DNA of 39,821 nt from Methanoregula sp. (GTDB lineage: Archaea > Halobacteriota > Methanomicrobia > Methanomicrobiales > Methanospirillaceae), in contig JAUYTV010000004.1 of NCBI GenBank assembly GCA_030694985.1, positions 1-39,821 of the forward strand, written 5' to 3'. Positions 1 to 39,821 of the stretch are shown here, in pieces (position 1 is the stretch's first letter; each line of letters opens with the position of its first letter). A model generated the notes under the pieces. That model worked only from the letters and a program-made list of their open reading frames with translations. It made no database searches and was not told where the DNA came from. Both the position numbers and the translations under genes were made by a program.

Positions 1-127
1 TACGTCTCTCAAATCGGGTTATAAAGTCTCACTGAGCGCCAGCAATAATGAGTGGGATGTACATGTGCCACTCGAACCAAAACAGAACGATATTCTCAAA
101 GCGATTGGCGTAGTGTATAAAAAGTAG
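1..127 (+). CDS. C-terminal end of an unknown protein (partial)
   Basis: An open frame enters from the left edge and stops at TAG 125-127, giving 41 residues that end in IGVVYKK. There is no recognisable domain in what remains. It is followed by an AT-rich gap and a new gene on the same strand. The function cannot be judged from this tail. That it is a real gene end is inferred from the clean open frame to the edge and the spacing to the next gene. Confidence 0.5.
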   Translation, partial: TSLKSGYKVSLSASNNEWDVHVPLEPKQNDILKAIGVVYKK

Positions 128-193
128 GGAAAACTTAAGTAATTATAATAAGAGGACGGCAATAAATAATAAAATAACATTTTTAGGTTTTTT

Positions 194-580
194 ATGACCA
201 GCAAGGGAAAAGTGCTTCTGATGGATGATGAGCAGATCATCCTCGATGTCACATTAGAAGTTCTTAAGTTCCTTGGCTATGGTGTGATGTTTGCCCGTGA
301 AGGTGCAGCAGCAATTGAGATCTATAAAAATGAGAAGACTGCCGGAGTCCCCTTTGATCTGGTCATACTCGATCTTTCTGTGCCTGAGGGGATGGGGGGA
401 AAAGAGGCAATCGGGCTTTTAAAAGCGTTTGATCCTGATGTAAAAGCGGTGATATCTACGGGTTTTTCAAATGATCCCGTTGTGCTGGATTTTGCCAGCT
501 ATGGTTTTTCCGGCAAACTCACAAAACCCTACAAGATCAATGACTTAAAAACAGTCCTTGAGCAGTTGATCAGAAAATAA
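194..580 (+). CDS. stand-alone response regulator receiver protein (CheY-like)
   Basis: This 128-residue protein consists only of a phosphoreceiver domain. The acidic pair D11-D12 follows the first strand, the predicted phosphoacceptor is D60 (VILDLSVPEG), the switch Ser/Thr lies at 88-89 (ISTG) and the conserved lysine is K111 (LTKPY). There is no DNA-binding or enzymatic output domain, so it should act by protein contact or as a phosphate relay. No histidine kinase or che gene lies beside it; its partner must be elsewhere or in the gene cut by the left edge. An AT-rich TATA-like stretch (aattataata) lies about 50 bases upstream. The Shine-Dalgarno signal is weak. The family call is secure and the pathway is unknown. 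Confidence 0.9.
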   Translation: MTSKGKVLLMDDEQIILDVTLEVLKFLGYGVMFAREGAAAIEIYKNEKTAGVPFDLVILDLSVPEGMGGKEAIGLLKAFDPDVKAVISTGFSNDPVVLDFASYGFSGKLTKPYKINDLKTVLEQLIRK

Positions 581-887
581 GGGTAATACAATATTTCAGA
601 TGTTTTACTGCTTTTTTACGGATTTTTTCCATTGAATATTTTTGCCGCTCTTCTGAAGTAATCGTCATTGTGCCGCCTCAATTTTGTTTGGTGTATTATT
701 ACCCTCACAACAACGGTGTTGCCGATTAGATTTGGCGCATCCCTGTGGACATACAAGCTGGAATCTTTTTTTAAGACTGCACAGATGCGGGTTTGGTTAC
801 TTTAACATTTTATCTGGAAAGATCCTGTTACAGATGCCAAATTATTTAGCCGCTCTGGCAGCATCAGAACATAAAGAGGATTTTAAA
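581..887. other. intergenic region before korA
   Basis: About 307 bases separate the receiver gene from korA. The frame of korA stays open through much of this stretch, but the residues upstream of the chosen start do not resemble the family and there is no ribosome site for an earlier start. The region is AT-rich near 590-670 and presumably holds a terminator for the first gene and the korAB promoter. I could not fix a convincing TATA box. Confidence 0.4.
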
Positions 888-2540
888 ATGAACGAGGTAT
901 CAGTTCTGATTGGGGGAAAGGCAGGAGATGGTATCAACAGTGCAGGGGCAATGGTAGCACAGTTGTTAAACCATCTTGGCTACCGCATCTATCTCTATTT
1001 CGATTATCCGTCCCTGATCCGGGGCGGTCACAATTTTGCTATAATACGGGGTTCAGAACAGGACGTTGGAGCCTGTCGCAACCATGTTGATTTTATACTG
1101 GCGCTCAATGAGGACACAATTGAGCGGCACAAAGAAAAATGCATTCAAAAAACCGTGATCATCTCGAATAAGGATCTGGTAAAGAATGGCGCTTATGGTA
1201 TTCCTATAAAGGCCATCCTTGCAAAACAAAACGCACCCGTCATTATGGGCAATTCAGCACTCCTCGGGGGATTTGCAAAAGCTGCCGGGATCGAGTGGGA
1301 GGTAGTTGAAGCGGTTTTCCGCAGGCATATCCCCAAAGATGCAGATCTAAACCTTGCCGTGGCAAAAAACGCGTTTGATCTCTTCGATCCTGTGCAGCCC
1401 ATAAACAAATGTGAGAACGGGTCGCAGTCCCTGATATCAGGAAATGAAGCGATCGGTTTGGGATTGATCCGAAGCGGGCTTAATGCCTATGTCTCGTATC
1501 CCATGACCCCCTCTTCAGGGGTTCTCCATTTTCTTGCAGAGCAAAAAGAGCGGTTTGGCATAACCGTTGTGCACCCGGAAAATGAGATTGCGGTGATCTT
1601 AATGGGGCTAGGGTTTGCCTATGCCGGAAAAAAATCTGCCATCGGCACTTCCGGTGGAGGATTCTGCCTGATGACAGAAGGGCTTTCGCTTGCAGGTATG
1701 GCAGAAATTCCTATTGTGATCATAGTCTCCCAGCGAACCGGCCCCTCAACCGGACTCCCAACCTATACCGGGCAATCCGATCTCAAGTTTGTTCTCCATG
1801 CCGGGCAGGGAGAGTTCCCCCGTATGATTGTTGCCCCCGGGGATGCACAGGAAGCCCTGTACTGGTCAGAACGAGCAATGGATATTGCATGGGAATGCCA
1901 GTGCCCGGTGTTCATACTTGCCGACAAGACGCTCTCTGAAGGTATCTACAGCCTTGATCCAGAAAAAGTCCGGAATAATCCCAAAGCAGTGCCGCTCCTG
2001 TGGGATGGCAGGATTCCCTATCGCCGTTATAATAATACAGCATCCGGCGTCTCACCAATGGCGTTTCCCGGAGCAAAAGATGCGGTGGTAAAGGTGAACA
2101 GCTACATGCATGACGAAGCGGGAATCACGGTAGAAGATGCAGAGATCTCAAATGAGATGACAAAAAAGCGTTTGAAAAAATGGGAGACGGTAATTGATGT
2201 GATGCAGGGCTATTCCCTGGTGACCCAATCGGGTAAACCCGATGCATCCACCGCTCTGCTCTGCTGGGGATCGACTAATGGGGTCTGCAAAGAGGCAGCA
2301 ACTGAACTGGGCCTCAGGGTCGTACGCCCCATCGTGCTCGCCCCGTTCCCGGTCGGGCAGATAAAAAAATCGCTTGTGGGAGTAAAACGGTTAATCGCTG
2401 TTGAGGAGAATCTGACTGCCCAGATGGCTGCAATTGCAGAGCGTCACGGGATAATTATTCATGAGAAGATCCTGCGGTATGATGGCAGGCCGTTTACTGT
2501 TGAAGAACTTGTCTCAAGGGTAAAGGAGGCGGGTATCTGA
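888..2540 (+). CDS. korA: 2-oxoacid:ferredoxin oxidoreductase, fused gamma-alpha subunit
   Basis: The 550-residue protein carries an N-terminal gamma domain (GGKAGDGINSAG near residue 10) followed by the alpha pyrimidine-binding domain with the motif YPMTPSS (close to the YPITPSS of KorA-type enzymes) and GTSGGGFCLMTEG. With the beta subunit it would oxidatively decarboxylate a 2-oxoacid, probably 2-oxoglutarate, to the acyl-CoA with reduction of ferredoxin, or run reductively for biosynthesis. ATG 888 is chosen because AAAGAGGA lies just upstream and the protein starts directly at the gamma domain. A longer open frame from 684 is rejected. Its stop overlaps the korB start (ATGA). No delta ferredoxin subunit is encoded nearby. 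Substrate assignment is by family only. Confidence 0.88.
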   Translation: MNEVSVLIGGKAGDGINSAGAMVAQLLNHLGYRIYLYFDYPSLIRGGHNFAIIRGSEQDVGACRNHVDFILALNEDTIERHKEKCIQKTVIISNKDLVKNGAYGIPIKAILAKQNAPVIMGNSALLGGFAKAAGIEWEVVEAVFRRHIPKDADLNLAVAKNAFDLFDPVQPINKCENGSQSLISGNEAIGLGLIRSGLNAYVSYPMTPSSGVLHFLAEQKERFGITVVHPENEIAVILMGLGFAYAGKKSAIGTSGGGFCLMTEGLSLAGMAEIPIVIIVSQRTGPSTGLPTYTGQSDLKFVLHAGQGEFPRMIVAPGDAQEALYWSERAMDIAWECQCPVFILADKTLSEGIYSLDPEKVRNNPKAVPLLWDGRIPYRRYNNTASGVSPMAFPGAKDAVVKVNSYMHDEAGITVEDAEISNEMTKKRLKKWETVIDVMQGYSLVTQSGKPDASTALLCWGSTNGVCKEAATELGLRVVRPIVLAPFPVGQIKKSLVGVKRLIAVEENLTAQMAAIAERHGIIIHEKILRYDGRPFTVEELVSRVKEAGI

Positions 2541-3388
2541 TGACGCGTTCACTCATCACCGGTGCACAGAATACGTGGTGCCCCGGCTGCGGGAACTTTG
2601 CCATCCAGCACATGTTAAAAAACCTGTTATCCGACCATGAGAAGGGGGGGAAGTCTCTCGATGATGTAGTACTTGTCTCTGGAATCGGCTGTCATGCAAA
2701 GATCGCTGATTACCTCAATATCAACAGTTTCTACTCGCTTCATGGGAGGGCAATTCCCGTTGCAACCGGTATAAAACTTGCCAATCCGGCACTGACTGTG
2801 ATCTGCTGTGTGGGAGACGGGGATGCGTATGCTGAGGGACTTGATCACCTGATCTTTGCAGCAAAGCGCAATATCGATATCACGGTGATAGTGCACAACA
2901 ACCGTGTCTATGGGCTCACTACAGGACAGTATACTCCTACATCCCCCCTTGGATTTAAAGGTAGATCAACTCCTGCAGGAACCACTGAATATCCCCTCAA
3001 TCCGGTTGAACTTATGCTTGCGAGCGGAGCCGGGTTCATCGCCCGGGGATATACCCGGAAGATGGAGCAGTTAAAGGAACTGATTCGTTCGGGTATCGCA
3101 CACAAGGGATTTGCGTTCATTGATGTGCTCCAGATCTGTGCCTCGTTCTTTCCTGCCACCGATTACTATGATTCCCATGTGTACGAATTGCCGCTAACGG
3201 GCAGTGGGGATTTTGAATCTGCATGCACACTCGCCCGTGAATGGGACTACAACAGTGACGCACGGATAGCGCTTGGCACATTTTTTACCCGAAAGTCTCC
3301 CACGTTTGATGAGCGGATGATTCCGGTTTTTGTTGGAAAAGAAGAACGTGAGCGTGCGATACGGGAGTTTCTTGATGCCCGGATGTGA
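2540..3388 (+). CDS. korB: 2-oxoacid:ferredoxin oxidoreductase, beta subunit (TPP-binding)
   Basis: This 282-residue protein is the thiamine diphosphate subunit. CPGCGNF near residue 15 and a further cysteine (SGIGCHAK) supply likely ligands of the iron-sulfur cluster. GDGDAYAEG followed by HNNRVYGLTTGQ is the metal/TPP-binding signature with the usual TGQ-SPTS type follow-up (TGQYTPTSP). The start overlaps the korA stop by four bases, so the two are translationally coupled. Length is normal for the family. The pair has the simple two-gene layout with fused gamma-alpha chain, not the four-subunit korABCD layout described in many methanogens. Confidence 0.9.
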   Translation: MTRSLITGAQNTWCPGCGNFAIQHMLKNLLSDHEKGGKSLDDVVLVSGIGCHAKIADYLNINSFYSLHGRAIPVATGIKLANPALTVICCVGDGDAYAEGLDHLIFAAKRNIDITVIVHNNRVYGLTTGQYTPTSPLGFKGRSTPAGTTEYPLNPVELMLASGAGFIARGYTRKMEQLKELIRSGIAHKGFAFIDVLQICASFFPATDYYDSHVYELPLTGSGDFESACTLAREWDYNSDARIALGTFFTRKSPTFDERMIPVFVGKEERERAIREFLDARM

Positions 3389-3492
3389 TCGTTGTCCCAT
3401 GATACCTGCAAGAAATCAGCTGCATTTGGATGGTGAAAAAACCGGAATGTACATGTGAATATTGATCCAATTATTGAAGGGGAGCATAACAA

Positions 3493-4326
3493 ATGAGCGA
3501 GGAACAACCACCAGTACCTGTAATCATCAGACCTTCAGAGAATCCTGCATCGCGTTCAGGTCTGTTCCGCCTGCTGGTGATCCCCTTTGCCATCTATTGC
3601 CTCTGGATGATCCTGACTGCTCTGTTTGAAGGAGATCACCGGTTGTTCCTGAATGCGGATCCCAGTGGTATCATTGTTTACACGGTTTTTGCGTGCATAA
3701 TTACGGGAATGATTTTACCGGTTTACTGTATACGTGAATCGTTTATCACCGGTGCGGTGAACATGTTCCAGATCGGGTTTTGGCCTGTGCGCAGAACGTT
3801 TTACGCATGCTTCCTGACAACCTTTTTCGGGTACATGGCGATGGTGCTCTTTTCACCGTTTGGGACGGATCAGTCCGCATTCGGATATGCCTTTTTGCTC
3901 CTGCTGCCAACTGCAATCGCATCGGTGATGGTCTGCTGGGTGCTTCTGGGGACTCATGTGCAGGCATTGGTGCGGGGTGGTGGGACGGTTCTTTCGATTG
4001 CTGCCGGCAGCCTGATCACCGCATGGCTATTCTGCCTCACCTCTTTTGTACACAGCCCGCCTGTTCACCTGCAACCCGCGCTGGTGGGGTTTCTGGTGCT
4101 CGGGCTGGCAGCTGCCGTCTTCTTCTTTGCAGTCCGGGACATCTATGCCGCCAGTATCTTTGTTACGTTCGGGCTGACTTTTGTCATGGCAGACCGTATC
4201 GGAGTATCAGGCACGCAGGCAGCAATGCCCGCAGTGTATGGTTCAGCACTCCTTGTGTTCTTCATACTCATAGGGATACACTTGTATTTTGTCCGGAATT
4301 TCAAAACCGTTAAGTCACCGGTATGA
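3493..4326 (+). CDS. multi-pass membrane protein of unknown function
   Basis: The 277-residue protein has a short Pro-rich cytoplasmic start and then roughly eight hydrophobic segments, for example around residues 25-45, 55-75, 100-120, 130-155, 165-185, 195-215, 215-235 and 245-268. No catalytic motif or known transporter signature was recognised. The start ATG 3493 is supported by AAGGGGAG about ten bases upstream. The gene lies about 100 bases after korB on the same strand, and its end is about 70 bases before the lipoprotein gene. No function is proposed. Confidence 0.75.
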   Translation: MSEEQPPVPVIIRPSENPASRSGLFRLLVIPFAIYCLWMILTALFEGDHRLFLNADPSGIIVYTVFACIITGMILPVYCIRESFITGAVNMFQIGFWPVRRTFYACFLTTFFGYMAMVLFSPFGTDQSAFGYAFLLLLPTAIASVMVCWVLLGTHVQALVRGGGTVLSIAAGSLITAWLFCLTSFVHSPPVHLQPALVGFLVLGLAAAVFFFAVRDIYAASIFVTFGLTFVMADRIGVSGTQAAMPAVYGSALLVFFILIGIHLYFVRNFKTVKSPV

Positions 4327-4393
4327 TTATGCACCGTTAAGCCGGAATCCGGATAATAAATCTTATACGCATATCCACCTAAAAGTTACCAGT

Positions 4394-5395
4394 ATGGAAA
4401 ACAAAGTCAGGAACGGACTTTTAATCTGCGCACTTCTGGTTTTTGCGGTACTGATTGCCGGGTGCTCGGATCAGTCATCTGCCGGTACAACTACAACGGT
4501 GCCAACAACTGCACCATCAGCAGCAAAGTATTCGGCTGGAGATATCATAGCAAAATCCGCGTCATCAACGGACCAGATGTTATATGTCATCACCCAGTAT
4601 GATGCGAATAGTGGTATGTACACCCGTGCCTGGATCTACAAAAATGCGGACGGCTCATGGGGACACTTCATTGATAGCAAGACCGAAAAAGTTGAAAGAA
4701 CCCTTGTCGAGAAAGTCTATCCTGTGGCAATCCGTCGTGTGACCCTTTCATCTATACCGATTGTTACACCCACCATCCCTCCGATTGTGGTCACAACCTT
4801 ATCCGGCAGTGTTCCCACCGTGACCGGTATATCTCCTGCGAGCGGCGCAAAGGATGCAACTCTTGGTGTAACAATCACCGGTACGAATTTTGAGAGTGGT
4901 GCAACGGCAAAGTTAATGCGGGCAGGATCCCCGTCACTTATGGCAACGGGTGTATCCGTTGCTTCTGCAACTTCAATTGGATGTACCTTCAATCTCTTCG
5001 GTGGGGAGATGGGCAGCTGGAATGTCGTGGTTACCAATCCCGGTGGGCAGTCAGATACCCTGATGGGTGCATTTTCAGTTGGTCAGGCACCCCCTATTGT
5101 CCAGAGTTTTTCCCCAACTACGGCTGGACTGAATTCCACCCAGCTTGCAGTTGTTATCAATGGCCAGAATTTCAAGGAGGGTGTTAAAGTAACCTTTGTT
5201 CAGGGAGCAACTGAACTTGTCTGTATCAATCCGGCATCTCTTGATACTAAAAAGATCTCCTGCATTATTGATCTTAGGGTCTCTAACGGTGGCAAATTAG
5301 GTGACTGGGATGTGAAGGTGCTAAACATTGATGGACAGCAGACAGGTACGGCAACGGGAAAATTCAAGATTGATAATTCAACGCCGATTGCCTGA
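4394..5395 (+). CDS. predicted lipoprotein with two IPT/TIG-like domains
   Basis: The 333-residue protein starts MENKVRNGLL and has a hydrophobic stretch ending in the lipobox-like LIAGC, so Cys is the probable lipid attachment site. A Thr-rich linker follows. Two immunoglobulin-like TIG/IPT repeats are visible, opening with PTVTGISPASG and PIVQSFSPTTAG, each followed by the TITGTNFESG / VINGQNFKEG pattern. These folds usually sit on the outer cell surface and bind proteins or sugars. ATG 4394 is preferred over an upstream in-frame start because it begins directly at the signal peptide. The partner is unknown. Confidence 0.82.
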   Translation: MENKVRNGLLICALLVFAVLIAGCSDQSSAGTTTTVPTTAPSAAKYSAGDIIAKSASSTDQMLYVITQYDANSGMYTRAWIYKNADGSWGHFIDSKTEKVERTLVEKVYPVAIRRVTLSSIPIVTPTIPPIVVTTLSGSVPTVTGISPASGAKDATLGVTITGTNFESGATAKLMRAGSPSLMATGVSVASATSIGCTFNLFGGEMGSWNVVVTNPGGQSDTLMGAFSVGQAPPIVQSFSPTTAGLNSTQLAVVINGQNFKEGVKVTFVQGATELVCINPASLDTKKISCIIDLRVSNGGKLGDWDVKVLNIDGQQTGTATGKFKIDNSTPIA

Positions 5396-5612
5396 TCTCA
5401 AATCTTTATTTTTTCGTTTTCTTCGGACTTTTTAAAAAAATATGGATTCATACCCAATATTTTTTTATGGCATGATTCATTGCACAATTTCAGATTTCTC
5501 ACTTCATACCACACAATATTGACATACCTGTTCAGTAAAAACAGTGTACAGCCCCCGCATAACCAATACCTTCTTTTTGTTGCAGGGTGACGAGAACAAT
5601 ACCGGAGTTTTC

Positions 5613-6878
5613 ATGCCCATACAGCAGATCCATGTGGAAAATTTCAAGAGTTTTTTAACACTCGATATAGAGCTGTCCCGCTTCAATGTGGTCATAGGAT
5701 CGAATGCCGCGGGAAAATCCAATTTTATCAGTATTTTCAAATTCCTGCGGGATATTGCACGTCACGGTCTGGCAGATGCGATCGCCATGCAGGGAGGGTC
5801 TGGGTATATCCTGAATGCGAAGATCGGAAATAAACGAGATCTGGTCATGCGGGTTTCCTATACCCCTGACCAGAAACTGGATATCATCGATCAGAAGAGC
5901 GGTGAGCATGCACTTCTGGGACTCCAGTTGTGCGAATCCTCCTACGAGTTTGCGATACGGTTCGATGCTTCCGGGGATGGATTTGCGATTATAAAAGACC
6001 GGCTCGTGATCGGATGCGAGGTCTCTTCGTGCGAACGAAATGGAACGAATTTTACGAAAAAAAACACCCTGGGACGTGGTGAGATACAGGTGATTAATGA
6101 GAAGGGCGATGTGAAGTTTGCAGTACACCTCCCAGATGGATGCACCCTGTCCCAAAACGATATCATCCCGCTCTTTTTCCGCGGGTCACATCTCAGGAAA
6201 CATACACTTCTCCTTGAGAGTTCGTACGCTTATCCGTTGCCGCACGTGGAGAAATTCTTTGACCGTATAGCGGTGTACGATATCGATCCAAAACTTTCAA
6301 AACGAGGAGCGTTAATAACCGGAAAACGGGCACTTGAGGAGGATGCAGGCAATCTTGCCGTTGTGGTAAAATCCATTATTGAAGATCCCAAAAAGAAACG
6401 GAAATTCTCAAACCTGCTCCATGACACATTGCCTTTTATCGAGGATTTCTCCGTGCAGAAGTTTATGGATGTCTCTCTTGTCCTCATGCTCCGGGAACGA
6501 TATGCAAAAAGCCTTGATCTTCCTGCCTCTTCCCTGTCAGATGGCACTATCACCATCTTTGCCCTGATAATCGCCCTCTATTTCGAGGACAAACCGTTCA
6601 TTATTATTGAAGAACCCGTCAGCCATATCCACCCGTTCTTAGTAGCCCGTGTCATGGCAATGATGAAGGAGGCGTCAGAAAAAAAGCAGCTGATGATCAC
6701 CACCCACAGCACCGAAGTTGTAAAACATGTCTGTATTGAAGATATCCTGCTCATCTCGCGGGACAGCGAGGGGTTCTCCGTCATCTCGCGCCCTGCGGAT
6801 AAAGAAGAGGTTAAGACGTTTCTAAAAAACGAGATAGGGATTGAAGAGCTCTTTGTCCAGAACCTGCTGGGATTGTGA
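5613..6878 (+). CDS. SMC/OLD-like AAA ATPase, possible defence ATPase
   Basis: The 421-residue protein has an ABC/SMC-type ATPase fold without an obvious long coiled coil. It starts with QIHVENFKSF, typical of RecF/OLD-like ATPases. Walker A is GSNAAGKS (29-36), an ABC-signature-like LSDGT lies near 310, Walker B is FIIIEEP near 330, and the H-loop is THS near 365. ATG 5613 is chosen because GGAG lies five bases before it and the protein then begins at the first strand. The next gene, two bases downstream, encodes a TOPRIM-like protein. That pairing resembles split OLD-type, RloAB and PARIS-type anti-phage modules, so a defence role is inferred, not shown. Confidence 0.85.
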   Translation: MPIQQIHVENFKSFLTLDIELSRFNVVIGSNAAGKSNFISIFKFLRDIARHGLADAIAMQGGSGYILNAKIGNKRDLVMRVSYTPDQKLDIIDQKSGEHALLGLQLCESSYEFAIRFDASGDGFAIIKDRLVIGCEVSSCERNGTNFTKKNTLGRGEIQVINEKGDVKFAVHLPDGCTLSQNDIIPLFFRGSHLRKHTLLLESSYAYPLPHVEKFFDRIAVYDIDPKLSKRGALITGKRALEEDAGNLAVVVKSIIEDPKKKRKFSNLLHDTLPFIEDFSVQKFMDVSLVLMLRERYAKSLDLPASSLSDGTITIFALIIALYFEDKPFIIIEEPVSHIHPFLVARVMAMMKEASEKKQLMITTHSTEVVKHVCIEDILLISRDSEGFSVISRPADKEEVKTFLKNEIGIEELFVQNLLGL

Positions 6879-6880
6879 GC

Positions 6881-7432
6881 ATGAAAAAACGGCTGTTTAT
6901 CCTGGTCGAAGGGCAAGATGATGTCAGGTTCTTTGGCCGCATCATAAAACCCCTGTTCGTTTCACGGTATGAATCCATTGAGATCATTGCCTATGCCAGT
7001 ATCAAGCGGGTGAAGGTGAACAACTTTTTAAAAAGTGTGCGGGAGATGAACAATGATTACATATTTGTTGCAGATATCGATTCCGAACGCTCAATACGGG
7101 ACAAAAAGCAGATTCTCTACTTTCACTTCAACAATATTTCCGGCCACCGTATTGTTATCGTAATCAAGGAAATTGAGAGCTGGTATTATGCCGGGTTATC
7201 TGCAACTGCCGCACTGGATCTGGGGGTAACGGATCTCTCCTGTACTGACGATCTCTTCAAGGAAGATTTCAACCAGCTCATGCCCCGAACCTTTGATTCA
7301 CGGATCGATTTCATGTTTGAGATTCTCAAATCTTTCTCGATTGAGACCGCTGTTTTAAAAAATCGTTCTTTTAAGTTCTTTGTTGAACATTACCGTATTG
7401 CAGACACTATTTCTGGTCATGCTCATCAATGA
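6881..7432 (+). CDS. small TOPRIM-like protein partnered with the ATPase
   Basis: The 183-residue protein begins MKKRLFILVEGQDD. E10 at the end of the first strand, D65 and D67 (FVADIDSE), and the later KEIESWYYAG match the layout of TOPRIM-like families such as DUF4276, RloB and DUF4435, in which the acidic residues bind metal for nucleic-acid cleavage. ATG 6881 follows the ATPase stop by two bases; a GTG at 6875 overlapping the stop is an alternative. The two genes are clearly one transcription unit. Nuclease activity is inferred from the family. The exact family is uncertain because assignment rests on a few motifs. Confidence 0.75.
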   Translation: MKKRLFILVEGQDDVRFFGRIIKPLFVSRYESIEIIAYASIKRVKVNNFLKSVREMNNDYIFVADIDSERSIRDKKQILYFHFNNISGHRIVIVIKEIESWYYAGLSATAALDLGVTDLSCTDDLFKEDFNQLMPRTFDSRIDFMFEILKSFSIETAVLKNRSFKFFVEHYRIADTISGHAHQ

Positions 7433-7467
7433 TGCATGAAACCGGTAATCACTGATTTTGCACTATC

Positions 7468-7481
7468 GAAATGATTATTTC
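7468..7481. promoter_or_regulatory. GAAAT-gatt-ATTTC inverted repeat upstream of the oxygen-defence operon
   Basis: The sequence GAAAT (7468-7472), gatt, ATTTC (7477-7481) is a perfect five-base inverted repeat about 50 bases before the rubredoxin start, in the only gap upstream of the operon. It could be an operator for a redox-responsive regulator. Short palindromes arise by chance in AT-rich DNA, so confidence is low. Confidence 0.3.
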
Positions 7482-7531
7482 AAATCTCCGCACTATTAAC
7501 GTAACAATCGAACAATCGGAGGTTTTTAATC

Positions 7532-7696
7532 TTGACAGAAAAATACCAGTGCGCCATCTGCGGGCATGAATACAACCCTGAACAGGGAGAACCGCTGCAG
7601 AACATTCCCCCCGGCAGGGAATTTGCTGCCCTTGCAGAAGACTGGACATGTCCGGTCTGTGGGGGCGCAAAGAAATTTTTTAACCGGAGTATGTAG
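7532..7696 (+). CDS. rubredoxin (TTG start)
   Basis: The 54-residue protein has two CxxC knuckles: C7 and C10 (YQCAICGHEY) and C40 and C43 (WTCPVCGG), with the expected aromatic residues. It is a one-electron Fe(Cys)4 carrier. It starts with TTG, supported by GGAGG at 7518-7522, nine bases upstream; there is no ATG early in the frame, so it is easy to miss. Its stop overlaps the next start. Being first in an operon with a flavodiiron protein and superoxide reductase, it probably supplies electrons to one or both for O2 and superoxide reduction. Confidence 0.93.
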   Translation: MTEKYQCAICGHEYNPEQGEPLQNIPPGREFAALAEDWTCPVCGGAKKFFNRSM

Positions 7697-8889
7697 TGAG
7701 TCTTATGGTTTCACGGGAAATTACCAAGGGAATTTTCTGGGTCGGTGCGCTTGATTTTGATCGTCGTCTCTTCGATGCCCTGATCCCACTACCGGACGGT
7801 ACAAGCTACAATGCCTACTTAGTCAGGGGAAGTGAAAAGACCGCACTCATCGACACGGTTGACCCGGCAAAGGAGTTTGAGCTGGTATCAAACCTGCTCA
7901 AACTCGGCGTAGAACGGATCGATTACGTGGTTGTCAACCATGCAGAACAGGATCACTCCGGTTCACTGCCGATGATTTTGGAATTCTATCCGGATGCGAT
8001 GGTAGTGACCAATGAGAAGTGCAAAGAATTTCTTATTGCATTGCTCCAGCTCCCGGACAACCGGTTCAGGATCATTAAGGACAAAGAGACCCTGTCGCTT
8101 GGCGATCGGACTCTTGAATTCCATCTCACCCCCTGGACCCACTGGCCAGAGACACAAGTCACCTATCTCAAAGAAGACCAGATCCTCTTCTCCTGCGATC
8201 TCTTCGGGTTCCACATCGCCTCTTCTGACCTGTATGTGACCGATGATGCTTCGTGCTACCGTTCGGCAAAAAAGTATTATGCCGAGATTATGATGCCTTT
8301 TCGTACCAGTATCAAAGGGCACCTTGAGCGGGTAAAGACGCTTCCGCTAAAGATGATCGCTCCCAGCCACGGCCCGATCCACAAGCACCCGCAGTTCATT
8401 CTCGATGCTTATTCCGACTGGACCTCTGATACGGTGAAAAACGAAGTTGTGATCCCGTACGTGTCGATGCATGGCAGCACAGAGAAGATGGTCGCACACC
8501 TGACAAATGCCCTGATCGCCCGGGGGATCACGGTAAAACCATTCAACCTGATCGGAACGGACATCGGGGAGCTGGCGCTTGCACTGGTGGATACGGCAAC
8601 TGTAGTAATAGCAACACCGACCGTGCTCTTTGGACCCCACCCACAGGTAGTTTATGCCACTTACTTAGCCAACCTGCTCAAACCCAAAGCCCGGTTTGCA
8701 TCCGTTATCGGATCGTACGGCTGGGGTGGCAAAACTGCTGAGACGATTGTAAAGATGTTAGACCACGTCAAGGTAGAAGTCCTTGAGCCGGTTATGGTAA
8801 AAGGTCAGCCGGATGAGGCGACATTAAAGCAGCTCGACCGGCTTGCTGACGAAATCTTAAAGAAGCACCGCGAGATCATGATTGTGTAA
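7696..8889 (+). CDS. fprA: flavodiiron protein, F420H2 oxidase type
   Basis: The 397-residue protein has an N-terminal metallo-beta-lactamase-like diiron domain and a C-terminal flavodoxin domain (from about 250, FMN loop SMHGSTEK). Diiron ligands are H82-x-E84-x-D86-H87, H149, D168 and H225 (SHGPIH), at nearly the spacing known for the family. In methanogens such proteins reduce O2 to water with F420H2. GTG 7696 has GGAG six bases upstream and overlaps the rubredoxin stop; ATG 7705 is a possible alternative. It sits between rubredoxin and superoxide reductase, consistent with an oxygen-detoxification operon. A role as nitric oxide reductase cannot be excluded from sequence. Confidence 0.93.
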   Translation: MSLMVSREITKGIFWVGALDFDRRLFDALIPLPDGTSYNAYLVRGSEKTALIDTVDPAKEFELVSNLLKLGVERIDYVVVNHAEQDHSGSLPMILEFYPDAMVVTNEKCKEFLIALLQLPDNRFRIIKDKETLSLGDRTLEFHLTPWTHWPETQVTYLKEDQILFSCDLFGFHIASSDLYVTDDASCYRSAKKYYAEIMMPFRTSIKGHLERVKTLPLKMIAPSHGPIHKHPQFILDAYSDWTSDTVKNEVVIPYVSMHGSTEKMVAHLTNALIARGITVKPFNLIGTDIGELALALVDTATVVIATPTVLFGPHPQVVYATYLANLLKPKARFASVIGSYGWGGKTAETIVKMLDHVKVEVLEPVMVKGQPDEATLKQLDRLADEILKKHREIMIV

Positions 8890-8901
8890 GGAGAATGTTG
8901 T

Positions 8902-9282
8902 ATGACAAAAAAGCTTGAAATCTACAAGTGCAGTGTTTGTGGGAATATTACCATGGTTGTCCACGCTTCCGGAGGAACCCTTGTGTGCTGTGGCAAACCC
9001 ATGGAGCTGCAGATGGAAAAAACCAATGACACTGGTAAGGAAAAACATGTACCGGTCATCGAGAAATCTGCAAACGGCGTACTGGTGAAGATGGGATCAG
9101 TCCCTCATCCCATGGAAGAGAAACATTATATCGAATGGATCGAAGTGACATCCGGGCAGAATCTCTCCGTAGTTGGATTAAAACCCGGTGAAAAGCCGGA
9201 AGCAGAGTTCTGCACTGCCGATACGAATGCCAAAGTGCGCGCATACTGCAATCTGCACGGGCTCTGGACTAACAAACCCTGA
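8902..9282 (+). CDS. desulfoferrodoxin-type superoxide reductase (two iron centres)
   Basis: The 126-residue protein has an N-terminal desulforedoxin-like Fe(Cys)4 site (C10, C13, C29, C30) and a C-terminal SOR domain with ligands H49, H69, H75, C116 and H119. The E47-K48 pair precedes the first ligand. These positions match the numbering of the well-studied two-centre desulfoferrodoxins. It reduces superoxide to peroxide without making O2, which suits an anaerobe. AAGGAG lies just before ATG 8902, 12 bases after fprA. The gene closes the rubredoxin-fprA-SOR operon, and a T-rich stretch follows at about 9288. Confidence 0.95.
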   Translation: MTKKLEIYKCSVCGNITMVVHASGGTLVCCGKPMELQMEKTNDTGKEKHVPVIEKSANGVLVKMGSVPHPMEEKHYIEWIEVTSGQNLSVVGLKPGEKPEAEFCTADTNAKVRAYCNLHGLWTNKP

Positions 9283-9353
9283 TATCTTCTTTTTTGTTTC
9301 ATCTGGTGACGAGAGGCAAACTCTAATAGAGCCTCAAAGGTAATTCTTTAGCA

Positions 9354-10820
9354 ATGCACCGGCTTTGGCATCTTTCCACGATCATTGCAGATCTCGGCGA
9401 TATTTTTGTTTTTATTGCCCCAATCACCTGTGTCCCGCTCATTGTGGCGGTCATTTTTTCGGAGTGGAATATGCTCCTGCCCATGCTTTCCGTGCCCCTC
9501 ACATTCTACCTTATCGGAATGCTCATACGAAAACTTCCCCGCCCTCAACGCGTCTTAAGACTTTCTACTGCACTGTGCTCGGTTGCCCTCTTCTGGTTTG
9601 CCAGTGCGATGGTGAGTGGACTGCCGTTCATGCTCGGTCTGCACATGGGATTTACCGATGCACTCTTTGAGGGAATGGCCGGCTGGACCGGGACGGCCTT
9701 TTCCATGATGATATCACTGGAGACTGCACCTCATACTCTCCTTTTCTGGCGATCCTATATGCAGTGGATCAGCGGCATAGGAATTATTGCATTCGCGATA
9801 GCGATGTCAAGCAGCACCGGGCTTTCCCGGTCAAAGATCTTCCGAACGGAAAGCAGGGACGAACCGCTGATGCAGGGAGTGCTCTCCACCGGGCGGGCGC
9901 TCTGGAAGATTTACGGGATTCTTACCTTCTTTGCCATTGGCCTGATCCTGTTTACCGGTCTCTCCTTATGGGAATCGCTCAACCTTGCGCTTGCTGCCAT
10001 ATCGACCGGGGGATTTACCCTGCACGAAGGGGGAATCATGTATTATAACAGCGCGATGCTTGAGCTCATTCTCATTCCGATCATGATCGCAGGTGCCCTT
10101 CCATTCAAACTCTATTATCATATCTTAGAAAACCGGCGCTGGAGCCTGTTTGGCGATGAACAGGTCAAACTCTTCTTTATCTTTGTTGCAATAGGCACTG
10201 CCGTCCTTGCCTATGATCTGGTATTTTTTAACAACCTTGATTATCTGCCGGCTCTGCACCAGGGTCTCTTCATGACAGTATCTGCTATCACTACTACGGG
10301 ATTTTCTATTGCAAACATCCAGTCCTGGGCAAGCGTAACCATCCTCTTCCTTGCGATGCTGGTCTTTATCGGGGGTGCAAGCGGCAGTACTTCCGGCGGG
10401 ATTAAATTGCACAGGGTCATGCTCGCTGTCCGTGCACTTCTCTGGTGGTTCAGGCGTCTCTTTGTCAGTGGCAAGGTGCTCCTGCCGTTCAGGTTCGAAG
10501 GACGGGTGATCCCAAAGGCAACCGCAGAACTTGAAGTTGCAAAGAACATGCTCATCATCATCCTGTCAGTAGCCGTCATCTTTGTTGCTACGCTTGCTAC
10601 GCTTGCTGTTATTCCGTTCTATTTCACTTCTTTTTCATTGACAGAAATTGTACTTGTTGTTGTCTCTGCATTCTCTACCTGTGGTCTGGGTTCGGGGTAT
10701 GTATCCCAAGACATGCCGGTGATCTCAAAATGGATCTTTATCTTTGTGATGTGGGTGGGCAGGCTTGAAGTGATTCCGGTGGTGATGCTTGTTATGGCTA
10801 TATTTGGCAAACAGGAATAA
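9354..10820 (+). CDS. trkH: TrkH-family potassium uptake channel subunit
   Basis: The 488-residue membrane protein has the fourfold M1-P-M2 repeat of TrkH/KtrB. The four pore-loop filters are visible as GWTGTAFS, STGGFTLH, TTTGFSIA and STCGLGSG, each with the conserved glycine. It should pass K+ (or Na+/K+) into the cell driven by membrane potential. No TrkA/RCK regulatory subunit is adjacent, so that partner must be elsewhere. The start ATG 9354 follows a TAATTCTTTAGCA leader with no strong ribosome site. The final residues end at the last hydrophobic segment, so it is full length. Confidence 0.92.
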   Translation: MHRLWHLSTIIADLGDIFVFIAPITCVPLIVAVIFSEWNMLLPMLSVPLTFYLIGMLIRKLPRPQRVLRLSTALCSVALFWFASAMVSGLPFMLGLHMGFTDALFEGMAGWTGTAFSMMISLETAPHTLLFWRSYMQWISGIGIIAFAIAMSSSTGLSRSKIFRTESRDEPLMQGVLSTGRALWKIYGILTFFAIGLILFTGLSLWESLNLALAAISTGGFTLHEGGIMYYNSAMLELILIPIMIAGALPFKLYYHILENRRWSLFGDEQVKLFFIFVAIGTAVLAYDLVFFNNLDYLPALHQGLFMTVSAITTTGFSIANIQSWASVTILFLAMLVFIGGASGSTSGGIKLHRVMLAVRALLWWFRRLFVSGKVLLPFRFEGRVIPKATAELEVAKNMLIIILSVAVIFVATLATLAVIPFYFTSFSLTEIVLVVVSAFSTCGLGSGYVSQDMPVISKWIFIFVMWVGRLEVIPVVMLVMAIFGKQE

Positions 10821-10918
10821 CTAAAAAAAGTTCATTTCTGAATTGAATGGGCTACGCAAGAGTTGAGTAGATTCCAAAGAGGATGGATGATATCCCATAC
10901 CCCAGAATAAGATGAACG

Positions 10919-10951
10919 CCGCCGCCCCCAATCGGGGCACCCCCGCGGCGG
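10919..10951. other. GC-rich hairpin, candidate terminator or ncRNA stem
   Basis: Arms CCGCCGC (10919-10925) and GCGGCGG (10945-10951) are perfectly complementary. An inner CCCC/GGGG stem closes an AATC loop, with a bulge on one side. On the plus strand it is followed by TTTTAATGA, which would suit a terminator for trkH, although it lies about 100 bases beyond the stop. Confidence 0.45.
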
Positions 10952-11130
10952 TTTTAATGACTAAAATGTTGAAACACTCTTGCCCCGCTGTGCCTCGAAG
11001 AGGCCCTGAGGCGAGGCGACATCCCAAACACATTTTTATAATATATATTACCCACACACATCAGCGGATTGCCAAAAAACTTCCTGTGCACTCTGCAAAA
11101 CAACTCCACTTTTGTTAACATCAGAAGATC

Positions 11131-11140
11131 TAATATAAAT
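11131..11140 (+). promoter_or_regulatory. TATA box for the nitrogenase-like operon
   Basis: TAATATAAAT is centred about 23 bases before ATG 11158. That spacing would place transcription start at the start codon, so the first gene is probably leaderless. This fits the absence of any Shine-Dalgarno sequence before it. A second strong AT block at 11034-11050 could be an alternative promoter. Confidence 0.5.
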
Positions 11141-11157
11141 TGCCACTCCATAGTACG

Positions 11158-11973
11158 ATGATGAAACAGATCGCCCTGTACGGCAAAGGGGGTATCGGCA
11201 AGTCCACCACTTCGGCCAATCTCTCCGCTGCCCTTTCAGGTATGGGTCTTGATATACTTCAGATTGGCTGCGATCCCAAGCGGGACAGTACCCGGATGCT
11301 TATGCATGGGAACTTTATCCCGACAGTTATGGATCTTGTCCGGGTCCGTGGTGAAGCACCAATAACCCTGTCAGAGATCGAGTTTACCGGGTTTAACGGT
11401 GTCCGCTGTGTCGAGGCGGGAGGGCCGGAACCCGGCGTCGGGTGTGCCGGGCGGGGAATCATTGCCACGTTCCAGCTGCTCGAGAAGTTTGGAGCTCTAA
11501 AAGGCGATGTGATTGTGTACGATGTGCTCGGTGATGTTGTCTGCGGTGGATTTGCCATGCCGATGCGCGAAGGATATGCGCAGGATGTCTATCTCGTCAC
11601 TTCCGGAGAACTGATGTCTTTGTATGCCGCAAACAACATCTGCAAGGCAATACAACGCCTTTCTTCGAGAACCAAAAGTACGTGCCGGTTGGCCGGGGTG
11701 ATCTGTAATGCCAAGGATCAGCCGAATGAAGAAGAACTGGTATCAGAATTCGCAAAACGAGTGAACAGCTCGCTCATCCAGTTCATCCCCCGCAGTCGCG
11801 TGGTGCAGCTTGCAGAGCTCAACCGGAAAACTGTTATCGAATATGAACCTGATTCTGCCCAGGCACAATGTTACCGCAGCCTTGCCACACGCGTGATGGA
11901 AAATACCCACTTTACCATACCCACCCCGTTAGAGATTGATGATCTTGAATCCCTTGCCTATTCATACATCTAG
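11158..11973 (+). CDS. NifH/CfbC/BchL-like Fe protein of a nitrogenase-like complex
   Basis: The 271-residue protein is a P-loop ATPase with Walker [10 protein letters not shown] (9-17) and the two cysteines that hold the bridging 4Fe-4S cluster in NifH-type dimers: C96 (PGVGCAGRG) and C129 ([11 protein letters not shown]). It would pass electrons, with ATP hydrolysis, to the two component-1-like proteins encoded next. ATG 11158 (or 11161) fits a leaderless transcript. It overlaps the second gene. Similarity to CfbC, the F430 biosynthesis reductase, is expected for methanogens, but CfbC works with a single CfbD, whereas here two partners follow. No nif regulator (GlnB-like nifI) is present. 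Confidence 0.9.
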
Positions 11974-12982
11974 ATTCGGGGGTTGTACTCTCACTGGCGC
12001 GCTTTCGGTGACAACCCATATCCGCAATACCGCAAGTATTGTCCATGGGCCAAAGGGGTGTACCCATCATAACTTCTCCCTGTTACATGCAACCGGGCTG
12101 GATAACGAGACCGTCACCCTGCCGGCACTGGTTTCTACTGCTTTAAGCGAGAGCGATATTGTGTTTGGCGGGGAAGGTGCACTGCTACGAACCCTTGAGG
12201 CGGTGGCAGAAAATGACGTTGAAGCCATCTTCGTGCTCTCCAGCTGCATTGTTGATACCATCGGAGATGATGTAGCCGCTATCTGCAACAGGGAGTATGG
12301 TGTGCCGGTGGTCATTGTGCCTACCGCCGGTTTCCTTGGGGGTACCTTCCAGAACGGGGTGGCAAACGCTCTCTGTGCGATCGCTGGTACTGCTGAGCCC
12401 TGCCCGGTGAGTGACAGTGTAAATATCATTGGCGAGAAAAATCTTGAATACGAGGTTGAGGAGAATTATGCAGAGGTGATCCGTCTTCTCGATATGCTCG
12501 GTATTCCCGTAAATATCCGGTATGTGCATGATATCACATTCGATGAGATCGGGTTTCTGGGTGCGGCCCGGCTCAATGTCCTGAGGGAACCTGCACTCAT
12601 GCCGGTTGGGAATTACTTAAATGAGCGTTTTGGCACCCCGTTTATACCCTCCTTCCCGCTCGGACTTTCCGGCACCATCTCGTTTGTGGAGGCAGTTGCC
12701 GGAACGTTTGGCATAGATAGCAGCCGGGTTGTGGAAAAAGAACGCCTGTTCCAAAGAGATACTCTTGACGGGTTTTCTGATCTTGAGGGAATGGCCGCAT
12801 CGTTTGATCCTGCCATGATTGACCCGGAGGGTGTGAATTCTTCATCTGAAGTGGCAGAAGCAGTACGGATGCATATGAAAAAGCCGGGTACGAGTGGCGT
12901 ATCACTCGGTCCGGGCACCCCGGTTGGAACCACGGGTGTGCGGCGGATGCTCCATCGCTGGAGGCGTCAGCTTCATGCCTGA
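11939..12982 (+). CDS. nitrogenase component 1-like subunit, NifD/E-like
   Basis: This 347-residue protein resembles the NifD/NifE/BchN fold but is much shorter than NifD. The three N-terminal cysteines that bind the P-cluster or its 4Fe-4S equivalent are present: C16 (GGCTLTGA), C41 (HGPKGCTHH) and C103 ([12 protein letters not shown]). The middle region keeps the NIIGEKN and RFGTPFI patterns. No equivalent of the FeMo-co ligands NifD Cys275 or His442 is evident, so N2 reduction is unlikely. ATG 11939 overlaps the Fe-protein gene by 35 bases, and TTG 11936 is also possible. The substrate is unknown; a tetrapyrrole or a small C-S or C-N compound are options by analogy only. Confidence 0.82.
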
Positions 12983-14105
12983 ATGCACCAACCCTCTCTG
13001 GCCCTGTGCGATGACCGGGGCTGCGGCCTGCCTTGCCGGATTCGATGGGATGGCAGTTGTAATCCATGGTTCGAGCGGCTGTTATTATTACCCTACCACA
13101 CTCCTTCACGCACCCCTGCATGGCACATTCATTCTCGAGCACGAGATCATCTTTGGCTCTGAGGACCGGCTCAACGAAGTGATCGGCGGGTTGTCCGGCC
13201 AGGGCAAACGCATAGCGGTAATCACAACCTGTGTTCCGGCAATTCTTGGCGAAGATATCCGGTCGATGCTTGAAAAGCATGATGTGATCCTTGTGGACAG
13301 CCCGGGTTTTTCCGGCGATGTGGAGGTCGGATATAAAAATGCCCTCTCGATTCTGGCACCCCGTATTGATCCGGATCTCTGTGGGGTGAACATCGATGGC
13401 ATCTGCCTGTTCGATCCTTTCTATGCAGGAAATGTGCAGGAGATCACGCGACTGCTCACGATGGCTCGTATTCCTGTGGGGACGGTATTTTCTCTTGACC
13501 GGCTTGATAATGTGCAGCACGCTTCACCGTATACGATCGGTACCAACGAGGATTTTTTGAGCGGTGTTGGTAAGTATTGCGGCGGGACGCTCGGGTTCCG
13601 GACGATTGAGGCTACATTTAAGAAACTTAATGAGGTGTTTGCAGACGCAGATGTGGACCGGGTCTTTTCAGAGCTCGAACAGCAGGAGGAACGGATGGTC
13701 AAGGCATGTGACAAGTACCTGCTCCGGTTTGATCCCCCCTCTGTTGTAATATTTGCCGGTTTTTCCTATGCAGAGCATGCCGCAGGCACTCTCGAACGGT
13801 ACCTGGATGCAGACATCCTGTGTATCGGCTCTCGCAATGCACCGGGCGAATCGAAATATCCGGTTGAACAGGTTGCCGGGCTTGATGGGGTACCATCCCT
13901 TATCGCACAGCATAATCCGGATCTCGTGATGGGGTCATCTTTTGAGGGTTCAGTCTGTGAAACCCGGGCTTTTACCGGTATCACACCTCCGCTGCGGGGA
14001 ACCGTTCGGCTTGCCCCCACCCCTTTTGCGGGAATAAATGGCACCCTGTCTTTAGTAGAGCAGGTGCTCAACACCTGCATGGACAAAAAACCCGGCAGAT
14101 CCTGA
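12975..14105 (+). CDS. nitrogenase component 1-like subunit, NifK/N-like
   Basis: The 376-residue protein is the second component-1 chain. It begins [17 protein letters not shown] and keeps cluster cysteines C11, C36 (HGSSGCYYY) and C86 (ITTCVPAILGED), with C4 as an extra candidate. Later blocks such as VVIFAGFSYAEH and PDLVMGSS match the Rossmann-like domains of the family. ATG 12975 overlaps the previous stop by eight bases and has GGAGG at 12960-12964. A longer open frame starting at 12894 is rejected because it runs through the preceding gene's end without family similarity. The H-D-K order and tight overlaps argue for one heteromeric enzyme. Confidence 0.82.
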   Translation: MPECTNPLWPCAMTGAAACLAGFDGMAVVIHGSSGCYYYPTTLLHAPLHGTFILEHEIIFGSEDRLNEVIGGLSGQGKRIAVITTCVPAILGEDIRSMLEKHDVILVDSPGFSGDVEVGYKNALSILAPRIDPDLCGVNIDGICLFDPFYAGNVQEITRLLTMARIPVGTVFSLDRLDNVQHASPYTIGTNEDFLSGVGKYCGGTLGFRTIEATFKKLNEVFADADVDRVFSELEQQEERMVKACDKYLLRFDPPSVVIFAGFSYAEHAAGTLERYLDADILCIGSRNAPGESKYPVEQVAGLDGVPSLIAQHNPDLVMGSSFEGSVCETRAFTGITPPLRGTVRLAPTPFAGINGTLSLVEQVLNTCMDKKPGRS

Positions 14106-14236
14106 TCGCATTTGTTTCTTTTTTAACGGGCTATCCGTTCACCAGAATTTTTTTATTGAATCTGCCTCACTTGAACCAATGTCTCTTTCTCCTTGATCAC
14201 AGGATTTTTTCACTTTCACCCTGCGCACGGTGACGG

Positions 14237-14244
14237 GTTATATA
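14237..14244 (+). promoter_or_regulatory. TATA-like promoter before the 14288 gene
   Basis: GGTTATATACC at about 14236-14246 lies 45-50 bases before ATG 14288, allowing a leader of roughly 20-25 bases that includes the GGTGG ribosome site. It indicates that the small gene is transcribed separately from the nitrogenase-like operon, which ends in a T-rich stretch after 14105. Confidence 0.4.
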
Positions 14245-14287
14245 CCTGCCGTTTCAACGCCATACTACGACAAAAAGGTGGTCGGGT

Positions 14288-14698
14288 ATGATGGAAAAAG
14301 CAGGATATCTCCAACGAACCGGGTACAGCGCATTAGACAGTGAAGGAAATGTTCATGCAGTGATTGAACTCCATATCCTTGGAAGCCGGTATGCAATACG
14401 GCGTTCTGATCTCTCAAAGGCGGTCTCCGGTCACGTTTTTGTGCAACTGGAGGAACTCACCCACCAGTGGCAATACTATCTTGGAGCGGTAAAGGGTCTC
14501 GCACAGGTCTCGGTCTCCGGTAAAGCCTTGAACATCGAGTTGTTTGAGGCCGGAAATTTCACGGTCTCCTTAAACTCACTACGGGGTGTAATGTACGGAA
14601 AAGAGCGTCTGGCAACCATTGTTAAGATTCCGGCACAGCCAGCCATCAGCGCCCGCTGTGGTGTACACGGGCAGCAGCAGATCAGTGCGGCAGTTTAA
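14288..14698 (+). CDS. small protein of unknown function
   Basis: The 136-residue protein is soluble with alternating hydrophobic strands (AVIELHILGSRYAI, HVFVQLEEL, ALNIELFEAG, TVSLNSLRGVMYG). This suggests a mainly beta fold, perhaps a ligand-binding barrel. It has no recognised motif and only one cysteine, near the end (SARCGVHG). It follows the nitrogenase-like operon by about 180 bases but appears to have its own promoter, so a functional link is only a guess. A GGTGG sequence precedes ATG 14288. Confidence 0.65.
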   Translation: MMEKAGYLQRTGYSALDSEGNVHAVIELHILGSRYAIRRSDLSKAVSGHVFVQLEELTHQWQYYLGAVKGLAQVSVSGKALNIELFEAGNFTVSLNSLRGVMYGKERLATIVKIPAQPAISARCGVHGQQQISAAV

Positions 14699-14880
14699 AA
14701 TGTGGGTGGATTTGCGCGGACAGTCTGGGATTCATGGGTAGCGGTCACTGTTAGTCCGTGAGCAAATATTTTGCCCGGTGAAATCGTACAACATTAATAG
14801 TTCTGTGACAGATGATCCTGTGTTGAGATGAACACTCCTCTTTTATCCGGTAATCCCGATGAGAACCGGCACAGGAAACA

Positions 14881-15786
14881 GTGGTCATGATGATGGGTGC
14901 AACGGATACGATGTACCGGGATCTGGTGGAATGCCAGCAGGATCTGATTGTAAGGATCAACCCGGAAGGCCGGCTACTCTTTGTGAACTCCGCTTACAGC
15001 GAAGCAGTAGGAAAATCCAAAGAGGCACTGGCCGGCAGTGTTTTCATGCCTGTTACCAGTGAGCGGTATTCCGATGTCATTGCCACCCATATGACCCGGC
15101 TCTTCCGCCCGCCGTTTGCCTGTAATGTCGAGCAGTGGATCCAGACACCCAAAGGAATGCGTTGCTTCAGCTGGTCGGCAAAATCTGTGCTGAACAGTTC
15201 TGCAAATGTTGAATCGATCGTTGCCACCGGTCATGATATCACCCGGATCAAGAATGAGCAGAGAGCGATAAAAAAGAAGGATGAGGAACTGATGCTCGCT
15301 ATTGAGAGCGGCTACCAGATGTATTACACCCACACTCCTGATCATATCATGATGTTTGTGAGCCCACGGTTGCGGGCACTCCTTGGGTGCAGCCAAAAAG
15401 AAGGAAAACGCACCTGGACAGATTACCTTACTAATAACCCGATGAATGCTGCAGGACTTGAACGGACAAACAAGGCGATCGCGTCCGGCAGGCGCGAGCC
15501 TCCCTACCGGTTGGAGATGAGCTCGCGGGACGGGCGCATCATCCGGCTTGAAGTCAATGAGATCCCACTATTGAAGAACGGAAAAACGGTCTCAATGGCA
15601 GGTTCTGTTACTGATGTTACAGAAAACGCGCTGGTTGAAGAAGGACTGGTTGAGGCTGAAGTTTTTATTCCTGACCTTGCCCTCTCAAAAAAGTGTATTG
15701 CGGGGCAATCCTTGTATCCCGTATCACCCCAAAAAAAACCGCGTGGCTTTTTTCAGTCCTTATTTTCCCGGAAGCCGGATGAGTGA
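14881..15786 (+). CDS. PAS-domain sensor protein without output domain
   Basis: The 301-residue protein has two PAS-like domains, roughly 10-125 (LIVRINPEGRLLFVNSAY and a TGHDITRIK end) and 135-260 (VSPRLRALLGCS and GSVTDVTE end), joined by a short helix. There is no histidine kinase, GGDEF or HTH output domain, so it must signal by contact or modify a partner. The C-terminal tail is basic and aromatic (FFQSLFSRKPDE) and might touch the membrane. GTG 14881 with AGGAAA just before it is used; ATG 14887 is an alternative. The ligand is unknown. Confidence 0.8.
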   Translation: MVMMMGATDTMYRDLVECQQDLIVRINPEGRLLFVNSAYSEAVGKSKEALAGSVFMPVTSERYSDVIATHMTRLFRPPFACNVEQWIQTPKGMRCFSWSAKSVLNSSANVESIVATGHDITRIKNEQRAIKKKDEELMLAIESGYQMYYTHTPDHIMMFVSPRLRALLGCSQKEGKRTWTDYLTNNPMNAAGLERTNKAIASGRREPPYRLEMSSRDGRIIRLEVNEIPLLKNGKTVSMAGSVTDVTENALVEEGLVEAEVFIPDLALSKKCIAGQSLYPVSPQKKPRGFFQSLFSRKPDE

Positions 15787-16015
15787 GAGTGACGTTTTTT
15801 TTAAGATTTCCCCGGAATCTGAAATAGCTTGATTGTGGTTGTGCTGTTGGATGTTCCCCTACTCCTGAACAGGGTTCGTCTTTTAGTTGCGGGAGCAAAA
15901 AAAAAGTGTGAAATTCAGGTTGCGATTGCAAAAAAGCCGATGACACATCCAGCTATCATTAGAGATCTGGCCCAGTGGATGACACTTGATGAGTAATAAA
16001 AAAAGCAGGTGAAAA

Positions 16016-17455
16016 TCAGGAGTTCATAAGAACCACACCTTTTGCCGCCAGATCGTTCATCTGGGCGGTAATTCGGTCCATGATCTGTTTTTCATTATTG
16101 TAGGTGAAGGTCAGCTGATCCAGTTCAGCTTTTAACTGAACCAGTTTCAATTGTTCGGAATCGAGGGTATTTTTTACTCTCACCGACTCCTGATATTCCG
16201 CAATGGTCAGTTTCTGGCCTACATATTTATTATTGTAGGAATCTGCAAGTGAACGGTAATAGTCCAGTCCAGAATTGTATTCACTCACTTTAGTATTGTA
16301 CTTGCTGAAAATTGTAGCAAACCGTTCAATCTGGTTGTTATGGTCACGTCTCAGATCCATATTTGTTTTTAAGTCTTTGGGGTTCTCAAAGAAGATGCCG
16401 CGATAGTAATTGGGGTTCTCTTTTTTCTCCACAAGAAAACCCCCAGTGGTCTCTAAAGCAATCCATTGCCGCGGGGCTGTTTCTACGATCACCCAGGCAT
16501 GATCATAATCCTTCCAGTCCGCATCGGGGTTTTTGATATTTCCAGCAACCAGTAATGCCTGCATACCTTGCGTTTCTACAATATTCCAGACATCCTTAGC
16601 CATATCTGCGCACACGAAATAATCATATATGCTGTACGTGTGGATTTTGTGGTAATCTTCTACGATCTGTCGTAAAATACGGATATTGGTATTTTCCTGG
16701 CTTTCAATAGTAAATGCAACCGCAGACTTCTGACCGGAGGGAATTGATGCAACCAGATGGTAATTTCCGCTCGGTAATGTAATGCTATCGACTGAAATAT
16801 TATAGGTGTTATCCGAAAGAATGGTGACCGATTGAGTTTTGATTGGCAATATCGTTCCCTGTGCATAGACAGAGATCGTTACATTTGGATTTTCTTTTGG
16901 ATGGGGCCTGACCGCTGTACCTGAGAGTGTAACTGCCCCTCCTTTTTTATAAATACATCTTATTTCCCCGGTAGTGTTTTTGATCACCTCATCAGAAATG
17001 CAAGTAACCTTTACCTCCGGAATGATGTTATCAGATAAGTCGGCATTGATGGTCTTTGCCTTGCCCAGCGTGACGGTGATATTTTTTTGCCATGGCGGAT
17101 ACCTGTCATGACGGAATTCTAATAGATACTCTCCTGGAAGGAGATTGCGAATTACACACGGGGTTATTCCCCGGAATTCTGAATTCAGGTACACACCCGC
17201 TCCCACGGGATCGGACTGGAGGGAAAGGGAACTTTGAGAGAAGAGATATCCGAGAGCGGCAACAAGGAAAATTATGAATACTGCTGCAATAAGCAGGTAC
17301 TGTGTTTTACGACCGCCTTTTTTTAACTTGTCCGGCTCAGGTTTTACAGGAATATCTTCCTGCGTGCCACTATAGTTTAATTCAGAACCGCAGTTTGTGC
17401 AGAACGGCATCTTTTCCTGTACTGATGACCCACATTTGGGACAAAATTTCAGCAT
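16016..17455 (-). CDS. zinc-ribbon, PEGA and transglutaminase-like membrane protein
   Basis: The 479-residue protein has a zinc ribbon at the N terminus (C5, C8, C19, C22), a charged linker and one membrane segment (about 53-73). A PEGA-like domain (about 76-130, with SDPVGAGVYLNSEFRG) follows, then beta-rich linker domains, a transglutaminase-like domain with candidate triad C282, H319 and E335, and a C-terminal coiled coil (about 370-470). The catalytic-like domain would face outside the cell. Such proteins are common in Methanomicrobia and lack known substrates. It stands alone, divergent from the DUF998 gene. Peptide cross-linking or protease activity is inferred from the triad only. Confidence 0.8.
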   Translation of the reverse strand: MLKFCPKCGSSVQEKMPFCTNCGSELNYSGTQEDIPVKPEPDKLKKGGRKTQYLLIAAVFIIFLVAALGYLFSQSSLSLQSDPVGAGVYLNSEFRGITPCVIRNLLPGEYLLEFRHDRYPPWQKNITVTLGKAKTINADLSDNIIPEVKVTCISDEVIKNTTGEIRCIYKKGGAVTLSGTAVRPHPKENPNVTISVYAQGTILPIKTQSVTILSDNTYNISVDSITLPSGNYHLVASIPSGQKSAVAFTIESQENTNIRILRQIVEDYHKIHTYSIYDYFVCADMAKDVWNIVETQGMQALLVAGNIKNPDADWKDYDHAWVIVETAPRQWIALETTGGFLVEKKENPNYYRGIFFENPKDLKTNMDLRRDHNNQIERFATIFSKYNTKVSEYNSGLDYYRSLADSYNNKYVGQKLTIAEYQESVRVKNTLDSEQLKLVQLKAELDQLTFTYNNEKQIMDRITAQMNDLAAKGVVLMNS

Positions 17456-17796
17456 AGTTTGTGATTATTCATGTTTGGCATGAAAATATATTTCTCTATT
17501 GCATAACGGTTATCTTAAAAGACCCACGGTTCTTGTTTATCAGACTCCCGTGTGGATCGCAATTAACACGGTGAAAGCCCCTTGACTGAAGATACTTCCA
17601 TGTTTTCGCTCCCAAAAGATCTCACCCATCGCCTCCAACCATGAGGTACCCGTCACGTCCCTTAAAAAAAAGATGGCACTGCATGCAACCCGAGCATCCC
17701 GCTCTTTTAAAAAAGGCAACTCATTTTTTTCCTTTTCCATCCACAACTCTTAATCTCAATAACACCCAACCTCACGACAATCTGATCGCATCTACC
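17456..17796. other. divergent intergenic region
   Basis: This 341-base gap separates two divergently transcribed membrane-protein genes and should contain both promoters. An AT-rich stretch at 17483-17500 may serve the minus-strand gene. A frame upstream of the plus-strand gene is open from 17641 but lacks membrane-protein character, so it is not included. I see no convincing RNA gene or repeat. Confidence 0.4.
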
Positions 17797-18357
17797 ATGA
17801 CGTATACAAACAGAGTCCGGGCAGGGGCACTCATCTTCATCGGCACCGCGTGGTTCCTGATGGGGATCATCATATCAGAAGCACTCTATCCCAACTATCA
17901 TGTCACGCAGATGATCAGCGATCTCGGGGTGGGATCAACTGCCATAATCTTCAACTCTGCGATCTTTGGCTTTGGTCTCCTGCTTATTGCAGCTGCATAT
18001 CTGCTCCATACAGCGGGAATCAACCGCTGGTTTTTCATCCTGCTTACCTTGATCGGACTTGGAGCTGCGGGTGTCGGCATCTTTCCTGAGAACATCGTCA
18101 TCCCGCATTCGATCTGTGCGATCACGGTCTTTGTCTGCGGGGGAATGTGTGCAATCCTTGGATACAGGATCTTTCGTGCCCCGTGGTCTTGGATCTCTCC
18201 AGTACTGGGAGTCATCACCCTTGTTGCTGTAGTGCTGCTCGGTATGAAGATCTATCTTGGTCTTTCTGCAGGTGGCATGGAACGGATAATTGCCTACCCG
18301 CTCATTATCTGGGCACTCGGCACCGGGGTGTATCTGATGGCTACGGAACAGGTATAA
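17797..18357 (+). CDS. DUF998-type membrane protein
   Basis: The 186-residue protein has six predicted membrane helices and the DUF998-like features of an N-terminal helix followed by HVTQMISDLG, and GIFPENIVIPHSICA in the middle. Function is unknown for the family. ATG 17797 is chosen because the protein then begins with a short charged sequence followed by the first helix, as is usual; no strong ribosome site is seen and the mRNA may be leaderless or short-leadered. It ends convergently with the Fic gene, sharing A- and T-runs at 18356-18371 that could terminate both. Confidence 0.78.
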   Translation: MTYTNRVRAGALIFIGTAWFLMGIIISEALYPNYHVTQMISDLGVGSTAIIFNSAIFGFGLLLIAAAYLLHTAGINRWFFILLTLIGLGAAGVGIFPENIVIPHSICAITVFVCGGMCAILGYRIFRAPWSWISPVLGVITLVAVVLLGMKIYLGLSAGGMERIIAYPLIIWALGTGVYLMATEQV

Positions 18358-18371
18358 AAAAAGGTTTTTTT
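18356..18371. terminator. bidirectional A/T-run terminator
   Basis: An A-run followed by GG and a T-run lies between the converging DUF998 and Fic genes. Oligo-T on either transcript strand is the usual archaeal termination signal, so this short gap probably ends both transcripts. Confidence 0.5.
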
Positions 18372-19288
18372 CAAGCTTGTTTCCTGCCATGCTCACGGCA
18401 GTATTCATCCAGCGCACGTTTAGTTGCATGCCAGGTGTCACCAATCTTGGTAGCATCTAAAAGCCCCTTTCGGGCAGCAAGACTCAGGTACTCCTGGGAA
18501 TAGGATGAGTCCTTTACCAGTTCGCGGAGCGGAATAAGCGTATCTTTCTCCCCTGCAGTGGCAAGAGTTTGTGAAAGCGCTTCGTTTACTGCACGGGCAG
18601 TGAACTGTACAAATTCAGAAATATTTCCACAATCCGCTTTTCTAAGGGCACGATAGTAGTGCAGCCGCTTCTTCTGGTCAAGAACTATAGGAGGAAAACC
18701 ATTCCGGATCAGGTACAGGTTTCCAAGCAGCCGGGCAACCCTGCCATTTCCGTCAATAAACGGGTGAATCGCAACAAACCGGTGATGGAGATATGCCGTC
18801 ATCTCAATAGCCGGGCGGTTCTGCTGTGCAATATCTGCAAAAAGCCCGTCCATCTCGCGGATGATATGCTGCCAGTCGGCAGGTGATCGGACAGCGCCAG
18901 TAATCCGCACATTTTTCGTGCGGTAGCGTCCGGCACTCTCAAGTATTCCACGTGTTACAACTTCATGGATCTGCTGTATAGTGACATGATTGATCGGTGC
19001 CTGTTCCTGAGCCAGCCGTACAATGAGATCATACGCTTGTGCATTGTTGGTTGCTTCAAGGTGCTCACGTAGTGTTTTACCCCCAATGGTGATCCCTTCA
19101 TTGAGCACAAGTTTCGTTTCTGATAGTGTGAGTGTGTTTCCCTCAATGGCATTGGAATTGTATGTGTGGAGAACGCGCATCTCCTGGTGTAATCGTTTTA
19201 CGAGATCCTTGTCCAGCGGGCGTAAAGCATTAAGCCGCTCGCTCTTATTACGGATCCATTCCATCAGGTGAGTATCGGCAGGGGTCAT
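18371..19288 (-). CDS. Fic-family AMP-transferase with N-terminal inhibitory motif
   Basis: The 305-residue protein has the full Fic catalytic motif HPFIDGNGR near residue 175, so it should transfer AMP (or another nucleotide part) to a protein hydroxyl. The preceding SNAIEGN near residue 43-49 fits the inhibitory (S/T)xxxE(G/N) helix placed N-terminally, as in class II Fic proteins, so activity is probably self-restrained. The C-terminal 60 residues look like a small helix-turn-helix (LSLAARKGLLDATKIGDTWHA in two parts). No separate antitoxin gene is adjacent. The target is unknown. Its promoter lies in the 130-base gap upstream, with a TATA-like stretch near 19334. Confidence 0.9.
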   Translation of the reverse strand: MTPADTHLMEWIRNKSERLNALRPLDKDLVKRLHQEMRVLHTYNSNAIEGNTLTLSETKLVLNEGITIGGKTLREHLEATNNAQAYDLIVRLAQEQAPINHVTIQQIHEVVTRGILESAGRYRTKNVRITGAVRSPADWQHIIREMDGLFADIAQQNRPAIEMTAYLHHRFVAIHPFIDGNGRVARLLGNLYLIRNGFPPIVLDQKKRLHYYRALRKADCGNISEFVQFTARAVNEALSQTLATAGEKDTLIPLRELVKDSSYSQEYLSLAARKGLLDATKIGDTWHATKRALDEYCREHGRKQA

Positions 19289-19417
19289 ATCGGTATCGGT
19301 TGATTTCCGCTCAATCCGATATTCATTTGTTACATTATAGAACTTATCATACCGGAGAGAATTGTCATTCTTTTACTGTTAAGTCTGCAGATTTTTCTTT
19401 GGTACGGCCACCCGGTT

Positions 19418-20152
19418 TCAACCGGTATTCAGACTGCTCAGTTCCGGCAGTATCAGGTAACCCTCAGCCTCATTTCCGATCGTCTCGTACATACCTGAAA
19501 GATAGAAATAGCCCACAAGGGCAGAGGTGAGAGCATCGAGCTGGTCATGGGTAACCGGCTCCCTCTCTGAATGAGGGATAATTCCCATTGCCATCAGATC
19601 CTTCTCAAGTTGGCAGAGATTGTTCTTCTTTCTGGGGAACTCTAAAATATCCTGCGCCCCTCCCGGGTAACTTTCGATCACTGTATAACCAGCATCCCGG
19701 AATGTACGGGCGAGCCCGATTCCCCTCAAGGTGAGGTTCTGCATGCTTTTGATCAGGGTGGGATAGACTCTTATCCCCCTCTTCCGGAGAATTCGCTCGC
19801 ACTCCCGCATGATCCCGTATTTCCGGCATTCGCAGCTGTCATGAACGCAGCACCTGCCCGCAGGCAGACCAAGCGAGGAATCGATTGAGATGAGTCCACC
19901 CCCGCTCTTTTCAACAAGCCTTAAGATATCCTCATCCGATGATACCCGCGAGAGGTACGCATCCCTGCCGCGAAAGACACAGACTCCGGACGGACGTTGC
20001 TCAGAACCAGTGAGATCGATCCCGATACAGAACGGTTGCCCGTTGTTGGATTGGATCCGTGTTAACAGGGTATCGATGTGGATCACAATTTTCCTCTCTC
20101 TGGAGACCCCTTCACTAAAAAAAGTTGTATCTTTCAGAGAAATCCCGACCAT
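19418..20152 (-). CDS. DUF429 family protein (predicted RNase H-like fold)
   Basis: The 244-residue protein contains FCIGIDLTGSEQRPSG, ISIDSSLGLPAG, and a C-terminal HDQLDALTSALVGY block, the acidic positions typical of DUF429, a predicted nuclease-like RNase H fold. A cysteine-rich insert (CCVHDSCECRKYG) could bind metal. The chosen start leaves a 40-residue N-terminal extension before the domain, so a later start is possible although no good internal ATG is present. It is transcribed alone on the minus strand. Its stop codon lies inside a short palindrome (CCGGTT-AACCGG type). Confidence 0.78.
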   Translation of the reverse strand: MVGISLKDTTFFSEGVSRERKIVIHIDTLLTRIQSNNGQPFCIGIDLTGSEQRPSGVCVFRGRDAYLSRVSSDEDILRLVEKSGGGLISIDSSLGLPAGRCCVHDSCECRKYGIMRECERILRKRGIRVYPTLIKSMQNLTLRGIGLARTFRDAGYTVIESYPGGAQDILEFPRKKNNLCQLEKDLMAMGIIPHSEREPVTHDQLDALTSALVGYFYLSGMYETIGNEAEGYLILPELSSLNTG

Positions 20153-20197
20153 GTCCTGTACCTGAAAGGATATCCGCTTAATGGATCAAAAAAAGAA

Positions 20198-21316
20198 TTA
20201 CTTCCCCTTCTTCACACAATCAGCAATGTATGACCCGGCCTTTGTTGTCCGTGCCGAGCCCCCCATATCCCTGGTCACCACCCCATCCCGGATGCTCTGC
20301 TCAATGGCAGTCACTACTGCGGCAGACGCCTTGTGCTCCCCGATATGATCGAGCAGTAACGATCCCGCCCAGATGGTGGCAATCGGGTTTGCAACGCCCA
20401 TACCCTTGTACTTCGGTGCCGAACCGTGGATCGGCTCAAACATCGAGGTGCCCTTTGGGTTGATATTGCCGCCGGGTGCAAGGCCGAGCCCGCCCTGGAT
20501 CATGGCGCCGAGATCGGTGATGATGTCACCGAACATGTTGGGGGTGACTACAACATCGAACCACTCGGGGTTCTTTACAAACCACATGGTGACCGCATCG
20601 ACAAAGTTGAAATCGGTCTTGACATCGGGATACCTCTTTGCAGTCTCGGTAAATACGTCCCGCCAGAGGCCATACACGTCCGAGAGCACGTTGGCTTTGT
20701 CCACCGATGTGAGTTTCTTCTGCCGTTTCATGGCAAGGTCAAAGGCATAGGTCTGGACCCGGCGTGAACCTTCGCGGGTGACAACCCCGATCTGGTAGGC
20801 GATCTCCTCGGCATCGCTCTCCACATCAAGTCCGAACTTCACGCTGTACATATCCCGAATGACATTGAGTTCCTTCTTCTCGTGTTTCTTGAACCGGGAA
20901 CCGATCCCCACGTAGAAGTCTTCGGTGTTCTCCCGCACTACGACAAAATCAATATCTGCAGGAGTCTTACCGGCCAGCGGGGTCTCGACGCCGCTAAGAA
21001 GCCTGATTGGCCGGAGGTTGACGTACATGTCGAAATGGAAGCGCAGCGCTAACAGGATGCCTTTTTCAAGGATACCCGGCTTTACCCGCTCGTCGCCAAT
21101 CGCACCGAAATAGACTGCCTTGAACTTCGAGAGTTCTGCCAGTTCATCTTCAGTAACGAGTTTTCCTGAATTGATGTACCGGTCAGCCCCGATATCAAAA
21201 TCCGTCCACTGGATATCGAAGTTGAACCGTTCTCCTGCTGCCTCTAATACTTTCTTTCCCTCAGCCACAATCTCCGGGCCGATCCCGTCTCCGCCAATTG
21301 CCGCTATCTTGTACAT
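20198..21316 (-). CDS. leuB: isopropylmalate/homoisocitrate dehydrogenase family protein
   Basis: The 372-residue protein is a beta-decarboxylating dehydrogenase: [10 protein letters not shown] at the start, [13 protein letters not shown] in the substrate loop, and [12 protein letters not shown] and [12 protein letters not shown] in the metal and NAD regions. It acts after the hydratase pair encoded upstream. Substrate may be 3-isopropylmalate (leucine) or homoisocitrate-type acids (AksF, for the 7-mercaptoheptanoyl chain of coenzyme B); sequence reading cannot separate them. The start overlaps the small hydratase gene by 13 bases with AAGGAGG before it. The gene order large subunit, small subunit, dehydrogenase is one operon. 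Confidence 0.82.
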
Positions 21317-21855
21317 ACCGGTACCTCCTTGAGATTTTTTGCGTACTCCACAAGCCCTCCGGCATCGATGATCCCCTGCATGAACTCCGGTACCGGCTCG
21401 GTCATAAACTGTTTACCCTCTGCATCGATGATACCCTTTTTAAGATTGAGGGTGATCTTTGCCCCGTCAGCAATCTTGTCTGCATCCTTACAGACAACAG
21501 GAAGCACCCCGACATTGATTGCGTTCCTGAAAAATATCCGGGCAAACGACTGGGCGACAACCACGTTTACTCCCCCGCCAATGAGTGCGAGCGGGGCGTG
21601 TTCGCGGGAAGAGCCGCAGCCGAAGTTTCGTCCTCCGACTACAATATCTCCCGCTTTTACCTTCTTTGCATACTCATCCCGTGTGCCTTCAAAAGCGTGC
21701 TTTGCGAGTTCCTTTGGATCATAGATAGTCAGGAACCTGCCCGGAATGATGGCATCGGTATCGATATCGTCCCCAAATTTCCAGACCCGCATATTCTGTG
21801 CTGCCTGAGGTTTGTTCATTCCACCCTTTTTTACTGGTGATTTTTTTGCAGTCAT
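21304..21855 (-). CDS. leuD: 3-isopropylmalate/homoaconitate dehydratase small subunit
   Basis: The 183-residue protein has the swivel domain with [29 protein letters not shown] and [13 protein letters not shown], all typical of LeuD/AksE. The specificity loop reads [12 protein letters not shown], which does not fit cleanly the loops I remember for either isopropylmalate or homoaconitate enzymes. ATG 21855 has GGGAGGTG about five bases upstream. The first 22 residues form a basic extension ([10 protein letters not shown]) before the conserved core, which is longer than usual, so a later start is conceivable. It overlaps the dehydrogenase gene. Confidence 0.82.
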
Positions 21856-21857
21856 GA

Positions 21858-23108
21858 TCACACCTCCCTTGGGTCCGTGATAACACCCGTGATCGCGCTT
21901 GCTGCTGCAGTAGCCGGAGAGCAGAGATACACCTTTCCCTCGGTGCTACCCTGACGGCCCTTGAAGTTCCGGTTCGATGTGGACAGCGACACCTCGCCGG
22001 GCGCTAACAGTCCAAACGCACCGCCCATGCAGGGACCGCAGCACGGTGCTTCTACAAGTGCTCCAGCCTTGACAAACTTCTCGATGAGCCCGGCCTTTAA
22101 GGTCTTTAAGTACTCGTCCCGCGATGCGGGAATGATGATGACCCGGACGTTCCGGTTGAACTTTTTCTTTCCCAGTACTTCTGCGGCTTCCTTTAGATCT
22201 TCAAACCGCCCGTTCGTGCACGAACCGATGAACACCTGGTCTACGTGCGTTCCGGCAACCTTGCTGACCGGTACTCCTGTATCCACATTGTGCGGAACTG
22301 CTACCTGTGGCTCCATATCCGAGACTTTGTAGGTGCGTATGCTTGCGTATTTAGCATCCTCATCGCTCTTAAGTTCAAACGACTTCATCTTGCGCCGCCC
22401 CTTCATGTACTCCCACGTGATCTTATCGGGAGCAACAATGCCGGCTTTTCCACCCATCTCAATTGCCATATTGCAAAGCGTCATCCGTCCGGCCATATCA
22501 AGTTTCGAAATTGTTTTTCCGGCAAACTCAATGGCCTGGTAGGTTGCGCCATCGGCCCCGATATCTGCTGCAATTGACAGGATCAGGTCTTTTGCCCCGA
22601 CCCGCTCCGGGAACTTTCCCGATACCTCGGCACGGATGGTCTCTGGCACCTTGAAGTACAGGGCACCGTACTTCAGGACAAAACCCATGTCAGTTGAACC
22701 AATGCCGGTAGCAAACGCTCCTGCAGCACCGTACATACAGGTATGGGAATCGGCACCAACCACGATCTCGCCTGGTGCTGCTCTGCCTTTTTCGAGCACC
22801 ACCTGGTGACAGACACCTTCATTGATGTCGTAGTTGTAAATCCCCTGCTCTGCGGCAAATTTCCGCATATAGACATGGTTCTCTGCCGCTGGAATGGAAT
22901 CTGCCGGAATCTGGTGGTCAAAGAGCAAAATCACGCGTTCAGGGTCAAAGACTTTGGTTCCACCCATCTCGTAGAACTTCTGGATAGCAAGCGGCCCGGT
23001 AATATCATGAATCATTGCCCCGTCAATTGGCGCCATGACCACTTCACCGGCTCGTATATCGCTGCCAGATTTTTGAGAAAATATTTTCTCTACGATTGTT
23101 GCTCCCAT
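21858..23108 (-). CDS. leuC: 3-isopropylmalate/homoaconitate dehydratase large subunit
   Basis: The 416-residue protein has the aconitase-type 4Fe-4S ligands C297 (GSCTNGR), C357 and C360 (CCGPCMGG) and GADSHTC for substrate binding. With the small subunit it moves the hydroxyl group of 2-isopropylmalate or of homocitrate-type acids. It is first in a three-gene operon and its stop is two bases before the small subunit's start. The only TATA box (23135-23143) leaves almost no leader, so it may be leaderless. Length matches the archaeal LeuC/HacA group. Confidence 0.88.
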
Positions 23109-23134
23109 GCTGAATCTGGGTACAATTTGTTGTC

Positions 23135-23143
23135 AATTATATT
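23135..23143 (-). promoter_or_regulatory. TATA box for the leuC operon
   Basis: Read on the minus strand the sequence is AATATAATT, about 30 bases before the leuC ATG. Transcription would begin within a few bases of the start codon, in keeping with the lack of a ribosome site there. Confidence 0.5.
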
Positions 23144-23294
23144 GTAGTTTGGGGGTGTCTGTAGCTCACAAAGCAAAGAGCAGCTGGTGAATTATCAGTA
23201 AAGAATTCTTCGATCTTGTTGCAGTTCAGGGTAAATGGCAGTTGAAGGCACCACCTTTTTTTATTATTCCCTCTGCAAATTTGTTCAAGCCATA

Positions 23295-23314
23295 ACTGCG
23301 GGTTTTTTCGCAGT
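23295..23314. promoter_or_regulatory. inverted repeat ACTGCG-N8-CGCAGT upstream of the SIMPL gene
   Basis: A perfect six-base inverted repeat with an eight-base T-rich spacer lies about 48-67 bases before ATG 23362, next to a TATA-like TAATCTTTAA. It could be an operator or a hairpin at the transcript start. The evidence is only symmetry and position. Confidence 0.35.
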
Positions 23315-23361
23315 CAAAGTAATCTTTAACCCCCTTTCAGGTAAAGATTATGTGATAACGT

Positions 23362-24105
23362 ATGATAAAAAAACTTTCACTCTTAATGATCGCTCTTGTC
23401 CTCATGACAATGGCATGTGTCGGGATTGCAGCAGCAGCTCCATTAGACATCTCCAGTAACACCAAAGTGATCCAGGCATCCGGGACCGGCAATGTGATTG
23501 GAACTCCAGACCGGGCACAGATCACCTTCTCTGTTGAGACCGAAAATCCCGATGTGAAGATCGCACAGCAGGACAATGCCGCAAGAATGGCAAAGGTGAT
23601 CGATGCGCTCGTAGCCATAGGTATTCCACGCGACGCACTCAAAACAACCGGATACAATATCTACCCGGTATATGAAGACTCAACCAAGTCCATCTTAAAC
23701 CAGAAAGTCCGCACCTACCGGGTCACCAACACTCTGACAGTCACCCTCCATGATGTGAGTAAAACCGGCGATGTCATCGATGTAGCAGTTGCAAACGGGA
23801 TCAACCAGGCAAGTTCCATTCAGTTCCTCTTATCAGATGAGCAGTCGCAGGTTCTCCGCACTGAAGCTTTAAAGAAAGCAGTTGCACGCGCACGAGCAGA
23901 TGCAGATACCGTTGCAGGTGCGATGGGAACGGTCATCACCGGTGTGCAGAGCGCCGATATCAGCGGAGGGTATTTTCCCGTACTCTTTGAAAATTACCAG
24001 TACCAGGCCGGTAATGCGATGATGAAGTCAGCAGCACCAACCCCGATCCAACCGGGGGATATAACGGTCAGCGCACAGGTATCTATCACCTACCTCATCC
24101 GCTAA
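23362..24105 (+). CDS. SIMPL-domain (DUF541) exported protein
   Basis: The 247-residue protein has a Sec-type signal peptide (MIKKLSLLMIALVLMTMACV, then AAAAP) and one SIMPL/DUF541 domain: VIQASGTGNVIGTPDRAQI near the start, a TTGYNIYPVYE block, then an Ala/Lys-rich helix (LKKAVARARADADTVA). The family forms ring-like assemblies in the bacterial periplasm; here it would act at the outer face of the archaeal membrane. AGGTAAAG lies upstream of ATG 23362. The gene stands alone with a clear hairpin/T-run terminator after it. The precise role is unknown. Confidence 0.85.
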   Translation: MIKKLSLLMIALVLMTMACVGIAAAAPLDISSNTKVIQASGTGNVIGTPDRAQITFSVETENPDVKIAQQDNAARMAKVIDALVAIGIPRDALKTTGYNIYPVYEDSTKSILNQKVRTYRVTNTLTVTLHDVSKTGDVIDVAVANGINQASSIQFLLSDEQSQVLRTEALKKAVARARADADTVAGAMGTVITGVQSADISGGYFPVLFENYQYQAGNAMMKSAAPTPIQPGDITVSAQVSITYLIR

Positions 24106-24124
24106 TTACGGGAATATAATCCCA

Positions 24125-24155
24125 TGAGGCCACCTGCCTCAGATCCTTTTTTTTT
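24125..24155 (+). terminator. hairpin plus T-run terminator after the SIMPL gene
   Basis: TGAGGC (24125-24130), loop CACCT, GCCTCA (24136-24141) is a perfect six-base stem, followed within five bases by nine T residues (24147-24155). It looks like a bacterial-type intrinsic terminator. Archaeal termination needs mainly the T-run. Confidence 0.7.
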
Positions 24156-24306
24156 GGCACTCTTCAAAACTTTTTTACATAAGCAGAGTATGATGTTATC
24201 TTAAGGCAAACACGAAATCAGCCGGATTTTTCCGGAAAATATCAGCCGGGTAAAAATTTCGAATATCTAAAAAAAAATCTACGGATACAATAGGATTGAT
24301 TTTACT

Positions 24307-24750
24307 ATGGAACGCAATATTGGCTTTAAAGAGCGACGTTATATTGAAGAGTTGAGAATCTTAACAAAATCAACTGCAAACGACTGCGTGATCGATGACC
24401 GCTTCGACCGGGTCATCTACGTGATCCGCCCGGGGGACATGGGTCTTGCCATCGGTAAAAAGGGTGACAATATCAAACGTCTCCAAAATGTGCTGGGTAA
24501 ACGGATCGAGATGGTTGAGTATGATGATAACATTGAGATATTCATTGCAAATATCTTCAAACCCGCTGAGGTGGTGGGTATTGAACGCGGGCCGGAGAAC
24601 GGGCCGATCAATGTCATAGTCAGACAGCGAAGTGACCTTGGAATTGCAATCGGAAAGGCCGGCTGCAATATTGAGAAGGCGCGCACCCTCTGCCGCAGGT
24701 TTTTTGGGCTTGAAGTGGGCGAAGTGCTTCTCACAATGGAGACAACATGA
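24307..24750 (+). CDS. nusA: archaeal NusA-like two-KH RNA-binding protein
   Basis: The 147-residue protein consists of two KH domains with GKKG (near 49) and GKAG (near 118) loops, and starts with the family's KERRYIEELRILTKSTANDC type of sequence. It is the archaeal NusA homologue lacking the N-terminal and S1 domains. In many archaea it lies between rpoA2/rpl30e and rps12; here no RNA polymerase or ribosomal genes adjoin it and it is coupled to hisE instead. It should bind nascent RNA and influence transcription termination. Confidence 0.8.
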   Translation: MERNIGFKERRYIEELRILTKSTANDCVIDDRFDRVIYVIRPGDMGLAIGKKGDNIKRLQNVLGKRIEMVEYDDNIEIFIANIFKPAEVVGIERGPENGPINVIVRQRSDLGIAIGKAGCNIEKARTLCRRFFGLEVGEVLLTMETT

Positions 24751-25049
24751 ATGGCACAGTAGATCCTAAAATTATTGCAGAGATCTGGGCAGTGATCTGT
24801 AACCGGGCTGAAAATCCCAGACCCGAATCCTATACCACCCGCCTGCTGACTGATCCCAAGGGAATCGACAAGGTTCTTGAGAAAGTGGGCGAAGAATCGA
24901 CCGAGTTCATCCTTGCGATAAAGAACGGGGTGAACGAGCGCACGTTGGAAGAGACTGCAGATCTCCTGTTCCATCTTCTCGTTGCACTCCGGGCAGCAGG
25001 AATCGATCTCAACGATGTGATGAACGAGCTTAAACACAGGCGCAAATAA
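24747..25049 (+). CDS. hisE: phosphoribosyl-ATP pyrophosphatase
   Basis: The 100-residue protein has the MazG-like helical fold of HisE: SYTTRLLTDPKGIDKVLEK, then KVGEESTEFILA and the EETADLLFHLLVAL metal-binding helix. It hydrolyses phosphoribosyl-ATP to phosphoribosyl-AMP and pyrophosphate, the second step of histidine synthesis. The ATG overlaps the preceding TGA by four bases, so it is coupled to the NusA-like gene. No other his gene is in the window. T-runs follow immediately, where transcription meets the converging DUF151 gene. Confidence 0.9.
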   Translation: MNGTVDPKIIAEIWAVICNRAENPRPESYTTRLLTDPKGIDKVLEKVGEESTEFILAIKNGVNERTLEETADLLFHLLVALRAAGIDLNDVMNELKHRRK

Positions 25050-25050
25050 C

Positions 25051-25068
25051 TTTTTTATAAATTTTTTT
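25051..25068 (+). terminator. T-run terminator after hisE
   Basis: Six T residues directly after the hisE stop and a further seven at 25062-25068 make an oligo-T termination signal typical of euryarchaea, in the short gap before the converging gene. Confidence 0.5.
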
Positions 25069-25093
25069 AAGGGTATATGAACAGTTACTTTTG

Positions 25094-25546
25094 TTATTTG
25101 TGCAGGAATGTGGAAAGGTCAACCATATCCGGCAGTTCTGAGGTTTTCTGCCCTGCTGTTGCAAGCACGCACTCTTCTACAAAGATCGGGACATCGCCAC
25201 GGAGTGCTAGTGCGATGCCATCACTTGGGCGGCAATCGAGATACTCCTCTTTTTGTCCTGAACTCATCACCAGCTGGGCATAATACACCCCGTCTTCGAT
25301 ACTGTCGATCTGAAGGTACCTCATCGTTATGGAAAACTTTGCACAGAGATCGATGAAGAGATCGTGAGTGAATGGTCGTGGCAGCACTTCTTTGATCTGT
25401 GCGCTGTTGATCGACACAGCTTCCCAGATCCCAATGAATATCGGCAGGACACGCTCATTTCCATCAGTGAGTACCACAAGAGGCACGGTAGCAGCATCCC
25501 CAATTGCGACAAATACCCCTTTGACTTCACACTTCACCTGCGTCAT
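25094..25546 (-). CDS. DUF151 (bifunctional nuclease domain) protein
   Basis: The 150-residue protein has the DUF151/BFN pattern: PLVVLTDGNERVLPIFIGIWEA, then RPFTHDLF, and the LDCRPSDGIALALR block where acidic residues cluster. The family is widespread in archaea and bacteria and one plant member was reported as a nuclease; the archaeal role is not established. It ends convergently with hisE and starts at ATG 25546 with no strong ribosome site. The next upstream element on the same strand is a gene remnant. Confidence 0.82.
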   Translation of the reverse strand: MTQVKCEVKGVFVAIGDAATVPLVVLTDGNERVLPIFIGIWEAVSINSAQIKEVLPRPFTHDLFIDLCAKFSITMRYLQIDSIEDGVYYAQLVMSSGQKEEYLDCRPSDGIALALRGDVPIFVEECVLATAGQKTSELPDMVDLSTFLHK

Positions 25547-25599
25547 ATCAGTGCAGAGAGATTGCCGTGATCGATGATAAGGGTTAAGGTGGTTTAGGT

Positions 25600-25773
25600 T
25601 TACTCGTGGTTGTTGGCTTCACGGAGCACGATGATAAGGCCTGAACTGATACCCGGTGCGATCCTGAAGTAGTACATCACGATCCGCCAGATAACTGTAA
25701 AGATCCCTGTGTTCGATGCCGGAATGAACAGGGCATACATGGTAGTTGCACCCACAAGGGCAGTTCCGTTCCC
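25600..25773 (-). pseudogene. C-terminal remnant of a flippase-like membrane protein
   Basis: The frame ending in TAA 25600-25602 encodes 57 residues from GNGTALVGATTMYALFIP to IIVLREANNHE. It resembles the last helices of the lysylphosphatidylglycerol synthase/flippase-like (UPF0104-type) membrane family. The frame is closed upstream by the stop of the DUF357 gene, so the rest of the gene is missing. It could be translated from an internal GTG or ATG but would be only a fragment of the family. I read it as the leftover of a deletion. Confidence 0.55.
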
Positions 25774-26352
25774 TTACACTGTGAATAGATCCCGCTGTGC
25801 GATAATGCAGAAGTACCCGCATGTAACACCGGCATCCAGCCAGCCATGCCCGTAACTGAAGCAGGCAAGCGCGTCTTCAAATGCCCCGGCTTTGCAGTAA
25901 CTATCCCCCTGAGATAAATACTGTGCAGTGATGAAAAGAATTGTAACGGCAAATGAATTACTGATAGTTGCCGGCTCACCTGCACATTCCACCGAGGATC
26001 TGGCTGTGTCGAGCAGATGATTGTAGCGAAGGGTCTTCTCCTTGAGTTTTTCTGCAAGCGGCAAGGGGAGTTTATCCAATGGTCCGGCAAACGGGCAGAA
26101 TGTGTTTTTAAAATCGCAGTGCAGGAGACCGGATGAAAGGCCGAAATGCAGCCAGCCGCTTCCATACCAGAACGCGGCAAGCGCATTGACGAGATCTCCT
26201 TTGTTGAAAAAAGTGCCCCCGTCTTTTAAGTAGGCCTCTGCCATCTCTATGACTGCAAAGGCTTCCCGCTCAAGAGGTGTGTGCGGGTGTGCTGAACTAC
26301 GGGTGCGAACAAGAGCCGCAGCGAGTCCATCCCGGCATTCAGTAATCTTCAT
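25774..26352 (-). CDS. DUF357 protein with two repeats
   Basis: The 192-residue protein contains two copies of the DUF357 helical unit. The first has [24 protein letters not shown] and [12 protein letters not shown] (split here), and the second has [20 protein letters not shown] and [12 protein letters not shown]. Most family members have one copy of about 80-90 residues. It overlaps dphB by four bases (ATGA), and DUF357 genes are often next to diphthine synthase in archaea, which suggests a translation-related role. The C terminus directly abuts the flippase remnant, so the end may have been altered by the deletion; both repeats nevertheless look complete. Confidence 0.8.
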
Positions 26353-27098
26353 AATCCGGCAAATATCTCCAGGTATTTACGCTCCATGTCGTGCAGTTCA
26401 GCCGGGACAATGAGGATATGGAGAGGGTGTCCGAACTCACTAGTAAGGATCTTATCAGCCGGACCAGCAATAATTACCGGCTCATCCGATCCTGCCCGGG
26501 CAATGCCGACATACAGCGGTATACGGCATCCTTTTTTTTCTGCCATATCTTCTAAGAGAGTTACTGCTTCTGGCACCGTCATATACCGCTCGTTCTGGAT
26601 ATCAAGATACACCAGTGTGTGCAGGCGCAGGGAGAGGTTCTGTGCAATCACATCGATCGGTGTAGTCGGCGACCAGTTCTTCTGCGGGAAGGGTACCGAG
26701 CAGGACTTGCCGAAGCGGTAGTTCTGGAGCCCGGATACACCGCAGACTGCGCTTACAATCGATGCTGCGTGAATTATTGCTGTCCTGATACCCCGTTTAG
26801 CTGCACGCATCCTGAGATCCGCATGGGTAGTAGAGACCATCGGGTCTCCAGCACAGAGAAACACTACGTTTTTCTGTTCAGCCTTATCGAGCATCTCATC
26901 CGGGTGTTGTTCCACATCCTCCCTGAAGAGCGGGTAAACGGGTTTTTTGTAATAGTTACCGAGTTCTTCTATTGTCGTGCCCATAAGCCGTGAGGTATAA
27001 CATTCGAGATAAACATGGTCGGCTTTTCGTATGCAGACAAGCCCTTTTTCCGATATATCGGTCTTATCGTAGAGCCCGAGCCCGACAAATGTCAGCAT
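26349..27098 (-). CDS. dphB: diphthine synthase
   Basis: The 249-residue protein is an SAM-dependent methylase of the precorrin-like fold: [16 protein letters not shown] at the start, [19 protein letters not shown], the [11 protein letters not shown] helix, and [10 protein letters not shown] near the end. It trimethylates the amino-carboxypropyl histidine of elongation factor 2 on the way to diphthamide. This is a strict archaeal/eukaryotic marker. The downstream DUF357 gene overlaps by four bases. A tract of about 50 bases separates it from the GTPase gene. Confidence 0.95.
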
Positions 27099-27147
27099 AG
27101 GTGCACCTTACTATCGGAGTCTCTCAATCGCTGCATTTGCTCACACC

Positions 27148-28311
27148 TTAATACGGAAACTGTGTGATAGAATCCACGAAGGATTCAAGCAGATGCCGTA
27201 CCTCCGCTTTCTCTTTTGCTGATATAAAAACGACGGGGATATCCTTTCTAATCCCGAGTCCCCTGCGGATATCAGCCTCGCTCATCCTGTCAGGCAGATC
27301 GCCTTTATTTGCCACTATTATCATAGGCATGTTACGTTCTTTTACCAGACTTTTCATCTCTTTTGCCCGGGCCAGGGACTCGGGTTTGGTTGCGTCCACC
27401 ATCAGGATCACTCCCATTGCATGAGTGAACATCCCCGGAATCATCAGGTCGAACCGTGGCTGGCCGGGGGTTCCGTAGATGGTAATAAAAAATCCCTTCC
27501 ATTCGAGCAATCCAAAATCCATTGCCACGGTTGTTGAGTCCTGGTCAAGCCCAAACCGGTCTACTGAAATCCCATCATCGGATGCAGTAGTGATAAATGT
27601 GGATTTACCGGCTTTTGCTGGTCCGGTAACCACGATCCGCGGGATATACGGGACAATGCGACCTTCTGAAATAATAAAGGGAACTGAACGTGCAGGCTTG
27701 GGAGACCATGAGGTATGGGCAATGGTAAAATAATCAAAAGGCGCCAGGGGTGGGAATGAAGATTTTATGGAAATCACTACATCAAAAGAGAAGTCATGGA
27801 TAAACCGATCGAGTTGTGCATCCCCCTCGAGATTGAGATATTCAAAAATCAGGGTTCGCTTCGGGTCGTCTTTCTCCGGTTCGAAAATTTTCAATGCCCT
27901 TTCGATCCCAAATTCCTCTGACAGGAGATCAAGATAGACAAATATGACCTCTACATTTTTGTCCCTGCAGATCTTGGAAATCTTCGCCTTCCACTCTTTC
28001 TGTGCCATATCTGTAGAATTGGTACTCTTCTGTATCCTCTCCCGGTCGATAGCATCGATAAACGTAAGTTTTTTTGAGGTGAATTTGATGGATCCTGACC
28101 GCGTGGTCATTGCATCACGCCTGAACGAATCAACCGTTGTGAAGGGCAGGACAACAAGGCAGGAGAGTTTTTTTAAAAGGGCAGAAGCGAGCGTAGAGAT
28201 CATGAAGAGCTGGCCATTGACGCCCGGTTCCATGCTGTACACCACCCGGCTGCCTTTCGGGATACCCTCCCCCAGCATGTCGTTAATACCACTGATTCCT
28301 GAGGGTATCAT
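27148..28311 (-). CDS. degenerate KaiC-like domain fused to a small MglA/Arf-like GTPase
   Basis: The 387-residue protein begins MIPSGISGINDMLGEGIPKG, the usual KaiC/RecA-family entry, but where Walker A should be it reads SMEPGVNGQLF, lacking GK(S/T). The C-terminal 165 residues are an intact GTPase: G1 GPAKAGKS (230-237), G3 YGTPGQ (279-284) in place of DxxGQ, G4 NKGD (335-338), G5 SAKE (from 364). ATG 28311 overlaps the upstream stop (ATGA) and has AGGTGA before it; an earlier in-frame start at 28356 is rejected. It is co-translated with another pseudo-KaiC protein. A signalling or polarity role is inferred by analogy with MglA-like switches. Confidence 0.82.
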   Translation of the reverse strand: MIPSGISGINDMLGEGIPKGSRVVYSMEPGVNGQLFMISTLASALLKKLSCLVVLPFTTVDSFRRDAMTTRSGSIKFTSKKLTFIDAIDRERIQKSTNSTDMAQKEWKAKISKICRDKNVEVIFVYLDLLSEEFGIERALKIFEPEKDDPKRTLIFEYLNLEGDAQLDRFIHDFSFDVVISIKSSFPPLAPFDYFTIAHTSWSPKPARSVPFIISEGRIVPYIPRIVVTGPAKAGKSTFITTASDDGISVDRFGLDQDSTTVAMDFGLLEWKGFFITIYGTPGQPRFDLMIPGMFTHAMGVILMVDATKPESLARAKEMKSLVKERNMPMIIVANKGDLPDRMSEADIRRGLGIRKDIPVVFISAKEKAEVRHLLESFVDSITQFPY

Positions 28312-29015
28312 AAGAGTATGGTCACCTGCCCTTTGGTGACAGAAAATTTCTGCCATACCGGGTTGATCCCCCGTATTCCCATGATACGCAGGTAACTGCC
28401 ATCCTGTTCGATCTTGATCTCAATAACGCAGTTCATGAGCTGCTTGATTAAGGACAATGTCTTTTCATCGAATGATTCGCTGTTTAAGATGTAGATGCCC
28501 ACACCCTCGATCTTTTTTAATTTCGCCGTGAGCACATGGAGGAACTGGTACAGCACCTCGAGCTTGCGGTACATGAGCAGGGTAGAAACGGAATTCACGC
28601 AGAACCGGATAGGGGGTGGGAAGAGACCGGCTTCACCATCAGAAAAGTCACCTTCAAAAATGGCCTCGATCATATTGGAAAATTTGATCCCTATGCCGGT
28701 CAGATCGGTAGGGCTTGAGACAAACCTGAGTCTCGGGGTATCGACAATGCTTGGAGTTGAGCTCTTGGTGATGGCATCAATAACGCCTATAAAACGCTTG
28801 TCCGATCCTGCGACTTTGAAAAAATCCACCACTTCTGCGGCCCGCTCGTTGGTTGACAGAGTAATGGCATATTCTCCCGTAACAGGTTTTGTCAGGGCAT
28901 AGGCGAGCTGGTCGGCATAGCTCATAGGAGGTGCAAGTATGAGTATATTGGTTCCTGCCTCAAATCCGCCAAACAATTGATCGATCTGTTCGATCCCTGT
29001 CTTATAAGAGTACAT
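28308..29015 (-). CDS. KaiC-like protein with degraded P-loop
   Basis: The 235-residue protein has the KaiC/RecA core layout: TGIEQIDQLFGGFEAGTNIL, then LAPPMSYADQLAYAL where a nucleotide-binding GxxxxGKT should be, and a later NSVSTLLMYRKLE stretch like the Walker B region. The missing lysine suggests it cannot hydrolyse ATP in the normal way and acts as a partner or sensor. It overlaps the GTPase fusion gene by four bases, so the two proteins are made together. Upstream, feoB ends only 11 bases away in the same direction, though the feo genes have their own promoter. Confidence 0.75.
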   Translation of the reverse strand: MYSYKTGIEQIDQLFGGFEAGTNILILAPPMSYADQLAYALTKPVTGEYAITLSTNERAAEVVDFFKVAGSDKRFIGVIDAITKSSTPSIVDTPRLRFVSSPTDLTGIGIKFSNMIEAIFEGDFSDGEAGLFPPPIRFCVNSVSTLLMYRKLEVLYQFLHVLTAKLKKIEGVGIYILNSESFDEKTLSLIKQLMNCVIEIKIEQDGSYLRIMGIRGINPVWQKFSVTKGQVTILL

Positions 29016-29026
29016 TTATGATTGGA

Positions 29027-30877
29027 TCATTTCATGAGAATGTTTATAATTGCTCCTATGAAAAGGCCGAGAAAAACCGTGTAAATTGATGTAATGATGG
29101 CAATTCTTGCTCCCAATTGTCGGTACAGGACGGCAATGGTAGATACACAGGGAACAAAGAGCACGCTCACAATCGCAAACGTGTAGAGCTGGACACTGGT
29201 CATCACCGAACCGAGATTTGCAGTACCGGCAAGCACAGCGAGTGTCTCAAAGGCGAGTTCCTTTCTAAAGATCCCAAAGAGTAGTGCAGTGGATGCATAG
29301 CCGGGCAACCCGAGCAGCGTGACTGTCACAGGAGCGACTGCCTGCTCGAACAATTCGGTCAACCCAAGATACTGGCAGAGACCTAAAAGGATGCTGGTGA
29401 CGATCAGGACCGGCATTGCAATGAAGAGAAACTCTTTGATCCTGAGCCAGGATTTTGCCAGAACAAGGTTTGCCTGCGGTCTTCTGAGCGTTGACATCTC
29501 TACAATCATGCCGAACTGTTCACCCGGTGTGATGCGGCTCAACACAACTGCGGTGAGGATGAGCAGGACAAATACGATCAGGTAGATGGAAAAAGCCCAG
29601 ATGATGCCGACAAACGCAGCAACTATACCGGCAATCACAACAGTCCGGGCAGAGCAGGGAATCATGGTGACAAGAACTGCTGCTATCGTCTGTTCCCTGC
29701 GTGTCTTTAACAGGCGCAGGCTCATCACTGCAGGGACTGTGCACCCAAAGCCTATCACCATGGGAATGATTGCCTCGCCGTGAAGCCCGATCCTGTGCAT
29801 GGCCCGGTCAGCCAGAAAGGCAGCCCGGGTCATGTAACCTGTATCTTCGAGAAGGGAGAGCCCTATATAGAAGGTAAAGACAAACGGAAATGCGATCCCA
29901 AAACCAGCCTGCAGTGCGATCAGGAGGGAAAAACCGATCTGGTCCCACAATGGCGGCAATGCGAGTGCAGTAAACGGTGTGATGATCAAGTTTGTGAATG
30001 CTTCAACGATGATCCCCTCCATCCACGAGCCGATCATGAAGACGGACAAGAGGAGTAAAAAGAGAATTGTACAGAGGATCGGGATGCCGGGAAATGTCCG
30101 GGTGAGCAGGCTGTCGAGATCATAGGGTTTCTTCTGCGCAGTTCGCGTGATGACTAAAGAAGTGATCTCCCGGGCAAAGTTGTGCCGGTTTGTTGCGATG
30201 ATCTGGCCCACAGACATCCTGTGGCGCATTTCGATCTCCTGCGCGATTGCCCCTGCGGCATCGAGCAGCACCGGGTCATCTCCAGTTCCCTGCAGGGCGA
30301 GGAGGTTCGTATGCATGGGGGTTTTGATGGTTTTTTCCAGACTTTTTAAGGCGGCTTCGATATGGTGGTCGTAGGGAACGTGCACTCGAGCGGGGGTTGC
30401 CTCTCCCAATGCCACCGGAAGAATCCTGTCGATATTCCTTCCTTCCGATGCAGCCGCCAGAATGACGGGAACCCCAAGGTGTGAGGAAAGAATGCCGGCA
30501 TCGATGTGCAGGCCCTCGCGTTCGGCGGCATCGATCATGTTGATGACTGCGATCATCTTTGGGGAGAACTCTGCGGCCTGCACAAAGAGGTAGAGGTTTC
30601 TTTCAAGTTTTGTGGCATCGAGGACTGCGACAATTACGTCTGCACCGCCGATCGCCAAAAACGTGCGCACAAGTGTTTCTTCTTCAGAATTGCCATCAAG
30701 GGAGTAGATGCCCGGCAGGTCAATGATCTCGGTCTTTTCCTGCTTATAGCAGACATTGCCGTATTCCAGTTCCACAGAAGAGCCCGGGTACCTGTTTACT
30801 TCAACGCCAAGGCCGGTGAGCTGGTTAAATATTAAGGATTTTCCAACACCCGGGTTTCCTAAAAGTGCAATTTTCAT
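29027..30877 (-). CDS. feoB: ferrous iron transporter FeoB
   Basis: The 616-residue protein has an N-terminal cytosolic G domain (G1 GNPGVGKS at 8-15, G3 DLPGIYSL, G4 NMID) and the polytopic membrane part with the two gate segments, including CTVPAVMSLR and CSARTVVI that contribute the conserved cysteines. It imports Fe2+. The start overlaps the preceding DtxR-FeoA fusion gene by four bases. Length is on the short side of FeoB proteins, with a reduced helical linker after the G domain. The FeoA function is supplied by the fused partner. Confidence 0.95.
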   Translation of the reverse strand: MKIALLGNPGVGKSLIFNQLTGLGVEVNRYPGSSVELEYGNVCYKQEKTEIIDLPGIYSLDGNSEEETLVRTFLAIGGADVIVAVLDATKLERNLYLFVQAAEFSPKMIAVINMIDAAEREGLHIDAGILSSHLGVPVILAAASEGRNIDRILPVALGEATPARVHVPYDHHIEAALKSLEKTIKTPMHTNLLALQGTGDDPVLLDAAGAIAQEIEMRHRMSVGQIIATNRHNFAREITSLVITRTAQKKPYDLDSLLTRTFPGIPILCTILFLLLLSVFMIGSWMEGIIVEAFTNLIITPFTALALPPLWDQIGFSLLIALQAGFGIAFPFVFTFYIGLSLLEDTGYMTRAAFLADRAMHRIGLHGEAIIPMVIGFGCTVPAVMSLRLLKTRREQTIAAVLVTMIPCSARTVVIAGIVAAFVGIIWAFSIYLIVFVLLILTAVVLSRITPGEQFGMIVEMSTLRRPQANLVLAKSWLRIKEFLFIAMPVLIVTSILLGLCQYLGLTELFEQAVAPVTVTLLGLPGYASTALLFGIFRKELAFETLAVLAGTANLGSVMTSVQLYTFAIVSVLFVPCVSTIAVLYRQLGARIAIITSIYTVFLGLFIGAIINILMK

Positions 30878-31548
30878 GGCGAGCGCTCCACGCCGATCGC
30901 TGACGCGATCTCCGGGCTCACTGCCACATCACAGCCTTTGACCTGCACAACAAGCGCACCATTGGATAATTTTCTTTTTATTGTTGCACGTTCACCGGGC
31001 ACAAGGCCGAGATCGAGCAGGCGCTGGGCACATGCCCTGCCATGGATACACTGGATGATGACTTCTTCGCCTTCATGGAAATCGGAGATACAGGGTGACT
31101 GGCAGAACTCACCCGTTTCCACCCGGCATGTCCTGTCACCGGATTTTGTATGTTTTCTTTTTCCATGGTGACGGTGGTGTTCCCGGGTAACTATCAGTTT
31201 TCCCAGCCGGTCGATGGTCTCATCGGATATCGTATGTTCGAGCGTGCATGCCTCATCGGATGCCGAGGTTTTGTCCATGCCAAGAATTTCGGATAAAAAA
31301 CACTGGAGGGTCTCATGTTTTTTCATGACAGAGGTTCCGGTCTGTTTTCCCTGCGCAGTCAGGGTGATCTCTCCTTTAAGTGAAACGATCACATCCCCAC
31401 CGGATACCAGCTCTGCCATGTCAGAGCGCACTTCGGGCACTGGTTTTAAAAGTGCTGCGGCAAGCTCTTCAGTAAGGGGAAATCTTGAATTTTTTTCCGA
31501 GAAGATCTGGACTGCTTCTAAGTAATCTTCCCGCAGGGATGGTTGCAT
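30874..31548 (-). CDS. DtxR-type iron regulator fused to FeoA domain
   Basis: The 224-residue protein joins an N-terminal winged-helix DtxR-like DNA-binding region (about 1-70), the metal-dependent dimer region (70-118) and a C-terminal FeoA SH3-like domain (about 155-222). DEACTLEHTISDE places C101, E104 and H105 like C102, E105 and H106 of iron-responsive DtxR rather than manganese-type MntR. A His-rich insert (REHHRHHGKRKH, 122-133) and cysteines C141, C149 and C153 add possible metal ligands. It precedes and overlaps feoB, so it probably represses its own operon when iron is plentiful, and may also aid FeoB directly. Confidence 0.88.
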   Translation of the reverse strand: MQPSLREDYLEAVQIFSEKNSRFPLTEELAAALLKPVPEVRSDMAELVSGGDVIVSLKGEITLTAQGKQTGTSVMKKHETLQCFLSEILGMDKTSASDEACTLEHTISDETIDRLGKLIVTREHHRHHGKRKHTKSGDRTCRVETGEFCQSPCISDFHEGEEVIIQCIHGRACAQRLLDLGLVPGERATIKRKLSNGALVVQVKGCDVAVSPEIASAIGVERSP

Positions 31549-31578
31549 GATGCTCTTCTCTTAATATCTGTGTGCCTG

Positions 31579-31610
31579 CGGACTTTATTGATTTGGATTG
31601 ATAAAGTCCG
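31579..31610. promoter_or_regulatory. perfect 10-bp inverted repeat, probable feo operator
   Basis: CGGACTTTAT (31579-31588) and ATAAAGTCCG (31601-31610) are exact inverted arms around a 12-base spacer. The site begins 31 bases upstream of the regulator's ATG at 31548, in the divergent gap, and an AT-rich core overlaps where a TATA box would lie. DtxR-family regulators bind palindromes near their own promoters, so this is the obvious operator. Confidence 0.65.
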
Positions 31611-31685
31611 GGTAAAACTACAGTCAAATCTACAGTACAACTTCTAAAGTCTCTTTACCTTTGACTATCCAATAATTGGCAGGAA

Positions 31686-32315
31686 ATGATATACTGGCTT
31701 TATGAGCACATGCTCAAACGGCAGATCACGGTCTTGCCGGGGCATGTCTGTTTCATGATCAGCGGCAGGGATATGGCAGATGCGCCGGAGAATCTCTACC
31801 GGGCTACTGCATGGTGCAATGAGATATCTGCCTATGTTGCAAAGCACAATGCCCCTGCCACGCCGGTGATTCGTGGTCTTACATATCATATCGCAACTCC
31901 ATCTCCGGATGATATGAAAAAATGCTTATCGGAGATCAGGAAGATTGGGAGCATCGCCCGCCTGAACCTTCATGTGGGAGACAAAGAAGAGGTGACTGGT
32001 GAGGGTATGGATGTCGTAGTTGCTATAGGAAAGAGCGGCAGGGAAGAGATCACCTCCTGCATCAGGAGGATGGCACAGGCACATATTCCTCCGGAAGATG
32101 TTGACGAGAAACTCCTCGAATCTTACCTGACGTTCAAATACACGCCTGATGTGGTGATCAAGAGCGGCGGGGATCATCTCACTGATTTTCTCATCTGGCA
32201 ATCAGTCTATTCAGAGCTCTTCTTTTCCGATGTGAACTGGAAATATTTCCGGAAAGTTGATTTTTTGAGGATATTGCGGGATTACCAGTCGCGGATACGC
32301 AGGTTTGGAAAGTAA
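31686..32315 (+). CDS. divergent cis-prenyltransferase homologue, catalytic Asp absent
   Basis: The 209-residue protein aligns by eye with UppS: its WLYEHMLKRQ and LPGHVCFMISGRDM match LYERYLKMQ and VPHHIAIIQDGNRR of the intact uppS in this window. The catalytic Asp is replaced by Ser and the NRR that binds diphosphate is lost. The C terminus keeps DFLIWQSVYSELFFSD and ends in SRIRRFGK, the canonical UppS end, better than the intact paralogue. It may be a non-catalytic partner subunit, like NgBR/Nus1 for eukaryotic enzymes; that is inference. It is divergent from feo and has CAGGAA before ATG 31686. Confidence 0.75.
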   Translation: MIYWLYEHMLKRQITVLPGHVCFMISGRDMADAPENLYRATAWCNEISAYVAKHNAPATPVIRGLTYHIATPSPDDMKKCLSEIRKIGSIARLNLHVGDKEEVTGEGMDVVVAIGKSGREEITSCIRRMAQAHIPPEDVDEKLLESYLTFKYTPDVVIKSGGDHLTDFLIWQSVYSELFFSDVNWKYFRKVDFLRILRDYQSRIRRFGK

Positions 32316-32321
32316 AAAAAG

Positions 32322-33014
32322 TTATTTTAACCGGACATTTACCCAGCTGGGGTTTCCTGATATCGTCTTATCAAAGAACGCGAATTTGTTTTTTAAGGTA
32401 ATGGAAAACGCTTTTTGATCCGGGACCTGTGTAATTTTGTGCTCCCTGCAGAACCGGGCAAATGCCTGGTACATATCGTCTTTGGAGATCACAGCATCAA
32501 CGGTATCACTGCGGGCAATCTTTGTGCTGACAAATCTTTTCAGACCATTATCTTTCTGTGCTTTTCCGGCTGCGGGTTTTTTGGCCTTGCCTGCCGGAGC
32601 TGCGGGTGCTGACGTTGAGGGGAGGGCGACTTCTTTTTTCTCTGTGGGAGCAGTAACCGGTTTTGTTTCTTTTGGGGCGGGTGGGGTTTTTGGCTGTTGT
32701 TTTGCCGTCCTCACTGTCAGGCTGGCGGCGGGGTCATCGGCATTGATGACAGGGGAGTGACCAACCGGATGCGTTCCTTGTGCGTGCACTTTTCCTTCTG
32801 TGGCAGGAGCGTTCTGTGCAATGATTACGGGCCGGGCTACCGGAACATTATCGAGATGCTGATGGCGGTAATCCACGCCGAGGAGTTCTGCAAGTGCCCT
32901 GTTGCACACATTGGAGATATCGAGGTTCTGTTCGTGTGCTTTTGAAAAAATATCTGCCCGTAGCACAACAGATGTATGACGCCACGAGATGTCAGTTTCC
33001 TTTTTTCCCGTCAT
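32322..33014 (-). CDS. hypothetical protein with Pro/Ala/Lys-rich linker
   Basis: The 230-residue protein has three parts. Residues 1-55 (including SKAHEQNLDISNVCNRALAE) resemble antitoxin-type DNA-binding segments such as CcdA. Residues 60-150 are a low-complexity Pro/Ala/Lys-rich linker. Residues 155-230 form a compact domain (DMYQAFARFCREHKIT and WVNVRLK) that loosely resembles the C-terminal region of D5-like primase-helicases. No toxin gene adjoins it. It ends only six bases from the converging prenyltransferase homologue. DNA binding is a guess from the charge and the N-terminal segment. Confidence 0.6.
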   Translation of the reverse strand: MTGKKETDISWRHTSVVLRADIFSKAHEQNLDISNVCNRALAELLGVDYRHQHLDNVPVARPVIIAQNAPATEGKVHAQGTHPVGHSPVINADDPAASLTVRTAKQQPKTPPAPKETKPVTAPTEKKEVALPSTSAPAAPAGKAKKPAAGKAQKDNGLKRFVSTKIARSDTVDAVISKDDMYQAFARFCREHKITQVPDQKAFSITLKNKFAFFDKTISGNPSWVNVRLK

Positions 33015-33314
33015 GAGCTGTCATCTCTTGATTTTGTCTGCTTAAGGAAATATAGTACGCGATCCGGTTTTTTTAAGATAAAAAATGTGAGGGTGTGGCT
33101 TTGGCGTTATGGGTGGATCTTTCTAATCCGGTACAATATTTCCCCAAAATCACATTTTTTCCGGATTTTCAATACCGTTCCTTCATTATTTTTTGCAAAG
33201 TTTATTCAACAATCTGAAAATTGCACTCAGGCAAAATCAATATATACTTACAACCGGTATGAATCATTATACATTGTCGTGCCTGACGTTTGGCACGTGA
33301 AAGGTGTTTGATTT
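33015..33314. other. divergent intergenic region before a pilin gene
   Basis: This 300-base gap is AT-rich. It should carry the leftward promoter of the 32322-33014 gene in its first part. On the right it holds AATATATAC at about 33239-33247, a TATA box for the pilin gene, and a hairpin in the leader (CGTGCC 33278-33283 and GGCACG 33292-33297) just before the ribosome site. No gene or repeat was found between. Confidence 0.45.
33239..33247 (+). promoter_or_regulatory. TATA box of the pilin gene
   Basis: AATATATAC lies about 70 bases before ATG 33315 and predicts a leader of roughly 45 bases. That leader contains the CGTGCC/GGCACG hairpin (33278-33297) and then AAAGGTG as ribosome site, so the stem might influence translation. 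Confidence 0.5.
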
Positions 33315-33719
33315 ATGGCGTTTACAAAAAAGAATGAAGAAGCAGTATCGCCGGTAATTGGTGTGATCTTAATGGTCGCAATCACGGTGATTCTTGCAGC
33401 GGTTATCGCTGCGTTTGTTTTTGGAATGGCGGGTAATGTGCAGAAAACGAAGGTTGTGTCAGTGTCTATGCAAAGGCAGGGAGGTAACGTTATTGGGATA
33501 TTCAATGGAGGCACGGATGCGTTATCTACATGGAATGTCAATTTCTCTGTCGCTGGCGTAGTTCCCACCAACGGATACTTTAATGCTCCTGGTAGCACGA
33601 CCGCTGTGCCGCTTGGATGCCGTACTGTACCCTTTGTCGCAGCTAATCCTTCACAAATAACTGCAATCGGGTATTTCTCTGATGGATCGTCACAGATTCT
33701 TCTTGACCAAACGATCTAA
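33315..33719 (+). CDS. archaeal type IV pilin-like protein
   Basis: The 134-residue protein has a class III signal peptide: [10 protein letters not shown] followed by [20 protein letters not shown], the standard DUF1628-type N-terminal helix. Cleavage by a prepilin peptidase would be just before or at the VSPVIG start. The remaining 90 residues are a beta-rich head with two Gly/Thr-rich stretches. Such proteins form adhesion pili or related surface filaments. AAAGGTG precedes ATG 33315. No pilus assembly ATPase or membrane platform gene lies nearby. A strong terminator follows. Confidence 0.88.
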
Positions 33720-33747
33720 TCTCAACTGTTAAGAGAATCCCGAACAA

Positions 33748-33801
33748 GGAATGGAAAAACAATCAATTTTTCCCATTCCCGTTTCAAATTCTTTTTTTTT
33801 T
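33748..33801 (+). terminator. hairpin and T-run terminator after the pilin gene
   Basis: GGAATGG-AAAAA (33748-33759) pairs with TTTTT-CCCATTCC (33767-33779) with one bulged base. Ten T residues follow at 33792-33801. The pilin gene converges here with the decayed uppS copy. Confidence 0.65.
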
Positions 33802-33811
33802 AACAAAACGT

Positions 33812-34480
33812 TCATGCCCCGTTCTTTGCTGATACCCGCTGGTCGTAGATACGGATCGCTTTGAGAAGATCGATCTTCCGGAACAGAGGCCAGTAGGGGC
33901 GCAGAAATAGACTGCCGATTCGTGACCGCTTGCAAAGCCAGGGAAGGAAGTTTGATGTGCGGTATTCATTCCCGGTCCGGATGATGAGGTCAACCGGTGG
34001 CAATCCTTTTCCAGCATGGAGGTGCTGCTCTACCGTGTGGACATCGATGGTATCCGGGTTGATCCTGTCTCTCTCTACTTCTGAAAGAATCTCGCGGGTA
34101 GCAGGAACGATCTCGTTTCTCCCCCCATAGGCAAGCGCGATGTTGAGGTGAAACCCGGTATGGTCTTTTGTTGCCTCTTCAGCAGTATTGATGGCAGCCT
34201 TCATGTCATCGGGAAGTAAGGAACGATCCCCTGCCATCTGAACGCGGATCTTGTATCTCTCGACCCGCTCATCATTTAGCACGTTGAGGAACTTTTCCTT
34301 AAACAGGGAAAAGAGCATTCCCACCTCATCCTGCTCTCTTGAGAAGTTCTCATTTGAGAAGGTATAGAGGGTGATATGACTGATGCCAAGTTCGTGTGCC
34401 CGGCCGGAACATCTTCTCCATCTTGCCCGCCCCAGACCCGTGTCCCTCTGTAGAGAGACGGATTCAGTTTTACGCTGATG
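33812..34480 (-). pseudogene. decayed duplicate of uppS
   Basis: The sequence is a close copy of the intact uppS at 35144-35914, for example sharing AHELGISHITLYTFS and GRNEIV and the same end (AKNGA). Its N-terminal third, including the catalytic DGNRR region, is lost or scrambled by indels: the part equal to DTASGHRAGADKTEEM reads DTGLGRARWRRCSGR. A local frameshift and back-shift changes NFLPWLASGHESAVYF to NFLPWLCKRSRIGSLF. It should not make an active enzyme. The open frame is extended upstream by unrelated sequence, which is not included. Confidence 0.85.
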
Positions 34481-34577
34481 GAATCGTAAAAAGAATTCTC
34501 TCAGCGCAATTTTTTTCATACTTATATCGTGCCACGCATGGTTCAGCACTTGGCACACCGAAATAAAACGAAATATC

Positions 34578-35039
34578 CTAATCAAAATCAGAGAGGTCTG
34601 ATTTACAGTTAATCCACCATCCGATAATGAGAATGATCGGGACACCCACAGGAATAGCAAAGCCTCCCTGAAAGCGACACAGGGCAGATAAACCGAGAAC
34701 GAGTCCTCCAGCAATTGTAAAATATGAGGCCGTTCTGATTAATGGAGATTTTTCCTCGATATATGCAAAAATCGTGATACAGAGCCCGATAAGGAGAATA
34801 ACAGAGCCAATCGTCCAGAAGGAAGTGGCGGCAATATTATACAATCCCGTGTTTTGGCCAAGATAAATATAGAAAATATCCTTATGACCGAGAATCAGAC
34901 TGTTTCCATACTGAGATTGTTGGTACCGGAAGAGCGCCCACTGTATATTGACTAACAGCCAGTCGCCCCACATGTAGATGTTTAACGGTATCAAAAAAAT
35001 GAGGCACTGGAGTATAAGCGGAATTTTAAATCGGGTCAT
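34578..35039 (-). CDS. small membrane protein of unknown function
   Basis: The 153-residue protein has four predicted membrane helices, a Trp/Tyr-rich loop (MWGDWLLVNIQWALFRYQQS) and an acidic C-terminal tail (KSDLSDFD). No family was recognised. It lies between the decayed and the intact copies of uppS and was probably bracketed when the duplication formed. Codon use does not look foreign by eye. The start ATG 35039 is preceded by a short leader without a strong ribosome site. Confidence 0.6.
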   Translation of the reverse strand: MTRFKIPLILQCLIFLIPLNIYMWGDWLLVNIQWALFRYQQSQYGNSLILGHKDIFYIYLGQNTGLYNIAATSFWTIGSVILLIGLCITIFAYIEEKSPLIRTASYFTIAGGLVLGLSALCRFQGGFAIPVGVPIILIIGWWINCKSDLSDFD

Positions 35040-35143
35040 CGTTACTACAGAATAATTGCACTGATTGTGTATTGAAGATACTCCATGACGTTTTTATTGC
35101 CTTTACAGTTTGTTTTCTAATCTCTTTTTTTAAAATCAAACGT

Positions 35144-35914
35144 TCAAGCCCCGTTCTTAGCCGATACCCGCTGGTCGTAGATACGGATCGCTCTTAAAAG
35201 ATCGATCTTCCGGAACAGAGGCCAGTAGGGAGCGCAGAAATAGACTGCCGATTCGTGACCGCTTGCAAGCCACGGCAGGAAGTTTGATGTGCGGTATTCA
35301 TTGCCGGTCCGGATGATGAGGTCAACCGGTGGCAATCCTTTTCCAGCATGGAGGTGCTGCTCTACCGTGTGGACATCGATGTTATCCGGGTTTATTCCCT
35401 TATTGTTCACTTCAGCAAGAATTTCCCGGGCAGCAAGAACGATCTCGTTTCTCCCGCCATAGGCAAGCGCGATGTTGAGATGAAACCCGGTATGGTTCTT
35501 TGTCGCCTCTTCGGCAGCATTTATGGCAGTCTGCAGGTCATCGGGAAGTAGTAAACGATCCCCTACCATCTGGACACGAATCTTGTATCTCTTCACCCGC
35601 TCATCGTTGAGCACGCTGAGGAACTTTTCCTTAAACAGGGAAAAGAGATTTCCCACTTCATCCTGCTCCCTTGAGAAGTTCTCAGTTGAGAAGGTATAGA
35701 GGGTGATATGACTGATGCCGAGTTCATGTGCCCAGTCAAGCATCTCTTCAGTCTTGTCTGCTCCTGCCCGATGCCCGCTTGCGGTATCTACGCCAAACAG
35801 TTTTGCATAGCGCCGGTTCCCGTCCTGAATGATTGCAATGTGATGGGGCACATGCCGGAGCTGCATTTTGAGATATCGTTCGTACAGGGGATCGATGATT
35901 GTTCGCAGGATCAT
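35144..35914 (-). CDS. uppS: cis-prenyltransferase (undecaprenyl/polyprenyl diphosphate synthase family)
   Basis: The 256-residue protein has the conserved HHIAIIQDGNRRYAK with catalytic D31, the ALAYGGRNEIV motif, and LIIRTGNEYRTSNFLPW before the C terminus. In archaea it would make the long polyprenyl chain of the dolichol-type lipid carrier used for N-glycosylation. Its ATG overlaps the stop of the radical SAM gene by four bases, so the two are co-translated. The C terminus (SAVYFCAPYWPLFRK) departs from the canonical SELYF form. It is the intact member of a recent duplication. Confidence 0.9.
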   Translation of the reverse strand: MILRTIIDPLYERYLKMQLRHVPHHIAIIQDGNRRYAKLFGVDTASGHRAGADKTEEMLDWAHELGISHITLYTFSTENFSREQDEVGNLFSLFKEKFLSVLNDERVKRYKIRVQMVGDRLLLPDDLQTAINAAEEATKNHTGFHLNIALAYGGRNEIVLAAREILAEVNNKGINPDNIDVHTVEQHLHAGKGLPPVDLIIRTGNEYRTSNFLPWLASGHESAVYFCAPYWPLFRKIDLLRAIRIYDQRVSAKNGA

Positions 35915-36903
35915 AAGGGTGTCACCTCGACTATCATGCCGTTGTTTGGGTATCGCTCGATGACAAACATCTCGCCTTTTAATTCATTGGCAAGTTTTGT
36001 CAAGAGCCACCATGCCATCTCGATCCGGTCACCGCAGTCCTTGTAGCTGTCCGGTTCGCACCTTTCTTTGCAGAGCAGGAGACATGCACTTTTATCGGAT
36101 TCTGAGGGTTTTATTACACCGTACACGATCGTCCCGTCATCAGTGATCTCATCAAACGGACGGGCGGTGTTCTGTGCGATCCGCTTTAAGCGTTCCCGCA
36201 ATTGCACCGAGTCTTTGAACGCAGATGAGCACCAGTGCACCTTGTCGTGCCGGCAGAGTTCTTCTGCCCAGCCAATTGCCCCATCAATGGCATTGTGCAG
36301 TTCATCGGCGAGTTCGTATCCCCGCTCCCGCATCTGGTACGCATTTGATTCCCCCCATTCCAGTTCGTTGATGTTGAGGAAGTCAAGGTATGGCAGGGCA
36401 GGGATGAGCCGTTCGAGCCCGGGCAGTGCCGGAACCTCGATGCCGATATCAAACCCCATCTCCTTTGCCCGTTTTGCTGACCGGATGAAATCCGATTCAA
36501 GGATCTTGTCCCAGCATTCGTGCGGGGGGTGGAGGCGGATCTCGTCGACAAGCCCCTGCATCTCTGAGAGTTCTTCATCGGTCGGGGCCTTTGCGGTATA
36601 GAGGTGAATCTGGTGTTCCGGCCCGAAATGTTTTTTGAGCAGCTGGCAGTATGCGGTAACATTGTCGAGCACAAGCAGCGGTTCACCCCCGGTGATTCCG
36701 GTGCCAAGCGCACTCATGCTCTCTGCCATTTCAATGATCTGTGTGGGAATATCTACGGGAAGTTCGTTTGCATATACGGTATCGGTCCCTTTCCGCTCTG
36801 AAGAGAGCGGGCAGTACCAGCAGGTGCGATGGCAGCGTCCCGTAACAAAGAGCACCATCTTTGCGCCCTGGTGACAGAGGATACAGCCTTTTGAGAGTGT
36901 CAT
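35911..36903 (-). CDS. radical SAM protein
   Basis: The 330-residue protein has the CxxxCxxC cluster motif (CHRTCWYC) and a GITGGEPLL glycine motif for SAM. A short CILCHQGAK with two cysteines precedes it, and further cysteines occur near the C terminus (CLLLCKERCEPDSYKDCG), which may bind an auxiliary cluster. The subgroup looks like the activating-enzyme/MoaA-like archaeal proteins. ATG 36903 is used; a TTG at 36915 is possible. It is the first gene of a two-gene unit with uppS. The substrate is unknown. Confidence 0.85.
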   Translation of the reverse strand: MTLSKGCILCHQGAKMVLFVTGRCHRTCWYCPLSSERKGTDTVYANELPVDIPTQIIEMAESMSALGTGITGGEPLLVLDNVTAYCQLLKKHFGPEHQIHLYTAKAPTDEELSEMQGLVDEIRLHPPHECWDKILESDFIRSAKRAKEMGFDIGIEVPALPGLERLIPALPYLDFLNINELEWGESNAYQMRERGYELADELHNAIDGAIGWAEELCRHDKVHWCSSAFKDSVQLRERLKRIAQNTARPFDEITDDGTIVYGVIKPSESDKSACLLLCKERCEPDSYKDCGDRIEMAWWLLTKLANELKGEMFVIERYPNNGMIVEVTPL

Positions 36904-37090
36904 GGCATTCTTCAAAATATTCCCTTGAATGGACTGGAATATATCCCTTTTTTTTTGGCGGGCGGAGATGAAAACCCTTCTGTGCTGTGTATATTATGGG
37001 TAATTGAGGTAAAAGGAAAAAAACGAGTTCCAATCTCTTACCTCATACCGAACTCTACCCCATTCTACGGGGGTGTCCAACACAGTAACA

Positions 37091-37099
37091 ATAAATAAA
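37091..37099 (+). promoter_or_regulatory. TATA-like promoter element of the first tandem pilin gene
   Basis: AATAAATAAAG in the segment ACAGTAACAATAAATAAAG lies about 30 bases before ATG 37127. The same block precedes the second gene, where it reads CTATAAATAAAG. It is conserved between the two copies in a place where translation would otherwise be assumed, and it fits a promoter better than coding sequence. Confidence 0.45.
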
Positions 37100-37126
37100 G
37101 TCTCCCACAACAAAATGCTACTGAAT

Positions 37127-38095
37127 ATGAAAAATACCCGCGATGATGTAGCTATATCAGAAGTGGTTGGCTTTGTTTTGCTTCTGGCGCTCGTTATTGC
37201 TGCACTATCAATGTATACGGTCTATGTTGTTCCGGTCAACGGGAGGGAAGATGAGATTGTCCAGATGACCTATGTTGAGGAACAATTCACGGATTATAAA
37301 TTCACGCTGGATGCGCTCTGGACTTCCCGGCTCATTAATACGAATGGTCCGAGTCCGGTTTTGAACGTCACTCCCTTTATCTCATCATCGAGCCTGAGAC
37401 TCGGTAATGGAGGAAATTCACAACTGAGCGGTCTTTCTTTTCCTTTGTTCAAGCCAATCGCATCTTCTGCAACAATATCGATCAAAACTACCGGTGATAC
37501 CTTTGATATCGACAGCAGTAACTATCAAGGTTCTACAGGTGATAAAGGAGAATTTCCCATCAATATCACCGCTCTTGAATACCGCTCGAATAATTATTAC
37601 TGGATCCAGCAGCAGTATTCCTACCAGCTCGGGGGTGTGTTCCTTTATCAGGATAACAGCACGATAAACCGCATTTCACCCCTCATTTCTATAACCCGTT
37701 CCGGCAATAATCGCACGGTTGTCAATGTAGTTCCCGTCCAGATCGTTGGCAACGGAAGTTACACCAGCAACAATCTGGTCCGGGTGGATACCCGCCAGAG
37801 GACTCTTCCTAACTACAATATCTCATTAAACCAGTATCGCAACAACCAATGGGTGAACCTTTCGATCACTACCGCAGACAATGCTACAGCTGGAATGTGG
37901 CTGAATTTTTTTAATAATATGGCCGTACGTGAGCCACTCTCCGTCAACAAAACCGGAAGCTCATGGAACCCCGGCTCGAAAAGAGCAACGGTTTTTATGT
38001 ATATATTCGGACCTACTCCTCAATCGGTAGCGCTATATGTCCAGCGTGTGGAATTTGATGTTGCTTTCAATACTGTTGCTACAGAAGTGACATGA
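37127..38095 (+). CDS. pilin-like surface protein, tandem copy 1
   Basis: The 322-residue protein begins MKNTRDDVAISEVVGFVLLL, a class III-like N terminus (DDVAISEVVG followed by a hydrophobic helix to VVPVNG). The long head is Ser/Thr/Asn-rich with many NxS/T sites (for example NIT, NST, NLS), consistent with a glycosylated surface filament or pseudopilin. ATG 37127 or 37115 are both possible; a GTG at 37073 would add residues that look like promoter DNA. It is about half identical to the following gene, much more in the first 70 residues and a central block (EFPINIT, then LEYRSNN). Confidence 0.8.
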   Translation: MKNTRDDVAISEVVGFVLLLALVIAALSMYTVYVVPVNGREDEIVQMTYVEEQFTDYKFTLDALWTSRLINTNGPSPVLNVTPFISSSSLRLGNGGNSQLSGLSFPLFKPIASSATISIKTTGDTFDIDSSNYQGSTGDKGEFPINITALEYRSNNYYWIQQQYSYQLGGVFLYQDNSTINRISPLISITRSGNNRTVVNVVPVQIVGNGSYTSNNLVRVDTRQRTLPNYNISLNQYRNNQWVNLSITTADNATAGMWLNFFNNMAVREPLSVNKTGSSWNPGSKRATVFMYIFGPTPQSVALYVQRVEFDVAFNTVATEVT

Positions 38096-38246
38096 CCGTA
38101 TATTCTGTGAAAAGTTTACATTTTTACGGGCCCGGCTTGACCTGTTCAGCTTGCAGGTCTCCCCTCTGATCCCTACCGTTTATTCTGTCATTATTTTTTC
38201 GAGATTGGAGGACCCACTTTTCCGATGCTGCAATCCAACACAGTAA

Positions 38247-38256
38247 CTATAAATAA
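38247..38256 (+). promoter_or_regulatory. TATA box of the second tandem pilin gene
   Basis: CTATAAATAA lies about 33 bases before ATG 38285, giving a very short leader. The upstream in-frame ATG at 38225 lies before the TATA box and is therefore doubtful as the real start, although GGAGG occurs at about 38204-38208. Confidence 0.5.
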
Positions 38257-38284
38257 AGTCTTTCACAACAAAATGCTACTGAAT

Positions 38285-39229
38285 ATGAAAGATAAACACG
38301 ATGATGTAGCATTATCAGAAGTGATCGGTTTTGTTATGCTTCTGGCGCTCGTTGTTGCTGCACTCTCGTTGTATATGGTCTATGTTGTTCCGATCAATGG
38401 AAGGGAGGATGAGATCTCCCAGATGAACCGCATCAATACACAATTCACGGACTATAAATTTACTCTGGACAATATCCGGACATCTGCGCAGGTCAACAAC
38501 TTAAGCCCGGTTATGACCTCCACGTCTTTTAAACTTGGTACCGGAGGAGGCAATACACAGGCTGGCGGCTTTTTTATGTATATGCTCCAGCCGGTCTCAT
38601 CATCTGCAACATTATCGATCAATACTACCGGGGATACCTTCGACATCAGCAGCAGCAAGTATAAAAATTCTGCAGGAGATAAAGGAGAATTCCCCATCAA
38701 TATCACTTCCCTTGAATACCGCTCGAATAATCATTACTGGATCCAGCAGCGGTATTCCTACCAGCTTGGCGGTGTTTTCCTCACACAGGATGACGGTGTC
38801 ACAAACCGAATCTCGCCCCTGATCTCGATTTCAAATTCAGCCGGCAACTCCATTGTTGTCAATGTTGCACCCGTCCAGGTTGTGGGCGGCGGGAGCCTGA
38901 GCGGGAATGGTCCGGCCCGGGTGGATACGCGCCTGAGGATCCTGCCCAAATACAATATCTCAACAGATCCGTATGTCAGCAACACGTGGGTCAACCTTTC
39001 GTTCAGCTCTTCAAATAACGAAACTGCTGCAATGTGGCTGAACATTTTCAAGGATATTGTCATCCGTGAACAGATTGACTCTTCGGCATACAAAACCGGT
39101 AGTGCATGGAACACAGGTTCGAAAAGAACTACGGTTTTTATAAATATTACCCGTTCCACAGTGTATCTGTACGTCCAGCGTGCTGAATTCTATGTAGCGC
39201 TCAATAACATTGCATCCGGAGTGGCATGA
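38285..39229 (+). CDS. pilin-like surface protein, tandem copy 2
   Basis: The 314-residue protein begins MKDKHDDVALSEVIGFVMLL and shares the plan of the preceding gene: a class III-like N terminus, a helix ending in YVVPINGRED, and a Ser/Asn-rich head containing GEFPINITSLEYRSNN. An upstream start at 38225 is possible but sits before the TATA box. The stop codon overlaps the start of the third gene (ATGATG), so copy 2 and the third gene are co-translated. The duplicate pair suggests filament subunit diversification. Confidence 0.8.
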   Translation: MKDKHDDVALSEVIGFVMLLALVVAALSLYMVYVVPINGREDEISQMNRINTQFTDYKFTLDNIRTSAQVNNLSPVMTSTSFKLGTGGGNTQAGGFFMYMLQPVSSSATLSINTTGDTFDISSSKYKNSAGDKGEFPINITSLEYRSNNHYWIQQRYSYQLGGVFLTQDDGVTNRISPLISISNSAGNSIVVNVAPVQVVGGGSLSGNGPARVDTRLRILPKYNISTDPYVSNTWVNLSFSSSNNETAAMWLNIFKDIVIREQIDSSAYKTGSAWNTGSKRTTVFINITRSTVYLYVQRAEFYVALNNIASGVA

Positions 39230-39821
39230 TGGCATCTGAAAAAACCGGGGGGTATCGATTGCGTATTGACAGAAGTGTAAAACGAAAGATGGATACGAGC
39301 TCCGGAGTATCTGAAACCATCGGCGCTATCCTGCTTGTATCGATTGTTGCAGTCTTGATCTCCGTTATTGGAGTCATCCTCTTCTCCCAGCCGGTTCCTC
39401 AACAAATTCCCAACCTGAATTTCATGACTGGCACCAACAGTTCAAAAACAACCTTATATCTCTTCCACAACGGGGGCGATTCCATGAATGTAGGTGAATT
39501 CAGCGTGATGCTCGATGGAAAGCCGGCGTCGTCGTACTGTGTCGAAGGCGGCGGGAGCCAGTGGTCACTGGGAAAGAACCTGGTAGTCCCCATCACCCCC
39601 TCAACAATGCCGCAGAGCGTCCAGCTCGTGTACAACAGCTCAGGCTCTACCGGGGGTACCAGTTCGTGTGGTGGTGGCGGAGGGGGTTCTGTCCTGCTCG
39701 ATGATGCAGCAGTGAACATCGTGAGCTCCGTAAATGTCAGTGCGGACCAGCTCCCGTACCTTGACTGTTCGGCGGTGAGGAACTGGGACTGTGCGGATCA
39801 GATCCCCGATGAAATTCTCTA
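39229..39821 (+). CDS. third pilin-like protein (partial, runs off the window)
   Basis: The open frame from ATG 39229 (or 39226) continues to the window edge, at least 197 residues. A basic 20-residue start (YRLRIDRSVKRKMDTSS) precedes GVSETIGAILLVSIVAVLIS, a class III-like helix. The head includes a run of glycines (SCGGGGGGS) and several cysteines (YCVEGGG, SSCGG, DCSAVRNWDC), unlike the two copies before it. Its start overlaps the preceding stop. It may be a minor or tip subunit, which is only inference. The remainder lies outside the window. Confidence 0.75.
   Translation, partial: MASEKTGGYRLRIDRSVKRKMDTSSGVSETIGAILLVSIVAVLISVIGVILFSQPVPQQIPNLNFMTGTNSSKTTLYLFHNGGDSMNVGEFSVMLDGKPASSYCVEGGGSQWSLGKNLVVPITPSTMPQSVQLVYNSSGSTGGTSSCGGGGGGSVLLDDAAVNIVSSVNVSADQLPYLDCSAVRNWDCADQIPDEIL

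Follow-up and report, generated by a model that had tools for sequence, protein, structure and literature searches.

What could a nitrogenase-like gene set reduce in a methanogen if no nif cluster accompanies it, and what else does its Fe protein serve? The question is raised by three genes, here called H, D and K, in a stretch of 39,821 nucleotides from Methanoregula sp. (contig JAUYTV010000004.1), which as a whole is referred to as the window. The preliminary description of this DNA, which was made from the letters alone, reported three overlapping genes encoding a NifH-type Fe protein and two different component-1-like chains. The open reading frames and Pfam agree with that (Table 1): H is assigned to Fer4_NifH (1.1e-106), and both D (9.4e-53) and K (1.3e-30) to Oxidored_nitro. 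The start codon of H is the ATG at 11158 or the one at 11161, and its stop lies at 11973; H overlaps D by 35 bp, and D overlaps K by 8 bp. In comparison to close relatives the dN/dS values are 0.03-0.04 for H and 0.10-0.13 for D and K. Because of these low values and because H lies immediately 5' of D in all 80 named loci, the arrangement is not due to chance; H, D and K are real genes under strong purifying selection. Rfam and promoter scans found nothing.

Table 1. The H-D-K gene set and the adjoining gene S in the window
Feature	Description	Position	Strand	Evidence
H	NifH/CfbC-type Fe protein, 271 aa	11158..11973	+	Pfam, NCBIfam, genome search
D	alpha-type component-1 subunit, 347 aa	11939..12982	+	Cys alignment, fold, tree
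K	beta-type component-1 subunit, 376 aa, full-length C-terminal region	12975..14105	+	Cys alignment, fold, tree
S	136-aa protein, no known family	14288..14698	+	position downstream of K

Orthologues of D and K occur in nearly all genera of Methanomicrobiales, and Methanoregula, Methanoculleus and Methanofollis are among the named loci. Across a sample of the phylum, matches from the order itself attain 1e-102 or better, and the best matches from outside the order, at about 1e-54, are fused proteins. H-D-K is an order-wide trait of Methanomicrobiales. K follows D in 53 of the 80 named loci and is found a few kilobases away in 14 loci of the Methanoculleus type; for the remaining 13 it is outside the stretch examined. 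In Methanospirillum H is directly followed by S, and D and K are gone. As this genus kept H and lost the other two, DK is dispensable and H is not. S has no Pfam match. It is encoded downstream of K in Methanoregulaceae, and in 40 of the 80 named loci overall; a homologue (39%) lies directly 3' of H in Methanospirillum. A tie of S to the enzyme is suggested by position only.

The flanks of the operon (TrkH, flavodiiron-like, PAS and leu genes) are uninformative on the substrate, and the TrkH, flavodiiron-like and leu neighbours were discarded as a clue since they represent general synteny. Two other gene pairs of the window may be mentioned. An ATP-binding AAA-type gene (5544-6878) overlaps a TOPRIM-like gene with a weak OLD-like match (6875-7432); the pair is conserved in eight of 21 neighbourhoods and is possibly an OLD-type defence pair. 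The near-duplicate genes at 33812-34714 and 35144-35914 look like cis-prenyltransferases, the first of them with a seemingly divergent or disrupted N-terminal part.

It was implied earlier that H-D-K is self-contained and stands apart from F430 synthesis. This view is not supported. The genome is a draft of 58 contigs and 96% completeness, in which the window H is the sole full-length NifH-family protein; a second NifH-family gene of that kind was not found in these contigs. The component-1 proteins of the genome are three, namely D, K and a CfbD encoded on contig C55 within a cfbA-cfbE-cfbD-cfbB cluster that contains no cfbC. The proposed search for separate cfbC and cfbD genes has thus recovered cfbD and no separate cfbC. 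We also searched 20 Methanomicrobiales genomes with a canonical CfbC that is encoded beside cfbD in a Methanosarcina-type genome. In 15 of these, many of which are closed, no Fe protein other than the window-type H was found. All methanogens need F430, and CfbD requires an Fe protein (PMC7242693). Since no other Fe protein is present, H must double as CfbC, and by this elimination we infer with strong confidence that H also acts for CfbD. A private Fe protein for D-K is ruled out, as there is no second H in this genome or in most genomes checked.

The two cysteines which the preliminary description gave for H, C96 and C129 (C95 and C128 if numbered from the second Met), are invariant among 21 aligned orthologues. 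H reaches 411.6 bits with the NCBIfam CfbC model NF033200, which is above the cut-off of 402, and 386 with the nifH model TIGR01287, which is under the cut-off of that model. In the profile scores of H, NifH ranks above canonical CfbC. The tree places the window H in a clade of its own (97/96), apart from the CfbC clade and from NifH; a tree in which H and CfbC are held together as one clade is not rejected (AU test, p 0.289).

Additional Fe proteins were seen in two genomes. The genome G131 (locus L249) encodes HDK at ~149 kb and a second, shorter Fe protein at C1:1051822-1052565, which is probably the Mlab_1039/1040 system of PMC3464626. Mlab_1039/1040 is an unlikely H-D-K orthologue in M. 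labreanum, given that HDK is at ~149 kb and the second H at 1,051,822. In the genome G034 (L226) there is a further H accompanied by two component-1 genes, with additional component-1 pieces close by; in the tree this extra set is near a Treponema plasmid pair.

D and K differ from CfbD, as had been concluded from their heteromeric nature. CfbD is a homodimer with two cluster cysteines per chain, whereas D and K are two different, co-conserved chains with six cluster cysteines. The CfbD model TIGR03282 gives only 40.7 and 38.4 bits for D and K, the cut-off being 268.4. In the component-1 tree, which was calculated without named Mar/Isr sequences, D forms a clade (100/99) whose sister group is the D part of fused H-D proteins (100/92), and K forms a clade (100/100) with the K of the fused systems as its sister at moderate support (92/76). 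CfbD, NifD/NifE and NifK/NifN are clades separate from both. The CfbD branch is very long, and a tree that unites D with CfbD is not rejected (AU test, p 0.187). D or K as CfbD is ruled out by the scores far under the cut-off and by the real CfbD in the cfb cluster. What they have in common with the CfbCD system is the H protein that passes the CfbC cut-off, the shortness of D (CfbD has 350-360 aa) and a lack of FeMo-co ligands. The preliminary description had named, as speaking against a new reductase, a position of the chains inside CfbC/CfbD with no other cfbCD in the genome; this applies to H in its function and does not apply to D and K.

A further component-1 protein, here called D2, was noticed in other genomes. 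It is a single chain of 392-425 aa with three cluster cysteines that keeps the Cys275 equivalent (L244:7927-9117 and L245:5372-6619, both on the minus strand, as well as L229, L230, L246 and L251). In Methanoculleus-type genomes its gene is located just after cfbB-ilvE in the cfb cluster, elsewhere it is unlinked. No H gene neighbours D2, and the genome of the window does not encode it.

The three N-terminal cysteines reported for each chain are C16, C41 and C103 in D and C11, C36 and C86 in K, and all are invariant in 21 aligned sets. Together they keep the six P-cluster cysteines as known from NifDK and MarDK. The FeMo-co ligands of NifD, which had been described as not evident, are indeed missing. 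The position of Cys275 is occupied by Arg in 12 of 12 D proteins, and in the same 12 proteins roughly half of what follows domain II is gone, including the site of His442. Downstream of F249 the D proteins have 90-106 residues, compared to 113-127 in CfbD, 165-167 in fused D, 178-219 in NifE and 185-241 in NifD. Also as described, nifB is not located nearby; a short nifB is found only elsewhere in the genome (C30:20939-21751). The AlphaFold single-chain models of D (pLDDT 86) and K (pLDDT 91) match NifE/NifD chains and VnfK/NifN chains in the PDB, respectively. From these ligands one would expect an Fe-S relay where D meets K, and an open site in which FeMo-co is lacking. A nif system is ruled out by the missing ligands and the separate clades, and the sequences support a heteromeric component which is neither CfbD nor NifDK nor NifEN. 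Nitrogenase-like pairs without FeMo-co ligands and H-D (H-NifE) fusions were described from archaea in 2012 by Dos Santos et al. (PMC3464626). Among the openly available papers we found none that deals with H-D-K in Methanomicrobiales or with a shared Fe protein.

The clues to the substrate come from the sister system. Operons with a fused H-D gene plus K (L216, L231, L256-L270), which are uncharacterised, are encoded by Methanosarcinales and some Methanomicrobiales. They resemble the window set in a D-type chain with three cluster cysteines and no Cys275. In contrast to it, H and D are fused, the C-terminal region of D is full, and K contributes one Cys plus an Asp, so that the cluster ligands are reminiscent of DPOR. 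A FecCD/Btu-type importer, CbiZ, CbiK or CobN is found nearby in 14 of 18 fused loci, and none of them in the other four; importer parts (substrate-binding protein, FecCD permease and ABC ATPase) adjoin in 12 of the 18. Pfam classes CbiZ, CbiK and CobN as enzymes of corrinoids or tetrapyrroles. A ChlI-like ATPase was recognised by eye in some of these loci. The fused HD-K loci are therefore a candidate system for tetrapyrrole or corrinoid uptake and reduction. This context belongs to the sister system, not to the locus in the window. Among the H-D-K loci proper, that of Methanocorpusculum is preceded by an SBP_bac_5-type ABC transporter and a methyltransferase.

DPOR and COR (BchLNB and BchXYZ) are tetrapyrrole reductases without an active-site metallocluster. 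They share with the window set the H-D-K style and, as predicted for D-K, the lack of such a cluster. On the other hand, the DPOR cluster is held by three Cys and one Asp versus six Cys in D-K, H-D-K is distant from these enzymes in the tree, and there is no chlorophyll pathway.

The corrinoid and tetrapyrrole loci of the sister system and the shared CfbC role make a Ni- or Co-tetrapyrrole, by analogy, the best-supported guess for the substrate. The earlier suggestion of a tetrapyrrole or a small sulfur or nitrogen compound can accordingly be narrowed, since its second half is weakened by the setting of the sister loci. We give an even chance to the reading that H-D-K is an ATP-dependent two-component Ni- or Co-tetrapyrrole reductase whose H is shared with F430 synthesis. 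The Fe protein, as H2, would bind ATP and release electrons singly from its [4Fe-4S] cluster. The electrons would pass to an Fe-S cluster between D and K, presumably of the P-cluster type and held by the six cysteines. In a cavity that lacks a FeMo-co-like cluster, D-K would then reduce a bulky substrate. This would most likely be a Ni- or Co-tetrapyrrole, and the reaction a double-bond or related ring reduction. The same H would also serve the CfbD homodimer. Against a tetrapyrrole, six cysteines suggest a P-cluster, unlike the [4Fe-4S] cluster of DPOR and CfbD. More tentatively, we suggest that in the ancestor of Methanomicrobiales the Fe protein of the H-D-K operon became CfbC by takeover or divergence and now powers two components, of which D-K would carry out an undescribed Ni- or Co-tetrapyrrole reduction through a relay of the P-cluster type, its active site being free of any metallocluster.

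The closest rival to tetrapyrrole reduction is reductive activation of a tetrapyrrole, in which H-D-K would use ATP to drive low-potential electrons into an inactive tetrapyrrole enzyme with Ni(II) or Co(II), namely MCR or a corrinoid protein. The Fe protein in common with F430 synthesis, the corrinoid setting of the fused system and the open site in D fit to this. However, the known MCR activation complex consists of McrC, Mmp proteins and A2 with no Nif homologues (PMC12176620), and Methanospirillum as well as methanogens outside the order manage without DK. We regard reductive activation as unlikely.

A NifEN-like scaffold, which would mature [8Fe-9S-C] clusters or hand them on, to the MCR activation complex for instance, is a more doubtful alternative. 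NifE is the nearest curated family to D (8.9e-32) as well as its best match in the PDB, and the genome contains the short nifB. But every D carries Arg at the Cys275 equivalent and is shortened at the C-terminus, and the nifE and nifN models are not passed (nifE 110 bits, cut-off 505). Moreover, NifB is also present in Methanospirillum, which has no DK, and methanogens outside the order activate MCR without DK.

We see a small chance, lower again, for a reductase of the Mar/Isr kind acting on a small sulfur or nitrogen molecule. The P-cluster cysteines are six as in MarDK, yet the active site of MarDK holds an [Fe8S9C] cluster (PMC12552129), for which D has no ligands. By definition, Isr, Mar and Nfa are BHDK sets in which B is a radical-SAM gene (PMC11423573), and no such gene is shared among the conserved neighbours of 21 loci.

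Least probable is that H is no more than CfbC, with D-K as an auxiliary or regulatory partner of CfbC/CfbD that has no substrate of its own, for although H passes the CfbC model and alone is retained in Methanospirillum, the cluster cysteines of D and K are kept order-wide under the dN/dS given above, which is what one expects of an enzyme that accepts electrons.

Among hydrogenotrophic methanogens the Methanomicrobiales are major methane producers, and an H-D-K set to which no function is assigned is carried by nearly all of them. Should CfbD and D-K both be fed by H, the electron donor for F430 synthesis in the order is a shared one, and the customary pairing of cfbC and cfbD breaks down there. 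A D-K with six cysteines and no cluster at its active site would bridge the gap between DPOR and CfbCD on the one side and Mar and nitrogenase on the other. H-D-K also opens a testable way to find a new tetrapyrrole reaction of methanogens.
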